Below are positions 1 to 64,000 of a stretch of 64,000 bases of DNA, in pieces. The notes beneath the pieces are model-generated. The model had not been told where the DNA came from, made no database searches, and saw only the letters and a program-made list of their open reading frames with translations. The stretch covers positions 1 to 64,000 of the forward strand of contig NZ_JAUTAN010000001.1 in the NCBI RefSeq assembly GCF_030818655.1, read 5' to 3'. The position numbers and the translations under genes were made by a program. Origin of the DNA: Nocardioides zeae. Its GTDB lineage: Bacteria; Actinomycetota; Actinomycetes; Propionibacteriales; Nocardioidaceae. Position 1 is the first letter of the stretch, and every line of letters begins with the position of its first letter.

Positions 1-639
1 CACCTCGACGTCTTCTGCCTCGACCAGCGCACCTTCCGCGGCGCGAACTACGCCGGCACGACGGAGGGCGAGCCGGCGCTGCTCGGCGAGGAGCAGACCG
101 CGTGGCTCATCCGCGAGGTCATCGCCTCGCGCGCCACGTGGAAGGTCATCTCCGCCGACCAGCCCATCGGGCTGGCCCCGCGCCGCCAGCAGGACCTCGA
201 CGGCTACGGCAACGGCGACCACGGCGCGCCGCGCGGCCGCGAGCACGAGCTGGCGCGGATCCTGTCGGCCTTCAAGGCCGCCGGCGTGCGCAACGTCGTG
301 TGGATCACCGCGGACGTGCACTTCACCGCCGCGCACCGCTTCGACCCCGCGGACGCGGCGTACACCGACTTCGACCCCTTCTGGGAGTTCATCTCGGGGC
401 CGCTGGCGGCCTGCGCGTTCGGGACGAAGGAGCCGGACCGCACGTTCGGGGCGACCCAGCTCTACGTCAAGGGCAACACCGTCGACCACCGCCGCGCGCC
501 CCGGCCCGACCAGACCTACGTCGGGTGGGGCGAGATCGACGCCGACGGCCGGCTGCGGGTCGAGCTCCGCGACGCGGCGGGCACCGTGCTGTGGTCGGTG
601 GACCTCGATCCGGCGGATCCCGTTACGCCTGCGGCTTAA
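1..639 (+). CDS. phoD: PhoD-like alkaline phosphatase, C-terminal part (5' end outside window)
   Basis: Reading frame 1 is open from the first base to the TAA at 637-639, giving 212 residues with no start, so the gene begins upstream of the window. The fragment carries the last part of the PhoD phosphatase/phosphodiesterase fold: a 'SADQPIG' stretch near residue 55 and the metal-binding 'WITADVHFTAAHRF' segment near residue 100, equivalent to the GD(I/V)H motif of the family. It ends in a short beta-rich tail. PhoD enzymes are exported Ca/Fe-dependent phosphomonoesterases or diesterases. A second, full-length PhoD lies at 8331-10052, so the strain has at least two paralogues. Substrate cannot be inferred. 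Confidence 0.85.
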   Translation, partial: HLDVFCLDQRTFRGANYAGTTEGEPALLGEEQTAWLIREVIASRATWKVISADQPIGLAPRRQQDLDGYGNGDHGAPRGREHELARILSAFKAAGVRNVVWITADVHFTAAHRFDPADAAYTDFDPFWEFISGPLAACAFGTKEPDRTFGATQLYVKGNTVDHRRAPRPDQTYVGWGEIDADGRLRVELRDAAGTVLWSVDLDPADPVTPAA

Positions 640-681
640 CCCGTCGCGCGCTCGGGGTGGGCGGCCTACTCTGGTGGGCGT

Positions 682-2196
682 ATGAGCAACGCACCTGACT
701 TCTCCCTCTCCGCCGAGCTGGCGGCCACCTCCGACTGGGACGACGACGACTTCGTCTCCGGGTACGCCGACGAGCCCGACGACCTCGTCGAGGACGTCGT
801 CCCCGCCGACGGGCCCGACCCCGAGGACCTCACGACCGGCGCGATGGACCTCGCCGAGCGCCACCAGTTGCGCCGCGTGGCCAGCCTGCGCACCGAGCTC
901 GAGGACATCACCGAGGTCGAGTACCGGCAGCTCCGCCTCGAGCGCGTCGTGCTCGTCGGCGTCTGGACCGAGGGCTCCGTCGCCGACGCCGAGAACTCCA
1001 TGGCCGAGCTGGCCCTCCTCGCCGAGACGGCGGGCTCCGAGGTGCTCGAGGCGCTCTACCAGCGCCGCCAGAGCCCCGACCCCGCGACGTACGTCGGTCG
1101 GGGCAAGGTCGAGGGCATCGCCGAGATCGTGCAGGCCACCGGCGCCGACACCGTCATCTGCGACGGTGAGCTGGCGCCCAGCCAGCTGCGCAACCTGGAG
1201 GACCGGCTCAAGGTCAAGGTCGTCGACCGCACCGCGCTGATCCTCGACATCTTCGCCCAGCACGCGAAGAGCCGCGAGGGCCAGGCGCAGGTCGAGCTGG
1301 CGCAGCTGAGCTACATGAAGCAGCGTCTGCGCGGCTGGGGCGGCAACCTGTCGCGCCAGGCCGGTGGCCGGGTCGCCGGCGGCGCGGGCATCGGTGGTCG
1401 TGGTCCCGGTGAGACGAAGATCGAGACCGACCGTCGTCGCATCAACACGAAGATCGCCAAGCTGCGCCGTCAGCTCGCCCAGATGAAGGGCACGCGCGAC
1501 ACGATGCGCTCGGAGCGCCGGCGCAACCAGATCCCCAGCGTCGCGATCGCGGGCTACACCAACGCGGGCAAGTCCTCGCTGCTCAACCGCCTGACCGACG
1601 CGGGCGTGCTCGTCGAGAACGCGCTGTTCGCGACCCTGGACCCGACGACGCGCCGCACGACGACCTCCGACGGCCGGGTCTACACGATGTCCGACACCGT
1701 CGGGTTCGTGCGGCACCTGCCCCACCAGCTCGTCGAGGCGTTCCGGTCGACGCTGGAGGAGGTCGCCGACTCCGACCTCATCCTCCACGTCGTCGACGGC
1801 TCGCACCCCGACCCCGAGGGCCAGATCGCCGCCGTGCGCGAGGTCTTCGCCGAGATCGGCGCCGACAAGGTGCCCGAGCTGCTCATCGTCAACAAGGCCG
1901 ACATCGCCGACGAGATCGCGCTCGCGCGCCTCAAGCAGCGCGAGCCGCACCTCGTGGTCGTCAGCGCCCGCACCGGCGAGGGCATCGCCGAGGCGCTGCG
2001 CGTCGTCGAGGGCGAGCTGCCCCACCCGGCCGAGCCGTTCGACGTGCTGGTGCCCTACGCCCGGGGCGACCTCATGAACCGCATCCACCAGCACGCGGAG
2101 ATCGACCAGCTCGAGCACACCGGGGACGGCACGCGCGTCTCCGGGCGCGCGAACGCGTCCCTCGCGGGCGAGCTCGCGCCGTACGCCGCGGGGTGA
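682..2196 (+). CDS. hflX: GTPase HflX (ribosome-associated)
   Basis: 504-residue HflX-type GTPase. The N-terminal subdomain (about 80-260) contains the family's glycine-rich stretch (RQAGGRVAGGAGIGGRGPGE, ending near 245). A G domain follows: G1 'GYTNAGKSS' near residue 290, G3 'DTVGF' near 338, G4 'NKAD' near 403 and G5 'SARTGEG' near 426. HflX binds the 50S subunit and splits or rescues stalled 70S ribosomes under stress. The acidic N-terminal extension (about 70 residues) is typical of actinobacterial members. A TACTCT hexamer at 667-672 lies 9 nt before the ATG, suggesting a very short leader. In Mycobacterium hflX is likewise close to lexA. Confidence 0.95.
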   Translation: MSNAPDFSLSAELAATSDWDDDDFVSGYADEPDDLVEDVVPADGPDPEDLTTGAMDLAERHQLRRVASLRTELEDITEVEYRQLRLERVVLVGVWTEGSVADAENSMAELALLAETAGSEVLEALYQRRQSPDPATYVGRGKVEGIAEIVQATGADTVICDGELAPSQLRNLEDRLKVKVVDRTALILDIFAQHAKSREGQAQVELAQLSYMKQRLRGWGGNLSRQAGGRVAGGAGIGGRGPGETKIETDRRRINTKIAKLRRQLAQMKGTRDTMRSERRRNQIPSVAIAGYTNAGKSSLLNRLTDAGVLVENALFATLDPTTRRTTTSDGRVYTMSDTVGFVRHLPHQLVEAFRSTLEEVADSDLILHVVDGSHPDPEGQIAAVREVFAEIGADKVPELLIVNKADIADEIALARLKQREPHLVVVSARTGEGIAEALRVVEGELPHPAEPFDVLVPYARGDLMNRIHQHAEIDQLEHTGDGTRVSGRANASLAGELAPYAAG

Positions 2197-2202
2197 GCCC
2201 CG

Positions 2203-2226
2203 CTCCCCGGCGGCGTGCCGGGGGAG
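2203..2226 (+). terminator. Hairpin after hflX
   Basis: CTCCCCGGC pairs with GCCGGGGGAG around a 5-nt loop, with one bulged G. It sits 7 nt after the hflX stop and has no U tract, as is usual for high-GC terminators. Confidence 0.45.
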
Positions 2227-2322
2227 GGGCCGCACGGCGTTGCCGATGCCACGGCGCGGCGGAGGGTCTGTAACCTTTCATCCGTTTGCGTCCTCGTCGG
2301 CCCTCGTCAGAGCAGGTAGTGC

Positions 2323-4761
2323 ATGTCTCGCGGAATCATCCTCCGACTGCTGTTCGTGGTCGCGCTGCTCGCCGCCTGTGCGGCCGCCGCGTGGAAGATC
2401 GAGCCCCGACTGGGCATCGACCTCGAGGGCGGCAGCCAGATCACGCTGACCGTGCTCTCCGACCAGGCGGGGGAGGACCCGACCGCCGGTGAGGTCGACC
2501 AGGTGGTCGAGGTGCTCCGCCAGCGCGTCGACGGCCTCGGCGTCAGCGAGTCGACCGTCGTGCGGTCCGGCTCCAACCGGATCATCATCGAGCTGCCCGG
2601 CGTCGAGAACCCCGACGAGGCGCTCGAGGTGCTCGGCCAGACCGCGCAGCTCGAGGTGCGGCCCGTCGTCCGGGCCTTCTCGCAGGCCGACACCGGCACC
2701 GTCCCCGAGTGCGCGGACGCCGCGGCGGCCGCCCGCGAGGACGGGTCCGCCGACGCCGAGGCGCAGGAGTGCGCCGTCACCGACGAGCAGGGCCAGGCCC
2801 TCGTGGTCGGCCCGGTCGCCCTCAAGGGCAACGACATCACCGGCGCTGCGGCCGAGCAGCCGCAGAACCAGGTCGACTGGGCCGTGACCGTCGACTTCTC
2901 GGGCGCCGGCTCCGACGCCTTCGGCGAGCTCAGCAAGGCCGCCGCCTGCGCCCAGAACCCCGCGAACCGCATCGCGATCCTCCTCGACGACGAGCCCATC
3001 TCCTCGCCCGAGGTCACCATCCCCTGTGGCGGCTCGATCACGGGCTCGACCCAGATCACGGGCAGCTTCAGCCAGGCCGAGGCCGACGACCTCGCCGTGC
3101 TCATCGAGGGCGGCTCGCTGCCCCTGCGCATCGCGGGCGAGGCCGACGGCCAGGACATCGCGCCCGACGTGCGCACCATCGGCCCCACGCTCGGCAACTC
3201 GGCCATCAAGTCGTCCGCCGAGGCCGGCATCATCGGTGTCGCGCTGACGGGCCTCTTCGTCATCTTCGTCTACCGCCTCGTCGGCCTCATGGCGACGCTC
3301 GCGCTCGCGACGTACGCGCTGATCTCCTACGCGATGCTCGTCTTCCTCGGTGCGACCCTGACCCTGCCGGGTCTCGCCGGATTCGTGCTCGCCATCGGAC
3401 TCGCCATCGACGCCAACGTGCTCGTCTTCGAGAGAGCGCGGGAGGAGTTCGCCGCGAACCGGGCGGCGGGCCTCCGGCGCGCTCTCCAGGTGGGCTTCAA
3501 CAAGGCCTTCACCGCGATCCTCGACTCCAACGTGACGACGCTCCTCGCGGCGATCCTGCTCGTGTTCCTCGCGTCCGGACCCGTCCAGGGCTTCGGCGTC
3601 ACCCTCATCATCGGCACCGTGGCGTCGATGATCTCGGCGCTGGTCATCGCCCGCATCCTGACGACCGCGGCCGTCTCGTCGCGCTGGGTGAACCGCAACC
3701 CGAAGGTCACCGGCCTCGCGTCCGTGGGCCGCGTGCGGCTCTGGCTCGAGCGGAAGAACCCCCGCCTCATCCAGCGGCGCAAGGTGTTCGTGCTCGGCTC
3801 GCTGACCGCCTGCATCATCGCCGTCGCCGGCATCGCCACCCAGGGCCTCAACCTCGGCCTGGAGTTCACCGGTGGCCGCAACGTCATCTACGCGACGGAG
3901 CAGAGCATCACGCCCGACCGCGCCCGCGAGGTCATCGCGGACGCCGGCTTCCCTGAGGCCGTCGTGCAGTCGGCCGACGCGGGCGACATCTCCGTGCGCA
4001 CCGGTCGCATCAGCGACGCCGAGGAGGGCCAGATCCGCGAGGCGCTCGACCAGGAGGTCGGGGTCTCCGAGGTCGTCTCCGACGACAGCCTGGGCGCGGC
4101 GCTCGGTGGCGAGCTCTTCCGCAACGCCATCATCGCGCTCGTCCTGGCCCTGCTCGCCCAGATGATCTACCTGGCGATCCGGTTCAAGTGGACGTTCGGT
4201 GTCGCCGCGGCGCTCGCGATGGCCAACGACGTCGTGCTCGTCGTCGGCATCTTCGCGTGGCTCGGCAAGCCCATCGACGGCGTCTTCCTCGCCGCCGCGC
4301 TGACGATCATCGGTCTCTCCATCAACGACACGATCGTCGTCTTCGACCGCGTGCGTGAGAAGTGGTGGGCGACGGGCCAGGCCCGCAAGGACCGCCTGGC
4401 GGCGGCCGCGGAGGCCGACGCGAAGGCGGCCGAGGGCGGCACCGTGCTGACCAAGAAGGCCGCCGAGGTGGAGGACCCGAACTTCGTCGACGTGACCAAC
4501 CAGGCCGTCCTCGAGACGCTGCCGCGCACGGTCAACACCGGTATCGGCTCGATCTTCATCCTGGCCGCGCTCACCATCCTCGGTGGCGACTCGCTCCAGG
4601 ACTTCGCGCTCGCGCTGCTCCTCGGCCTGCTGTTCGGCACGGCGTCCACGACGCTGCTCGCCGGACCGCTGCTGACGTACTTCAACCAGCGCTCGCCGTT
4701 CTCGCGCGACAAGAAGGAGAGGGCGACCCGCGACCCGAACGACTCGGGCGCCGTGGTCTGA
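2323..4761 (+). CDS. secDF: Fused protein translocase subunit SecDF
   Basis: 812-residue fusion of SecD and SecF, the proton-driven RND-type auxiliary subunits of the Sec translocon. The SecD half has TM1 at about 7-25, the 'GIDLEGGSQ' signature near 30, a large extracytoplasmic P1 domain (40-290) and five TM segments at about 300-455 with the 'AIDANVLVFERAREE' motif. The SecF half starts near 480 with a TM, then the 'GLEFTGGRN' signature near 512 and five TMs (600-790) including 'SINDTIVVFDRVRE'. A ~30-residue charged loop lies at about 685-725. Actinobacteria usually carry separate secD and secF near ruvB; fused copies such as this often coexist with them. AGCAGG precedes the ATG. Confidence 0.93.
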   Translation: MSRGIILRLLFVVALLAACAAAAWKIEPRLGIDLEGGSQITLTVLSDQAGEDPTAGEVDQVVEVLRQRVDGLGVSESTVVRSGSNRIIIELPGVENPDEALEVLGQTAQLEVRPVVRAFSQADTGTVPECADAAAAAREDGSADAEAQECAVTDEQGQALVVGPVALKGNDITGAAAEQPQNQVDWAVTVDFSGAGSDAFGELSKAAACAQNPANRIAILLDDEPISSPEVTIPCGGSITGSTQITGSFSQAEADDLAVLIEGGSLPLRIAGEADGQDIAPDVRTIGPTLGNSAIKSSAEAGIIGVALTGLFVIFVYRLVGLMATLALATYALISYAMLVFLGATLTLPGLAGFVLAIGLAIDANVLVFERAREEFAANRAAGLRRALQVGFNKAFTAILDSNVTTLLAAILLVFLASGPVQGFGVTLIIGTVASMISALVIARILTTAAVSSRWVNRNPKVTGLASVGRVRLWLERKNPRLIQRRKVFVLGSLTACIIAVAGIATQGLNLGLEFTGGRNVIYATEQSITPDRAREVIADAGFPEAVVQSADAGDISVRTGRISDAEEGQIREALDQEVGVSEVVSDDSLGAALGGELFRNAIIALVLALLAQMIYLAIRFKWTFGVAAALAMANDVVLVVGIFAWLGKPIDGVFLAAALTIIGLSINDTIVVFDRVREKWWATGQARKDRLAAAAEADAKAAEGGTVLTKKAAEVEDPNFVDVTNQAVLETLPRTVNTGIGSIFILAALTILGGDSLQDFALALLLGLLFGTASTTLLAGPLLTYFNQRSPFSRDKKERATRDPNDSGAVV

Positions 4762-4785
4762 CCGACGCGCTCCCTCGCCGTACCG

Positions 4786-4815
4786 ACGGCCCGCCCCTCG
4801 CCGGGGGCGGGCCGT
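4786..4815 (+). terminator. Strong hairpin terminator after secDF
   Basis: Perfect 12-bp inverted repeat ACGGCCCGCCCC / GGGGCGGGCCGT with a 6-nt loop, 24 nt after the secDF stop codon. Confidence 0.7.
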
Positions 4816-4881
4816 TCGGCGTCGCTGCGGGGCTGACGCGTCGCCTGTGGATGCGCCGCGTCGTACCGGCGCCGCCGCGGC

Positions 4882-4894
4882 TAGGGTTGCCCGG
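4882..4894 (+). promoter_or_regulatory. Leaderless promoter -10 of dinG
   Basis: TAGGGT at 4882-4887 is followed by 7 nt and then the GTG at 4895, so transcription would start at or next to the initiation codon. No Shine-Dalgarno is present. This decides the start in favour of GTG 4895 over the in-frame ATG at 4847. Confidence 0.6.
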
Positions 4895-6994
4895 GTGTCC
4901 TCCCCCTCCGCGAACGCCCCCGACGAGCCTGCCGTGACGGCCTCCGCCGGGCGTCCGTCGCGGGTGCGGGAGGTGCTCGGCACGGCGGTCGCCGCCCTCG
5001 GCGGGGCCGAGCGGGCGGGGCAGCTGCAGATGGCGGACGCCGTCGCGGAGGCCCTCGCCGACGAGGAGCACCTGCTGGTGCAGGCCGGCACCGGCACCGG
5101 CAAGTCGCTGGCCTACCTGGTGCCCTCGATGCTCCACGGGGAGCGCGTCGTCATCGCCACGGCCACGCTCGCGCTGCAGCACCAGCTGGTGGAGCGCGAC
5201 CTGCCGCGGCTGGTCAAGGCGGTGAAGGGCGAGAAGGGCGTCGACACGTCCTACGCGGTGCTGAAGGGCCGGTCCAACTACGCGTGCCTGCACCGCATCC
5301 GCGAGGGCGTCCCCGACGACCAGGGCGTGCTGGTGGAGGTGCCGGAGGGCACGCTGGGCGCCGAGGTGCTCGCGCTGCGCTCGTGGGCCGAGGAGCAGGC
5401 GGAGGCGGGTGGTCCCGGCGACAAGGACCACGCGCCGCGCCACAACGACCGCACGTGGCGCCAGGTGAGCGTCAGCGCGCGGGAGTGCCTCGGCGCCACG
5501 CGCTGCGCCTACGGGGAGGAGTGCTTCGCCGAGCGCGCCAAGGCGAAGGCCGCCGACTCGCAGCTCGTCATCACCAACCACTCGCTGCTCGCGATCGACG
5601 CGATCGAGGGCATCCCGATGATCCCGGAGTACGACGCGGTCGTCGTCGACGAGGCCCACGAGCTGGTCGCGCGCGTGACGCAGGCAGCCACCGACGAGCT
5701 CAGCGCCAACGACGTCGACCGGGCGGCGCGCCGGGCCCGGCGCCACGTCGAGGAGGCGGACGCGCCGAGCAACCCCGCCGACGACCTGGCCGACGCGGCC
5801 GAGTCGCTGCGCGCGGCGATGAGCGAGACGGAGGCGGGACGCCTCGACCGGCTGCCCGACCTCGTCGCGGAGTCGCTCGAGCTCGTCCGCGACGCGGCGC
5901 GGGAGTGCGTCTCGGCGTTCGCGCGAGGGCCGAAGGACGCGCCCGGTGAGCCCGACGCCGGCAAGGCGCAGGCCAAGGCGGGGGTGCAGGAGGTCTTCAC
6001 GACCGCCGAGCGCCTGGCCGCCAACAGCGACAACGACGTCGTGTGGCTGTCGCGGCCCTTCGGCTCGGGCCGCGACCGGATTCCCGACCGCCTCTGCGTG
6101 GCGCCCCTGCAGGTGTGGGGCCAGATGCGGGACCGGTTGCTGACGGAGTCGACGGTGGTCTTCACCTCCGCGACGCTCATGCTGGGCGGCGACTTCGACG
6201 TGGTGGCCTCCACGGTCGGGCTCAAGCCGTCGGAGCGTGCGGACCGGATCGGCGCCTCCGACGCGGCGGCGGCCGCGAAGGTCGACGGCGACGCCGCAGC
6301 GTCGTCCGGTGTGCTGCCGTGGCGCGGCCTCGACGTCGGCTCGCCGTTCGACTACGGCCGGCAGGGGATCCTCTACGTGGCGCGCCACCTCCCGCCGCCC
6401 GGTCGCGACGGTCTCGGGGCGGCCCAGGTCGACGAGATCGTGCGGCTCATCGACGCCGCGGAGGGCCGCACGCTCGGCCTCTTCTCCTCGCGCCGGGCCG
6501 CGGAGGCGGCGGCCGAGGCCGTGCGGGAGCGCCTGCCCCACCTGACGACCCTCGCCCAGGGCGACGCGCAGCTCTCCGAGCTGACGCGCCAGTTCGTCGG
6601 CGACCCCCACACCAACCTCTTCGGCACGCTCGGGCTCTGGCAGGGCCTCGACGTGCCCGGGGACACCTGCCAGCTGGTCCTCATCGACCGGATCCCGTTC
6701 CCGCGGCCCGACGACCCGTTGATGTCGGCCCGCCAGCGGGCCGTGGACGCCGCCGGTGGCAACGGCTTCATGCAGGTCGCGGCCACCCACGCCGCGCTCC
6801 TGCTGGCGCAGGGCGCGGGGCGGCTGATCCGCACGGTCGAGGACCGCGGGGTGGTGGCGATGCTCGACCCCCGCCTGGCGACAGCGCGCTACGGGCGCTT
6901 CCTCGAGGCCAGCCTGCCCGCCATGTGGCGGACGACGGACCCGGAGGTCGTCGTCAAGGCGTTGGCGCGGCTGTCGGCCTCAGCCGAGGAGTGA
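4895..6994 (+). CDS. dinG: DinG/YoaA-type Fe-S ATP-dependent DNA helicase
   Basis: 699-residue superfamily 2 helicase of the XPD/DinG group. Walker A 'GTGTGKS' lies near residue 66 and the Walker B box 'VVVDEAHEL' near 250. Between them four cysteines (one in 'NYACLHR', three in 'RECLGATRCAYGEECF') match the 4Fe-4S cluster ligands of XPD-like helicases. C-terminal motifs include 'LGLWQGLDVPG' and 'QGAGRLIRT' (motif VI). The enzyme unwinds 5'-3' and resolves R-loops and repair intermediates. Start chosen at GTG 4895 from the leaderless promoter. The 3' end overlaps the convergent phosphodiesterase gene by 15 nt. Confidence 0.92.
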   Translation: MSSPSANAPDEPAVTASAGRPSRVREVLGTAVAALGGAERAGQLQMADAVAEALADEEHLLVQAGTGTGKSLAYLVPSMLHGERVVIATATLALQHQLVERDLPRLVKAVKGEKGVDTSYAVLKGRSNYACLHRIREGVPDDQGVLVEVPEGTLGAEVLALRSWAEEQAEAGGPGDKDHAPRHNDRTWRQVSVSARECLGATRCAYGEECFAERAKAKAADSQLVITNHSLLAIDAIEGIPMIPEYDAVVVDEAHELVARVTQAATDELSANDVDRAARRARRHVEEADAPSNPADDLADAAESLRAAMSETEAGRLDRLPDLVAESLELVRDAARECVSAFARGPKDAPGEPDAGKAQAKAGVQEVFTTAERLAANSDNDVVWLSRPFGSGRDRIPDRLCVAPLQVWGQMRDRLLTESTVVFTSATLMLGGDFDVVASTVGLKPSERADRIGASDAAAAAKVDGDAAASSGVLPWRGLDVGSPFDYGRQGILYVARHLPPPGRDGLGAAQVDEIVRLIDAAEGRTLGLFSSRRAAEAAAEAVRERLPHLTTLAQGDAQLSELTRQFVGDPHTNLFGTLGLWQGLDVPGDTCQLVLIDRIPFPRPDDPLMSARQRAVDAAGGNGFMQVAATHAALLLAQGAGRLIRTVEDRGVVAMLDPRLATARYGRFLEASLPAMWRTTDPEVVVKALARLSASAEE

Positions 6995-8329
6995 CCGCCC
7001 GTCCCAGGCCCACCGTCCGGTGGGGAAGGGCAGGCCGAGGAAGCGGGCGACCGTCGGCGTGACGTCGACGGTGGTGGCCACGAGGGGCGAGGTGCGACCC
7101 CGTGGCACGGCGGGGTGGCCGCCGGCGAGGAAGAACGGGATCGGCTCCGTCGTGGGGTGCCCGTGGTTGCCGGGGATGGGGTTGGCGAGCACGTGCGGGT
7201 CGGAGAACCGCCAGCCCGCGCGGCAGTAGACGACCACGTCGCCGGCGTTCGCCCCCAGGCGGAGGCGGGGCACGCGGGCCCGGTCGTAGACGCCGAGCAC
7301 GCCCGGCTGGACCTTCGCGATCGCCACGATGCGGTCGACACCGGCCTGGCGCTGGCTCGCCGGGCCGGTCCAGTAGACGAGGTTCGCGCCGCCGTTCTGG
7401 GCGATGGCGACCTTGCCCTTCAGCACCGGGTCGGCGGCGAGGGGCGAGGTCAGGGAGACGACCTTGTGGGGCAGCGACCAGTCCATCGAGTGGTCGGCGA
7501 GCACCACGACCAGCGACCGTGCCCACCGGCCGGTGGACTTCAGCATGTCGACGAAGCGCTTCACCTGCAGGTCGGTCGCCACCAGCGCCGTACGCCGCAG
7601 CAGCTCCAGCGACAGCCCGCCCGTCAGGTCGGTGTGGCCGACGCGGTCCACGTCGCCCAGGTTGACGAAGACGAGGTGCGGGTCGAACTCCTCGACGATC
7701 GAGAGCGCCGCGTCCATCGTGAACGGGTCGGGGGCGTGCCCGCTGACGGGGACGATCGGGCCCGGCTCCCAGCGGTACGTCGCGTTCCGCCCGAAGATGC
7801 CGTAGAGGTACTCCTTGCTCAGCACCGAGCCCGCCGTCATGCCGTGCTTGCGCGCGAGCGTCATGAGCGTGGTGGCCTTGAGGTCCGTCGGCAGCTCCAG
7901 GGTGCGCTCGGCGCCCAGGGCACGGTCGTAGACCGAGTTCGCCGGCACGCCGTTCCGGTCGGGCCGCACGCCCGTCATCATCATGACGTGGTTGGGGATC
8001 GTCTCCATGATCGGGAGCGAGCGACCCTGCGGGAAGTGCAGGCCCCCGGCGCGCAGCGCCTGCAGGTTCGGCATCAGCCCCGAGTCGATCTCGTCGGGGC
8101 GGCAGCCGTCGACGACGATCACGTAGGCCCGGTTGCCCAGCGCAGGGCGGCTGGTCGCCGCTGCCCGCTCCGCGCCGAGGGCGGCCGAGAAGGTGAGCGC
8201 GGCGCCGCCGGCCCCGGCCACCTTGAGGAAGGTACGGCGCTGGGCGGCGGGCCGCAGGTGCTCCCGCTCGGGGTCCCCGTCGAGGAACGGCGAGGGGGTC
8301 GCGGCGTCCCGGTGCACGCAGTCGGTCAT
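6980..8329 (-). CDS. Tat-exported alkaline phosphatase superfamily protein (type I phosphodiesterase/nucleotide pyrophosphatase)
   Basis: 449 residues. The N-terminus has a twin-arginine motif 'RRTFLKVAG' followed by a hydrophobic stretch and an Ala-rich cleavage region (about residues 31-60). The mature part carries the alkaline-phosphatase-superfamily metal sites: 'VDGCRPDEI' (first Asp), 'METIPNHVMMMTG' (nucleophilic Thr), 'NLGDVDRVGHTD', 'LADHSMDWS' and 'GNHGHPTTE'. It is therefore a two-metal phosphodiesterase or pyrophosphatase acting outside the membrane; substrate unknown. It starts 1 nt after the stop of the PhoD gene, so the two Tat-exported phosphoesterases form one transcription unit. 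Confidence 0.88.
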   Translation of the reverse strand: MTDCVHRDAATPSPFLDGDPEREHLRPAAQRRTFLKVAGAGGAALTFSAALGAERAAATSRPALGNRAYVIVVDGCRPDEIDSGLMPNLQALRAGGLHFPQGRSLPIMETIPNHVMMMTGVRPDRNGVPANSVYDRALGAERTLELPTDLKATTLMTLARKHGMTAGSVLSKEYLYGIFGRNATYRWEPGPIVPVSGHAPDPFTMDAALSIVEEFDPHLVFVNLGDVDRVGHTDLTGGLSLELLRRTALVATDLQVKRFVDMLKSTGRWARSLVVVLADHSMDWSLPHKVVSLTSPLAADPVLKGKVAIAQNGGANLVYWTGPASQRQAGVDRIVAIAKVQPGVLGVYDRARVPRLRLGANAGDVVVYCRAGWRFSDPHVLANPIPGNHGHPTTEPIPFFLAGGHPAVPRGRTSPLVATTVDVTPTVARFLGLPFPTGRWAWDGRSLLG

Positions 8330-8330
8330 G

Positions 8331-10052
8331 TCAGCGTCCTCCCACGGGCCCGGCGGCCCGGCTGATGGTGTTCGTGCCGGCGAGCGTCTGGAACGAGACG
8401 GCGTGGGTGCTGCCGGCGCCGCGCTGGTCCCGGGGGCCGGTGACGTACCAGTCCATCTGCACCCGGGCGCTCGTCACGTCGAGCACGGAGTAGCCGTGCG
8501 AGTCGAAGTCGAGGTAGCGCACGTGGCGGTTGGCCAGCCGGATGGCCGACTCGACGGCGAGGCTGCCGGTGCGCGGCGGCACGCCGAGGATGTCCTTGAG
8601 GTTGTTGGACGTCACCGAGCTCGCGACGAACTCGACGCCGGCCGAGCGGCCGAGCGGGTAGGTCGCGACGTCGTACGGCAGGTCGGCGGCCCACCCGGAG
8701 TGGATGTCGCCGGTGACGAAGACGGTGTCGCGGATGCCCCGGTCGCGGATGTGGGTGAACAGCTCGCGGCGGTCGTCGGTGTAGCCGTCCCACTGGTCGA
8801 CGTTGTAGGGCGAGCCGTCGCGCGGCAGCAGGTGCGTCACGTCGTTGACCGGGTCGAGGAGCTCCGTCGGGAGCTGGGCGAAGGTGACGGGGGCGATCAT
8901 CACGGGGTTGCCGACGAGCTTCCACTGCACCTGGGTCGTGCCGAGCGCGTCCTTCAGCCAGTCCAGCTGCGCCCGGCCGGTGATGGTGCGGGCGGGGTCG
9001 CTGACCCGGGCGTCGACGGCGGGATAGGCGACCTGCTCGTCGCGGTAGGTCCGCAGGTCGAGCATCGAGAGCTGGGCCAGGCGGCCGAAGCGCAGGCTGC
9101 GGAACAGGCGGGTGCCGTCGCCGAGCGCGGCGGTGCCGTTCATCCGCACGGGCATCCACTCGTCGTAGGCCCGGTGGGCCCGCGCGCGCCGCGTGGCCCA
9201 GTCGCCCTCGGTGGCGGGCTGGTGGTTCTCGGCGCCGCCGCGCCAGGCGTCGTTCGTCGTCTCGTGGTCGTCCCAGGTGACGATGAAGGGGTACTTCGAG
9301 TGCAGCCACTGCAGGTCGGGGTCCTGCTTGTACTGCGCGTGGCGTTGCCGGTGGTCCGCGAGCGAGACCATCTCCCGCGCCGGCACGTGCCGCCGCACGT
9401 CGACGTTGTCCCTGCCGAGCCCGTACTCGCCCGGTCCGTACTCGTACAGGTAGTCCCCGAGGTGCAGGATCGCGTCGAGGTCGTCGCGCTGCGCGAGGTG
9501 CCGGTAGGCGTGGAAGTAGCCGGCCTGCAGGTTGGCGCAGGAGACCACGCCGAGACGCAGGCGGTCGGGCACCGCGGTGGCGGCGGGCGCCGTCCGCGTG
9601 CGGCCGACGGGGCTGGGGACGCCGTTGAGGAGGAAGCGGTAGACGTACCGCGTGCCGGGCCGGAGGCCCGTCGCGTCGACCTTCACGGTGTGGTCGGCGG
9701 CCGGCCCGGTGCGGTAGGTGCCGCGCGCGGCGAGGTGGAGGAAGCGCGTGTCGGTCGCGACCTGCCACTCGACGGTGACGTTGCCACCGCGGCCCGAGCC
9801 GGGGGTGGCGTCGCGCTGGGGCGTCACCCGCGTCCACAGCACGACGCGGTCGGGCAGCGGGTCACCGGAGGCGACGCCGTGCTGGAAGTACGGCGAGGTG
9901 GCGGCCTGCGCGGCGGGGGAGCCCCACGGGTCCGCCACCGCGGCGGCTCCGGCCACAGCGGCGCCGGCCACGGCGGAACCGGCGAGCACGGTACGGCGCC
10001 GGACCGGCGGCAGCTCGGGCCGCGGCGCGCAGGAGGACGAGGTCTCGGTCAC
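8331..10052 (-). CDS. phoD: Alkaline phosphatase PhoD, Tat-exported
   Basis: 573-residue full-length PhoD. The Tat signal 'RRRTVLAGS' sits at about residues 18-26 with an Ala-rich h-region to about 50. The PhoD N-domain signature 'FQHGVASGDP' follows near 56. Catalytic motifs are 'LGDYLYEY' (near 195), 'TWDDHETTND' (near 265) and 'VTGDIHSGW' (near 445). The GTG start gives a 17-residue n-region before the RR pair. The enzyme hydrolyses phosphomonoesters and/or diesters, usually under phosphate limitation; no Pho box was recognised upstream. First gene of a two-gene unit with the phosphodiesterase downstream. Confidence 0.95.
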   Translation of the reverse strand: MTETSSSCAPRPELPPVRRRTVLAGSAVAGAAVAGAAAVADPWGSPAAQAATSPYFQHGVASGDPLPDRVVLWTRVTPQRDATPGSGRGGNVTVEWQVATDTRFLHLAARGTYRTGPAADHTVKVDATGLRPGTRYVYRFLLNGVPSPVGRTRTAPAATAVPDRLRLGVVSCANLQAGYFHAYRHLAQRDDLDAILHLGDYLYEYGPGEYGLGRDNVDVRRHVPAREMVSLADHRQRHAQYKQDPDLQWLHSKYPFIVTWDDHETTNDAWRGGAENHQPATEGDWATRRARAHRAYDEWMPVRMNGTAALGDGTRLFRSLRFGRLAQLSMLDLRTYRDEQVAYPAVDARVSDPARTITGRAQLDWLKDALGTTQVQWKLVGNPVMIAPVTFAQLPTELLDPVNDVTHLLPRDGSPYNVDQWDGYTDDRRELFTHIRDRGIRDTVFVTGDIHSGWAADLPYDVATYPLGRSAGVEFVASSVTSNNLKDILGVPPRTGSLAVESAIRLANRHVRYLDFDSHGYSVLDVTSARVQMDWYVTGPRDQRGAGSTHAVSFQTLAGTNTISRAAGPVGGR

Positions 10053-10111
10053 ACCCCGGTAACGAGGGCCGGACCCGCGGGTTCCGCGTGCAGCGGTGTG
10101 AGCACGGTCCC

Positions 10112-10131
10112 GACGGCGAACCGTCGCCGTC
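10112..10131 (-). terminator. Hairpin after the metzincin gene
   Basis: GACGGCGA / TCGCCGTC with a 4-nt loop, about 12 nt past the end of the minus-strand gene that stops at 10143. Confidence 0.4.
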
Positions 10132-10142
10132 CGTTCACGTGG

Positions 10143-12281
10143 CTACTGCGCGAGCACCGGCACGGACCGCTTCCCGGGCCCCGTACCGCGGTCGTTGACC
10201 GCGTGGACATCGACGGTCCACCGGCCGGAGGGGAGAGGCAGGTCGAGCGACCGGGCGGCCGGGCCGAGCACCCGGGAGACCTTGGTGGTCCTGCTGCCGC
10301 TCGCGGGACGGGCCACCACGTAGTAGGCCGTGATGGCGGCTCCGTTGGGGTGCGCCGCGCCCCACCGCACATGCGCGGTGGTCGGTCGCCCGGGCCGACC
10401 GGGCCGGACGCTGATCCCCGTCGGAGCCGACGGCACCGTCGCCCGCGGCAGCCGCACGGTGAGCGACGCGGAGGCTCCGTGGCCGACGGCGGACGTGGGC
10501 CGCACCTCGACGGCCAGGGAGCTGCCGGCCCGCAGGCCGGTGAGCGTGAGGTGGCGCTGGTCGGCCGGGACCCACCGCGAGCGCCCGTCCACGGCCACGA
10601 CGTATCCCGTGACGTCGCCGGCGCCCACCGTCGGCGGCGCCCAGCCGAGCGTCACGGAGGTCGGGCGGGCGCCGCTCGCGACGAGCCGGGTCACCGCACC
10701 CGGCGGCGTGCGCCCGGTCGCGCTCGACCAGGCGCCGCGCTCGCCGCCCGCGACGCTGCGCACCTCGACCCGGTACGTCGCGGCCGACCGCAGCCCGCCC
10801 AGCTGGTGGCGGCCACCGCGGGCCGATGCCTCGCTCGTTGCCGAGCTGGTGCCGACGCTGACGGTCTCCGGCCCGCGGACGAGGTGGTCGCCGTCCCACA
10901 GCCGCACCTCGTAGGCCGTCGGGGACGTCCCCGACGCGGTTCCCCAGCGGACCTGCAGCACCCCGGGGGCGGGCGGGGCCGCCCGCACGTCGGTGACCGG
11001 TGGCGGCACCGCCCCGGCGCACGCGGTGCTGACGCGGGCGGACCAGGCGCCCAGGCTCCCGTAGTCGGACCACGTCGGGCTCCCGTCCGCGACCGTCCCC
11101 GTCGTGACGGGGACCCCGTCGATCTCGACGGCCCACCGACCGGCCGGCACGGGGCCGCTGACGAGCTGGGCGTCGAGGCCGAGCACGGCCCCGTCGCCGT
11201 GCGTGCCCGTGCCCGCCACCTCCTGGACCCTGCCGTCGGGGCGCAGGAGGCGCAGGCCGACGTCGAGGTTGCCGCCCGGCGATGGGGCCACACGGGCCCG
11301 GATCGTGCCGGTGCAGGTCGTGTCGACGAGGAGGACGTCGCGATCCGTCCTGGTGCCGATCACGCCCTCGGTCGCGCCCTCGGTCATGGCGTCGGTGGCG
11401 ACCACGGTGCCGGTCGCGGGGGTGTCACCGTGGTCGTCGTCGCGGAGCGGAGCACCGTTGGCGGCGATGAGGGCGACGTCGTCCTCGCGCCGGACGGCAC
11501 CGGGATACTCCCCGTTGCTCCACTGCACGAGGGGCACACCCTCGCTGCGGCCCATGACGGGGGCCCAGTTGCCGTGTCCCGGGTGGTACTCGAACTCCTC
11601 GTCACCGTCGTGCCCGAGGCCGAGGGTGTGGCCCAGCTCGTGGGAGGCGGCCGCCGCGAGCGTGTCGGCGAGCGCGGGCAGCCGTCCGGGGTCGGTGCGG
11701 ACCGCGGCGAGGTCGGCCGGGTCGACGAACACCCACGCGGGGGACTGGTCGGCCGAGCCGACGCGGTCGAAGGCGTCGGTGAAGGCGATGCCGCCGCAGG
11801 GCTCGTCGCACAGCGTCGGCGCGGCGGACGTGTCGGTCGTGAGCAGCACCCGCATCCCGTAGGCGCCGTCCGCGGCCGACGAGCGCTCGAGGGCGGCCGC
11901 GCCCGGGTCGGCGGTGGTGACGTCGACGGCGAAGGGCGCCAGGTCGTCGGCGACCCGCAGCCAGACGAGCCGGACGAGCTCGAGGGTCGTCGGGTCCCAC
12001 CCCGCGGCGGGGCGCAGGCCGGCGTAGGCGCCCGCCGGGAGGCCGTGCACGGTGTTCCACGCCGTGTCGCGCACCTCGTGGCCGTCGACGTCGAGGAGGA
12101 CCGTGCGCGGGGCACCGGGGAGCGACGACAGGGCCAGGGGATCGGACGCCGGGGTGGCTGCCACGGCAGCCGCCGGGCCCGCCGTGCCCGCCGCACCGCC
12201 GGGCGCAGCGCCGACCGCCGGCGGCAGCGCGCAGCCGGCGACCACGAGGGCCACGACGACGAGGAGGCGGAAGGGCGACAT
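10143..12281 (-). CDS. Secreted metzincin-type zinc metalloprotease lipoprotein with three Fn3 domains
   Basis: 712 residues. The signal peptide 'MSPFRLLVVVALVVAGCALP' ends in a lipobox (VAGC, Cys17), so a lipid-anchored exported protein is predicted. The zinc site 'SHELGHTLGLGHDG' (near residue 212) fits HExxHxxGxxH, and 'APVMG' about 20 residues later looks like the Met-turn, placing it among metzincins. Residues 270-420 form a beta-rich domain, followed by three fibronectin type III repeats (about 430-710), each opening with Pro-rich strands. An alternative ATG four codons upstream (12293) would give a longer n-region; the chosen start puts the lipobox at the usual distance. Substrate unknown. 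It is a stand-alone gene. Confidence 0.8.
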   Translation of the reverse strand: MSPFRLLVVVALVVAGCALPPAVGAAPGGAAGTAGPAAAVAATPASDPLALSSLPGAPRTVLLDVDGHEVRDTAWNTVHGLPAGAYAGLRPAAGWDPTTLELVRLVWLRVADDLAPFAVDVTTADPGAAALERSSAADGAYGMRVLLTTDTSAAPTLCDEPCGGIAFTDAFDRVGSADQSPAWVFVDPADLAAVRTDPGRLPALADTLAAAASHELGHTLGLGHDGDEEFEYHPGHGNWAPVMGRSEGVPLVQWSNGEYPGAVRREDDVALIAANGAPLRDDDHGDTPATGTVVATDAMTEGATEGVIGTRTDRDVLLVDTTCTGTIRARVAPSPGGNLDVGLRLLRPDGRVQEVAGTGTHGDGAVLGLDAQLVSGPVPAGRWAVEIDGVPVTTGTVADGSPTWSDYGSLGAWSARVSTACAGAVPPPVTDVRAAPPAPGVLQVRWGTASGTSPTAYEVRLWDGDHLVRGPETVSVGTSSATSEASARGGRHQLGGLRSAATYRVEVRSVAGGERGAWSSATGRTPPGAVTRLVASGARPTSVTLGWAPPTVGAGDVTGYVVAVDGRSRWVPADQRHLTLTGLRAGSSLAVEVRPTSAVGHGASASLTVRLPRATVPSAPTGISVRPGRPGRPTTAHVRWGAAHPNGAAITAYYVVARPASGSRTTKVSRVLGPAARSLDLPLPSGRWTVDVHAVNDRGTGPGKRSVPVLAQ

Positions 12282-12404
12282 GGGGCCATCCAACCCCGCC
12301 GGGGCGTCGGACGGGCACAGGTCCGTCGCCCTGGGGATGACGGGTCCGCGCTGTACGGGTGGGGACGGAGAGCGGGCCGTCCTGATCCGTGCGGCCCGCG
12401 CGGA

Positions 12405-12848
12405 TCAGAAGAAGGAGAGCACGTAGGCGCCGAGGAGCGCGACGATCACCACGAGGGCCACGACCCGGGCCCAGGTCGGGACGCTGCTGACGAAGTGGTC
12501 GGGCGTACTGTCGTCCCGGACGCCGGTGTCACGGAGCTCCGGCGGGTCGTCGAGGTCGCCCGCGTAGGGCTCCCCGGCCTGCCACCCGCCCCCGTTGGAC
12601 GGGTGCTGGCGCCGGGCCTCGAGCTCCGCGGAGCACTGGTCCATCCAGGCGTCGACGACGCCCGCGTCGTACACCTGGGCGTCGTGCACCGCCGGGAACG
12701 GACGGGGGTCGAAGGGGCCGGGGTGGAAGCCGGTGCGTCGGCCGCGACGCATCTCCTCGACCAGCGCGGTGACGTGGGCGTCCACGTCGCGGATCCGGTA
12801 GCCGTCGGCAGCCTCCAGCACCGGGAAGCGCGGGGTGTCGCTCGGCAT
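12405..12848 (-). CDS. Small DivIVA-domain protein with C-terminal membrane anchor
   Basis: 147 residues. Two short DivIVA-type repeats are visible: 'GYRIRDVDAHVTAL' (about 16-29) and 'YDAGVVDAWMDQC' (about 59-71), each with an aromatic-Pro lead (FPVL, FPAV). This is the arrangement of the short DivI1A domain repeats of actinobacterial envelope proteins. A polar linker follows and the last ~22 residues form one TM helix ending in 'SFF', with the bulk predicted cytoplasmic. Function unknown; a role near septum or pole is only suggested by the domain. A GAGGAG Shine-Dalgarno precedes the ATG. It lies just downstream of lexA on the same strand. Confidence 0.7.
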   Translation of the reverse strand: MPSDTPRFPVLEAADGYRIRDVDAHVTALVEEMRRGRRTGFHPGPFDPRPFPAVHDAQVYDAGVVDAWMDQCSAELEARRQHPSNGGGWQAGEPYAGDLDDPPELRDTGVRDDSTPDHFVSSVPTWARVVALVVIVALLGAYVLSFF

Positions 12849-12860
12849 TGCGGTCTCCTC

Positions 12861-12918
12861 GGGGACGGCCTCGACGTGATCCTACGGCCGTCCCCGGGCC
12901 CGGGACGACCGGGCCCGG
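12861..12918 (-). terminator. Two adjacent hairpins between lexA and the DivIVA-domain gene
   Basis: CCGGGCCCGG occurs twice (12894-12903 and 12909-12918) as an inverted pair. GGGGACGGCC / GGCCGTCCCC (12861-12870, 12886-12895) forms a second stem. They occupy the 81-nt gap and could end the lexA transcript. Confidence 0.45.
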
Positions 12919-12929
12919 AGCAGTCGGGA

Positions 12930-13673
12930 TCAGAGGCGGCGGAGGACCGCCGTCACCTTGCCGAGGATGGTGGCGTGGGTGCCGTCGATCGGGTCGTACG
13001 CCTCGTTGTGGGGGAGGAGCCAGACCTGCCCGTTGCGGCGCTGGAACGTCTTCACGGTCGCCTCGCCGTCGATCATCGCGGCGACGATCTCGCCGTTCTC
13101 GGCCGTCGGCTGCTGGCGGACCACCACGTAGTCGCCGTCGCAGATCGCCGCGTCGATCATCGAGTCGCCGGACACCTCCAGCATGTAGAGCGTGCCGTCC
13201 CCGACGAGCTGCTGCGGGAGGGGGAAGACCTCCTCGACCCGCTGCTCCGCGAGGATCGGGCCGCCGGCCGCGATCCGTCCGACGACCGGCACGTACGTCG
13301 CGGCGGGGCGCGCCTCGCCGATGTCGGTCTCGTCGATGACGGACTCGTCCGCGCTGGAGAGCGCCGCGCGCTCGACCTCGAGGCCGTGCCCGACCACCTG
13401 GATCGCCCGGGGGCGGTTGGGGTCGCGACGGAGGTAACCCTTCTCCTCCAGCGCCTTGAGCTGGTGGGCGACCGAGGACGAGCTGGTGAGGCCGACCTGC
13501 TCGCCGATCTCGCGCATGCTCGGCGGGTAGCCCCGCTCGTCGAGCGCGGTCGTGATGACGGCGAGCACGCGCGCCTGGCGCGGCGTCAGGCGCGCCTGCC
13601 CCGCACCGGGCTGCGGCACCGCCGACACGTCCGTCACCCCTGCGTCGTCGCCCGGGTCCTTGGTCGCCGCCAT
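12930..13673 (-). CDS. lexA: SOS repressor LexA
   Basis: 247 residues. The N-terminal winged HTH covers about 25-95 ('[11 protein letters not shown]', '[15 protein letters not shown]'). The C-terminal S24 protease domain has the Ala-Gly self-cleavage site in 'GRIAAGGP' (about 138), the catalytic Ser in '[10 protein letters not shown]' (about 172) and the catalytic Lys in 'EATVKTF' (about 209). The start is placed at ATG 13673 because GAAAGAAGGAC lies 5 nt upstream; a longer in-frame reading to 13772 adds unconserved sequence. LexA represses DNA-damage genes and is cleaved with RecA help. Its own promoter overlaps a SOS box. Divergent from the LysM division-suppressor gene, as in Mycobacterium (lexA/Rv2719c). 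Confidence 0.96.
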
Positions 13674-13770
13674 GTCCGTCCTTCTTTCCGCGCCCTCGGA
13701 CGCTTCGCCGCTCGGTCGACTGCTCGGTGCCCCCGCGCCGTGCTGCAGGCGGGACACCGTCGCGGACCGC

Positions 13771-13812
13771 ACGCTAGTCGTCGGACCCGTGCGGATTCAA
13801 ACATCTGTTCGA
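13771..13812 (-). promoter_or_regulatory. lexA promoter with SOS box 1
   Basis: On the minus strand TTGAAT, 18 nt and TAGCGT form a promoter (13771-13800). The 16-bp element TCAAACATCTGTTCGA at 13797-13812 matches the actinobacterial SOS box TCGAAC-N4-GTTCGA with one mismatch and overlaps the -35, which fits autorepression. Confidence 0.65.
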
Positions 13813-13844
13813 CCGGCGTGTCCCGTGTCGCCGTCGGTACGCCG

Positions 13845-13860
13845 TCGAAGAAATGTTCGA
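13845..13860. promoter_or_regulatory. SOS box 2
   Basis: TCGAAGAAATGTTCGA, one mismatch to TCGAAC-N4-GTTCGA, midway between lexA and the LysM gene and just upstream of the LysM-gene -35. Confidence 0.6.
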
Positions 13861-13868
13861 CCGCACCC

Positions 13869-13928
13869 TTGATCCGATCGAACACCTGCTCTAGTGTCGC
13901 TCAGGTGTTCGATCGAACGTGTGATCGA
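13869..13928 (+). promoter_or_regulatory. Promoter of the LysM gene with SOS boxes 3 and 4
   Basis: TTGATC (13869-13874), 17 nt, TAGTGT (13892-13897). A degenerate SOS box TCGAACACCTGCTCTA (13878-13893, two mismatches) fills the spacer. A better one, TCGAACGTGTGATCGA (13913-13928, one mismatch), lies just after the predicted transcription start. The 346-nt gap 13674-14019 otherwise holds only the leader. Confidence 0.6.
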
Positions 13929-14019
13929 CGGTGGGTCCGGCGGTGACGCCGACCAGAACTGTCGGTGGCCGTCGATAGACATCGCTCGTCACGACCCGAC
14001 ACTTCCCCAGGAGGTCACC

Positions 14020-14412
14020 ATGAGCTCGACCGCATTCGCCCCGCAGCTGCCGGCAACCCGGTCCGCCCGTCCTGTTCGCGCGGTCCGTCCGGCGCGCCCG
14101 GCTCCCCGGGCGCAGGGCTCGCTGCGCCTCACGCGACGCGGCCGTCTGGTGGTGCTGGTGCTCGGTCTCGTCGCCATGCTCGCCCTGGGCGTCGTCCTCG
14201 GCTCGGTGTCCGCCGCGAGCGACGAGTCGACCGCCGGGCAGACGGAGACCATCCGCGTCCAGTCGGGCGACACGCTGTGGGACATCGCCGCGGCGCGTGC
14301 CGGTTCGGGCGAGTCGGTGCAGGACGTCATCGACGAGATCCGCTCGATCAACCACCTGAGCTCCGGGGCGCTGATGGCCGGCGACCAGCTCGAGGTGCCC
14401 GCGGCCGGCTGA
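14020..14412 (+). CDS. LysM-domain membrane protein, SOS-type cell division suppressor (YneA/DivS/Rv2719c-like)
   Basis: 130 residues: a Pro/Arg-rich cytoplasmic N-terminus (1-45), one TM helix (about 47-66), a short linker and a LysM domain from about 80 ('IRVQSGDTLWDIAA') to the end. This is the layout of the SOS-induced division inhibitors encoded next to lexA (YneA in Bacillus, DivS in Corynebacterium, Rv2719c in Mycobacterium). They sit in the membrane with LysM outside, block septation after DNA damage and in some cases hydrolyse or bind wall. The start at ATG 14020 is fixed by AGGAGGTCACC. Control by LexA is inferred from the four boxes upstream. Confidence 0.85.
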   Translation: MSSTAFAPQLPATRSARPVRAVRPARPAPRAQGSLRLTRRGRLVVLVLGLVAMLALGVVLGSVSAASDESTAGQTETIRVQSGDTLWDIAAARAGSGESVQDVIDEIRSINHLSSGALMAGDQLEVPAAG

Positions 14413-14452
14413 CGCCGCACCGCGTCGCGGCAGGTCCGCGACGCCCACGATC

Positions 14453-14483
14453 CCGGCAGGTCGACTCGACCCCGACCTGCCGG
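14453..14483 (+). terminator. Terminator after the LysM gene
   Basis: Perfect 11-bp inverted repeat CCGGCAGGTCG / CGACCTGCCGG with a 9-nt loop. A second stem (CGAGGGGCG / CGCCCCTCG, about 14499-14541) follows, so the pair may end transcription from both sides of this convergent junction. Confidence 0.6.
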
Positions 14484-14567
14484 ACCAGGGGAAGAGAGCG
14501 AGGGGCGGGCCTGCGACGGCGGGCTCGCCCCTCGTGCCGTTCCCGGAGGGTCGTCCCCGTCGTCCGG

Positions 14568-14903
14568 TCAGCGGGCGGCGCGCTTGCCGCCGGTCGGTCG
14601 CGGTGGCTGGTCACCGGGTGTGCCGCCCGCTCCACCGAGGAGGCGCAGGGCGCTCCCGCCGAGCAGCAGTCCGACGAAGAGGCAGGCGATGGCGCCGAGG
14701 CAGGCCAGCGCGAGCAGGAGCCAGGCGACGCCGCTCCCGTCGTCGCGCGCCGCGCGCCCGAGGTCGATCGCCATCCAGACGAGGTAGCCCCACGCGACGA
14801 CCGTCAGCGTGATGCCCAGGGCGTGCAGGGCGAGGGCCCGGCCTGATCCTCGGGCGCGGTTCGGCTCTCCCGATCGGTCTCCTGCACGCTTCCCCCCGGC
14901 CAC
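14568..14903 (-). CDS. Small two-TM membrane protein, unknown function
   Basis: 111 residues from a GTG at 14903. Two hydrophobic helices lie at about 28-50 and 60-84, flanked by basic, Gly/Pro-rich tails. No recognisable domain. The start is inferred from CATGAT placed 6 nt before the GTG on the minus strand (leaderless pattern); the in-frame ATG at 15020 would add a Cys- and Arg-rich tail that runs into the nrdR promoter and is unlikely. Divergent from nrdR. Confidence 0.5.
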   Translation of the reverse strand: MAGGKRAGDRSGEPNRARGSGRALALHALGITLTVVAWGYLVWMAIDLGRAARDDGSGVAWLLLALACLGAIACLFVGLLLGGSALRLLGGAGGTPGDQPPRPTGGKRAAR

Positions 14904-14982
14904 CGCCCCATCATGACGGATGGGGGCGCGACACGCCGCCGAAGCGCTCTGACCTGCGCGTTCGGCGGGTTCTCGGGAGCAC

Positions 14983-15058
14983 TTGCACGGCTGGGGGGTG
15001 GCGCGTACGGTTACCCCCACATCTAGTACTTACACCGATGTAGTTATCCACATCTAGT
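14983..15058 (+). promoter_or_regulatory. nrdR promoter with two putative NrdR boxes
   Basis: TTGCAC (14983-14988), 17 nt, TACGGT (15006-15011). From the expected start site onward the decamer CACATCTAGT occurs at 15018-15027 and again at 15049-15058, exactly 31 bp apart (three helical turns). A related shorter copy (CCACATCT) lies near 15123. Tandem boxes about 31 bp apart upstream of ribonucleotide reductase genes are typical of NrdR binding. The ~150-nt untranslated leader before nrdR holds nothing else recognisable. Confidence 0.5.
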
Positions 15059-15165
15059 CCCCAGAAGGCTTCTGTGAATCCACAGAAGTCGGCGGGTCCC
15101 TCCACAGGCGGGGCCGTTCCATCCACATCTACGTCCACACCCCGGATCCGAGGAGAGGTCGCGCC

Positions 15166-15723
15166 GTGCACTGCCCGTTCTGCCGCAACAGCGACACCAA
15201 GGTCCTCGACTCCCGGGTCGCGGAGGACGGCGCCTCCATCCGGCGTCGGCGCTCGTGCCTCGCGTGCGAGCAGCGGTTCACGACGGTCGAGCTCATGCAG
15301 CTCTCGGTGCTGAAGCGGTCGGGCGCGAGCGAGCCGTTCAACCGCGCGAAGGCCATCGCCGGCGTGCGGAAGGCCTGCAAGGGCCGACCGGTGAGCGACG
15401 ACGACCTGGCCTGCCTGGGCCAGGCCGTCGAGGACACGCTGCGTGCCTCCGGCTCGGCCGAGATCAAGGCGCACGACGTCGGCCTCGCGATCCTCGGCCC
15501 GCTGCGGCAGCTCGACGAGGTGGCCTACCTGCGCTTCGCGAGCGTCTACCGCTCGTTCGAGTCCGCCGCCGACTTCGAGGCGGAGATCGGCCTGCTGCGG
15601 CTCGACCGGGCCGAGGCGGCGGCCGCCGCCGGTGAGCCCGGGGACGGTCCCGGTGGGGATCCCAGAACTGTCAGTGCCGTCGGCAACGCTGCACAGCGCC
15701 CGGCGCCCGCCACCAGCGGCTGA
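15166..15723 (+). CDS. nrdR: Transcriptional regulator NrdR
   Basis: 185 residues. The N-terminal zinc ribbon has CxxC pairs ('HCPFCRN' at 2-8, 'SCLACEQ' at 31-37) with the family's '[15 protein letters not shown]' between them. An ATP-cone domain follows from about 48 to 137, and then a Gly/Pro-rich tail of about 40 residues that is not conserved. NrdR senses ATP/dATP and represses ribonucleotide reductase operons. GTG start 15166 after GAGGAGAGG. It is followed by nrdJ, its expected target, as in Streptomyces nrdRJ. Confidence 0.95.
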
Positions 15724-15731
15724 CCACCAGC

Positions 15732-15767
15732 TGCCCGGCACGTCGTGGGGAAGCGGCGTGCCGGGCA
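15732..15767 (+). terminator. Hairpin between nrdR and nrdJ
   Basis: Perfect 11-bp inverted repeat TGCCCGGCACG / CGTGCCGGGCA with a 14-nt loop, 8 nt after the nrdR stop. It may terminate or attenuate between nrdR and nrdJ, which are 215 nt apart. The rest of that gap holds only a GAGGAG Shine-Dalgarno before nrdJ. Confidence 0.5.
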
Positions 15768-15938
15768 CACCATTCGTCCGTCGGCCTCGCGCCGACATCC
15801 GCACGCACCACAGCACGCAGACCAGCAATACATGTCGCCGCGAGAGCGTTGTACGGGGGAGTCCCCGGCCCTCGTGCGCGACCAGCACGACCGAACGACA
15901 GCCAGTAGTGACCCAGCAGCGACGATCGAGGAGATTTC

Positions 15939-18839
15939 ATGACGGAGACGGTGAGCGGCCCGGGCGCAGCAGGCGCTGAGGGTCGTTCGGGCTCGGCCGG
16001 CCTCACCCTCACCCCGGTGTTCAGCACCCCGGGTGTGCACCCCTACGACGAGATCACCTGGGAGCGTCGCGACGTCGTCCAGACGAACTGGAAGACGGGT
16101 GCCACCGTCTTCGAGCAGCGCGGCGTCGAGTTCCCGGACTTCTGGTCCGTCAACGCCTCGACCATCGTCACGTCGAAGTACTTCCGCGGCGCGCTCGGCA
16201 CCGACGCGCGCGAGTGGAGCCTCAAGCAGCTCGTCGACCGCGTCGTGAAGACGTACGTCGCGGCCGGCGTCGAGCACGGCTACTTCGCCGACGAGGCGGC
16301 CGCCCAGGTCTTCGAGCACGAGCTCACCTGGCTGCTGGTCCACCAGTACTTCTCGTTCAACTCGCCCGTGTGGTTCAACGTGGGCACGTCGAGCCCCCAG
16401 CAGGTCTCCGCCTGCTTCATCCTGTCGGTCGACGACTCGATGGACTCGATCCTGAACTGGTACAAGGAGGAGGGCTTCATCTTCAAGGGCGGCTCCGGTG
16501 CCGGCCTGAACCTCTCCCGCATCCGCTCCAGCAAGGAGCTGCTCTCCTCGGGCGGCACCGCGAGCGGTCCCGTCTCCTTCATGCGCGGCGCCGACGCATC
16601 GGCGGGCACCATCAAGTCGGGCGGCGCCACGCGTCGTGCGGCCAAGATGGTCGTCCTCGACGTCGACCACCCGGACATCGAGGAGTTCGTCGCGACGAAG
16701 GCGCGCGAGGAGGACAAGATCCGCGCGCTGCGAGACGCCGGCTTCGACATGGACCTCGGCGGCGACGACATCACCTCGGTGCAGTACCAGAACGCCAACA
16801 ACTCGGTCCGCGTCTCCGACGAGTTCATGCGCGCCGTCGAGGACGGCACGGAGTTCGGTCTCCGCGCCCGCCAGACCGGTGAGGTCATCGAGACGGTCGA
16901 CGCCCGCGAGCTCTTCCACAAGATCGCGAAGGCCGCCTGGGAGTGCGCCGACCCGGGCCTGCAGTACGACGACACGATCAACGACTGGCACACCAACCCC
17001 GAGACGGGTCGCATCACTGCGTCCAACCCGTGCTCGGAGTACATGTCGCTCGACAACTCGTCCTGCAACCTGGCGTCGCTCAACCTGCTGAAGTTCCTCA
17101 AGGACGACGACACGTTCGACGCCGACCTGTTCGCCAAGGCCGTCGAGATCATCATCACCGCGATGGACATCTCGATCTGCTTCGCCGACTTCCCGACGGA
17201 GCCCATCGGCGAGACGACGCGCAACTACCGCCAGCTGGGCATCGGCTACGCCAACCTCGGCGCGCTGCTGATGGCCATGGGCCTCGGCTACGACTCCGAC
17301 GGTGGCCGCGCCATGGCCGGCACCATCACCTCGCTGATGACCGGCACGTCGTACCGCCGCTCGGCCGAGCTCGCCGCGATCGTGGGCCCCTACAACGGCT
17401 ACGCCCGCAACGCCGAGGCGCACCAGCGCGTCATGCGCAAGCACCAGGCCGCCAACGACGCCGTGCGCACGATGCACAGCAACGACACGGCCGTGCACCG
17501 CCTCGCCACCAAGGAGTGGGCGAAGGTCGTCGAGCTGGGCAAGGTCAACGGCTTCCGCAACGCGCAGGCCTCCGTGCTCGCCCCCACCGGCACCATCGGC
17601 TTCATGATGGACTGCGACACCACCGGCATCGAGCCCGACTTCTCGCTCGTGAAGTTCAAGAAGCTCGTCGGCGGCGGCTCGATGCAGATCGTCAACCAGA
17701 CGATCCCGCGCGCGCTGAAGAAGCTGGGCTACCAGCCGGAGCAGGTCGAGGCCATCGTCGACTACATCGCCGAGCACGGCCACGTCATCGACGCCCCCGG
17801 CCTGCGCCAGGAGCACTACGAGGTGTTCGACACCGCGATGGGTGCCCGCTCGCTCAAGCCCATGGGCCACGTCCGCATGATGGCCGCGGCGCAGCCGTTC
17901 CTCTCGGGCGCGATCAGCAAGACGGTCAACCTGCCCGAGTCGGCCACGGTCGAGGAGATCGAGGACGTCTACCTGCAGTCGTGGAAGCTGGGCCTCAAGG
18001 CCACGGCGATCTACCGCGACAACTGCAAGGTGGGCCAGCCCCTCTCCGACGGTGGCGGCAAGGCGAAGAAGGACGCGGCCGACGCCGCCGAGGCTGCCGA
18101 GGCGGCCGAGGTCGTGGAGAAGGTCGTCGAGAAGATCGTCTACGCTCCGACCCGCAAGCGCCTCCCGAAGTCGCGTGTTTCCCGCACGACGTCGTTCACG
18201 GTCGGCGGCGCGGAGGGCTACATGACCTCCGGCGCCCACGAGGACGGCGAGCTCGGCGAGATCTTCCTCAAGCTCGGAAAGCAGGGCTCGACCCTGGCCG
18301 GCGTGATGGACGCGTTCTCGATCGCGGTGTCGATCGGTCTGCAGTACGGCGTGCCGCTCGAGACCTACGTCTCGAAGTTCACCAACCTGCGCTTCGAGCC
18401 GGCCGGTCTGACCGACGACCCGGACGTCCGGATGAGCCAGTCGATCATGGACTACATCTTCCGTCGCCTGGCGCTGGACTACCTGCCGTTCGACGAGCGG
18501 GCGGGCCTCGGCATCTACTCGGCCGAGGAGCGCCAGCGTCACCTCGAGACGGGCTCCTACGAGCCGGTCGAGGAGACGGGCTCGGCGGCCGAGCTGCTCG
18601 AGGCGCCGACCGTGGAGATCACGCCGCTGCCCGAGGTCGCGGTGGAGGAGAAGGCTCCGTCGGCCGAGTCCGGCGCCAAGCCCGCCCCGAAGGAGGCCCA
18701 CACCTCCGCGGAGCTGCTCGAGAAGATCACGGGCACGGCGGTCGACAGCCCGCTCTGCTTCACCTGCGGCACCAAGATGCGCCCGGCTGGTTCGTGCTAC
18801 GTCTGCGAGGGCTGCGGCTCGACCAGCGGCTGCAGCTGA
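15939..18839 (+). CDS. nrdJ: Vitamin B12-dependent (class II) ribonucleoside-diphosphate reductase NrdJ
   Basis: 966 residues, the usual size of actinobacterial class II RNR. Active-site features include the 'SACFILSVDDSMDS' cysteine near residue 155, 'NPCSEYMSLDN' near 363 and 'APTGTIGFMMDCD' near 550. The C-terminal ~30 residues form a cysteine-rich tail ('CFTCGTKMRPAGSCYVCEGC', then 'SGCS') that carries the redox-active pair and a zinc-ribbon-like fold. A Lys/Ala-rich linker lies at 700-730. The enzyme makes deoxyribonucleotides using adenosylcobalamin and works with or without oxygen. Regulation by the adjacent nrdR is expected. The upstream gap shows no recognisable cobalamin riboswitch. 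Confidence 0.96.
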   Translation: MTETVSGPGAAGAEGRSGSAGLTLTPVFSTPGVHPYDEITWERRDVVQTNWKTGATVFEQRGVEFPDFWSVNASTIVTSKYFRGALGTDAREWSLKQLVDRVVKTYVAAGVEHGYFADEAAAQVFEHELTWLLVHQYFSFNSPVWFNVGTSSPQQVSACFILSVDDSMDSILNWYKEEGFIFKGGSGAGLNLSRIRSSKELLSSGGTASGPVSFMRGADASAGTIKSGGATRRAAKMVVLDVDHPDIEEFVATKAREEDKIRALRDAGFDMDLGGDDITSVQYQNANNSVRVSDEFMRAVEDGTEFGLRARQTGEVIETVDARELFHKIAKAAWECADPGLQYDDTINDWHTNPETGRITASNPCSEYMSLDNSSCNLASLNLLKFLKDDDTFDADLFAKAVEIIITAMDISICFADFPTEPIGETTRNYRQLGIGYANLGALLMAMGLGYDSDGGRAMAGTITSLMTGTSYRRSAELAAIVGPYNGYARNAEAHQRVMRKHQAANDAVRTMHSNDTAVHRLATKEWAKVVELGKVNGFRNAQASVLAPTGTIGFMMDCDTTGIEPDFSLVKFKKLVGGGSMQIVNQTIPRALKKLGYQPEQVEAIVDYIAEHGHVIDAPGLRQEHYEVFDTAMGARSLKPMGHVRMMAAAQPFLSGAISKTVNLPESATVEEIEDVYLQSWKLGLKATAIYRDNCKVGQPLSDGGGKAKKDAADAAEAAEAAEVVEKVVEKIVYAPTRKRLPKSRVSRTTSFTVGGAEGYMTSGAHEDGELGEIFLKLGKQGSTLAGVMDAFSIAVSIGLQYGVPLETYVSKFTNLRFEPAGLTDDPDVRMSQSIMDYIFRRLALDYLPFDERAGLGIYSAEERQRHLETGSYEPVEETGSAAELLEAPTVEITPLPEVAVEEKAPSAESGAKPAPKEAHTSAELLEKITGTAVDSPLCFTCGTKMRPAGSCYVCEGCGSTSGCS

Positions 18840-18856
18840 GCCTCACCCGCGTCACC

Positions 18857-18900
18857 CCGACGGCCCCGGTCCCTCCTCGTGGAGGGGCCGGGGCCGTCGG
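18857..18900 (+). terminator. Very strong terminator after nrdJ
   Basis: 20-bp stem from 18857-18876 to 18881-18900 with a single T-G wobble and a TCGT tetraloop, 17 nt after the nrdJ stop. Confidence 0.75.
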
Positions 18901-18927
18901 CCATGTCGGTCGCTGGCGGCACGCCGC

Positions 18928-18939
18928 TAACCTGCGCGC
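18928..18939 (+). promoter_or_regulatory. Leaderless promoter -10
   Basis: TAACCT at 18928-18933 followed by 6 nt and GTG 18940. Confidence 0.55.
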
Positions 18940-19749
18940 GTGGACTCCGTCGGTGGACCCCCGCTCCGGCTGGCCCTCACGGACGCTCTGGGCCGGGGCG
19001 ACCGAGACGGGGTCGTCAGGCTGATGCAGGCGGCGACGCCGTCCGAGAGACGCTCCGTCGCTCCGTTCGTCCGCCGGCACGACGCTCGGGTCTCATCCCT
19101 GCCGGGTGGCAGCCTGGCGCCCGACGGTGAGTGGAGGGGCCGGCTGACCCCGGCCCACTGGTCGGCGTCCTCCGCAGCCCAGCTGGCCTGCCTGTCACCC
19201 GAGCGTGCCGCTCGATACTGGCCCCTCGACCTGAGGGACCGGATCGACCTGCCACCGGCACTCCATCCCGAGGACCTCCACGTCTTCGTGCACGAGTGGT
19301 CGGCGCGGCTCGTCCGGTCGCCGAAGGACTGGGACGGTCTCAACGGGATAGAGGCGATGTTCGACTGGGTCCGCGACGGCCTGGTGCCGCCGCCGCTCGA
19401 CCACGGGGCAGTGCTCCTGCTGGGGGCGTGGTTGCCGTCGGCCCGTGGGGGCGGATGGCTCCTGTCGTACCTCGAGGCACGCCCCACCTTGATCGGGACG
19501 ACGCTGGCCGCGGTCTTCGACGTCGACGGCGTTCCCGGCGCATCGCTGGCGCAGTGCGACCAGACGATGGCGTGGCAGTCGCGTCGGATGGATCGTCACG
19601 TGATCCCCGAGCTCGTCCGCCGCGGTCACTGGAGCCGCGACTTCGTCCTGGACGGCATCGAGCGCGCACTGCAGCGTGGCCAGACGGGCTATCACACGCG
19701 GTGGTTCGTCGGTCTCCGTGACGTCGTCATGCGGATGCGCGTCCGCTGA
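18940..19749 (+). CDS. Uncharacterised protein resembling the N-terminus of DUF6493-type proteins
   Basis: 269 residues, no signal peptide or TM. The opening (helical 'ALTDALGRGDRDGVVRLM' and 'TPSERRSVAPFVRRHDAR') looks like the start of the long DUF6493-type proteins often found beside vWA/MoxR/SWIM clusters, but those are several times longer, so this would be a short or remnant version. Tryptophan-rich helical segments follow ('HEWSARLVRSPKDWDGLN', 'MFDWVRDGLVPP'). It runs convergently into the vWA gene with a 12-nt gap. The family link is pattern memory without an alignment and could be wrong; the reading frame itself is supported by its leaderless promoter and codon bias. Confidence 0.6.
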   Translation: MDSVGGPPLRLALTDALGRGDRDGVVRLMQAATPSERRSVAPFVRRHDARVSSLPGGSLAPDGEWRGRLTPAHWSASSAAQLACLSPERAARYWPLDLRDRIDLPPALHPEDLHVFVHEWSARLVRSPKDWDGLNGIEAMFDWVRDGLVPPPLDHGAVLLLGAWLPSARGGGWLLSYLEARPTLIGTTLAAVFDVDGVPGASLAQCDQTMAWQSRRMDRHVIPELVRRGHWSRDFVLDGIERALQRGQTGYHTRWFVGLRDVVMRMRVR

Positions 19750-19761
19750 CGCCCCCCAGCC

Positions 19762-20940
19762 TCACCCCGGCTGCGCCGTCACGATCCCTTCCGCCGCGGC
19801 CCACGCGGTGATGTCCCGCCGCTCGATCGCGGCCGCGATGAGGTCCGGGAACGCCTCGGGCGTGCACGCGAACGTGGGCACGCCCAGCCCGGCGAGCGCG
19901 GAGGCGTGGTCCTCGTCGTACGCCGGTGCCCCGTCGTCGCTCAGCGCGAGCAGCGCGACCACGGTGACGCCCGACGCAACGAGACGCGCGCAGCGCGCGA
20001 GCATCTCCTCGGCGATGCCGCCCTCGAACAGGTCGCTCAGCAGCACGAGCACGGTGTCGGTGGGCCGCTCGATGCGGCTCTCGCAGTAGGCCAGCGCGCG
20101 GTTGATGTCCGTGCCGCCGCCGAGCTGCACCCCGAAGAGCACGTCGACCGGGTCGTCCATGTCGTCGGTGAGGTCGACGACCTCGGTGTCGAAGACGACC
20201 AACCGGGTCGCGACGGAGCGCAGCGAGGCGAGGACGGCGCCGTACACGGACGCGTAGACGACCGAGGGGCCCATCGACCCCGACTGGTCGACGCACAGCA
20301 CGATCTCGCGCTCGAGCTGGTGGGCCCGGCGCGCGTGGCCGACGAGGCGCTCGGGCACGACGGTGCGGTGCTCGGGCAGGTAGTGCTGGAGGTTCGCGGC
20401 GATGGTGCGCCTCCAGTCGATGTCGGCCGGCCGCGGACGGCGGGTGCGGGCGGCGCGGTCGAGCGCACCGGTCACGGCCTGCACGGTGCGCGCGCGGATC
20501 CGCTCCTCGATCTCGTCGACGACGGTCCGCACGACCCGGCGGGCCGTCTGCTTCGAGTGCTCGGGGATGACGCCCCGCAGCCCCATCAGCGTGGTCACGA
20601 GGTGCACGTCCGGCTGCACCGCCTCCATCAGCTCCGGCTCCGCCAGCAGCTCGCGGAGGCCCAGCCGCTCCATGGCGTCGACCTGGAGCACCTGCACGAC
20701 GGAGCTCGGGAAGTAGGTGCGGATGTCGCCCAACCAGCGGGCGACCCGCGGCGACGAACCACCGAGCCCCCCGGTCCGCGAGCGGGAGCCGGAGCGCTCG
20801 CCGTACAACGCCTCCAGCGCCTCGTCCCGCTTCACGTCGTCGGCGGAGAGCTCGACACCGTGGCCGTCGTTCCCCAGCACCTCGTCGGACGGCGCCCCGA
20901 GGACCAACCGCCACCGCGTGCGGGCGTCCCGCTCGCTCAT
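19762..20940 (-). CDS. vWA domain protein (MIDAS) of the SWIM/MoxR cluster
   Basis: 392 residues. An N-terminal helical region (1-200) with basic segments is followed by a C-terminal von Willebrand factor A domain (about 205-375). The MIDAS is complete: 'CVDQSGSMGPS' (DxSxS), Thr in 'LGGGTDINRA' and Asp in 'LLSDLFEGG', so metal-dependent partner binding is expected. Its ATG overlaps the TGA of the DUF5682 gene (ATGA). MoxR ATPases usually act with a vWA protein on a client, so this is the probable partner of the AAA+ protein in the same operon. It resembles E. coli YehP in arrangement. Client unknown. Confidence 0.85.
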   Translation of the reverse strand: MSERDARTRWRLVLGAPSDEVLGNDGHGVELSADDVKRDEALEALYGERSGSRSRTGGLGGSSPRVARWLGDIRTYFPSSVVQVLQVDAMERLGLRELLAEPELMEAVQPDVHLVTTLMGLRGVIPEHSKQTARRVVRTVVDEIEERIRARTVQAVTGALDRAARTRRPRPADIDWRRTIAANLQHYLPEHRTVVPERLVGHARRAHQLEREIVLCVDQSGSMGPSVVYASVYGAVLASLRSVATRLVVFDTEVVDLTDDMDDPVDVLFGVQLGGGTDINRALAYCESRIERPTDTVLVLLSDLFEGGIAEEMLARCARLVASGVTVVALLALSDDGAPAYDEDHASALAGLGVPTFACTPEAFPDLIAAAIERRDITAWAAAEGIVTAQPG

Positions 20941-23203
20941 GCGACCGCACCTCCCACCTCGGGAGCACCCAACAACCGCGCCACCCCGGCGAGCACCGGC
21001 GCGGCCCCGTCGACGTCGAGCACGAGGCCACCGGACGCGCCGCCGGACCGCGGCCCCCGCCCCACCCCGCGCGCCACCGCGCGTCGCTCGGCGGACGAGA
21101 ACCGCGCGAAGGTGCGACGCAGCAGCGGCAGCAGGTCGTCGAAGACGGCGTCGGCGGTGCCGGCCATCCAGTCGTCGAGGATCCGCAGCAGGTCGTCGTC
21201 GTGGAGCAGCACGGCCGCGTCGCCGGCGAGGAAGCCGTCGAGCCAGGCCGCCGCCGCAGGCGCCGGGGCGGCGGGGGACAACCGGCGGGCCATCCGCTCG
21301 GCCGCGGTGGCCGGCACGACCAGTCCCGCGTCGAGCAGCAACCGGTTGGCCCGTCCCACCACCGAGCCGTGCAGCGCCTCGTCGGCCGCCAACCCGCCGA
21401 GCGCCTCCTGCCACGGCTGGCGCAGCGCCTCGTCGTCCAGCAGCGTCACGCCCTCGTCGCAGGTCTCGATCGCGCGGCGGGCGCGCGCGGCCGCGTCGTC
21501 GTCGAGGCTCGCGCAGGCGGCCCGCAGCCCGACGGACGCCCGCACGACCACGGTGCCGAGCAGGTCGGCGACGCGGGTCGTGTCGGCGCCGCGCACGTCG
21601 CCGTACCGCCGCGTCCGCGCCAGCGGCCCCACGCTCTCCGCGAGCGCCAGCGCGTCGTGCTGGTGGGTCGTGCGCTCGGCCAGTGCGTCGACCACGGCGG
21701 CCAGCCCCGCGGGCAGGTCGGCGAGCAGGCAGGCCTCGACGAGGTCGCTCAGCGCGGGGAGGTCGGGAGCCACGGCGGCGTCCTCGGCGACCGTGCGGGC
21801 GGCGGCGTCGGCGACCGTCGTGCCCCGCAGGCCCGCGTCGACGAGGGCGACGGCGAAGCCCGGGTCCCACTGCAGCCGCCAGGCCTCCTTGAAGGTGCCC
21901 GTCGTGCGGCCGCGTCGATCGGCGTGCCCCAGGCGACGCCGAGCAGGCGCAGCCGGTGCAGCAGCGCGGAGCGGGCGCGGCCGTTGGGCGTGCGCAGGTC
22001 GAGCACGGTCTCCGTCACCGACGCGCTCGGCTTGAGCCGCACGGCGCGCTGCTGCCGCGCGAGGTCCGCGGCCACCGGCGCCATCGGCACGTGCTCGGGG
22101 ACCTCGCCCAGCCGCTGGCCCACGACCACCTGCTCCTCGACGAGCTGCAACGGCACGGCCGAGCCCTCGCACAGCACCGTCAGCACCGCGTCCTGCAGCT
22201 CCGCGAGCCCCGCCGACGGTCGCCCGCGCATGACCGCCAGGTCATCGGCCAGCCGCGTGGCCTCCACCAGCGACGCGGGCGGGGCGTCGATCCCGGCGGT
22301 CCGCAACGCCCGGGCGACGGCCACCATCCACGCCGGCACCACGCCGTCCCGGTCGCGGTCGGCCCAGGTGAAGAGGTGGTCGTACCAGCCCGGCGAGCCG
22401 ACGCCCGCGCCGTACCCGCTCGTGAACTGCAGCCGCCCGTGCGTCCACGGCACCCAGGTGACCGCCACCTTGGTGCGCGGCAGGCGCGCGAGGAGCCGGT
22501 TGTCATGGGCGGCCGCCGGGAAGTCGGGCAGGTGCAGCGCCGGGGCGTGGAACGCACCGCACACGAACGCCACCCGCTCGTGGCCCTCCTTGAACGCCGC
22601 CCGCACGACACGACGCATCGCCGCCTCCCGCCGCGCGTTCTCGAGGTCCTCGTCCGCGTGCTCGGAACGGTGGGCGTCGCGCACCTCCGTCACCGCCTCG
22701 CGCAGCAGCGCGAACCGGTCGAGCACGCTCACCGTGGCGTCGGGCAGCTCGACGGCGTCCTCCCACCACCGCTCGGGGTCGTCGTACCCGGCCGTGCGGG
22801 CGAGCGTCCCGATCACGTCGGGGTACGACGCGGGCCGGGCGTCCTCCGGGGCCCCCTCGACATCAACAGGGGCCAGCTGGTGGACGGCGGGCAGGTCCGC
22901 GAACCGCACCGGTACGCCGCGGGCGACCGCCCAGCGCAGCGCGACCCACTCGGGGGAGAACGCGGCGAACGGGTAGAACGACGCCCGGCGCGGGTCGTCC
23001 GCGGCGTACACGAGCGCCGCCACGGGCGGCACGAGCCCGGGGTCGGCGACGTGGGCCACCAGCGGGTCGAGCTCCGGGCAGCCCTCGACCACGACGAGGT
23101 CGGGCTGCAGCTCCTCCAGGGCCGCCCGCACGGCGCGGGCCGAGCCCGGGCCGTGGTGGCGGATGCCGAGGGGGACGAGGACGCTCGTGGTCACGGCAGT
23201 CAC
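20937..23203 (-). pseudogene. DUF5682 (TraB/TIKI-like) protein, reading frame broken by a 1-nt deletion
   Basis: The gene reads in two frames that join at 21906-21913 (GCGGCCGC). Restoring one base there (GCGGGCCGC) links 'LLGVAWGTPIDA' directly to 'GRTTGTFKEAWRLQWDPG' and gives about 755 residues. The N-terminus has 'GIRHHGPGSARAV' and 'VVVEGCPEL', and 'VCGAFHAPAL' follows near residue 220. A His/Glu start and a GAxH motif recall the TraB/TIKI/ChaN-like putative metallohydrolase fold (inference). The C-terminal half is helical. GTG 23203 lies 11 nt after the MoxR stop. The total length of 2267 nt is one short of a multiple of three. Either a sequencing error or a true lesion; no slippery heptamer is present. 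Confidence 0.75.
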
Positions 23204-23214
23204 GGGAGCAGCGC

Positions 23215-24342
23215 TCAGCCCAGCTCGCGGCACGCGCGGTAGAGGTCCGCCCACGCGGGGCGGTCGCGGACGACGGTCTCGAGGTACTCCTGCCACACGA
23301 TCGCGTCCGCCACCGGGTCCTTCACCACGGCGCCGACGAGGCCCGCGGCGACGTCGGCGGCGCGCACGACCCCGTCACCGAAGTGCGCCGCCAGCGACAG
23401 CCCGTTGGTCATCACCGAGATCGCCTCGGCGGTCGACAGCGTGGCCGACGGCGACTTCAGGCTCGTGCGCCGGTCGAGCGTCGAGCCCGAGCGCAGCTCC
23501 CGGAACACCGTGACGACGCGCTCGATCTCGCTCGGCGCCCCCTCGGTGCCACCGAGGTCGGCGGGCAGGTCGAGCGAGCGGCCCAGCGCCGACACCCGGC
23601 TGCGCACGATCTCGACCTCCTGCTCGACGCTGTCGGGCAGCGGCAGCACGACGGTGTTGAACCGTCGCTTGAGCGCCGACGACAGGTCGTTGACGCCCTT
23701 GTCGCGGTTGTTGGCGGTGGCGATCACGTTGAAGCCCGGCCGGGCCTGCACCTCGGTGTCGAGCTCGGGCACCGGCAGGGTCTTCTCCGACAGGATCGAG
23801 ATGAGCGCGTCCTGGACGTCGGCCGGGATGCGGGTCAGCTCCTCGATGCGCACCAGCGCGCCGGTGCGCATCGCGCGCATGACCGGGCTGGGCACCAGCG
23901 CCGCCTCGGACGGCCCCTCGGCGAGCAGCCGGGCGTAGTTCCACCCGTAGCGCAGCGCCTCCTCCGCCGTGCCCGCCGTGCCCTGCACGACGAGCGTCGA
24001 GGTGCCGCTGATCGCCGCCGCCAGGTGCTCGCCGACCCACGTCTTCGCCGTGCCGGGCACGCCGAGCAGCAGCAGCGCCCGGTCGGTCGCCAGCGAGGCC
24101 ACCGCGATCTCGACGAGGCGCCGCGACCCGACGTACTTCGGGCTGATGACCGTCCCGTCCGGCAGCTCGCCGCCGAGCAGGTAGGTCGTCACCGCCCCCG
24201 GCGACAGCTGCCAGCTCGGCGGGCGCGCCCGGCCCGACGCGGCGTCGTGGTCCCGCAGGGCGGCGAGCTCGTCGGCGTACGCCTGCTCGGCGTGGGGCCG
24301 CAGCACCTCGGGGGTCTCGGGCGTGCCAGGGGTGGTCGTCAT
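23215..24342 (-). CDS. MoxR-type AAA+ ATPase of the SWIM/vWA cluster
   Basis: 375 residues. Walker A 'GVPGTAKTW' lies near 100, Walker B-like 'GALVRIEEL' near 165, sensor 1 'VIATANNRD' near 208 and the Arg-finger region 'ALKRRF' near 222; a helical lid completes the C-terminus. MoxR ATPases are chaperone-like remodelers that pair with vWA proteins to insert cofactors or activate clients. The ATG overlaps the TGA of the DUF5691 gene (ATGA), so translation is coupled. It is comparable to E. coli YehL by gene context. The two neighbouring genes carry frameshifts, but this one is intact. Confidence 0.9.
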   Translation of the reverse strand: MTTTPGTPETPEVLRPHAEQAYADELAALRDHDAASGRARPPSWQLSPGAVTTYLLGGELPDGTVISPKYVGSRRLVEIAVASLATDRALLLLGVPGTAKTWVGEHLAAAISGTSTLVVQGTAGTAEEALRYGWNYARLLAEGPSEAALVPSPVMRAMRTGALVRIEELTRIPADVQDALISILSEKTLPVPELDTEVQARPGFNVIATANNRDKGVNDLSSALKRRFNTVVLPLPDSVEQEVEIVRSRVSALGRSLDLPADLGGTEGAPSEIERVVTVFRELRSGSTLDRRTSLKSPSATLSTAEAISVMTNGLSLAAHFGDGVVRAADVAAGLVGAVVKDPVADAIVWQEYLETVVRDRPAWADLYRACRELG

Positions 24343-25878
24343 CGCAGGGCCTCGCTGATCGTGCGTCGGAAGGACAGGAGCTGCAGGGCGGTCGAGAGGG
24401 GTCGACCGGTGGTCTCGGGCAGGTCGGTGCGCACCAGGTCGGTGAGCCGGTCGAGCGTCGCGGGCGGGGCGTCCACCAGCGCGTCGCGCAGGTGGTGGAA
24501 CACCTCGGTCGGCAGCACGAGCCGCGGCGGCGGCACGCGGTGCAGCGCCTCGACCGCCTCGCGGCCCAGGCCGGGGTCGGCGGGCACGGGGAGGGCGGCG
24601 AGCAGGTCGCGGAGGTCCCGCAGGTCACCGGCTCCACGGCAGCGGGCGAGACCGGACCCGAGGTGCTGCGTGCGTTCCTCGAGGGGCAGCACCGACAGCA
24701 GCCCCGAGGGGCGTCCCTCCACGGCGATCACCGCCCGCGCCCAGACGGCGTCGCGGCGCAGCAGCACCGCCCGTCGCACGGCGTCGCGGAGGGGGTCGGG
24801 GAGACGCTGGTACGTCGCGGCCTCGTCCACCCCGGACCCCCGGGTCAGCACGGTGAGCGGGGCGCCGGTCACCAACGTGGCGAGCCACCAGTCGTGGCGG
24901 GACGTGCCGCGCGGGGGAGGGGTGAGCCCGTCGCGCACGCCGGCGTCGTCGGGGTCGGGCGGGGTGGCGAGGTCGAGGCGCCGGCCGAGGATCCCGCTCC
25001 GGGGAGAGCAGCGGCGCGAGCCGGTCCGCCATCCGCTGGGCCCGCCGTGAGGTGGGCAGCCCGTCGAGCAGGTGCTGCGCGAGACCCCGCACCTTCACGG
25101 ACCGGTCGTCGAGCGCCCGCTCGAGCAGGGGGTCGTCGGTGTCGGCGAGCGCCGTGCCGAGTGCCTCGAGGTGCTGGGTGCGCTCGGTGACCGGGTCGTT
25201 CGCCCAGGTGGAGGCGACGAGGTCGGCCGCCAGCGCCCGGTCGGCGGGGTCGTCCGAGGCGCGGAGGTCGAGGAGCAGCCCGAGGCGCGCCGGCGCCGGG
25301 AGGTGGGGCCACGCGGCCGGGTCGGGCCGGTCGTCGGGAGCTCCGGCCGCGGGCGCCGCGCCCCGGTCGTCCCTCAGCACGGCGCCCCAGCCCGGGTGCA
25401 GCCCGGCGAGCCAGCGTCCGCGCGCGTCGAGCACGGGCCGCAGCGGCGCCCGGAGCGCCGGTGCGCTCCGGGCACGCTCCAGCAGCACCGGCAGGAGGTC
25501 GTGGGGCACGCGGACCCCGGCCGCCGCCGCGCGCTCCAGCCAGTGGGCGACCAGCAGGTCGCGCTCCGCGGCCGGCACCGGCGCGGGCCGTGCGTGGAGC
25601 AGCTCGAGCAGCTGCCGGGCGCGCGGGGGCGGCGCGGCGAGGGTGTCGGCAGGCGCGGGAGCGGGGGCGTCGGCGGGAGCCGCGGGAGCGTCGGGCGCTC
25701 CCACCGACCGCAGCGCCGCCAGCACGGTCGCGGCGTCGAGGAGGCGGGTGCCGGAGTCGGCCGTGGGGCTCGGACCGAGCCCCGTGAGCACGTCCGGCGG
25801 CTCCGGCACCGCCCGACGTCCGCTGCCGAGGATCGCGGCCGCGACGACGCCGTCGGCCCAGTCCTCGATCGTGCTCAC
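24339..25878 (-). pseudogene. DUF5691 family protein, reading frame broken by a 1-nt insertion
   Basis: The gene starts at GTG 25878, overlapping the SWIM stop (GTGA), and ends in the ATGA overlap with the MoxR gene. The first frame runs to 'MADRLAPLLSPE'; the rest continues in the +1 frame as 'SGILGRRLDLATPP'. Removing one G of the run at 25001-25004 joins them and gives about 512 residues; the span of 1540 nt is one over a multiple of three. The protein is almost wholly helical with Leu/Ala/Arg-rich repeats ('LLLDLRASDDPADRAL', 'LDDRSVKVRGLAQHLL') like HEAT-type repeats, and an Ala/Pro linker near 75. Function unknown; it is always reported with SWIM and MoxR partners as far as I recall. 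Confidence 0.75.
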
Positions 25879-27275
25879 AGTCCCACCACCCCGTCGCCCG
25901 TGCCCACGGCCAGCACCCGGAGCACGCCGTCCTGCAGCTCGCCGAACAGGTCGGCGGGGTGGCCGCCGGTGCGGGCGAGCAGCGACCAGACGGCGCCCGT
26001 GGCCTCCTCCTCGTCGGCCCCGGTCGCGACCCCCGGCACCGTGCGGCCCGCCGGGTCGACGACGGTCACCGCGCCGGTGGTGTCGGCGTCCGCGCCCGGG
26101 AGGACCCGCGCGTCGGCGACGACGACGGGCACGCGCCGTACGAAGGGGTTGGCGGCCAACGCCGCCGTGCGGCGCGCGCGGGCCGCGGCGAGGTCGCCGC
26201 CCCCGGGGAGCCGGTCGAGGTCGCCGGCGGCCACGGGCTCGGCGACGAGGAGGGCACGGCGGGGGTCGTGACCGGGGTAGAGCGCGAGGGTGGCCTCGAG
26301 CCGGCTCCCGACGGTGCGGGCCACGGGCACGGGGGCGCCCCGCGCCGCGAAGTCGAGCACCTGCACGACGTGGCCGGAGCGCTCGCCGTGGAGCCAGGTG
26401 CGCTGCTCGAGCAGGCCCCCGTCGGTCGAGCGGTGGGCACCGAGCACGGCCCACACGTCGGTGACGGTCTCGCCGGCGCGCACCTCGTCGGTCGCCCAGG
26501 CCCAGCCGACCACGGCGCGGAGGTCGGCCGCGCTCGCCGCGTCGAGGTCGCCGCGGCGCCGCCAGGCGCGCACGAGCAGCCACCAGCGGCCGAGGACGTC
26601 GACCGTGTGCTCGGCCCAGTCGGCGCGGTGGCGGACGGTGCGCCCGAGGGCGCGCACCTCCTCCGCGACGCCGGGCAACTGGGCGTCGACGAGCCGCGCG
26701 GCCGCGGACTCCCACCAGGTCAGGTCGCGCTGCCGGGCGGCGGCGATCCCCGTGCGGGCGAGGTCGGTGAGCCAGACCGCGAGCTCCTCGACGCCCGCGT
26801 CCATCCGCGCGAGGCGCTCGTCGCGCCGCTTCGCCGCGGCCTCGGCCCGCGCTGCCTCGACGGCCGGGTCGACGGGATCCTGGGACCCCGCCTCGGCCGC
26901 CGCGTGGGACGCCGCCCGCTCCGCCCGCTGGCGCGCCCACGCGGCGGCCTCGTCCGGGGCGTCGGCGCCGGGCTCCAGGTCGCCCGCCGACCAGCGCATC
27001 AGCAGCGCCAGGGCGTGCTTGCAGGGGAACTTCCGGCTCGGGCAGGAGCACCGGTAGGCCGGACCGGCCAGGTCGACGCTCACCTGGTAGGGCGCCGTGC
27101 CCGAGCCCTGGCACTTGCCCCAGACGAGCGTGGCGCTGACGCCGCAGTCCGACCACGACCCCGGGGCGGTCAGCCGGCGCGCCGCGGCCAGCGACGCCGC
27201 GTCGGGCGCAGCGCCGCGCACACGCTCGAGCGACCAGCGCTCGGCGGGGGCGTCCGCGGCCTCGGGGGTGGTCAT
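25875..27275 (-). CDS. SWIM zinc-finger protein, first gene of the MoxR/vWA operon
   Basis: 466 residues. The SWIM motif CxCx(n)CxH is present as 'YRCSCPSRKFPCKHAL' (about residues 71-86), preceded by 'GKCQGSGTAPYQVSVDL', the usual beta strands. SWIM domains bind zinc and typically DNA or protein. A charged Ala/Arg/Glu-rich segment (100-165) may be coiled-coil. The remainder is mixed alpha/beta with several Trp residues. A CAGGAT hexamer ends 8 nt before the ATG on the minus strand and may be its -10. The gene opens a five-gene unit (SWIM, DUF5691, MoxR, DUF5682, vWA) with overlapping or nearly adjacent starts and stops. Comparable by context to E. coli YehQ. Confidence 0.85.
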   Translation of the reverse strand: MTTPEAADAPAERWSLERVRGAAPDAASLAAARRLTAPGSWSDCGVSATLVWGKCQGSGTAPYQVSVDLAGPAYRCSCPSRKFPCKHALALLMRWSAGDLEPGADAPDEAAAWARQRAERAASHAAAEAGSQDPVDPAVEAARAEAAAKRRDERLARMDAGVEELAVWLTDLARTGIAAARQRDLTWWESAAARLVDAQLPGVAEEVRALGRTVRHRADWAEHTVDVLGRWWLLVRAWRRRGDLDAASAADLRAVVGWAWATDEVRAGETVTDVWAVLGAHRSTDGGLLEQRTWLHGERSGHVVQVLDFAARGAPVPVARTVGSRLEATLALYPGHDPRRALLVAEPVAAGDLDRLPGGGDLAAARARRTAALAANPFVRRVPVVVADARVLPGADADTTGAVTVVDPAGRTVPGVATGADEEEATGAVWSLLARTGGHPADLFGELQDGVLRVLAVGTGDGVVGL

Positions 27276-27372
27276 CGCCCGCCATCCTGTCGCATCCCAC
27301 CGACACCTGCGGGGTACCGGGGCCGGTCCCCACCCGTCCACACCACGGGCGACCCCCACGAACGGAGCAGAG

Positions 27373-27882
27373 ATGTCCCACCACGACACCGACGGAGGCA
27401 CCGCCAAGGTCGCCGAGCTCGTCGAGCAGGCGCGCATCGCGATGCTCACCACGATGACGAGCGACGGGAAGCACGTGAGCCGGCCGATGGCGCTGCAGGA
27501 GGTGGAGTTCGACGGTGACCTCTGGTTCTTCTGCCACGACGACTCCGCGAAGGTCGCCGAGGTGCGCGAGCACCCGCAGGTGAACGTCTCCTTCGCCGAC
27601 CCGAAGCACGCGGCCTGGACCTCGCTGTCCGGCACGGCGCTGCTCACCCACGACGCGGACAAGGCCCGCGAGCTGTGGTCGCCCGCGCTCGAGGTGTGGT
27701 TCCCGGACGGCCTCGAGACCCCGACGCTGGCGCTGCTGAAGGTGAAGGTGGACACGGCCGAGTACTGGGAGTCCTCCTCCTCCCGCGTGCGCCGCCTCGT
27801 CGGCGGCATCCGGGCGGCCGTCACCGGGGACCCCGGTAAGTTCCCCGCAGAGAACGAGACGACCCGCCTGGAGGACAAGTGA
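27373..27882 (+). CDS. Pyridoxamine 5'-phosphate oxidase-family (general stress protein 26-like) flavin-binding protein
   Basis: 169 residues with the split beta-barrel of the PNPOx-like superfamily: 'ARIAMLTTMTSDGKHVSRPM' at about 19-38, 'LWFFCHDDSAKVAEV' near 57 and 'VNVSFADPKHAAWTSLSG' near 76, ending with the C-terminal 'WWSSS'-type helix ('EYWESSSSRVRRLVGG'). This matches the general stress protein 26 subgroup, which binds FMN or FAD and whose reaction is poorly known. GGAG lies 5 nt before the ATG. Its TGA overlaps the next GTG (GTGA), so the two are cotranslated. Divergent from the SWIM operon. Confidence 0.85.
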   Translation: MSHHDTDGGTAKVAELVEQARIAMLTTMTSDGKHVSRPMALQEVEFDGDLWFFCHDDSAKVAEVREHPQVNVSFADPKHAAWTSLSGTALLTHDADKARELWSPALEVWFPDGLETPTLALLKVKVDTAEYWESSSSRVRRLVGGIRAAVTGDPGKFPAENETTRLEDK

Positions 27883-28244
27883 GCAGCTTCCGCCCCACCC
27901 GCCTGGTGTCCGCCGCGACGGCGGCCTACGGCGTCTACGCCCTCGCCAAGCCCAGCCACCTGCCCGACGCGCTCGGGATCCGCGGGGGCGAGCGCGCGTC
28001 GTACGAGGGCCTCGCGAAGACCTACGGCGTCCGTGACCTCCTCATCAGCACCGCCGGCATCGTGGGCGGGCAGCGGGTGCGCCGCCTCGCGCTCGGCGCG
28101 CGCATCACCTCGGACGTCGTCGACTGCCTGCTGCTCAACCAGAAGCTGTCCGACGGCACGGCGCGGAAGAAGGCCACCGCCGTGACGCTCGCGTGGGCCG
28201 CGCTCAACACCTCGGTGCTCGTGGCCGACGTGACGAAGGGCTGA
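27879..28244 (+). CDS. Small hydrophobic protein, unknown function
   Basis: 121 residues with hydrophobic segments at about 6-22, 56-68, 77-88 and 98-116, so probably a small membrane protein. The 'GLAKTYGVRDLLIS' stretch in the middle recalls small DUF4267-like membrane proteins, without confidence. Translationally coupled to the PNPOx-like gene by a GTGA overlap. Confidence 0.65.
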   Translation: MSSFRPTRLVSAATAAYGVYALAKPSHLPDALGIRGGERASYEGLAKTYGVRDLLISTAGIVGGQRVRRLALGARITSDVVDCLLLNQKLSDGTARKKATAVTLAWAALNTSVLVADVTKG

Positions 28245-28333
28245 GCCGCTCGCGGAGGTTTGGCCGCGCGCGTCACGGCGAACCCTGCGGGGCAGTGCCG
28301 CGACGGGCGCGGCCGGCCACGAGGGGGAACGAC

Positions 28334-28699
28334 GTGAACGTACGACGACGACTGGCGCAGCTCTGCGCACTGCCGCTGGTGGCGGTGGGGCTCGCCGCCG
28401 CGGGTCAGGCACCGGCGACGGCTGCTGACTACGAGTGGACGCTGTACAGCAACACGGGCAGCTCCGTCGCCAAGCTGGTGTGGCGCGACGGGACCAACAC
28501 GTTGTGCGTGAAGCGCACCGGGTCGCTCGGCACGCTCTACGGCTCCGTCCGTCACCCCGACGGCGGGTGGACGACGCTCGTCGTCCACGGCGACTCGGAC
28601 TGCCGCACCGTCTCGATCCGGGAGGACTACTGGACCCAGTTCTCCCTCCGGTCGTCCCTGCGCCCCGGCGGGCAGGCGACGTGGAACGGCTACACGTGA
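28334..28699 (+). CDS. Small secreted protein, unknown function
   Basis: 121 residues. A signal peptide is clear: 'VNVRRRLAQLCALPLVAVGL' then an Ala-rich stretch with probable cleavage after ATAA or nearby (about residue 32). The mature part is about 90 residues, rich in Trp, Tyr, Ser and Thr, with two cysteines ('NTLCVKR', 'DSDCRTV') that could form a disulfide, and predicted as beta strands. No family recognised. AGGGGG precedes the GTG start. Confidence 0.65.
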   Translation: MNVRRRLAQLCALPLVAVGLAAAGQAPATAADYEWTLYSNTGSSVAKLVWRDGTNTLCVKRTGSLGTLYGSVRHPDGGWTTLVVHGDSDCRTVSIREDYWTQFSLRSSLRPGGQATWNGYT

Positions 28700-28707
28700 G
28701 CCGCCCG

Positions 28708-28719
28708 TAGCCTGACGAG
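28708..28719 (+). promoter_or_regulatory. Leaderless promoter -10
   Basis: TAGCCT (28708-28713), 6 nt, then GTG 28720. Confidence 0.5.
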
Positions 28720-29250
28720 GTGCGCGACTCTCTCGACCTCCTCCTCGACGCCGAGGGCGAGGGCGCCGTGCGGGAGGAGTGGGACCGCGTGGCGGCGGCC
28801 GGTGTCCCCGGGGCCGGGGTACGCCGCGACGCGGGCCACGCGCCCCACCTGACGGTCGCGGAGCGCGACGAGGTCCCGGCCGAGGCCGACGCGGCGCTCG
28901 ACGCGCTCGTGGCGCACCTGCCCCTGACCCTCCACCTCGGCGCCCCGCTCGTGCTCGGTGCGGCGGGGCGCCGTGTCGTGGCGCGCGTGGTCGCCCCCAC
29001 GCCGGCACTGCTGGCGCTCCACGCCGAGGCGGCGCGACTGCTCCGGTCGGGGGGAGCCCGGGGCGGACCGCCGTGGTCGGCCCCGGGCCGGTGGGTGCCC
29101 CACCTGACGGTGACCGGCCGGTTGACCGACGACCAGGTCGTGCCGGCGCTGACGGCGCTGGGCGCGCCGTACGAGGTCGTGGGGGCGCGGCTGCGGCGGT
29201 GGATGCCCGGGACACGGACCCTGCGCGACGTCGGAAGCAGGGAAGGCTAA
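28720..29250 (+). CDS. 2H phosphoesterase (2'-5' RNA ligase/CPDase-like) protein
   Basis: 176 residues. Two Hx(T) motifs are visible: 'HAPHLTVAERD' (about 40-50) and 'WVPHLTVTGRL' (about 126-136), spaced as in the 2H phosphoesterase superfamily (ThpR, CPDase, mammalian AKAP-like enzymes). They hydrolyse cyclic or 2'-5' phosphodiester bonds in RNA. The gene starts leaderless at GTG 28720 and its stop lies inside the iron box of the downstream transporter. The specific RNA or nucleotide substrate cannot be told. Confidence 0.75.
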   Translation: MRDSLDLLLDAEGEGAVREEWDRVAAAGVPGAGVRRDAGHAPHLTVAERDEVPAEADAALDALVAHLPLTLHLGAPLVLGAAGRRVVARVVAPTPALLALHAEAARLLRSGGARGGPPWSAPGRWVPHLTVTGRLTDDQVVPALTALGAPYEVVGARLRRWMPGTRTLRDVGSREG

Positions 29251-29255
29251 CCTAA
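29237..29255 (+). promoter_or_regulatory. Iron box (IdeR/DmdR/DtxR operator) of the siderophore importer
   Basis: GCAGGGAAGGCTAACCTAA matches 15 of 19 positions of TTAGGTTAGGCTAACCTAA; the right half is perfect. TAACCT within it (29248-29253) fits a -10, so repressor binding would cover the promoter. The box overlaps the stop codon of the 2H gene. Confidence 0.75.
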
Positions 29256-29287
29256 GCCCGCTCTGCTGCCGCCCCCGAAGGACCGCC

Positions 29288-30343
29288 ATGACCGCCGCCG
29301 TCCTCGCGCCCCCGCCCGCGCCCGCTCCCGAGCGACCGTCGCCGTCGCTCGGACCCCGGCGCGCGGTCGGGCTCGTCGTGCTCCTGGCGGCGCTCGTGGC
29401 CGCGATGGCCGCGAGCCTCGCGTTCGGGGCCAACCCGCTGCCGTTCGGGGCGGTCCGGGACGGCCTGCTCACCAAGGACGGCACCGAGGCCTCGCTCATC
29501 GTGTGGGACCTGCGGATCCCGCGCACGATCGCCGGCCTCGCCGTCGGCGCCGCCTTCGGGGTGGCGGGCGCGCTCGTCCAGGCGCTCACGCGCAACCCGC
29601 TCGCCGACCCCGGGATCCTCGGCGTCAACGCCGGCGCCGGGTTCGCGGTGACGCTGGGGGTGGGGATCTTCGGGGTCGCGAGCGTGTCGGGCTACGTCTG
29701 GTTCGCCTTCGTGGGCGCCGCGTTCGCGACGGGGCTCGTCTACCTCATCGGGGCGGCCGGCGGTGGGGGCGCCTCGCCGATCACCCTCGTGCTGGCCGGC
29801 GTCGCGCTCGCGGCCGTGCTGGGCGGCGTGCAGCAGTTCCTCACCCTCATCGACCCCACCACCTTCGACCGGCTGCGCAGCTGGGGGGTCGGTTCCATCG
29901 ACAGCACCAGCCTCGACGACACCCTCGCCGTGCTCCCGTTCCTCGCGGTCGGCCTCCTCGTCGCGCTGGCGCTGTCGGGCGCGCTCAACGCGGTCGCGCT
30001 CGGCGACGACCTCGCCACCTCGCTCGGCACGAACATCCTGCGCACGCGCGTGCTCGGCATCGTCGCGGTCACGCTGCTCGCGGGCGGCGGCACCGCCCTG
30101 ACCGGCGGCATCGGGTTCGTCGGCCTCATGGTGCCGCACGTCGTGCGCTGGTTCACCGGCCCCGACCAGCGCTGGGTGATCGCCTACTCCGCCGTGGCCG
30201 CCCCGGTGCTCGTGCTGGTGGCCGACGTGGTCGGCCGCGTGCTGGGGCGCCCCGGCGAGATCCAGGTGGGCATCGTGACGGCCGTGATCGGCGCCCCGGT
30301 GCTCATCGCCCTCGTCCGCCGCCAGAAGGCGAGCGGCCTGTGA
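29288..30343 (+). CDS. Iron-siderophore ABC transporter permease, FecC/FepD type
   Basis: 351 residues with about nine hydrophobic segments. FecCD signatures include 'DLRIPRTIAGLAVGAAFGVA' (about 75-94), 'ALTRNPLADPGILGVNAGAG' (about 101) and 'GFVGLMVPHVVRWF' (about 278). It forms half of the transmembrane channel for Fe(III)-siderophore or heme-type uptake. It overlaps the second permease (GTGA) and stands first after the iron box, so repression under iron sufficiency is expected. No substrate-binding lipoprotein is encoded in this operon. Confidence 0.92.
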   Translation: MTAAVLAPPPAPAPERPSPSLGPRRAVGLVVLLAALVAAMAASLAFGANPLPFGAVRDGLLTKDGTEASLIVWDLRIPRTIAGLAVGAAFGVAGALVQALTRNPLADPGILGVNAGAGFAVTLGVGIFGVASVSGYVWFAFVGAAFATGLVYLIGAAGGGGASPITLVLAGVALAAVLGGVQQFLTLIDPTTFDRLRSWGVGSIDSTSLDDTLAVLPFLAVGLLVALALSGALNAVALGDDLATSLGTNILRTRVLGIVAVTLLAGGGTALTGGIGFVGLMVPHVVRWFTGPDQRWVIAYSAVAAPVLVLVADVVGRVLGRPGEIQVGIVTAVIGAPVLIALVRRQKASGL

Positions 30344-31425
30344 GCGCCGTGGAGCCCCGTACGCCGCGGGTCGACTTCGGCTACACCACCGGCACCCTGC
30401 GCGGCGGGTTCTTCTCGTTCCGCCTCCCGGTGCGGGTGGTCGCCGTCTCCGCCGTCCTGGCCCTCGTCGCCGCCGCGCTGGGGATCGTCGCGCTCACCCT
30501 CGGCGACTACCCGCTGAGCGTCGCGGAGGTCGTGCGCACGATCGGCGGCGGCGGGGAGCGGTTCCACCGGCTCGTCGTGCTCGAGTGGCGGATGCCGGTC
30601 GTGCTCGCGGCCCTCGTGTTCGGTGCCGTGCTCGGCGTCGGCGGCGCGATCTTCCAGTCGCTGACCCGCAACCCGCTCGGCTCGCCCGACGTCATCGGCT
30701 TCGACGCCGGGTCCTACACCGCGGTGGTCGTGACGATCCTCGTGCTCGGCACGCGCGACTACGCCTCCCTGGCGGCGGCCGCCATCGTGGGCGGCATCCT
30801 CACGGCCGTCGTCGTCTACGTGCTCGCCTACCGCCGCGGCGTCCAGGGGTTCCGGCTCATCATCGTCGGCATCGGCGTCTCCGCGATGCTCGGCTCGGTC
30901 AACAGCTACCTCATCACCCGGGCCGACCTGCAGGACGCGATGGCGGTCGGCTTCTGGGGCGCCGGCTCCATCACCCGGGTCACCTGGACGTCGCTGGTGC
31001 CGGCACTCGTCGGGTTCGGGCTGATCGTCCTGGCCGCCGCGGCCCTCGCCCCGTCGCTGCGCCGCCTCGAGCTCGGCGACGACGCCGCCGTCACGCAGGG
31101 CACGCGGGTCGGGCTGGCGCGGCTCGCCCTCATCGTCGTCGGCGTCGCGACCACCGCCCTCGTCACGGCCGCCGCCGGACCGCTCGGCTTCATCGCCCTC
31201 GTCGCACCCCAGCTCGCCCGTCGGCTGACCCGCTCGCCGGGCGTCAGCCTCCTCGGGGCCGCCGCCATGGGCGCCACGCTCCTCGTGAGCGCCCACCTCC
31301 TCTCCCTCGTCGTCGCGAGCGCCTACCGGCCGGTGCCGGTCGGCCTCATCACCGTGTGCGTCGGCGGGCTCTACCTGATCTGGCTGCTGGTGCGCGAGGC
31401 CCGCCGCCAGGCCGCGACCTCCTGA
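30340..31425 (+). CDS. Iron-siderophore ABC transporter permease, FecD/FepG type
   Basis: 361 residues, second FecCD-family permease. After a polar N-terminus (1-35) come about nine TM segments. Signatures include 'LEWRMPVVLAALVFGAVLGV' (about 81), 'SLTRNPLGSPDVIGFDAGSY' (about 107) and 'GPLGFIALVAPQLARRL' (about 281). GTG 30340 overlaps the previous stop. It pairs with the upstream permease as a heterodimer. Confidence 0.92.
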   Translation: MSAVEPRTPRVDFGYTTGTLRGGFFSFRLPVRVVAVSAVLALVAAALGIVALTLGDYPLSVAEVVRTIGGGGERFHRLVVLEWRMPVVLAALVFGAVLGVGGAIFQSLTRNPLGSPDVIGFDAGSYTAVVVTILVLGTRDYASLAAAAIVGGILTAVVVYVLAYRRGVQGFRLIIVGIGVSAMLGSVNSYLITRADLQDAMAVGFWGAGSITRVTWTSLVPALVGFGLIVLAAAALAPSLRRLELGDDAAVTQGTRVGLARLALIVVGVATTALVTAAAGPLGFIALVAPQLARRLTRSPGVSLLGAAAMGATLLVSAHLLSLVVASAYRPVPVGLITVCVGGLYLIWLLVREARRQAATS

Positions 31426-31439
31426 GACGGGACGGACCC

Positions 31440-32246
31440 ATGACGACGACCACCAGCACCCGCCTCGCCGCCGAGGACGTGACGATCGGCTACGACAAGC
31501 GGACCATCTCGAGCGGCCTGACCGTCGGCATCCCCGACGGTTCGTTCACCGCGATCATCGGTCCCAACGCCTGCGGCAAGTCGACGCTGCTGCGCTCCCT
31601 GGCGCGCATCATCACGCCCACCGCGGGCCGGGTGCTGCTCGACGGCAAGGACATCTCCCGCTACCGCTCCAAGGAGGTCGCGCGGCGTCTCGGCCTGCTC
31701 CCGCAGACGTCCCTGGCCCCCGACGGGATCCGGGTCGCGGACCTCGTCGCGCGCGGACGCGCGCCGTACCAGTCCCTCATCCAGCAGTGGCGACCCGAGG
31801 ACGAGGCCGCGGTCGCGGCCGCGATGGCGGCGACGCGCACGGACGTGCTGTCGGGGCGCTACGTCGACGAGCTGTCGGGCGGCCAGCGCCAGCGGGTCTG
31901 GGTCGCCATGCTGCTGGCCCAGGAGACGCCGACCCTGCTGCTCGACGAGCCGACGACGTTCCTCGACATCGCGCACCAGTACCAGCTGCTCGACCTGCTC
32001 CGTGCCCTCCACGACCAGGGCAAGACGATCGTGGCGGTGCTCCACGACCTCAACCAGGCGGCGCGCTACGCCGACCACCTCGTCGTCATGAAGGACGGCC
32101 ACGTCGTGACGACGGGAGCGCCCGCCGACGTGCTGACGGCCGCCCTCGTCGAGGAGGTCTTCGACCTGCCGTGCGTCGTGGCCCCCGACCCGGTGGTGGG
32201 CTCGCCGACGGTCTACCCGCTGCCGACGGGCGGCCCCGGGAGCTGA
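31440..32246 (+). CDS. Iron-siderophore ABC transporter ATP-binding protein (FecE/FepC type)
   Basis: 268 residues. Walker A 'GPNACGKSTL' near 41, Q-loop 'LLPQTSLAPDG' near 85, ABC signature 'ELSGGQRQRVW' near 143, Walker B 'LLLDEPTTFLD' near 164 and switch His in 'AVLHDLNQ' near 199. The unusual 'NACGKS' (Cys for Gly/Asn) is common in this subfamily. It energises the two permeases just upstream (14-nt gap). Confidence 0.93.
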   Translation: MTTTTSTRLAAEDVTIGYDKRTISSGLTVGIPDGSFTAIIGPNACGKSTLLRSLARIITPTAGRVLLDGKDISRYRSKEVARRLGLLPQTSLAPDGIRVADLVARGRAPYQSLIQQWRPEDEAAVAAAMAATRTDVLSGRYVDELSGGQRQRVWVAMLLAQETPTLLLDEPTTFLDIAHQYQLLDLLRALHDQGKTIVAVLHDLNQAARYADHLVVMKDGHVVTTGAPADVLTAALVEEVFDLPCVVAPDPVVGSPTVYPLPTGGPGS

Positions 32247-32266
32247 GTCGTGGAGAATGTCCGTCC

Positions 32267-32833
32267 GTGACGTCGATCGGGTGGCCGCTGCGCGTGGTGC
32301 GCGGCGCCGTGCTCACGACGGTCGCCCTGCTCGCCGGCGCGGGCGGGCACGCGCTCGCCGGCGGTGCGCTCCCGGGCCTGCCGGTGCTCGCCGGGCTGCT
32401 CGTGGCGCTCACGCCCGTCGCCGCGCTCCTCGTCGGCCGCCGGGTCGACGCCCTCCAGGCCGGCCTGCTGCTCGTGCTCGGCCAGGCGGCCGTGCACCTC
32501 GCGCTCATGGTGACCGCGGACGGGGCCCACCACGGGGTCCACGACGGGATCCAGCACGGGGGCCACGGTGCCACCCCCACCATGCTGCTCGCCCACCTCG
32601 CTGCGGCGGGGATCGGCGGGCTCTGGCTCGCCGCGGGTGAACGCGCGCTCTGGACGGTGCTCGACCTCGCCCTCGTGCGCCTCGTCGCGGTGCTCGCGCT
32701 GCGGGGTCCCCTCCCGGTGCCGGGCGCCGCCCGCGTCGTACCGGCTCCCGCGCCCCCGGCCCTCCGTGACCGTGCGGAGCGCCGACGCCTCCCCGCCCGC
32801 GCGCCGCCGCGCCTCGGCGCGCGCCCCGCCTGA
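32267..32833 (+). CDS. Membrane protein with His-rich loop, upstream of PepSY-TM gene
   Basis: 188 residues from GTG 32267, with about four hydrophobic helices (10-35, 38-58, 64-84, 105-150). The loop between helices 3 and 4 is rich in His ('GAHHGVHDGIQHGGHG'), suggesting metal binding. The C-terminal ~30 residues are Arg/Pro/Ala-rich. Similar small proteins are found beside PepSY-TM proteins and copper genes. GAGAAT lies 8 nt before the start and may be a -10. Function not established. Confidence 0.65.
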   Translation: MTSIGWPLRVVRGAVLTTVALLAGAGGHALAGGALPGLPVLAGLLVALTPVAALLVGRRVDALQAGLLLVLGQAAVHLALMVTADGAHHGVHDGIQHGGHGATPTMLLAHLAAAGIGGLWLAAGERALWTVLDLALVRLVAVLALRGPLPVPGAARVVPAPAPPALRDRAERRRLPARAPPRLGARPA

Positions 32834-32922
32834 GGGGCCCGCGCCACCGACGCGCCATCGCGGTCGGGCTGCTCGAGGAGCGGTCCGCCGCTCCGTCGTC
32901 GTGCCCGAGGAGGCATGTCCGC

Positions 32923-34303
32923 ATGACCCACCAGCAATCCCGCACCTGGCGCCCGCTCCTGCTGCGCCTGCACTTCTACGCCGGCGTGCTCATCGCGCCG
33001 TTCCTGCTCGTCGCCGCCGTCAGCGGCGCCCTCTACGCGGTGACGCCGCAGGTGGAGAGGGTGGTGTACGACGACGTGCTCACCACCGACTCCCGGGGGC
33101 CGGCCCTGCCGCTCGAGGCCCAGGTCGCCGCCGCCCGGGAGGTCGAGCCCGACCTGCCGCTGGTGGCCGTCCGGCCCGCTCCCGAGGAGGGCGCGACCAC
33201 CCGCGTGATGTTCGACGCGGGGGAGGTGGCGACCTCCCGCACGCGCGCCGTCTTCGTCGACCCGGTGACGGGCGAGACGCAGGGGGAGCTGACGGCGTAC
33301 GGCACCTCCGGCTCCCTGCCGCTGCGCACCTGGGTGAGCGAGCTGCACCGCAGCCTGCACCTGGGGGACACCGGGCGGCTCTACTCCGAGCTCGCCGCCT
33401 CCTGGCTGGCCGTCGTCGCCCTCGGCGGCCTCGCCCTGTGGTGGACCGGCCCGCAGCGGCGCCACCGCGACGCCCGCCGCGTGCGCGGCAGCACCGGGCG
33501 CGCCCGCCCGCACCCGCGCCGTCCACGGCCTGCTCGGCACCGTGGTCGCGGTCGGCCTGCTCGGGCTGTCGGCCACGGGTCTCACCTGGTCGCAGCACGC
33601 CGGCACCCACGTCACCGAGCTGCGCTCCGCGCTCGACTGGACCACGCCCGCGGTCGTCAGCGACCTCACCGAGCCGCACGCCGGGGCGGACGAGCACGCG
33701 CACCACCACGGGTCTGCCGGCTCCGGGTCCGGGGTGGGCGTCGACGAGGACGCTCCCGGTGTCGGGTGGCAGGCCGCGTGGGACGCGGCCCGTGCCGAGG
33801 GCCTCACCGCGGCCGTCGAGATCAAGCGGCCGAGCAGCGCCACGGCGACGTACGTCGTCTCCGAGATCGACCGCTCCTGGCCCGTGCAGGTCGACGCGGC
33901 CGCGGTGGACCCGGCGTCGGGGGAGGTGGTCGACGTGGTGCGGTTCGAGGACTACCCGTTCATGGCGAAGCTCGCCCGCTGGGGCGTCGACGTCCACATG
34001 GGCTCGCTGTTCGGCCTCGCCAACCAGGTGGCGCTGCTCGGGCTCGGCCTCGCCATCGTGGTGATGGTGGTGAGCGGCTACCGCATGTGGTGGCTGCGCC
34101 GCCCGACCCGCGGGGACCGCTGGGCGGTGGGCCGTCCCGTACGGCGCGGGGCCTGGCGCTCGGCGCCCCCGGTCGGCCTCGTCGGGCTCGCGCTCGCGGC
34201 GGTCGCCGTCGGCTGGTTCCTGCCGCTGCTGGGTGTCAGCCTGCTGGCGTTCCTCGTGGTCGACCTGGCGCTGGCGGCCCGGGCGCGCAGCCGCGCGGCC
34301 TGA
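32923..34303 (+). pseudogene. PepSY-associated TM (PepSY-TM) membrane protein, frame broken by a 1-nt insertion
   Basis: The N-terminal frame ('RLHFYAGVLIAPFLLVAAVS', PepSY domains, 'ELHRSLHLGDTGRLYSELA', 'GLALWWTG') runs until about 33495. The remainder ('VAVGLLGLSATGLTWSQHAG', His-rich loop, second PepSY, 'VVSGYRMWWLRRP') is in the +1 frame. Deleting one G of the GGG at 33496-33498 joins them into about 459 residues; the span of 1381 nt is one over a multiple of three. The intact protein would be a four- to six-helix membrane protein with conserved His residues on its helices, as in ferric-reductase-like PepSY proteins linked to iron use. GAGGAGG precedes the ATG. Confidence 0.8.
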
Positions 34304-34306
34304 CGG

Positions 34307-34531
34307 TCACCGGTCGGGGTCGGGGGGCTCGGGCGGCGGGCGGTGGTCGGCGAGCGCGCCGGTGTTCGCCACCACCGCCGCCGCCGGCGGGAGGACGGCG
34401 GCCACGACGCACATGCCGATCGCCAGCGGCGTCGACCAGTGCCGCACCACGACGCCGGCCAGCACGAAGAGCGTGAGGCAGACGCCCATCATCCAGGCGT
34501 AGGCGCGCTTCCGGCCGTCGCTGATCGCCAT
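34307..34531 (-). CDS. DUF3099 family small membrane protein
   Basis: 74 residues: a short basic N-terminus, two TM helices (about 12-30 and 34-55) and a Pro/Asp-rich tail. 'AYAWMMGVCLTLFVLAGV' and 'AAVLPPAAAVVANTG' match the pattern of actinobacterial DUF3099 proteins (a YxxxM start and LPxxAVVxAN). Function unknown. Starts leaderless. Convergent with the PepSY-TM gene (3-nt gap). Confidence 0.75.
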   Translation of the reverse strand: MAISDGRKRAYAWMMGVCLTLFVLAGVVVRHWSTPLAIGMCVVAAVLPPAAAVVANTGALADHRPPPEPPDPDR

Positions 34532-34543
34532 GCCGTCACGGTA
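34532..34543 (-). promoter_or_regulatory. Leaderless promoter -10 of the DUF3099 gene
   Basis: On the minus strand TACCGT (34538-34543) is followed by 6 nt and ATG 34531. Confidence 0.5.
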
Positions 34544-34623
34544 CGCCCGGACCCTCCGTCGTGACCCGTTCCGGGCGGACCCCTGACCGTGACGTCCGCG
34601 AAACACGTCCGCAACGCTTGCGC

Positions 34624-34662
34624 TGTTCACTCCTCGTAGACAATGATTCACAGCAGTGAACA
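34624..34662 (+). promoter_or_regulatory. Operator-like inverted repeats upstream of glnT
   Basis: TGTTCACT (34624-34631) and AGTGAACA (34655-34662) form a perfect inverted repeat centred 31 bp apart. The right arm also makes TTCAC-AGCA-GTGAA (34647-34660). GACAAT at 34639-34644 may be the -10 between them. GTTCACT recurs at 41939-41945 at the start of the XRE-cupin regulator gene, which is therefore the candidate binder. Confidence 0.5.
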
Positions 34663-34678
34663 AGTGGAGGTTCCCGCC

Positions 34679-36001
34679 ATGACCGATCTCGCGACCCTCG
34701 CGGAGAAGGCCGGCACGACGTTCATCCTGGCGCTCTTCGTCGACCTGAACGGCAAGCCGTGCGCCAAGCTCGTGCCCGTCGAGGCGGTCGAGCAGCTGCA
34801 GACGGAGGGCGTCGGCTTCGCCGGCTACGCCGTCGGCTCCATGGGCCAGGAGCCCAAGGACCCCGACCTCATGGTCCTCCCGGACCCCGCCAGCTTCACC
34901 CCGGTGCCCTTCATCAAGGAGGGCCTGGCGATCGTGCACTGCGACCCGCACGTCGACGGCAAGCCGTGGCCGTTCGCGCCGCGCGTGATCCTCAAGTCGA
35001 TGCTGGCCCGCCTGCAGGAGACCCAGGGCCTCGAGGCCTACGTCGGTGCGGAGGTCGAGTACTTCCTCCTCCGCCGCGAGGCCGACGGCACGCTCGTCAC
35101 GGCCGACCCGGGCGACAACGCGGCCCGGCCCTGCTACGACGCCCGCGGCGTCACGCGGATGTACGAGCACCTCGCGACCGTGTCCCGCGCCATGAACGAG
35201 CTGGGCTGGGGCAACTACGCCAACGACCACGAGGACGGCAACGGCCAGTTCGAGCAGAACTTCGAGTACGCCGACGCGCTCACCACCGCCGACCGCGTGG
35301 TGACGCTCCGCTACCTCATCTCCATGCTCGCCGAGGAGCGCGGCATGGTCGCGACCTTCATGCCGAAGCCGTTCTCCGACCGCACCGGCTCGGGCCTCCA
35401 CCTCCACCTGTCGCTGTGGAAGGACGGCGAGTCGGCGTTCCCCGACGGCGACGACGCCCGGGGGCTGGGGCTGAGCGGCACGGCGTACGCCTTCACCGCC
35501 GGCATCCTCGAGCACGCCTCCGCCCTGCAGGCGGTGCTGGGGCCGAGCGTGAACTCCTACAAGCGCACCGGCGCGGTCGCCACGACGTCGGGCGCGAGCT
35601 GGGCGCCGAGCTTCCCGACCTACGGCGGCAACGACCGCACCCACTTCATCCGCATCCCCGACCACCACCGCGTCGAGCTGCGCGGCGGCGACGGGTCGGC
35701 GAACCCCTACCTGGCCATCGCGGCGACGATCGGCGCCGGCCTCGACGGCATCGAGCGCGACCTCGACCCCGGCACCGTCGGCGGCGACAACGGCACCGTG
35801 CGCCCGCCGCTGCCGCGCACGCTGATCCACGCGGTCGAGGCGCTCGAGGCGGACCCCGTCGTCGGCGCCGCCCTCGACGCCGCCAGCGACGGCGAGCACC
35901 GGGTCGCGGCGTACTTCGCCGAGGCCAAGCGCGCCGAGTTCTTCGCCTACCACTCCCGGGTCACGTCCTGGGAGATCGACCACTACCTCACGGCCTACTG
36001 A
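34679..36001 (+). CDS. glnT: Type III glutamine synthetase-like enzyme (GlnT / gamma-glutamylmethylamide synthetase-like)
   Basis: 440 residues, shorter than GlnA. Catalytic-domain motifs are 'VGAEVEYFLL' (metal-binding Glu), 'NDHEDGNGQFEQNF', 'SGLHLHLSLW', 'GPSVNSYKRTG' and 'HHRVELRGGDGSANPYLAIA'. It lacks the GlnA adenylylation-site region. Enzymes of this type are GlnT of rhizobia and GmaS, which joins methylamine to glutamate. The genes that follow (GlxB/C/D = MgsA/B/C-like) are the same partners seen in the N-methylglutamate pathway, so a role with methylamine or ethanolamine-like amines is possible beside plain ammonia. TGGAGG lies upstream of the ATG. First gene of an eight-gene unit. 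Confidence 0.85.
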   Translation: MTDLATLAEKAGTTFILALFVDLNGKPCAKLVPVEAVEQLQTEGVGFAGYAVGSMGQEPKDPDLMVLPDPASFTPVPFIKEGLAIVHCDPHVDGKPWPFAPRVILKSMLARLQETQGLEAYVGAEVEYFLLRREADGTLVTADPGDNAARPCYDARGVTRMYEHLATVSRAMNELGWGNYANDHEDGNGQFEQNFEYADALTTADRVVTLRYLISMLAEERGMVATFMPKPFSDRTGSGLHLHLSLWKDGESAFPDGDDARGLGLSGTAYAFTAGILEHASALQAVLGPSVNSYKRTGAVATTSGASWAPSFPTYGGNDRTHFIRIPDHHRVELRGGDGSANPYLAIAATIGAGLDGIERDLDPGTVGGDNGTVRPPLPRTLIHAVEALEADPVVGAALDAASDGEHRVAAYFAEAKRAEFFAYHSRVTSWEIDHYLTAY

Positions 36002-36048
36002 CCGGCCTGCTGACCGGCCCCTGAAGTCTTCGGAGAAAGGACCCGCCC

Positions 36049-36978
36049 ATGTGCGGCATCGTCGGGTTGCACCTGCGCAACCCCGCCCTCGCCCCCCGGC
36101 TCGGTGAGCTGCTGACCGGCATGCTCTGCGAGATGCAGGACCGGGGCGCCGACTCGGCCGGCATCGCCGTCTACGGCGACCCCCGCTGGTCCCCGGCCGG
36201 CCACGTGACCGTCTCGTTCGTGCCCGACGCGAGCTGCGTCGAGCTCACCACCGGCCTCGCGGCGGAGGTCGTCGCCGGCGCCCTCACCACGGCGTACGGC
36301 GCGGACGTCGCCGTCGTCGACGCCGGGCCCACCCTGGTGGCGCACGTGCCCGGCGGCGACGCCGAGCTCGACCGGCTGCGCACCGCGGTGAAGGAGGCCT
36401 TCCCGGAGGCGCTCGTCGCGGGCTTCGGCGCCGACGTCGCCGTGCTCAAGGGCGTCGGCCACCCCCGTGACCTGGCGGAGGCCTACGGGCTCCCCGCGGC
36501 GCAGGGCTGGCAGGGCGTCGGCCACACCCGCATGGCGACCGAGTCGGCCGTGACGCCGGGCGGCTGCCACCCCTACGCGGTGGGCCCCGACCAGTGCCTC
36601 GTGCACAACGGATCGTTCTCCAACCACGCCTCGATCCGCCGGGAGCTCATCGCGGCCGGCGCGGAGTTCGACTCGATGAACGACACCGAGGTCGGTGCCC
36701 GCTTCGTCGCCGACCGCCTGGCCGCGGGCTACACGGTCGAGACGGCGCTCAAGGAGCTGCTCACCACGTTCGACGGCTTCTACACGCTGCTCGTCGCCGA
36801 CGGGGACTCGTTCGCCGTCGTGCGCGACGCGATCGCCTGCAAGCCGGCCGTCATCGCCGAGCACGACGACTGGGTCGCGATGGCGTCGGAGTACCGCGCC
36901 CTCGTCGGCCTGCCCGGCATCGCCGAGGCCCGCATCTACGAGCCCGAGCCCGAGAGGATCTACGCATGGACGCGCTGA
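36049..36978 (+). CDS. glxB: Class II glutamine amidotransferase subunit (GlxB / MgsA-like)
   Basis: 309 residues beginning 'MCGIVGLHL', so Cys2 becomes the N-terminal nucleophile of an Ntn glutaminase. Other GATase II features are 'DRGADSAGIAVYG' (about 28-40), 'VGHTRMATES' (about 158) and 'LVHNGSFSNH' (about 184). It corresponds to the glutaminase domain of large-subunit glutamate synthase encoded separately. It would release ammonia from glutamine for the FMN subunit encoded two genes on. AGAAAGGAC precedes the ATG; the end overlaps the next gene by 13 nt. Confidence 0.88.
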   Translation: MCGIVGLHLRNPALAPRLGELLTGMLCEMQDRGADSAGIAVYGDPRWSPAGHVTVSFVPDASCVELTTGLAAEVVAGALTTAYGADVAVVDAGPTLVAHVPGGDAELDRLRTAVKEAFPEALVAGFGADVAVLKGVGHPRDLAEAYGLPAAQGWQGVGHTRMATESAVTPGGCHPYAVGPDQCLVHNGSFSNHASIRRELIAAGAEFDSMNDTEVGARFVADRLAAGYTVETALKELLTTFDGFYTLLVADGDSFAVVRDAIACKPAVIAEHDDWVAMASEYRALVGLPGIAEARIYEPEPERIYAWTR

Positions 36979-37688
36979 GCGCCACCACCGTCGAGCTGGA
37001 CCTGGCGGCCGTGCCGCTGCGCACCGTCAACGCCCTGCTCCAGGGACGCGAGGTCGAAGGGCAGGAGACGCTGCCGGTGGACACGCCGGTCACGCTCACC
37101 AACCCCCGCGGGGCGCACGCCGTGGCGGTCGGCATGGACACGCCGCGGCAGGTCACGGTCGCGGGGCACGTGGGCTACTACGCCGCGGGCATGAACCAGC
37201 GCGCCGACGTCGTCATCGAGGGCAACGCCGGGGTCGGCGTCGCGGAGAACATGATGAGCGGCTCGGTCCTGGTCAAGGGCAACGCCTCGCAGTCGGCCGG
37301 TGCGACCGCCCACGGCGGCCTGCTCGTCGTCGAGGGCGACGCCGCGGCGCGCTGCGGCATCTCGATGAAGGGCGTCGACATCGTCGTGGGCGGGTCGATC
37401 GGCCACATGAGCGCCTTCATGGCGCAGGCCGGGCGGCTCGTGGTGCGCGGTGACGCCGGGGAGGCGCTGGGCGACTCGATCTACGAGGCGCGGATCTACG
37501 TGCGCGGCTCGGTCGCGTCGCTGGGCGCGGACTGCGTCGCGAAGGAGATGCGCCCCGAGCACCTCGAGGAGCTGGCGACGCTGCTGAAGGCGGCCGGCTT
37601 CGAGGACGACGACCCCGCGTCGTACACGCGCTACGGCTCGGCCCGCACGCTCTACCACTTCCACGTCGACAACGCCGCGGCGTACTGA
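36966..37688 (+). CDS. glxC: GXGXG-domain glutamate synthase-like subunit (GlxC / MgsB-like)
   Basis: 240 residues forming a right-handed beta helix like the C-terminal domain of GltB: repeated Gly motifs in 'GHVGYYAAGMNQ', 'GNAGVGVAENMMSG', 'GNASQSAGATAHGG' and 'GDAGEALGDSIYEA'. It is a structural subunit joining the amidotransferase and the FMN synthase subunits. ATG 36966 lies inside the end of glxB, so translation is coupled. Confidence 0.87.
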   Translation: MDALSATTVELDLAAVPLRTVNALLQGREVEGQETLPVDTPVTLTNPRGAHAVAVGMDTPRQVTVAGHVGYYAAGMNQRADVVIEGNAGVGVAENMMSGSVLVKGNASQSAGATAHGGLLVVEGDAAARCGISMKGVDIVVGGSIGHMSAFMAQAGRLVVRGDAGEALGDSIYEARIYVRGSVASLGADCVAKEMRPEHLEELATLLKAAGFEDDDPASYTRYGSARTLYHFHVDNAAAY

Positions 37689-37701
37689 ACCGGAGGCTCC
37701 C

Positions 37702-39051
37702 ATGCACGACGACCTCACCCTCGCGCGGCGCGGCCTGCGCCCCTCGGCCACGTTCGACCCGGCGACCATCGCCGACATCCAGCGCGCGGCCGCGACGGGC
37801 ATCTACGACATCCGGGGCGGTGGCGCGAAGCGGGCGCTGCCGCACTTCGACGACCTGCTCTTCCTGGGCGCCTCGATGAGCCGCTACCCGCTGGAGGGCT
37901 ACCGGGAGCGCTGCGGCACCGAGGTGACGCTGGGCGCGCGCAACGCGACGTACCCCCTCGAGCTGGCCATCCCCGTGACGATCGCGGGCATGAGCTTCGG
38001 CGCCCTGTCGGGCCGCGCGAAGGAGGCGCTGGGCCGCGGCGCGAGCGAGGCCGGCACCTCGACGACGACCGGGGACGGCGGCATGACGCCGGAGGAGCGG
38101 GGGCAGAGCAAGCACCTCGTCTACCAGTACCTGCCGAGCCGCTACGGCATGAACCCCGACGACCTCCGCAAGGCCGACGCCATCGAGATCGTGCTCGGCC
38201 AGGGCGCGAAGCCCGGCGGCGGCGGCATGCTGCTGGGCCAGAAGATCTCGGAGCGCGTCGCGGGGATGCGCACGCTGCCCCAGGGCATCGACCAGCGCAG
38301 CGCCTCGCGGCACCCCGACTGGACGGGCCCCGACGACCTCACGATCAAGATCGCCGAGCTCCGCGAGATCACGGGCTGGGAGAAGCCGATCTACGTGAAG
38401 GTCGGCGCCTCGCGGCCCTACTACGACGTGAAGCTCGCCGTGCACGCCGGCGCCGACGTGGTCGTCGTCGACGGCATGCAGGGCGGCACGGCGGCGACGC
38501 AGGACGTCTTCATCGAGAACGTCGGCATCCCGACGCTCGCCGCGATCCCGCAGGCCGTGCAGGCGCTGCAGGAGCTCGGCGTGCACCGGAAGGCCGACGG
38601 CGTGCAGCTCATCGTGTCCGGCGGCATCCGCACCGGGGCCGACGTCGCCAAGGCGCTGGCGCTCGGCGCCGACGCGGTCGCGATCGGCACTGCCGCGCTC
38701 GTCGCGCTCGGTGACAACGACCCGCGCTGGGACGCCGAGTACCAGGCCATCGGGTCCGCCGCCGGCTACTACGACGACTACCAGGACGGCCGCGACCCCG
38801 CCGGCATCTCGACGCAGGACGACGAGCTGGCCGCGCGCTTCGACCCCGTCGAGGGCGGCCGCCGCCTCGCCAACTACCTCCGGGTGCTGACGATGGAGGC
38901 GCAGACCATCGCGCGGGCCTGCGGCAAGGCGCACGTGACGCACCTCGAGCCCGAGGACCTCGTCGCGCTGACGGTCGAGGCCGCGGCCATGGCCCGCGTG
39001 CCGGTCGCCGGCACGGACTGGGTCCCGGGTCGCCCGGGCCCGTCGTTCTGA
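37702..39051 (+). CDS. glxD: FMN-binding glutamate synthase family subunit (GlxD / MgsC-like)
   Basis: 449 residues of the GltB central FMN domain type. 'VTIAGMSFGALSGRAKEALG' (about 93-112), 'KPGGGGMLLGQKISERVAG' (about 170), 'KVGASRPYYDVKLAVHAGAD' (about 233) and 'GGIRTGADVAKALALGADAV' (about 308) build the TIM barrel and FMN site. The Cys cluster of a true GltB 3Fe-4S centre is not obvious. Together with GlxB and GlxC it would form glutamate, or N-methylglutamate, from 2-oxoglutarate-type acceptors or by amine exchange. CGGAGG lies 9 nt before the ATG. Confidence 0.88.
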   Translation: MHDDLTLARRGLRPSATFDPATIADIQRAAATGIYDIRGGGAKRALPHFDDLLFLGASMSRYPLEGYRERCGTEVTLGARNATYPLELAIPVTIAGMSFGALSGRAKEALGRGASEAGTSTTTGDGGMTPEERGQSKHLVYQYLPSRYGMNPDDLRKADAIEIVLGQGAKPGGGGMLLGQKISERVAGMRTLPQGIDQRSASRHPDWTGPDDLTIKIAELREITGWEKPIYVKVGASRPYYDVKLAVHAGADVVVVDGMQGGTAATQDVFIENVGIPTLAAIPQAVQALQELGVHRKADGVQLIVSGGIRTGADVAKALALGADAVAIGTAALVALGDNDPRWDAEYQAIGSAAGYYDDYQDGRDPAGISTQDDELAARFDPVEGGRRLANYLRVLTMEAQTIARACGKAHVTHLEPEDLVALTVEAAAMARVPVAGTDWVPGRPGPSF

Positions 39052-39056
39052 GGCGG

Positions 39057-39512
39057 GTGTCGCTCGCCGACCTCGGCGGGCTCCCGGCGGTGCCGTGGCG
39101 CAACGGCGCCGGGCTGACGCGGGAGCTCGCCGCGCACCCCGACGGCGCGTGGCGCGTGAGCGTCGCCGCCATCGCTGGCCCGGCGCCCTGGTCGGCGTTC
39201 CCCGGTGTCGACCGCGTGTCCTGCGTGGTCGCGGGGGAGGGGCTCGTGCTGACGGTCGACGGCGCCGAGCAGTCGGTACGCCGCGGCGAGGTGCTCGCCT
39301 ACCGCGGGGAGTCGGTCGTGCTCGGCCGACCGCTGGGCGGGCCGGTGCAGAACCTCAACCTGGTGCTGGCGCGGGGCCGGGCCGTGGGTGGCCTGCGGGT
39401 CGTGGAGCTCGCCGGTTTCGAGCCGGGCGCGGACGACGTGCTCCTGTGGGCGCTGGACGGCTCGGGCGGTGGTGGGGGGCGCGCGGTGGTGGTGAGTGCC
39501 GCCGTGCGGTGA
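39057..39512 (+). CDS. hutD: HutD/Ves family protein
   Basis: 151 residues, cupin-like. The family signature is clear: 'PWRNGAGLTRELAAHP' (13-28), 'WRVSVAAIAGPAPWSAFPG' (31-49) and 'DRVSCVVAGEGL'. HutD proteins accompany histidine-use operons in Pseudomonas and are thought to limit pathway flux; the mechanism is unclear. No hut genes are present here, so its role is probably to tune this amine/amino acid operon. GTG start 5 nt after glxD stops. Confidence 0.82.
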   Translation: MSLADLGGLPAVPWRNGAGLTRELAAHPDGAWRVSVAAIAGPAPWSAFPGVDRVSCVVAGEGLVLTVDGAEQSVRRGEVLAYRGESVVLGRPLGGPVQNLNLVLARGRAVGGLRVVELAGFEPGADDVLLWALDGSGGGGGRAVVVSAAVR

Positions 39513-39544
39513 TGATGGACGAGGCGGACGAGGAGGGAGCGTCG

Positions 39545-40675
39545 GTGACGACGTACGTGGTGGTGGGAGCGGGCCTGGCGGGCGCGGCGACGGCCTGGGA
39601 GCTGGCGCGGCGCGGGCACGGGGTGACGCTGGTCGAGCGCACGACGCCGGCCAACGAGCACGGCAGCTCGCACGGGTCGGCACGGATCTTCCGCTACGGC
39701 TACCCGGATCCCTTCTGGACGGGGCTCGTGGTGCAGGCCCGGGACGCGTGGGACGAGCTCGAGGCCCTGGCGGGCCAGCGGCTCATCACGCCGACGGGGT
39801 CGCTCGACCACGGCGCCGACCGGCGCCCCGACCACCTCGCGACGGTGATGGCCGGTGCGGGCGTGGAGCACGAGCTGATGAGTGCGGCGGCGGCCGCCGA
39901 GCGGTGGCCCGGGATCGCGTTCGACTCCGACGTGCTGTGGCACCCCGGTGCCGGCGTGATCGACGCCGAGTCGTCGGTGCTCGCGATGGCCCGGCTCGCC
40001 GCCGAGGCCGGGGCGACCGTGCTGACGGACTGGCCCGTGGCGCAGGTGGTGCCCGACGGGCGCGGTCTCCGCGTCGTGTCGGAGGCCGGTGCCGAGCTGC
40101 GTGCCGACCACGTCGTCGTCAGTGCGGGCGGGTGGCTGCCCGACCTGCTGCCGACGCTGCCCGAGGCCCTCGTCCGGCGCGTGCCGCGCCTCGAGGTGCG
40201 GAAGGAGCAGGCCTACCACTTCCCCTACGTCGACGACGCGTCCGGGCTGCCGGTCGACGGCTGGCCGACCTTCATCCACAAGATCCCCGAGATCCAGGTC
40301 TACGGCCTGCCGGGCGGGCGCGACGCGGGTTTCCGGGGCCAGAAGGTGGCGGAGTACAACGGCGGTCCGGCCATCCCGTCCGCCGCCCACTCCGACGGTC
40401 GCATCGACCCGGCCAACCGCGAGCGCGTGGTGGCCTACGTGCGGCAGCACCTGCCCGGGCTCGTGCCGGAGCCCTACGCGGAGACCACCTGCCTCTTCAC
40501 CAACACCCCGGACGAGAACTTCGTGATCGACGGCGTCGCCGGCATCACCATCCTCTCGCCCTGCTCCGGGCACGGTGCCAAGTTCGCGCCGCTCCTCGGG
40601 CGGCTGGCGGCCGACGCGGCCACCGGCGCCGCCGCGGTGCCGCCGGCCTTCCGGCTCGCGGGGGTGGCGGCGTGA
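39545..40675 (+). CDS. Monomeric sarcosine oxidase / N-methyl amino acid oxidase-type flavoenzyme
   Basis: 376 residues, DAO superfamily. Dinucleotide-binding 'VVVGAGLAGAATAWELARRG' at 4-23, then 'GSSHGSARIFRYGYPD', the MSOX-family FAD contact near 40. 'ETTCLFTNTPDENFVID' (near 315) aligns with the MSOX segment whose Cys holds FAD covalently, and 'SPCSGHGAKFAP' follows. The enzyme should oxidise an N-methyl or secondary amine with O2, giving H2O2 and, from N-methyl substrates, formaldehyde. GTG 39545 is chosen because GAGGAGGGAG lies just upstream; ATGs at 39512 and 39515 add unconserved acidic residues. Overlaps the M20 gene (GTGA). Confidence 0.85.
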   Translation: MTTYVVVGAGLAGAATAWELARRGHGVTLVERTTPANEHGSSHGSARIFRYGYPDPFWTGLVVQARDAWDELEALAGQRLITPTGSLDHGADRRPDHLATVMAGAGVEHELMSAAAAAERWPGIAFDSDVLWHPGAGVIDAESSVLAMARLAAEAGATVLTDWPVAQVVPDGRGLRVVSEAGAELRADHVVVSAGGWLPDLLPTLPEALVRRVPRLEVRKEQAYHFPYVDDASGLPVDGWPTFIHKIPEIQVYGLPGGRDAGFRGQKVAEYNGGPAIPSAAHSDGRIDPANRERVVAYVRQHLPGLVPEPYAETTCLFTNTPDENFVIDGVAGITILSPCSGHGAKFAPLLGRLAADAATGAAAVPPAFRLAGVAA

Positions 40676-41937
40676 GCGCGCCCGCCCCCGCCGGCGCCAC
40701 GTCGGTGGCCGGGCTGCTCGGGGAGATCGCCGACGTGGGCCGCGACGCGACCCGCGGTGGCTGGTCGCGGTTCGTCTACGCGGACGCCGAGCTGACGCTG
40801 CGCGAGTGGTTCGTCGAGCAGGCGCAGCGGCGCTCGCTGGAGGTCGAGACCGACCGCAACGGGGCGATCTGGGCGTGGCGGCCGGGCACGGGCCCCGCCG
40901 GGGCCGCCGGCTCGCCCCACGCGATCGTCACCGGCAGCCACCTCGACTCGGTGCCCGGCGGCGGCGCCTTCGACGGTCCGCTCGGCGTCGCGTCGGCCCT
41001 GGCGGCGGTCGACCTGCTCGACGCCCGGGGCGTGCGCACCGAGCGGCCGCTGGCCGTCGTGGCGTTCCCGGAGGAGGAGGGCGCGCGGTTCGGCGTCGCC
41101 TGCCTCGGCTCGCGGCTGCTGGCGGGCGCGATCGACCCCGACCGGGCGCGCGGGCTGCGCGACGCCGACGGCCGCACCTTCGCGGAGGTCGCGGCCGGCG
41201 CCGGTCTCGACGTCGACCGGATCGGGCCCGACCCCGCGCGGCTCGCGGGGATCGACGCCTTCGTGGAGCTCCACGTGGAGCAGGGTCGGGGGCTGGTGGA
41301 CCTCGGTCAGCCCGTCGCGATCGGCTCCTCCATCCTCGGCCACGGTCGCTGGCGCTTCTCCGTGACCGGCGAGGGCAACCACGCGGGCACGACCCGGATG
41401 GTCGACCGGCGCGACCCGATGGTGGTGGCGGCGGGGATCGTGCTCGCCGCCCGCGACGCCGCCGTGGCGCACGCCGAGGCCCGGGCGACGGTCGGCCGCG
41501 TCGTACCGGTGCCCGGGGGCACCAACGTCATCGCCTCGCGGGTCGACCTCTGGCTCGACGCGCGCCACCCCGACGACGCCGTGACCGCCGCCGTGGTGGC
41601 GGAGATCGAGCGTCAGGCGTCGCGGCTGGCCGCGGCGCAGGGGTGCGCGGTGACGCTGACGGAGGAGTCCTACGGCGGCACGGTCCACTTCGACGCCGAC
41701 CTGTCGGGCCGCCTGGCGCGGGTGCTGCCGGACGCGCCGGTGCTCGACACCGGCGCGGGGCACGACGCCGGCGTGCTCGCCTCCGCGATCCCGACGGCGA
41801 TGCTCTTCACCCGCAACCCGACGGGCGTGTCCCACTCGCCGGAGGAGGCGTGCGAGGACGCCGACGCCGAGGCCGGGGCCGTGGCGCTGGCCGACGTGCT
41901 GGAGCGCCTGCTGCAGGAGCCGGTGGGCGTCTCCTAG
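40672..41937 (+). CDS. M20-family amidohydrolase (allantoate amidohydrolase / N-carbamoyl amino acid hydrolase type)
   Basis: 421 residues. Metal ligands are in 'TGSHLDSVPGGGAFDGPLGV' (His, Asp), 'FPEEEGARFG' (Glu-Glu), 'ELHVEQGRGL' (His) and 'HSPEEACED' (His). The 'GEGNHAGTTRM' segment and dimer domain match AllC/HyuC-type enzymes, which remove carbamoyl or ureido groups. It could also act on an N-acyl or formyl intermediate of the amine pathway. GTG overlaps the preceding TGA. Its TAG stop is also the start of the -10 of the regulator gene. Confidence 0.85.
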   Translation: MSAPAPAGATSVAGLLGEIADVGRDATRGGWSRFVYADAELTLREWFVEQAQRRSLEVETDRNGAIWAWRPGTGPAGAAGSPHAIVTGSHLDSVPGGGAFDGPLGVASALAAVDLLDARGVRTERPLAVVAFPEEEGARFGVACLGSRLLAGAIDPDRARGLRDADGRTFAEVAAGAGLDVDRIGPDPARLAGIDAFVELHVEQGRGLVDLGQPVAIGSSILGHGRWRFSVTGEGNHAGTTRMVDRRDPMVVAAGIVLAARDAAVAHAEARATVGRVVPVPGGTNVIASRVDLWLDARHPDDAVTAAVVAEIERQASRLAAAQGCAVTLTEESYGGTVHFDADLSGRLARVLPDAPVLDTGAGHDAGVLASAIPTAMLFTRNPTGVSHSPEEACEDADAEAGAVALADVLERLLQEPVGVS

Positions 41938-41946
41938 GGTTCACTC
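41935..41946 (+). promoter_or_regulatory. Leaderless promoter -10 of the XRE-cupin gene, overlapping a stop codon
   Basis: TAGGGT (41935-41940) starts with the TAG stop of the M20 gene; 6 nt later comes GTG 41947. GTTCACT at 41939-41945, shared with the glnT operator, would allow autoregulation. Confidence 0.6.
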
Positions 41947-42606
41947 GTGTCCACCGAGGAGAACGACGCCGCACTGCTGCGCAACCGGGCCGGTACGGCG
42001 CGGGAGCGTCGCCCGGAGGATCCTCTCGAGGAGCTCGAGCTCGAGGAGGCCATCGCGCGCAACGTGCGGAGCCTGCGCACCCAGCAGGGCCTCTCGGTGG
42101 GGGAGATGGCGGAGAGGGTCGGCATCTCGAAGGCGATGCTGTCGAAGATCGAGAACGCCCAGACCTCCTGCAGCCTCTCCACCTTGGCGCGGCTGGCCGT
42201 CGGCCTCGACGTACCGGTCACCTCCCTCTTCCGCGGCGCCGACGCCGAGCGCCCGGCGGCGTTCGTGGCGGCCGGCACCGGGGCCCGCATCGTGCGGGCG
42301 GGGACGAAGGAGGGGCACGAGTACGAGCTCCTCGGCTCGCTGCGCGGCGAGCACAAGCGGCTCGAGTGCCTCCACGTGACGCTCACGGAGAAGAGCGAGA
42401 CCTACCCGCTCTTCCAGCACCCCGGGACCGAGTTCATCTTCATGCTGGAGGGCGCCATGGACTACTCCCACTCCCGCACGGTGTACCGCCTCCACCCCGG
42501 CGACTCGCTGCAGATGGACGGCGAGGGCGCCCACGGACCGGTCGAGCTGGTCGAGCTGCCCATCCGGTTCCTCTCCGTGATCGCCTTCCCGGAGGCGGCG
42601 CTGTGA
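41947..42606 (+). CDS. XRE-family regulator with C-terminal cupin domain
   Basis: 219 residues. The HTH_3 DNA-binding domain lies at about 35-95 ('LSVGEMAERVGISKAMLSKI', 'CSLSTLARLAVGL'). A cupin_2 domain covers about 145-215 ('YPLFQHPGTEFIFMLEGAM', 'YRLHPGDSLQMDGEGAHGP'). Regulators of this build (for example PuuR-like) sense small metabolites and control adjacent amine-use genes. It is probably the local regulator of the glnT operon, supported by the shared GTTCACT motif. A leaderless start allows expression separate from the operon. Confidence 0.85.
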   Translation: MSTEENDAALLRNRAGTARERRPEDPLEELELEEAIARNVRSLRTQQGLSVGEMAERVGISKAMLSKIENAQTSCSLSTLARLAVGLDVPVTSLFRGADAERPAAFVAAGTGARIVRAGTKEGHEYELLGSLRGEHKRLECLHVTLTEKSETYPLFQHPGTEFIFMLEGAMDYSHSRTVYRLHPGDSLQMDGEGAHGPVELVELPIRFLSVIAFPEAAL

Positions 42607-43025
42607 ACGTGCGGTGGTGGGAGCAGCGACGCCGCAAGCAGCGGCAGCAGCCGCGCGGCCGGCGGGCGCTGCCCGGGAGGAAGAAGCGGGACCGTACCCC
42701 CGATTGCTCCGGCTGTTGCGACGCCGACTGCTTCTCGTTCCTGGCCCTGACCGTGCTGCTCCAGGCGGTGCTCGGCATGTTCCGCGCGAGCGCGGTCGAT
42801 CCCCACACGGCGCGTCCGTCCACGGTCGGCGCACGCCTGGCCTCGCGCGCGGTGCGGTCCTACCAGGTCAACGTCTCCGCCGCTCGGCCCGAGCCGGTGT
42901 GCCACCTGAGCCCGTCGTGCTCCCGCTACGGCCTCGAGGCGATCTCGGCCCACGGCCTCCTCGGCGGCGGCCTCCGCGTCCTCCGCCGCCTCCGCGCCTG
43001 CCGCGCGGCCTCCCACGCCTGCTGA
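42603..43025 (+). CDS. yidD: Membrane protein insertion efficiency factor YidD-like, with N-terminal extension
   Basis: 140 residues. The C-terminal ~70 residues carry the YidD signature: 'ARPEPVCHLSPSCSRYGLEA' (CxxxPxCSxY) and 'AHGLLGGGLRVLRRLRAC'. An N-terminal extension of about 70 residues is very basic, then has a Cys cluster ('PDCSGCCDADCFSF') and a hydrophobic helix. Ordinary YidD is about 70-90 residues and encoded between rnpA and yidC, so this one is displaced and longer. YidD aids YidC/Sec membrane insertion. GTG overlaps the stop of the regulator gene (GTGA). Confidence 0.8.
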   Translation: MNVRWWEQRRRKQRQQPRGRRALPGRKKRDRTPDCSGCCDADCFSFLALTVLLQAVLGMFRASAVDPHTARPSTVGARLASRAVRSYQVNVSAARPEPVCHLSPSCSRYGLEAISAHGLLGGGLRVLRRLRACRAASHAC

Positions 43026-43031
43026 TCTCTG

Positions 43032-43248
43032 CGTCGAGTTGGGTTGGACGGCGCGGCGGGGGCGTCGAGTTGGGTTGGACGGCGCGGCGGGGGCGTCGAG
43101 TTGGGTTGTACGGCGCGGCGTGCGTGTCGAGTTGGGTTGTACGGCGCGGCGGGTGCGTCGAGCTGGGTTGTACGGCGCGGCGTGAGCGTCGAGTTGTCTT
43201 GTACGCCGCGGTGAGGCCATCGAGCTGGGCCTTGTGTGCCTGTGGAAT
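43032..43248. repeat. 31-bp tandem repeat, six copies plus a degenerate seventh
   Basis: Units begin at 43032, 43063, 43094, 43125, 43156, 43187 and 43218, always 31 bp apart. Each opens with (c/t)gtcgag(t/c)tgggttg followed by (g/t)acggcgcggcg and a variable 3-5 nt end; the seventh keeps only the first ~16 bases. The period is not a multiple of three and no gene spans the array. It fills the gap between yidD and the DUF222 gene. Confidence 0.85.
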
Positions 43249-43276
43249 CGCGGTGGCGGGGCAGGTCGGCGAGGCG

Positions 43277-43289
43277 TAGAATCGCACAC
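43277..43289 (+). promoter_or_regulatory. Leaderless promoter -10 of the DUF222 gene
   Basis: TAGAAT (43277-43282), 7 nt, then ATG 43290. This sets the start inside a longer open frame that reaches back into the tandem repeat. Confidence 0.6.
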
Positions 43290-44714
43290 ATGTTCGACCA
43301 CCTTTCGCCTCGTGAGCTGCTGGATGCAGCTGCTGGGGCGGTGCGCGCCCGCCGGTTGGCGGAGGTGGCCGACCTGGAGGTGATCGCGGCGTGGGCTGCG
43401 GTGCACTCCGGGGAGTCGAACCGTGTGCGGAACCCGTTGGTCGACGTGGGTGGGGAGGGGACGCCGCGGGTGCAGGACCACGCCCTCGGGGAGATCGCCC
43501 TCGCCCGCAGCTCGGGTGTGGTCGCGACGATCAACGCCCTCGCGGACGTGCTGGACCTGCAGCACCGGCTGCCGTTGACGTGGGCGGTGGTGCGGCAGGG
43601 GAGCGCGGAGGTGTACGTCGCGCGGAAGGTCGCCCGGATGTCGCGGCATCTGCCGCGTGCGGTGGTCGGAGTCGTCGACTCTGCGGTGGCGCGGATGATC
43701 GCCACCGAGGCACCCGGGCGGGTGCTGACGGTGGCCGAGGGCAAGGTGATCGAGGCCGACCCCGCGCTGCACGAGGAGCGGGTGGAGGAGGAGAAGCGCC
43801 GCCGCTACGTGGGTCTGGGCCGGACCGACGAGTACGGGTTGCGGACGTTGATCGCGCGGCTGGATGCGGGTGATGCGGCGTGGGTGCAGGCCACCGTCAC
43901 CCGGGTCGCGGAGATCCTCACCCCGGGTCACCCGGATGCGACCGCGGACGAGGTCCGTGCGATCGCGCTGGGTTACCTCGCGCGGCCTGCCGAGCTCCTC
44001 GCCCTGCTGGTCGAGCACGAGACCGCCGAGACCGCTGATCCCGCGCAGGCCGGTCCGGTCACCGACGACGAACCCCTCGCGCCCTCGCGCGCGACCGCAC
44101 TCCCCGCCGACGTGCTCGACAAGCTCCACCGCACCGACCTGACGAAGCTGCGGCCGAAGGCGGTCCTCTACGTCCACCTCCACGAAGCCACCCTCCTCGG
44201 GACGAAGGGCGTCGCCCGCGCCGAAGAACTCGGCCCCCGCACCCTCGGCGCCCTCCACCAGCTCCTCGCCACCACCCAGGTCACCGTGAAACCGGTCATC
44301 GACCTGGCCGACGCGGTCCGCACCACCGCCTACGAACACCCCGAAGCCATCAAAGAACGCGTTCACCTCACCACCGGCGGCGACTACTGGCCGTATGCCA
44401 CCTCCACCAGCCGCAACGCCGACTACGACCACCCCACCCCGTTCGACCACGACCCCGAGCGATCCCCCGAAGCACAACAACCAGCCCAGACCGGCACCCA
44501 CAACTCGGGCCTCCTGCAACGCCGCCACCACCGCTGGAAGACCCACGCCGGCTACCAAGCCCGCCAACGCGCGCCGGGCCACTATGTCTGGCTCACCCCG
44601 AACGGTCTCGGCTTCACCATCGACCCGACCGGCACCCACCCCTGCTCCGAGATGGAAGCCCGCCTCCACCTCGCCTTCGCCGCGAGACCGCCTCTGGAAC
44701 AATCCGACGCGTGA
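43290..44714 (+). CDS. DUF222 / 13E12-repeat family protein with HNH-like C-terminus
   Basis: 474 residues. The N-terminal DUF222 helical domain covers about 1-330 ('[15 protein letters not shown]', '[19 protein letters not shown]'). The C-terminal part has an HNH-like 'YDHPTPFD' and '[12 protein letters not shown]' without the Cys pairs of zinc-binding HNH proteins. This is the 13E12 family, multicopy in actinobacteria; in Mycobacterium it forms the REP13E12 repeats. From about 44160 codons ending in A (GAA, CAA, AAA) become more frequent than in neighbours, suggesting recombination or transfer. Its stop overlaps the tsaD start, placing it where tsaB-rimI normally stand. Nuclease activity is unproven. 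Confidence 0.82.
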
Positions 44715-45754
44715 GCACCGAACCCCTCGTCCTCGGCATCGAGACCTCGTGTGACGAGACGGGCGTCGGGATCGTGCGCGGCACGACGCTGCTGGCCGAC
44801 ACGGTCGCGAGCAGCGTCGAGGAGCACGCGCGGTTCGGCGGCGTCGTCCCGGAGGTCGCCAGCCGCGCCCACCTCGAGGCCATGGTCCCGACGATCGAGC
44901 GCGCCTGCGCGACCGCGGGGATCCGCCCGAGCGACGTCGACGCCATCGCCGTGACGAGCGGCCCCGGCCTCGCAGGAGCGCTCCTGGTCGGCGTCGCGAG
45001 CGCCAAGGCGCTCGCCGTCGGTCTGGGCAAGCCGCTGTACGGCGTCAACCACCTCGCCGCCCACGTCGCCGTCGACCAGCTCGAGCACGGGCCGCTGCCC
45101 GAGCCCTGCATCGCCATGCTGGTCTCGGGCGGTCACTCGAGCCTGCTCAAGGTCACCGACCTCACCCTGGGTGTGGACCCGATGGGCGCCACGATCGACG
45201 ACGCGGCGGGGGAGGCGTTCGACAAGGTCGCCCGCCTGCTCGGCCTGCCGTTCCCGGGTGGCCCGCACGTCGACCGCGCTGCCCGCGACGGCGAGATCAC
45301 GATCGACTTCCCCCGTGGCCTGACGGCCCGTCGCGACCTCGAGCGGCACCGCTTCGACTTCTCGTTCTCCGGCCTCAAGACCGCGGTCGCCCGCTGGGTC
45401 GAGGCGCGCGAGCGCTCCGGCGAGCCCGTCTCGGTGCCCGACGTCGCCGCGAGCTTCCAGGAGGCGGTCTGCGACGTCCTCGTCCGCAAGGCGCTCGACG
45501 CCGCCACCGCGGAGGGGATCGAGGACCTCCTCCTGGGTGGCGGCGTCGCGGCCAACTCCCGCCTGCGCGCGATGGTGCTGGAGCGGGCCGAGCGCGTCGG
45601 CGTACGGGTCCGCATCCCGCGCCCCGGCCTGTGCACCGACAACGGCGCGATGGTCGCTGCGCTCGGCGCGGAGATGGTGGCCCGCGGACGCACCCCCTCC
45701 GCGCTCGACCTGCCCGCCGACTCCTCCCAGCCCGTCACGAGCGTGCTGGTCTGA
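44711..45754 (+). CDS. tsaD: tRNA N6-adenosine threonylcarbamoyltransferase TsaD
   Basis: 347 residues of the Kae1/Qri7 family. 'IETSCDETG' (about 10-18), metal-binding 'HLAAHVAV' (His x3 His, about 115), 'SGGHSSLL' (about 138), '[17 protein letters not shown]' (about 160) and '[11 protein letters not shown]' (about 276) are conserved. TsaD transfers threonylcarbamoyl to A37 of ANN-decoding tRNAs with TsaB and TsaE. GTG 44711 overlaps the DUF222 stop; AACAAT 7 nt upstream may serve as a -10, so it need not depend on the upstream gene. The usual tsaE, tsaB and rimI are not in this window. Confidence 0.95.
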
Positions 45755-45778
45755 GGGGGCCGGCGAGCTCGCGAGGCG

Positions 45779-47074
45779 TCACTTCACGAAGAACCGCCCA
45801 GCCCCGTTGTCCCACTCGGCGTCGTAGTCCTCGATCGGAGCTGCGAGTTCCGCTCGTCCGCTGTCGACATCGATGCGGACGAGGGCGTAGCGAGCCGGGG
45901 CGGTGGACGACATGCTCTGCTGCACCTCGACGATCAGGGAGGACGAACCTTCCCAGGCGCCGCCCCTGACGAACGTCTGAGTGCCCTCCGGGGAGTTGAC
46001 CTGGAGAACGCCGCGACCGTTGCGAGCATCGCGGACGCTGTCGATCAGCCCGCCGGCCTCGGCGTACTGCTCGTACGGGCCCGCGGTCACCCAGCGGCTG
46101 TCACGGTCGAAGAGGCCGTAGGTGGTCGCGCAGGTCTCGGTCGACCACGCGAGGGGAGCATCCTCGCCCGCGGGGTAGACCCCGCGGCACGCCTGGTCGA
46201 GCTCGCCGGTCTCACCCGTGGGACGAGCGACGAGTGAACCGTCCGGCGACACGGCGTCGCTGGGGGTGCGGGAGAGCACCGTGATGATGCCGTCCTGGGT
46301 CAACCGGATCGTTCGGACGGACCGGCCCAGCTCTTGAGCCTCCACGATCACGTCGTCGCCTCGGAACCCGAGGGGCCGGCTGACGGGATCGAAGTTGGGC
46401 CCCGTCGCCAGGGGGCGGCGCCACAGCTCGTCGCCGTCCGCATCGGCGACAACGAGGGTCTCGATACCTCCCTCGCCCGCCCCGATGGACGACTCCACCC
46501 ACGCCACGCGCCCCGTCGCGGGATCGTAGGCCAAGGTGGGGTTCACCAGTCGCTCCTCGTCGAGGCCCGTCAGGATCTCGACCAGCTCGCCCTGGCCGTC
46601 GAGGTGGTAGAGGTCGTACTCACCGCCGCGCCCCGGATCCACTGTCGCCAGCCAGCCGCCCGCGGCGTACGGCACCACATCGCCGAGCGAGCCGGAGATG
46701 GCGTCGAACGGGAGCTCGTACGTCGCCCCGCCGGGAAGGTGCAGCACCCCGTCGAGCCGGTACGGCACCTCGGCCGGGGCCCCCTCCGGAAGGTCGCCGA
46801 GGTCCATCAGGAGGTGCCGCGTGCGATCGGCACTCGCCGTACCACCCGTCACCGGGTCGACCGACCGGTCGCTGGACCCTCCGCCGAGCAGCCCCAGCGG
46901 CGCGACGACGGCGAGCACGACGGCGGCGGCTCCCGCCCCGACCAGAGCGGTGCGGGTGCGCCGGATCCGGCGGGCGCGACCCCGTACGGCGTCGAGGTCG
47001 AGCCGCGGCGTACCGGCGTCCCCGGCGTGCTCGCGCAGGGTGCGGGTCAGCTGGTCGTCCAGGTCGTTCGTCAT
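45779..47074 (-). CDS. Membrane-anchored beta-propeller-like protein, partner of the ECF sigma factor
   Basis: 431 residues. A cytoplasmic N-terminus (1-40) includes 'LDLDAVRGRARRIRRTRT' and precedes one TM helix (about 42-66). The outer part is rich in beta strands with repeated 'PATGRVAWVES', 'GGWLATVDPGRG' type blades. Two cysteines are present ('LDQACRGVY', 'TETCATTYG'). The ATG overlaps the sigma factor stop (ATGA), the layout of SigE-type sigma/anti-sigma-like pairs in Nocardioides and Streptomyces. It lacks a recognisable zinc anti-sigma motif, so an anti-sigma role is only inferred from position and topology. Confidence 0.72.
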   Translation of the reverse strand: MTNDLDDQLTRTLREHAGDAGTPRLDLDAVRGRARRIRRTRTALVGAGAAAVVLAVVAPLGLLGGGSSDRSVDPVTGGTASADRTRHLLMDLGDLPEGAPAEVPYRLDGVLHLPGGATYELPFDAISGSLGDVVPYAAGGWLATVDPGRGGEYDLYHLDGQGELVEILTGLDEERLVNPTLAYDPATGRVAWVESSIGAGEGGIETLVVADADGDELWRRPLATGPNFDPVSRPLGFRGDDVIVEAQELGRSVRTIRLTQDGIITVLSRTPSDAVSPDGSLVARPTGETGELDQACRGVYPAGEDAPLAWSTETCATTYGLFDRDSRWVTAGPYEQYAEAGGLIDSVRDARNGRGVLQVNSPEGTQTFVRGGAWEGSSSLIVEVQQSMSSTAPARYALVRIDVDSGRAELAAPIEDYDAEWDNGAGRFFVK

Positions 47075-47613
47075 CGCTGCTCCTCTCGGAGGTGGGAGGG
47101 GGTCCGGTCCCGCAGGGCCGCGAGCGCGCGGCTGGCCTGCGACTTCACGGTCCCGGGGGAGATCCCGAGGGTGGTGGCGATCTCGGCCTCGCTGAGGCCC
47201 TCGTAGTAGCGCAGCACGATCACCGCGCGCTGCTTGCGGGGCAGGGTCTGCACGAAGGCCCACAACCGCCCGGCGGTGCCGTCGTCGTAGTCGTCGCGGT
47301 GCTGCACGGTGTCGGGCACCTCGGCGGTGCTGGACTCGCGCTTCTTCCACGCGCGCCGCCACAGCGAGTTGTGCTCGTTGACGAGGATCCGTCGCGCGTA
47401 GCCGTCGAGCGACGTCTGCGCCTCGACCTTGTCCCACGCGAGGTACAGCTTCGCCAGTGTCGTCTGCACGAGGTCCTCGGCGGTGTGCCGGTCGCCGCAC
47501 AGCAGGTACGCGGTGCGCAGCAGGCTCGCCTGGCGCGCCGCCATGTAGTCCGCGAACTCCTCGTCACGGCTGCGTCGCCGGGGCGTCGTCAACGTCGCTC
47601 CTGGGGTCGTCAT
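47071..47613 (-). CDS. SigE-family RNA polymerase ECF sigma factor
   Basis: 180 residues. Region 2 lies at about 22-88 ('[20 protein letters not shown]'), with '[20 protein letters not shown]' in region 2.4. Region 4 covers about 120-170 ('[20 protein letters not shown]', '[20 protein letters not shown]'). This is the actinobacterial 'SigE family' ECF group. A GGAGGTGAGAG Shine-Dalgarno lies upstream of the ATG. It is coupled to the membrane partner gene downstream. Divergent from mscR; signal unknown. Confidence 0.9.
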
Positions 47614-47720
47614 CTCTCACCTCCATCATTCCGCCACCAAGACGCGACCGTCCTCCGATCGGTTGCATCGGGGAGAATGCGTCGGGTCAGGTCCACGAGC
47701 TCCAGGAGAGGGAGTCCCAC

Positions 47721-48827
47721 ATGCATGAGGTCAAGGCAGTCGTCGCGAAGTCGGTCGGGGAGCCGGTGAGCCTGGAGACGATCCTGGTGCCCGACCCGGG
47801 GCCGGGCGAGGCGCTGGTGCAGGTGCAGGCGTGCGGGGTGTGCCACACGGACCTGCACTACCGCGAGGGTGGGATCAACGACGAGTTCCCGTTCCTGCTG
47901 GGCCACGAGGCCGCAGGTGTCGTGGAGGCGGTCGGCGAGGGCGTCACGGCGGTCGCGCCGGGTGACTTCGTGGTGCTGAACTGGCGCGCGGTGTGCGGCG
48001 ACTGTCGCGCGTGCGACCGCGGCGAGCCGCAGTACTGCTTCAACACCCACAACGCGACGCAGAAGATGACGCTGGCGGACGGTACGCCGCTGTCGCCGGC
48101 CCTGGGCATCGGGGCGTTCGCCGAGAAGACGCTGGTGGCCGCGGGGCAGTGCACGAAGGTCGACCCGGAGGCCCGTCCGGCTGCCGTGGGCCTGCTGGGC
48201 TGCGGCGTGATGGCCGGCATCGGTGCCGCGATCAACACCGGCAACGTGTCGCGCGGCGACGTCGTGGCCGTCATCGGCTGCGGCGGTGTCGGCGTGGCCG
48301 CGATCGCGGGCGCGGCGCTGGCGGGTGCGGGCACGATCATCGCGGTCGACATCGACGACAAGAAGCTCGAGGGCGCGAGGAAGCTGGGCGCCACCCACAC
48401 GGTGAACTCGAAGGAGACCGATGCGGTCGCGGCGATCAAGGCGATCGCGGGCGCGGCGGCGGGTCACGAGGGCGCGGACGGTGCGGACGTGGTGATCGAG
48501 GCGGTCGGTCGTCCCGAGACCTGGGAGCAGGCCTTCTACGCCCGCGACCTGGCCGGCACGGTGGTCCTGGTCGGCGTGCCGACGCCGGACATGAAGGTCC
48601 CGCAGATCCCGCTGATCGACGTGTTCGGTCGCGGTGGGTCGCTGAAGTCGAGCTGGTACGGCGACTGCCTGCCCAACCGCGACTTCCCGATGCTGGTCGA
48701 CCTCTACCGCCAGGGCCGTCTCGACCTCGACGCGTTCGTGACCGAGGAGATCGGGATCGAGGACGTCGAGGCCGCGTTCGAGAAGATGCACCACGGCGAG
48801 GTCCTGCGCAGCGTGGTGGTCCTCTGA
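47721..48827 (+). CDS. mscR: S-(hydroxymethyl)mycothiol dehydrogenase (mycothiol-dependent formaldehyde dehydrogenase)
   Basis: 368 residues, zinc medium-chain dehydrogenase. Catalytic zinc ligand '[14 protein letters not shown]' (about 38), 'LLGHEAAG' (His, about 61), structural zinc cysteines in '[15 protein letters not shown]' (about 95-110) and Rossmann '[14 protein letters not shown]' (about 187). Its sequence follows Mycobacterium MscR (Rv2259) almost end to end, including 'SSWYGDCLP'. It oxidises the formaldehyde-mycothiol adduct and can reduce S-nitrosomycothiol. GGAGAGGGAG precedes the ATG. Overlaps the MBL gene (TGATG), as in the Rv2259-Rv2260 pair. Confidence 0.93.
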
Positions 48828-49471
48828 TGGCGAGCTCCCACCACGCCGCCGGCGGCGCCCGCGTGGACCACGGCGTCGTCGCGGGCACGTTCAGCCTGGA
48901 CGGGGAGACGTACGACGTCGACAACAACATCTGGGTCGTGGGTGACGACTCCGAGGTGGTCGTGATCGACGCCCCGCACGACGTCGAGGCCATCCTCGGC
49001 GTCGTCGGGGACCGCAGGGTCAAGGCCATCGTGTGCACCCACGCCCACGACGACCACGTCCGCGTCGCGCCCGAGCTCCGCAAGCGCACGAGCGCGCCGA
49101 TCCTGCTGCACCCCGACGACCGGCCGCTGTGGGAGCTGACCCACGGCACCGGCGAGCACGGCGAGCTCTGGGACGTCGACCTCTCCGACGGCCAGGAGAT
49201 CGCGGTCGGGGGCACGACCCTGACCGTGCTGCACACCCCGGGCCACGCCCCGGGCGCGGTCTGCCTGCACGCCCCCGAGCTCGGTGTCGTCTTCACCGGC
49301 GACACCTTGTTCAACGGCGGCCCGGGGGCCACCGGCCGGTCCTACTCCGACCGCCCCACCATCGAGGCATCGATCAAGGCACGGCTCTTCGCCCTGCCCG
49401 GCGACACGGTCGTCCACACCGGTCACGGCGACGACACGACGATCGCCGCGGAGATGACGAACCTCACCTGA
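48827..49471 (+). CDS. MBL-fold metallo-hydrolase coupled to mscR
   Basis: 214 residues, metallo-beta-lactamase fold. Metal ligands are 'CTHAHDDHV' (HxHxDH, about 68), 'TPGHAPG' (about 138), 'FTGDTLF' (about 159) and 'HTGHGDDT' (about 197), all present. The family includes glyoxalase II and the Rv2260-like proteins encoded beside mscR. It is a likely thioesterase for S-formylmycothiol or a related mycothiol ester. Its ATG overlaps the mscR stop, so expression is linked. Confidence 0.88.
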   Translation: MASSHHAAGGARVDHGVVAGTFSLDGETYDVDNNIWVVGDDSEVVVIDAPHDVEAILGVVGDRRVKAIVCTHAHDDHVRVAPELRKRTSAPILLHPDDRPLWELTHGTGEHGELWDVDLSDGQEIAVGGTTLTVLHTPGHAPGAVCLHAPELGVVFTGDTLFNGGPGATGRSYSDRPTIEASIKARLFALPGDTVVHTGHGDDTTIAAEMTNLT

Positions 49472-49496
49472 CCGAGCGCTCGGTCCGTCGCCCGTC

Positions 49497-49509
49497 TAGG
49501 GTGGGCGAC
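49497..49509 (+). promoter_or_regulatory. Leaderless promoter -10
   Basis: TAGGGT (49497-49502), 7 nt, then GTG 49510. Confidence 0.55.
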
Positions 49510-49995
49510 GTGACCGAGCGCCTCGAGACCACCCGCGTGATCGCCGCCCCGGCGAGCGCGATCTTCGACGTCCTCACCGATCCCGAGGGCCACGTCGACA
49601 TCGACTCCTCCGGCATGCTCCAGTCGGCGAGCGGGGACCGCCCGCGCGCCGTCGGTGACACCTTCGTCGTCCACATGGACCGCGAGGCGCTCGGCGACCT
49701 CCCCGAGATGGGGGAGTACGACGTCACGGTCGTCATCGAGACCCTCGAGCCCGATCGGGAGGTGGCCTGGCGCATCGTCGGCACCATCAAGCCGCCGATC
49801 GGTCACGTCTACGGCTACCGCCTCGAGCCGACGGAACCGTCCGAGGACGGCTCCGCGCGCACCCTCGTGACCAGCTACTACGACTGGTCGAACGCCCACG
49901 ACCGGTGGAAGAAGATCTTCCCCGTCATCTCCGAGCAGCACCTCAAGGGCACGCTCGGCATCCTCGCCCGCGTCGTCGCCCGTCGCGCCCGCTGA
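49510..49995 (+). CDS. SRPBCC (START-like) family protein
   Basis: 161 residues with a polyketide cyclase/dehydrase-type hydrophobic-cavity fold. 'TTRVIAAPASAIFDVLTDPE' at the N-terminus and 'EPDREVAWRIVG' near 80 are typical strands, and a long C-terminal helix follows ('FPVISEQHLKGTLGILARV'). Such proteins bind lipids, polyketides or other hydrophobic ligands. No specific role can be assigned. GTG 49510 is set by the promoter position and the homology start. Confidence 0.8.
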   Translation: MTERLETTRVIAAPASAIFDVLTDPEGHVDIDSSGMLQSASGDRPRAVGDTFVVHMDREALGDLPEMGEYDVTVVIETLEPDREVAWRIVGTIKPPIGHVYGYRLEPTEPSEDGSARTLVTSYYDWSNAHDRWKKIFPVISEQHLKGTLGILARVVARRAR

Positions 49996-50029
49996 ACTCC
50001 CGCCCCCACCGACAGACACAGGAGCCCCC

Positions 50030-51247
50030 ATGCCCGAAGCCGTCATCGTCTCCACCGCCCGCTCGCCCATCGGCCGTGCCGGCAAGGGGTCGCTCAAGGA
50101 CATGCGTCCCGACGACCTGGCCGTGCAGATGGTCGAGGCCGCGCTCGCGAAGGTCCCCGAGCTCGACCGCGCGGACATCGTCGACCTCGCCCTCGGCGTC
50201 GGCCAGCCCGCCGGCGAGTCGGGCAACAACCTGGCCCGCATCGTCGCCGTGCTCGCCGGGATGGACCACCTCCCCGGCGTGACGGTCAACCGCTACTGCT
50301 CGTCGAGCCTGCAGACGACCCGCATGGCGTTCCACGCCATCAAGGCCGGCGAGGGCGACGTCTTCCTGTCGGGCGGCGTGGAGACGGTCAGCCGCTTCGG
50401 CGCCGGGTTCGCCGACGACCCCGCCGCCCAGAACCCCGTCTTCGCCGAGGCCGTCCGCCGCACCGAGGCCCGCGCGACCGGCGGTGCCGACGTGTGGCGC
50501 GACCCGCGCGAGGACGGCACGCTGCCCGACGCCTACATCGCGATGGGCCAGACCGCGGAGAACGTCGCCCAGAAGCTCGGCATGAGCCGCGAGGAGCAGG
50601 ACCGCTTCGCCGTCCGCAGCCAGAACCTCACCGAGGAGGCCATCGCCAGCGGCTTCTGGGCCACCGACATCACCCCGGTGACCCTGCCGGACGGCACCGT
50701 CGTCTCGACCGACGACGGTCCGCGGGCGGGCACGACGTACGAGGCCATCAGCCAGCTCAAGCCCGTCTTCCGCCCCGACGGCACGGTCACGGCGGGCAAC
50801 GCCTGCCCGCTCAACGACGGCGCCGCGGCCCTCGTGATCATGAGCGACACGAAGGCGAAGGAGCTGGGCCTCACCCCGCTCGCGCGCATCGTCTCCACCG
50901 CCGTCACCGGCCTCTCGCCCGAGATCATGGGCCTCGGTCCGGTCGAGGCGATCCCGGCCGCGCTGCGCAACGCGGGCATGGGCGTGGGCGACATCGACCT
51001 GTTCGAGATCAACGAGGCGTTCGCCGTGCAGGCGCTCGGCTCGGCGCAGCAGATCGGGATCGACGTCGACAAGCTCAACGTCAACGGCGGCGCGATCGCC
51101 GTCGGTCACCCCTTCGGCATGACGGGTGCCCGCATCACGAGCACCCTCATCAACTCCCTGCGGTGGCACGACAAGCAGTTCGGCGTCGAGTCGATGTGCG
51201 TCGGCGGCGGCCAGGGCATGGCGATGGTCATCGAGCGCCTCTCCTAG
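50030..51247 (+). CDS. Acetyl-CoA C-acyltransferase (thiolase)
   Basis: 405 residues. Nucleophilic Cys in 'NRYCSSSLQTTR' (about 87-98), the 'LFEINEAFAVQ' His/Glu region near 324, 'NGGAIAVGHPFGMTGARI' near 352 and the second Cys in 'SMCVGGGQGMA' near 390. This is the degradative/FadA-like thiolase group. It catalyses cleavage or formation of 3-oxoacyl-CoA. CAGGAGCCCCC precedes the ATG. Its TAG stop shares CTAG with the stop of the convergent methyltransferase gene. Confidence 0.9.
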   Translation: MPEAVIVSTARSPIGRAGKGSLKDMRPDDLAVQMVEAALAKVPELDRADIVDLALGVGQPAGESGNNLARIVAVLAGMDHLPGVTVNRYCSSSLQTTRMAFHAIKAGEGDVFLSGGVETVSRFGAGFADDPAAQNPVFAEAVRRTEARATGGADVWRDPREDGTLPDAYIAMGQTAENVAQKLGMSREEQDRFAVRSQNLTEEAIASGFWATDITPVTLPDGTVVSTDDGPRAGTTYEAISQLKPVFRPDGTVTAGNACPLNDGAAALVIMSDTKAKELGLTPLARIVSTAVTGLSPEIMGLGPVEAIPAALRNAGMGVGDIDLFEINEAFAVQALGSAQQIGIDVDKLNVNGGAIAVGHPFGMTGARITSTLINSLRWHDKQFGVESMCVGGGQGMAMVIERLS

Positions 51248-52440
51248 ACCGGGCGCACGAGCAGCGCCGTACCCTCCCCGGCCACCCGGGTGAGCACCAC
51301 CGTCGCCTCGGCGTCGCCCCGGAGCGCCAGCCGCTTGCGCAGCTGCTCCGGGACGACGTCGACGCCGCGCTTCTTGATGGTGAGCCGCCCGACGCCGCGC
51401 TCGCGGAGCGCGGCGCGGAGCGCCTTCTCGCGGTAGGGCAGCTCCTCCACCACCTCGTACGTCGCGGCGAACGGCGTGCGGAACCCGGCGTCCGAGGTCA
51501 CGTAGGCGATGTGCTCGTCGAGCAGGCCGCCCTCGACGGCCCCGGCCACGGCCGTGACGAGACCGGCGCGGATGACCGCACCGTCGGGCTCGTAGAGGTA
51601 GCGGCCGATCCCGCGGACGGGACGCTCGGCGCCGTCGTGGGGGTCGTCCTCCTCCGTGAGCGTCGCGAGCCCCTCGGCCCGCAGCACGGTCGCGCGCCGC
51701 CGGCTGACCGCGAGGTGGGGTGACCAGAGCACCGCCTCCTTCACCTCGCCGCGGTCGCTGACCCACTCCGCCTCGACGCCGTCGGGGACGAGGTCGTGGG
51801 GGAGGCCCGGCGCGAGCTTCGCGACGGCCGGGCGGCTCGTGAGCAGGCCCGCGACGAAGTCCCACGAGGGCACCCAGGCATCGGCGTCGAAGACGCGGCC
51901 GCGGCCGTCCCGCCGAGCGGGGTCGACGGCGGCGACCCCGAACCCGCCGAGGGGCAGCGTCGTCGCGTCCGCGACGGTGACCGCCCCCTCGAGCCCGAGG
52001 GCGGCCAGGTTCGCCTCGGCGATCGCCACGCGCAGCGGGTCGAGGTCCACCCCCGCCGCGACGAGCCCGGCGCGGGCCAGGGCGGTGAGGTCGCCACCGA
52101 TGCCGCAGCCGAGGTCGACGACGGACGAGGGCCGGGCCGCGGCGAGCCGGGCGGCCCGGTGGTCGGCCACGGAGCGGCGGGTCGCCTGCTCGAGCCCGTC
52201 GGGCGTGAAGAACATCCGCAGCGCGTCCTCGCCGAACTTCGCGACACCGCGTACGCGGAGCCCGACCTGGGTCAGCGCGGCGGCGGAGCGCTCGGGGTCC
52301 GGCTCGGTGCGCCGCACCGCGGCCGCCGCGCGCACCGGGTCGCCGTCGGCGTCGGCGTACGCCCGGGAGGCCACGTCCAGCAGCGTGCGCCCGTCGTGCG
52401 TCAGCAGCCACCGGAAGGTCTCGAGGTCCACGTCGTCCAT
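51244..52440 (-). CDS. Class I SAM-dependent methyltransferase with THUMP-like domain
   Basis: 398 residues. The SAM-binding 'VVDLGCGIGGDLTALARAG' lies near 105-123, 'GVDLDPLRVAIAEANLAALG' near 127 and a 'AAVDPARRDGRG' (DPxR) motif near 163, as in nucleic-acid or protein methyltransferases. The C-terminal ~80 residues resemble the THUMP-like domain ('ALRERGVGRLTIKKRGVDV'). Actinobacterial members commonly flank groES/groEL. It starts 199 nt before groES on the opposite strand. Substrate unknown, possibly RNA. Confidence 0.8.
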   Translation of the reverse strand: MDDVDLETFRWLLTHDGRTLLDVASRAYADADGDPVRAAAAVRRTEPDPERSAAALTQVGLRVRGVAKFGEDALRMFFTPDGLEQATRRSVADHRAARLAAARPSSVVDLGCGIGGDLTALARAGLVAAGVDLDPLRVAIAEANLAALGLEGAVTVADATTLPLGGFGVAAVDPARRDGRGRVFDADAWVPSWDFVAGLLTSRPAVAKLAPGLPHDLVPDGVEAEWVSDRGEVKEAVLWSPHLAVSRRRATVLRAEGLATLTEEDDPHDGAERPVRGIGRYLYEPDGAVIRAGLVTAVAGAVEGGLLDEHIAYVTSDAGFRTPFAATYEVVEELPYREKALRAALRERGVGRLTIKKRGVDVVPEQLRKRLALRGDAEATVVLTRVAGEGTALLVRPV

Positions 52441-52454
52441 CCTCCCAGACACTT

Positions 52455-52515
52455 CTGGCACTCCCTCTGGTGGAGTGCTAACGTCGGCGCTGGCACTCTC
52501 CGGGTGAGTGTGCCA
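52455..52515 (+). promoter_or_regulatory. CIRCE element and promoter of groESL
   Basis: CTGGCACTC (52455-52463), 9 nt, GAGTGCTAA (52473-52481) is a CIRCE with a perfect right arm, the HrcA operator. TGGCAC (52456-52461), 17 nt, TAACGT (52479-52484) fits a -35/-10 that lies within it. A second, imperfect inverted repeat TGGCAC-N13-GTGCCA follows at 52491-52515 over the expected start site. Confidence 0.8.
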
Positions 52516-52639
52516 ATCGTCGACGACGACGGCGCGACCCCCGCGACGGCGCGCTCGGAGCCGGCGACGACCACAGCCCCCGCCGGGCGGCGTCCGCCGT
52601 CCGGCATTCGGATCCGCACGGAAAGTGGAGGTCGACATC

Positions 52640-54581
<1,942 letters not shown>

Positions 54582-54607
54582 GCGACCGCTCCACCAGCAC
54601 CACCGCT

Positions 54608-54640
54608 CCGCCCCCGGCGCCCTCGTGGCGTCGGGGGCGG
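54608..54640 (+). terminator. Terminator after groEL
   Basis: CCGCCCCCGGCGCC / GGCGTCGGGGGCGG, 14-bp stem with one G-T pair and a 5-nt loop, 27 nt past the groEL stop. Confidence 0.7.
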
Positions 54641-54720
54641 CGTGCGTCCGCGCCACGTTGTTGCACCGCCGAAACACCCCTGCCCCGGTCGCGCAACACG
54701 CACGGCGCACCGTCAGCCCC

Positions 54721-57133
<2,413 letters not shown>

Positions 57134-57151
57134 GGTGGGAGACTCCTCCTC

Positions 57152-58258
57152 GTGACCGAGATCGAGATCGGCCGCGCCAAGCGCGCCCGCCGGGCCTACT
57201 CCTTCGACGACATCGCCATCGTGCCGTCACGCCGCACGCGCGACCCCGAGGAGGTCAGCGTCGCCTGGCAGATCGACGCCTACCGCTTCGAGATCCCCGT
57301 GGTGGCCGCCCCGATGGACTCGGTGATGAGCCCGGAGACGGCGATCGCCCTCGGTCGCGCGGGCGGTCTCGGCGTTCTCGACCTCGAGGGCCTCTGGACC
57401 CGGTACGAGGACCCGACCTCGCTGCTCGCCGAGGTGGCGCGTCTGCAGGGCGTGGCCGCGACGGCCCGCCTGCAGGAGATCTACACGGAGCCCGTGAAGG
57501 CGGAGCTCATCACCCAGCGGCTGCGCCAGATGCGCGACGCCGGCGTGACGGTGGCCGGCTCGCTGTCGCCGCAGCGCACGCGGGAGCACGCGAAGACCGT
57601 GGTCGACGCGGGCGTCGACATGTTCGTCATCCGCGGCACGACGGTGAGCGCCGAGCACGTCTCGAGCCAGGCGGAGCCGCTCAACCTCAAGGAGTTCATC
57701 TACGAGCTCGACGTCCCGGTCATCGTGGGCGGCTGCGCGACCTACCAGGCGGCGCTCCACCTCATGCGCACCGGCGCGGCGGGCGTGCTCGTCGGCTTCG
57801 GCGGCGGCGCGGCCCACACGACCCGCACCGTCCTCGGCCTCGCGGTGCCGATGGCGAGCGCGGTGGCGGACGTCGCCGCGGCCCGCCGCGACTACCTCGA
57901 CGAGTCCGGTGGCCGCTACGTCCACGTCATCGCCGACGGCTCGATCGGCACGTCGGGCGACCTCGCCAAGGCGATCGCCTGCGGCGCCGACGCCGTGATG
58001 GTCGGCTCGCCCTTCGCCCGCGCCTCCGAGGCGCCGGGCCACGGCTTCCACTGGGGCGCCGAGGCGTGGCACGCGGAGCTGCCGCGCGGCCAGCGGGTCG
58101 GGTTCGACACGGTGGGCTCCCTCGAGGAGATCCTCTTCGGCCCCTCGCGGGTCGCCGACGGCACGATGAACCTGGTCGGCGCGCTGCGCCGGGCGATGGC
58201 CACGACGGGCTACACGGAGCTCAAGGAGTTCCAGCGCGTCGAGGTCGTCGTGCAGTGA
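57152..58258 (+). CDS. guaB3: GuaB3 family IMP dehydrogenase-like protein
   Basis: 368 residues, lacking CBS domains. 'ARRAYSFDDIAIVPSRRTRD' at the N-terminus and 'VVAAPMDSVMSPETAIALG' near 50 match the GuaB3 group. The barrel keeps 'IADGSIGTSGDLAKAIACGA' near 265, but the catalytic 'SICTTR' loop of true GuaB is replaced by 'GGAAHTTRTVLG'; loss of that Cys means IMP dehydrogenase activity is doubtful in the classical sense. GTG start; GAGACT 7 nt before it may be a -10. Confidence 0.92.
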   Translation: MTEIEIGRAKRARRAYSFDDIAIVPSRRTRDPEEVSVAWQIDAYRFEIPVVAAPMDSVMSPETAIALGRAGGLGVLDLEGLWTRYEDPTSLLAEVARLQGVAATARLQEIYTEPVKAELITQRLRQMRDAGVTVAGSLSPQRTREHAKTVVDAGVDMFVIRGTTVSAEHVSSQAEPLNLKEFIYELDVPVIVGGCATYQAALHLMRTGAAGVLVGFGGGAAHTTRTVLGLAVPMASAVADVAAARRDYLDESGGRYVHVIADGSIGTSGDLAKAIACGADAVMVGSPFARASEAPGHGFHWGAEAWHAELPRGQRVGFDTVGSLEEILFGPSRVADGTMNLVGALRRAMATTGYTELKEFQRVEVVVQ

Positions 58259-58276
58259 CCCGGCCGTGAGCCCGCG

Positions 58277-59071
58277 ATGACCCGGATCGCGGCCGCCCAG
58301 GCGGAGGCGGTCGCGGGCGACCTGCGCGCCAACGTCCGCACGGCGGCCTGCCTCGTGGCACGCGCGGCCGACGAGGGTGCCGCCGTCGTGGTGTTCCCCG
58401 AGGCCTTCCTCACCGGGTACGCCGAGGAGGTCTTCGCCGGCCCGCTGCCCACGCCCGCCGACCTCGCCGGGCCGCTGCTCGACCCGCTCCGCGAGGCCGC
58501 CCGCGCCGGCGGCATCGCCGCCCTCGTCGGCACGCCGCTCGCCCGCGGTCGCGTGGCGACGCTCTCGCTCGCCCTGGTCGCGCCCGACGGCGACGTGACG
58601 GTGCCCTACGACAAGCAGCACCTCGACGGCCCCGAGAAGCAGCACTTCGTCGTCGGCGACCACGGCGCCTCGGTGCGCGTCGGCGACGCCGAGCTGGGGC
58701 TGAGCATCTGCTACGACGGCTGCTTCCCCGAGCACGCCGCCGCGGCCGCCCGCGACGGTGCGGTCGGCTACCTCGCCTCCGCGGCGTACTTCGTCGGGGG
58801 CGAGCACCGCCGCGACCTCTACTACGCCGCCCGCGCGCTCGAGAACGGCATGTACGTCGCGTTCGCCGGCCTCACGGGGCGCTGCGGCGGTCGCGAGCTC
58901 AGCGGCGGCTCGGCGATCTACGACCCGGAGGGTCGCGTGCTCGACCGGCTGGGCCGGGAGGAGGGCGTCGTCGTGGCCGACCTCGACCTGGCGCTGGTGG
59001 CGAGCACGCGCCGTACGCACACGATGGTCGCCGACCACCGCACGAGCCTGGGTCCCCGCCGCCGGGTCTGA
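58277..59071 (+). CDS. Carbon-nitrogen hydrolase (nitrilase superfamily) protein
   Basis: 264 residues. The Glu-Lys-Cys triad is visible: 'VVFPEAFLTGY' (Glu near 39), 'VPYDKQHLDG' (Lys near 115) and 'LSICYDGCFPE' (Cys near 143). It hydrolyses a nonpeptide C-N bond (amide, nitrile or carbamoyl). Length and motifs fit amidase/carbamoylase-like branches, but the substrate cannot be told. It may belong to the guaB unit (18-nt gap). Confidence 0.85.
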   Translation: MTRIAAAQAEAVAGDLRANVRTAACLVARAADEGAAVVVFPEAFLTGYAEEVFAGPLPTPADLAGPLLDPLREAARAGGIAALVGTPLARGRVATLSLALVAPDGDVTVPYDKQHLDGPEKQHFVVGDHGASVRVGDAELGLSICYDGCFPEHAAAAARDGAVGYLASAAYFVGGEHRRDLYYAARALENGMYVAFAGLTGRCGGRELSGGSAIYDPEGRVLDRLGREEGVVVADLDLALVASTRRTHTMVADHRTSLGPRRRV

Positions 59072-59085
59072 GGCAGGATGGGGAC

Positions 59086-60816
59086 ATGACGGCGCCGCCT
59101 CCCGGAGTCCTCGGTCCTGCCGCGCGCGACGCGGCCCTCGCGGCGCTGGCCGGCACGGCGGAACCCGGCGCCGGCGACCTCGACGTGCTGGTGGTCGGTG
59201 GTGGCGTCGTCGGGGCGGGGGTCGCCCTCGACGCCGTCACCCGCGGCCTCACGACAGCCCTGGTCGAGCAGCGCGACCTCGCGTCGGGCACGTCGAGCCG
59301 CTCCAGCAAGCTGGTGCACGGCGGGCTCCGCTACCTCGAGATGCTCGACTTCGGGCTCGTGCGGGAGGCCCTCGAGGAGCGGGGGCTGCTGCTGACGCGC
59401 CTGGCGCCGCACCTGGTGCGGCCGGTGCCGTTCCTCTACCCGCTGACGCGCACGTGGGAGCGGCCGTACGTCGGGGCGGGGCTCGCGCTCTACGACTCCA
59501 TGGCCGCGCTGGGGCGGCACGACATGGGCGTGCCGCGGCACCGGCACCTCTTCCGGCGGCAGGTCGCGCGCATCGCGCCCGACCTGCGCACCGACGACCT
59601 GACCGGTGCGATCCGCTACCACGACGCGCAGGTCGACGACGCCCGTCTGGTCACGACGATCGCCCGCACCACGGCCCGGCACGGCGCCCACGTCGCGACC
59701 CGCACGAAGGTCACGGGCTTCCTCCGCGAGGGGGAGCGGGTGGTCGGGGTGCGGGCCCGCGACCTCGAGACCGGCACCGACCTGGAGGTGCGCGCCCGGG
59801 TGGTGGTCAACGCCGCCGGAGTCTGGACCGACGAGATCCAGGAGATGGTCGGCGGCCGCGGCGCCCTGCACGTCCGGGCGTCGAAGGGCATCCACCTCGT
59901 GGTGCCGCGCGACCGGATCCGGTCCGAGGCCGGCTTCATCACCAAGACGGAGAAGTCGGTGCTCTTCGTGATCCCGTGGGGACGGCACTGGATCATCGGC
60001 ACGACCGACACCGCCTGGGACCTCGACAAGGCGCACCCGGCCGCCTCGAAGGCCGACATCGACTACGTGCTGGCGCACGTCAACACCCTCCTGCGCGAGC
60101 CGCTCGACCACGACGACGTCGAGGGTGTCTACGCCGGCCTGCGTCCGCTGCTGAGCGGGGAGTCGGAGCCGACGTCGAAGATCAGCCGCGAGCACACGGT
60201 CGTCGCCCCCGTGCCGGGCCTCGTGATGATCGCCGGGGGCAAGCTGACGACGTACCGGGTCATGGCGAGGGACGCCGTCGACGCGGCCGCGCCGTCGCTC
60301 GCGGACACCGGCGGGGTGCGCGGGTCCATCACCGACCGGGTGCCGCTCCTGGGGGCCGACGGCTTCGAGACCCGCTCCAACCAGCGCGTCATGCTCGCCC
60401 GCCGCTCGGGCCTGCACGTCGCCCGGATCGACCACCTGCTCGGCCGGTACGGCGCGCTGGTGGACGACCTCCTGGCCCTCGTGGCCGCCCGGCCGGAGCT
60501 CGCCGAGCCGCTGCCGGGGGCGGACGACTACCTCGCCGCCGAGGCGGTGTACGCCGTGACCCACGAGGGCGCCCGGCACCTCGACGACGTGCTCGCCCGC
60601 CGCACGCGGATCTCCGTGGAGACCTTCGACCGGGGCACGACGGCCGCGCGACCGGTCGCCGAGCTGATGGCCGCCGAGCTGGGGTGGAGCCCGGGCCGCA
60701 CCGACGAGGAGGTCGACCACTACCTGCGCCGCGTCGAGGCGGAACGGCAGAGCCAGCAGAAGTCGACCGACCAGGAGGCCGACGAGGCCCGGGTGCAGGT
60801 GCGCGACCTGGTCTGA
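59086..60816 (+). CDS. glpD: Glycerol-3-phosphate dehydrogenase, FAD-dependent
   Basis: 576 residues. FAD-binding 'VVGGGVVGAGVALDAVTRG' at 32-50, family motifs 'SSRSSKLVHGGLRYLE' (about 69-84) and 'GGKLTTYRVMARDAVDAA' (about 384), and the C-terminal helical DAO_C domain from about 430. It oxidises sn-glycerol 3-phosphate to dihydroxyacetone phosphate at the membrane and passes electrons to the quinone pool. CAGGAT 6 nt before the ATG may be a leaderless -10. No other glp genes are nearby. Confidence 0.94.
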   Translation: MTAPPPGVLGPAARDAALAALAGTAEPGAGDLDVLVVGGGVVGAGVALDAVTRGLTTALVEQRDLASGTSSRSSKLVHGGLRYLEMLDFGLVREALEERGLLLTRLAPHLVRPVPFLYPLTRTWERPYVGAGLALYDSMAALGRHDMGVPRHRHLFRRQVARIAPDLRTDDLTGAIRYHDAQVDDARLVTTIARTTARHGAHVATRTKVTGFLREGERVVGVRARDLETGTDLEVRARVVVNAAGVWTDEIQEMVGGRGALHVRASKGIHLVVPRDRIRSEAGFITKTEKSVLFVIPWGRHWIIGTTDTAWDLDKAHPAASKADIDYVLAHVNTLLREPLDHDDVEGVYAGLRPLLSGESEPTSKISREHTVVAPVPGLVMIAGGKLTTYRVMARDAVDAAAPSLADTGGVRGSITDRVPLLGADGFETRSNQRVMLARRSGLHVARIDHLLGRYGALVDDLLALVAARPELAEPLPGADDYLAAEAVYAVTHEGARHLDDVLARRTRISVETFDRGTTAARPVAELMAAELGWSPGRTDEEVDHYLRRVEAERQSQQKSTDQEADEARVQVRDLV

Positions 60817-60834
60817 CCTGGCGCCGGCCGACGC

Positions 60835-60918
60835 TTGACATCGACGGCGAGATTGTCAAGAGCGGCCAATTGTTACCGAGAGGTAGAACACACGCCGTCG
60901 CGGACATACTCTCGGTAC
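60835..60918 (+). promoter_or_regulatory. Promoter region of the aldehyde dehydrogenase gene with inverted repeats
   Basis: TACTCT (60907-60912) followed by 6 nt and ATG 60919 is a leaderless -10. Upstream lie TTGACA-N13-TGTCAA (60835-60859) and TGTTACC...GGTAGAACA (60871-60890), imperfect dyads that could bind a repressor. The low-GC character (60835-60912) stands out from the flanks. Confidence 0.5.
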
Positions 60919-62535
60919 ATGAGCAACTCCATCCCGGCCGGCGGTCCCCTCGTGACGGGGCCGGGCGATCCCGAGCACGACCCCACCGCGGCGTACGCGC
61001 TGGAGCCGGACCAGGTCGCCGCCCTCACCGCACGCCTGCTCGCCACGACCGGCGAGACGGTCCTCACGCGCACCCCGCTCACGGGCGCGCCGCTCGCGCA
61101 GGTGCCGCAGTCCTCCGAGGCCGACGTCGCCGAGGCGTTCGCCCGGGCCCGCCGGGCCCAGGAGGCGTGGGCGCGCACGTCGCTGGCCCACCGCCAGGAG
61201 CTGCTCCTGCGGCTGCACGACCTGGTGCTGGACCGCCAGGAGGAGATCCTCGACCTGATCGTGTGGGAGTCGGGCAAGGCCCGCAAGCACGCGTTCGACG
61301 AGCCGCTGCACATCGCGCTGACGGCGCGGTACTACGGCCGCACGCTGCGCCGTCACCTGGACACGCGCCGCGTGCCGGGCGTGATCCCGGGCCTCACCCG
61401 CGTCGAGGTCAACCGCATCGCCAAGGGTGTCGTGGGCGTTATCTCGCCGTGGAACTACCCGTTCACCATGGCGCTGTGCGACGGCATCGCGGCGATCGCG
61501 GCCGGCAACGCGGTCGTGTCGAAGCCGGACTCGCAGACGATGCTGAGCGCGCTGCTCGCCGCGCAGCTGCTCGACGAGGCGGGCTTCCCGCGCGACCTGT
61601 GGCAGGTCGTGTCCGGGCCCGGCGCGCAGATCGGCGGCGCCATCATCGACCGCGCCGACTACGTCTGCTTCACCGGCTCGACGGCCACCGGGCGGCGGGT
61701 CGCCACCCGCGCGGCCGAGCGTCTCATCGGCGCCTCGTTGGAGCTGGGCGGCAAGAACCCGCTGCTCGTGCTGCGCGACGCCGACGTGGAGAAGGCCGCC
61801 GAGGGCGCCGTGCGGGCCGCGTTCTCCAACGCGGGCCAGCTCTGCGTCTCCATCGAGCGGATGTTCGTCGCCGACCAGGTCTACGACCGGTTCGTCGAGC
61901 GCTTCGTCGCGCGCACCCAGGCGCTGACCCTGGGGGCGACCCTCGACTGGGGCAACGACATGGGCTCGCTCATCAGTGCCGACCAGCTCGAGACCGTGAC
62001 GAAGCACGTCGAGGACGCCGTGGCCAAGGGCGCGACGGTGCTCGCCGGCGGCCGGGCACGCCCCGACCTCGGTCCGTTCATGTTCGAGCCGACGATCCTC
62101 GAGGGCGTCACGCCCGAGATGGCCTGCTTCGGCAGCGAGACCTTCGGGCCCGTGGTGGCGCTCTACCGCTTCAACGACGAGACCGAGGCGGTGGCCCGGG
62201 CCAACGACGGGGAGTACGGCCTCAACGCGTCGATCTACAGCCGTGACGGCGAGCGCGCCCGCGCGCTGGCGCGTCGCATCGCGTGCGGCACGGTCAACGT
62301 CAACGAGGCGTTCGCGGCGACGTTCGCGTCGCTCGGGGCCCCCATGGGCGGCATGCGGTCGTCGGGCATGGGTCGTCGCCAGGGCGCCGAGGGCCTCCTG
62401 CGCTTCACCGAGACCCAGGCGGTGGCGACGCAGCGGGTGATGCCCATCGCGCCGTCCTTCGGTCTCTCCGACGAGTCCTACGCGAAGGCGATGAACCTCA
62501 GCCTCCGGCTGCTGAAGAAGGCGGGTCGCGCGTGA
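60919..62535 (+). CDS. gabD2: Succinate-semialdehyde dehydrogenase (NADP+)-type aldehyde dehydrogenase
   Basis: 538 residues. The cofactor loop 'VISPWNYPFTMALCDGIAAI' (about 175-194) is followed by 'FTGSTATGRRVA' (about 251). The catalytic Glu is in 'LELGGKNPLLVL' (about 275) and Cys in 'NAGQLCVSIERM' (about 310). The whole sequence resembles Mycobacterium GabD2 (Rv1731), with an N-terminal extension of about 40 residues. It oxidises succinate semialdehyde or a similar aldehyde to the acid. The start is fixed by the leaderless promoter. It overlaps the GMC oxidoreductase start (GTGA), suggesting linked expression. Confidence 0.88.
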   Translation: MSNSIPAGGPLVTGPGDPEHDPTAAYALEPDQVAALTARLLATTGETVLTRTPLTGAPLAQVPQSSEADVAEAFARARRAQEAWARTSLAHRQELLLRLHDLVLDRQEEILDLIVWESGKARKHAFDEPLHIALTARYYGRTLRRHLDTRRVPGVIPGLTRVEVNRIAKGVVGVISPWNYPFTMALCDGIAAIAAGNAVVSKPDSQTMLSALLAAQLLDEAGFPRDLWQVVSGPGAQIGGAIIDRADYVCFTGSTATGRRVATRAAERLIGASLELGGKNPLLVLRDADVEKAAEGAVRAAFSNAGQLCVSIERMFVADQVYDRFVERFVARTQALTLGATLDWGNDMGSLISADQLETVTKHVEDAVAKGATVLAGGRARPDLGPFMFEPTILEGVTPEMACFGSETFGPVVALYRFNDETEAVARANDGEYGLNASIYSRDGERARALARRIACGTVNVNEAFAATFASLGAPMGGMRSSGMGRRQGAEGLLRFTETQAVATQRVMPIAPSFGLSDESYAKAMNLSLRLLKKAGRA

Positions 62536-64000
62536 GCGGGTTCGACTACGACGTCCTCGTCGTCGGCTCCGGGTTCGGCGGGTCGGTCTCCGCGCTGCGC
62601 CTGACGGAGAAGGGCTACAAGGTCGGGGTGCTCGAGGCGGGCGCCCGCTTCGAGGACGCCGACTTCGCGTCGACGTCGTTCGACATGAAGAAGTACCTCT
62701 TCGCGCCGCAGGCCGGGTGCTACGGCATCCAGCGGATCGACGTCATCAAGGACTGCATGATCCTGGCGGGCGCCGGCGTCGGCGGGGGCTCGCTGGTCTA
62801 CGCGAACACGCTCTACGAGCCGCTCGACGCGTTCTACGCCGACCCGTCCTGGTCCCACATCACCGACTGGAAGTCGGAGCTCGCGCCCTACTACGACCAG
62901 GCCAAGCGGATGCTCGGCGTGGTCGAGAACCCCGTGCGCACGGCCAGCGACGACGTCATGCTCAAGGTCGCCGAGGAGATGGGGGTGGGTGACACCTTCC
63001 ACCCGACCCCTGTGGGCGTCTTCTTCGGCGGGCCCGAGCACGGCGGGGCCGAGCAGGGGGGCGTCGACGTCGAGGACCCGTTCTTCGGCGGGGCGGGGCC
63101 GCGCCGTACGACCTGCCGCAACTGCGGCGAGTGCATGACGGGCTGCCGCCACAACGCCAAGAACACGCTCGTGAAGAACTACCTCTACCTCGCGGAGCGG
63201 CTGGGCGCGACGGTCCACCCGCTGACGACGGTGACGCGGGTGCGCCCGCTGGCCGGCGGCGGCTACCGGGTGGACGTGCGCTGGACGAAGGCGAAGCTGT
63301 CGCGCCGCTCGGCGGTGCGCAGCTACACGGCCGAGCAGGTCGTCTTCTCCGCGGCCGCGCTGGGCACGCAGAAGCTGCTCCACCGGCTGAAGGCGACGGG
63401 CGACCTGCCCGGGGTCTCCGACCGGCTGGGCGTGCTGACGCGCACCAACTCGGAGTCGATCCTCGGGGCGCTCGCCCCGGACCTGTCGACCGACTACAGC
63501 AAGGGCGTCGCGATCACCTCGTCGTGGCACCCCGACCCGGTGACCCACATCGAGCCGGTGCGCTACGGCAAGGGCTCCAACGCGATGGCGCTCATGCAGA
63601 CGGTGCTCACGGACGGCGGCGGCCCCGGCCCGCGTTGGCAGACGTGGCTCAAGGAGCTGTGGCGGGAGCGCCGCAACGTGCTCGACCTCTACGACATGAA
63701 GCACTGGTCGGAGCGCACGGTGATCGCGCTCGTCATGCAGACGCTCGACAACTCGATCACGACGTTTCCGAAGCGCACCCCGTTCGGCTGGCGGCTGTCG
63801 TCGAAGCAGGGCCACGGTGCCCCGAACCCGACGTGGATCCCGATCGCCAACGAGGCGACCCGGCGCATCGCGGCCATGATCGGCGGCAAGCCGGGCGGCA
63901 CCGTGGGCGAGCCCTTCAACCGGCCGCTGACGGCGCACTTCATCGGCGGCTGCACGATCGGGGAGTCTCCGGAGACCGGTGTGGTGGACCCCTACCAGCG
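62532..64000 (+). CDS. GMC oxidoreductase, cholesterol oxidase-like (3' end outside window)
   Basis: At least 489 residues, open to the window end. FAD motif 'VVGSGFGGSVSALRLTEKG' lies at 8-26 and 'AGAGVGGGSLVYANTLYEP' near 78. A four-cysteine cluster 'CRNCGECMTGC' followed by 'RHNAKNTL' near 196 is typical of this branch (ChoD-like, Rv3409c type) and could bind a metal or Fe-S. 'FIGGCTIGES' near the break precedes the missing C-terminal part. It oxidises an alcohol, perhaps a sterol or hydroxylated lipid; true cholesterol oxidase activity is doubtful for this branch. In Mycobacterium the homologue also lies by guaB3. Confidence 0.85.
   Translation, partial: MSGFDYDVLVVGSGFGGSVSALRLTEKGYKVGVLEAGARFEDADFASTSFDMKKYLFAPQAGCYGIQRIDVIKDCMILAGAGVGGGSLVYANTLYEPLDAFYADPSWSHITDWKSELAPYYDQAKRMLGVVENPVRTASDDVMLKVAEEMGVGDTFHPTPVGVFFGGPEHGGAEQGGVDVEDPFFGGAGPRRTTCRNCGECMTGCRHNAKNTLVKNYLYLAERLGATVHPLTTVTRVRPLAGGGYRVDVRWTKAKLSRRSAVRSYTAEQVVFSAAALGTQKLLHRLKATGDLPGVSDRLGVLTRTNSESILGALAPDLSTDYSKGVAITSSWHPDPVTHIEPVRYGKGSNAMALMQTVLTDGGGPGPRWQTWLKELWRERRNVLDLYDMKHWSERTVIALVMQTLDNSITTFPKRTPFGWRLSSKQGHGAPNPTWIPIANEATRRIAAMIGGKPGGTVGEPFNRPLTAHFIGGCTIGESPETGVVDPYQ

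Follow-up and report, generated by a model that had tools for sequence, protein, structure and literature searches.

What task does a bacterium assign to the five-gene operon on the minus strand, from 27275 down to 19762, of the 64,000 nucleotides of Nocardioides zeae DNA analysed here (NZ_JAUTAN010000001.1, positions 1 to 64,000; henceforth the window)? The original prediction saw in it a possible conflict or quality-control machine made of SWIM, DUF5691, MoxR, DUF5682 and vWA proteins. A Pfam profile search recovered all five expected families, in that order and on the minus strand. The first gene (25875..27275) encodes a SWIM zinc-finger protein of 466 aa (PF04434, 30 bits; finger CSCPSRKFPCKH) and is followed by the DUF5691 gene (24339..25878; PF18944, 198 and 76 bits, one match in each of two reading frames), a 375-aa MoxR AAA+ ATPase (23215..24342; PF07728 (AAA_5), 132.8 bits), the DUF5682 gene (20937..23203; PF18934, 495.6 and 260.9 bits, again one per frame) and a 392-aa vWA protein of the CoxE type (19762..20940; PF05762 (VWA_CoxE), 180.6 bits). 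The packing is as tight as had been described, with a GTGA overlap between SWIM and DUF5691 (25875-25878), ATGA overlaps at the DUF5691/MoxR (24339-24342) and DUF5682/vWA (20937-20940) junctions and an 11-nt gap between MoxR and DUF5682 (23204-23214). Third-position GC backs the coding status of all five genes. The pairing of MoxR with a complete-MIDAS vWA protein was likewise borne out: Walker A (GVPGTAKT), Walker B (EE), sensor 1 (ATAN) and the RRF motif of the ATPase are intact, and kept in 99-100% of 88 aligned proteins, and the MIDAS reads DQSGSM, GGTDI and VLLSDLFE, pieces that are present in 85, 87 and 85 of 87 proteins. The CxCxnCxH of the SWIM finger is complete in 73 of 73.

While families, order and junctions stood, the original prediction missed that DUF5691 and DUF5682 are not intact in this genome. 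Each contains one frame change. With the sequence left unrepaired and the broken pieces searched separately, the DUF5691 profile is matched over 2-280 and 264-491, and the DUF5682 profile over 1-411 and 409-727, in different frames. DUF5682 is a single open frame spanning the profile in eight relatives of the same genus or order, and the WGR-DUF4132 gene of a second operon of this genome (L004) is split in the same way, where another locus (L107) has one open frame of 1221 aa. Such breaks may be sequencing errors or real, recent decay. It is rather unlikely, in our judgement, that they leave the system non-working in this strain, a reading compatible with any role elsewhere: the breaks in three genes, and the single frames of DUF5682 and WGR-DUF4132 at other loci, speak for it, whereas the MoxR, vWA and SWIM frames are open, the promoter motif discussed below is retained, and the third-position GC bias continues past the breaks, as would be seen if these were recent or had arisen in assembly.

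The conservation of the gene set was assessed with a DUF5682 pattern search over one genome per species, which matched at least 592 stretches, 557 of those listed encoding a relative. The best 80 of at least 557 relatives, a choice biased towards the query type (Actinomycetota, cyanobacteria, one gammaproteobacterium and one Bacteroidia MAG), were joined by eight loci from relatives, the second operon and the E. coli locus (L005) to give 90 loci. The full set of five genes is present in 68 of the 90, across several phyla, so the cluster is not a product of chance. In 50 loci they lie in order on one strand, and in 18 (Streptomyces and one Streptantibioticus) DUF5691-SWIM is divergent from MoxR-DUF5682-vWA. 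Eleven more were labelled as having SWIM, MoxR, DUF5682 and vWA only, and in 10 of these a DUF5691 stretch was found by other searches; the remaining 11 are the second operon, the E. coli locus and contigs cut near the operon. A less biased sample of 246 Actinomycetota genomes contained DUF5682 in 19 and DUF5691 above the cut-off in 17, and by comparison of printed coordinates every one of these 17 has DUF5682 within 6 kb. Co-occurrence of the five genes, suggested beforehand as a check, therefore holds. The two genomes with DUF5682 and no DUF5691 above the cut-off carry other architectures described below (types C/D in G233, type B in G153), and three further DUF5691 matches, all below the cut-off, fell in genomes without DUF5682. 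Twelve of the 246 genomes had DUF4132 above its cut-off, and DUF5682 was present in 10 of those. The same gene order is found on named plasmids of Deinococcus taeanensis and Rhizobium. For a Methylosinus plasmid copy no vWA gene was listed, and a Hymenobacter plasmid copy has a protein of 1009 aa where SWIM and DUF5691 are expected. Pfam places DUF5691 at 499-1000 of the latter and detects no SWIM finger in the half before it; by its length, the protein may be a SWIM-DUF5691 fusion.

Four architectures can be distinguished among the loci. Type A is that of the window, SWIM-DUF5691-MoxR-DUF5682-vWA. Type B, WGR/DUF4132-MoxR-DUF5682-vWA-SWIM, includes the yehI-yehL-yehM-yehP-yehQ group of E. coli, which is an uncharacterised relative, together with L107, Iodobacter, a reshuffled version in Sinorhizobium and the second operon of this genome, at the end of which there is only a 172-residue YehQ-like stretch. 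Type C consists of DUF4132, a protein of ~1600 aa, MoxR and a DUF5682:vWA fusion in one frame (L105, L109 and L112). Type D has vWA-MoxR with a divergent DUF5682 (L106, L108, L110 and L113); in L106, L108 and L113 one or two genes without an assigned family precede vWA, and the first genes of these operons have no Pfam family. That DUF5682 can be fused to vWA, and that the MoxR-DUF5682-vWA core is constant, speaks for a single complex, and the five proteins probably assemble physically.

YehL is one of seven MoxR subfamilies (PMC3893208, in its available part), and the features of a YehL-type system, i.e. MoxR with YehM/DUF5682, YehP/vWA and a SWIM protein, were all found here by Pfam and tblastn. 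The parallel drawn earlier with yehL/yehM/yehP/yehQ is thus sound in gene content, with MoxR, DUF5682 and VWA arranged alike and accompanied by a SWIM protein, and with YehL and YehP 41% and 38% identical to the window proteins (tblastn). However, E. coli has DUF4132/WGR genes in place of DUF5691 and the SWIM gene last; at the E. coli control locus the DUF5691 profile has no match and the window SWIM protein no tblastn match. The closest parallel is the second operon (YehL 53%, YehP 46%) and not the one in the window.

The conflict part of the original prediction drew on the MoxR-vWA ternary systems (VMAP, iSTAND, FtsH, beta-propeller) defined in PMC7159879. As far as the available part of that paper describes them, these likewise combine MoxR, a vWA co-chaperone and a further protein with a helical region in conserved gene order. 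In the window, by contrast, the third core protein is the TraB/TIKI-like DUF5682, and the main text of PMC7159879 contains no mention of 'yeh', 'SWIM', 'TIKI' or 'TraB'. A pattern search found the WxhapG motif in none of 88 MoxR proteins, and the window MoxR reads PSWQLS rather than the PsWRxa of ternary MoxR proteins; if the pattern is relaxed to PSW/GW-LSP, 36 of the 88 fit, possibly a distant echo of the ternary motif. VMAP-C was not found, the only VMAP match being one to VMAP-M0 on DUF5691, below the cut-off (20.9 versus 25.9 bits), and no effector domain follows the vWA domain, the 392-aa protein giving only VWA_CoxE and VWA_2 above cut-off. On these signature motifs and this domain content, we rejected a ternary conflict system. 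PADLOC reported a single weak IetA match to MoxR (E 0.007, 13.8 bits). Homologues were found in none of 69 viral candidates, weakly in one of 50,697 phage records, and in 20 and 36 of 72,556 plasmid records for two queries, some of these records being chromosome-sized; this near-absence from viral collections and the few plasmid records led us to reject a mobile or viral origin.

In Streptomyces the neighbourhood does not resemble a defence island, a possibility that had been set out for checking. No ORF family outside the core was shared by more than 22 of 88 loci, and the commonest are restricted to the Streptomyces group. Five neighbour representatives that were scanned proved to be SucC- and SucD-type CoA ligases, an M23 peptidase, a UvrD-type helicase and PurH; in Streptomyces the operon thus occupies a constant chromosomal position surrounded by housekeeping genes. 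An anti-phage or other conflict system of the ternary kind, with DUF5682 as its effector, is in our view improbable. It could draw on the faint VMAP-M0 match, on restriction-modification genes adjoining the Iodobacter plasmid copy and a PDDEXK nuclease adjoining the Hymenobacter copy, and on its patchy distribution, being found in 8 of the 29 further near relatives and in 2 of the 18 further members of the genus, and control by DNA damage would also suit a response to invaders. Against this, besides the missing signatures, the weak PADLOC result and the housekeeping neighbours, MoxR and vWA are strongly conserved. Quality control is still a possible role, and new evidence points to the DNA-damage response.

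This evidence comes from the promoter. PafBC and RecA-NDp stand for a LexA-independent DNA-damage response (PMC6789036), whose motif has been published as TGTCGG or TGTCAG-N10-TA-N3-T (PMC8151990) and precedes S. coelicolor recA and SCO6735 (PMC5087735), according to the parts of these papers available. In the window a variant, TGTCGGTG-N8-CANNNT, lies at 27284..27305 on the minus strand, 8 nt before the SWIM start codon, its -10 reading CAGGAT in place of TANNNT. The pattern TGTCRGTG-N8-YANNNT matches nowhere else on either strand of the 64 kb; the wider TGTC[AG]G-N10-[TCG]ANNNT matches three times. The divergent Streptomyces intergenic region contains two opposed conserved blocks with TTGTCAGTG. 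A PafBC pattern with spacing 6 was absent from all 83 upstream regions, and the alignment of the divergent Streptomyces promoters gave a spacing of 8, equal to the published form; in these promoters TGTCRGTG-N8-YANNNT is present on the SWIM side in 20 of 22 and on the MoxR side in 22 of 22.

Scanning from -150 to +40 of the SWIM start, we found the published form TGTCRG-N10-TANNNT in 42 of 78 actinobacterial type A loci against 0.28 expected, and in none of five non-actinobacterial ones. The expectation, 0.0036 per scanned region, was taken from the motif density in the same DNA, and 25 slid regions averaged 0.001 with a maximum of 0.015. Counted by genus, 17 of 30 labels (41 of 70 loci) have the motif, the eight relatives being excluded and one label being a MAG without a genus name. 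Allowing C or G at -10 raises the figure to 52 of 78 loci (density 0.0098), a pattern widened after the data had been seen, so that the published form remains the fair test. With this wider pattern the end of the -10 lies 6-8 nt from the SWIM start codon in 43 of 54 cases, a distance like that of leaderless genes. Other architectures have the motif as well: 55 nt before WGR-DUF4132 in L107 (type B), 22 nt before DUF4132 in L112 (type C) and, in the type D loci L106, L108 and L113, before the first family-less gene, roughly 2 kb before vWA. No motif turned up in the type A loci L114-L117, in two relatives of the same genus, or in L004, L109, L110 and L111, the true operon start of some of which may lie outside the fetched stretch. 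SOS control was rejected, the GAAC-N4-GTTC pattern occurring in none of the 83 upstream regions, and in 12 non-actinobacterial loci no match to SOS or RDRM-type patterns lay in the 500 nt preceding the operon's first gene; L123 has one GTTC-N7-GTTC pair 700 nt upstream of the operon.

The same pattern, TGTCRGTG-N8-YANNNT, matches 26 times genome-wide, against none for a reversed-pattern control, and at 12 of the 26 sites a possible start codon follows after 6-8 nt. We scanned 20 downstream proteins, the other six sites belonging to the window operon and to five weak ORFs. Six act in DNA repair or replication, namely RecA, UvrB, an HhH-GPD glycosylase, a PD-(D/E)XK nuclease, a DnaQ-like exonuclease with GIY-YIG and DnaB. 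The remainder includes RelA/SpoT, a DinB-superfamily mycothiol transferase, a D12 DNA adenine methylase and a HEPN protein; two have no family, and those without an evident DNA role include EamA and ABC transporters, a response regulator, a PIG-L deacetylase and an aldehyde dehydrogenase. Two Pup-ligase-family and two WYL genes lie together within 8 kb at 1.516-1.524 Mb, arranged as would be expected for pafA-pafB-pafC, as which we read them. In motif, spacing and the presence of recA and uvrB sites in the same genome, this predicted set resembles the PafBC (RecA-NDp) regulon of mycobacteria and Streptomyces, and we consider it quite probable that the operon is under PafBC-type DNA-damage regulation in actinobacteria. 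The available part of PMC9380542 remarks that the mycobacterial motif seemed, in an initial search, not to be conserved in S. venezuelae, with which the present counts disagree for these promoters. The occurrence of the PafBC/RecA-NDp motif ahead of this operon in many actinobacteria is new here. The main texts of the regulon papers PMC9380542 and PMC8151990 mention neither MoxR nor SWIM, and in the literature searched, drawn mostly from outside subscription journals, SWIM, MoxR and DNA damage were not found together as whole words, nor were DUF5682 and DUF5691 named. A second damage regulator, DdrO, touches the DUF4132/WGR family, since drA0166 (DUF4132) and dr2173 (WGR) of D. radiodurans rise strongly upon its depletion (PMC8533742, available part); membership of these two genes in MoxR operons is only putative.

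Structure models give some idea of what the other subunits may do. The SWIM protein (pLDDT 92) divides into the finger known from Pfam, a helical middle and a C-terminal part with structural matches to RPA/SSB/HIN that is likely a tandem OB fold, so modelled, and it may bind nucleic acid through zinc finger and OB folds together. DUF5682 looks in its model like a TraB/TIKI-type N-terminal domain followed by helical repeats. The TraB/TIKI-like look noted earlier is supported by an apparent fold similarity of residues 1-213 and by GxxH/Glu motifs, and all 13 sequences compared from types A-D share H10, H11, E34, E174 and H200; we read this His/Glu set as the equivalent of the 2His/2Glu in PMC6254334. 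DUF5682 differs from the TraB/TIKI superfamily in its helical repeats, its tie to an AAA+ pair and the lack of a significant sequence-level match: hhalign aligned the two at the expected motif, weakly (probability 0.9%, P 0.061), the Pfam search gave no PF01963 match, PDB sequence searches returned nothing convincing, and the list of structural matches, filled by helical repeats, has no TraB, ChaN or EreA entry by name. Hydrolase activity of DUF5682 is conceivable, at slightly less than even chances.

The conserved gene set, the intact MoxR and vWA with its MIDAS, the DUF5682:vWA fusion in relatives and the PafBC-type motif together point to one machine, which would work like a MoxR-vWA chaperone pair (cf. 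the available part of PMC3893208). MoxR proteins with known roles are, according to the same source, chaperones of enzyme maturation, and one could suppose that here too MoxR-vWA inserts a cofactor into, or activates, a dedicated metalloenzyme, as CoxD/CoxE, NorQ/NorD and RavA/ViaA do, with the other proteins as client adaptors. The vWA protein does belong to VWA_CoxE, and the DUF4132/WGR family includes MolR, once linked to E. coli molybdate use (PMC8533742 and PMC4245954, available parts). However, no non-core family recurs widely at the loci, moeA and moeB are unchanged in what is available of PMC8533742, and a PafBC motif is hard to reconcile with a housekeeping cofactor enzyme. We hold this maturation role to be unlikely.

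Our preferred reading, to which we give somewhat better than even chances as a whole, is an AAA+ remodelling machine that DNA damage induces, equipped with one subunit for binding nucleic acid and possibly with a TIKI-type hydrolase. Upon DNA damage actinobacteria would switch on the five proteins. The SWIM subunit (WGR in the E. coli type) might bring the machine to single-stranded or broken DNA, where the MoxR hexamer, coupled through the vWA MIDAS, would unfold or remodel a protein, and DUF5682, with the invariant His/Glu set of its TraB/TIKI-type domain mounted on a helical-repeat scaffold, could cut the client, remove a modification from it or hand it over. A more specific version, in which proteins stuck on damaged DNA are cleared, is a long shot: the SWIM/OB (or WGR) subunit would find the single-stranded or broken DNA, the MoxR-vWA motor would unfold whatever protein is bound or crosslinked there, and the TIKI-type domain would cut it, making the system, from actinobacteria to E. 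coli, a counterpart of SPRTN/p97 in DNA-protein-crosslink repair.

DUF5682 operons occur in actinobacteria and E. coli, and also in Deinococcus, cyanobacteria and Bacteroidota. The promoter mark, together with the putative nucleic-acid-binding and hydrolase-like subunits, makes the role of this anonymous operon directly testable and, if the preferred reading is true, an AAA+ machine would be added to the bacterial damage response.

The genes ahead of vWA in three operons of type D (vWA-MoxR-divergent DUF5682), one or two per locus (L106:14215-16103; L108:12863-14778; L113:3593-5602), are directly preceded by a PafBC-type motif, the promoter motif of the LexA-independent DNA-damage response, and no Pfam family was found for them. 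The separate DUF4132 gene of L107 (L107:582-2867, minus strand), divergent from the type B operon of that locus, likewise has its own PafBC-type motif, 6 nt upstream of the start. The N. zeae genome carries a second operon, of the E. coli yeh type (G000:C1, about 3,702,000-3,710,600, equivalent to L004:3011-11579), which comprises WGR/DUF4132 (frame split), MoxR, DUF5682 and vWA together with an incomplete stretch resembling YehQ; a search for the PafBC motif at this operon found none.

In the type C loci L105, L109 and L112, the gene between DUF4132 and MoxR encodes a protein of ~1600 aa for which no Pfam family was found, annotated in a Streptomyces plasmid (L125) as 'DNA-binding protein'.

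At 6 kb from the window operon stands a lexA-like gene (12930-13796, minus strand); nearer to it, at 1 kb, is the gene for a class II ribonucleotide reductase (15912-18839, plus strand). Elsewhere in the N. zeae genome, more PafBC-type promoters are predicted at L129, L132, L137, L147 and L151, the genes behind them being of the SAV_6107-like HEPN, RelA/SpoT, AAA_21/ABC-type ATPase, D12 DNA methylase and PIG-L deacetylase kinds. A same-genus relative has a PafBC-type motif (L023:14839, minus strand) 6 nt upstream of a gene that, judged by eye, looks like polA.
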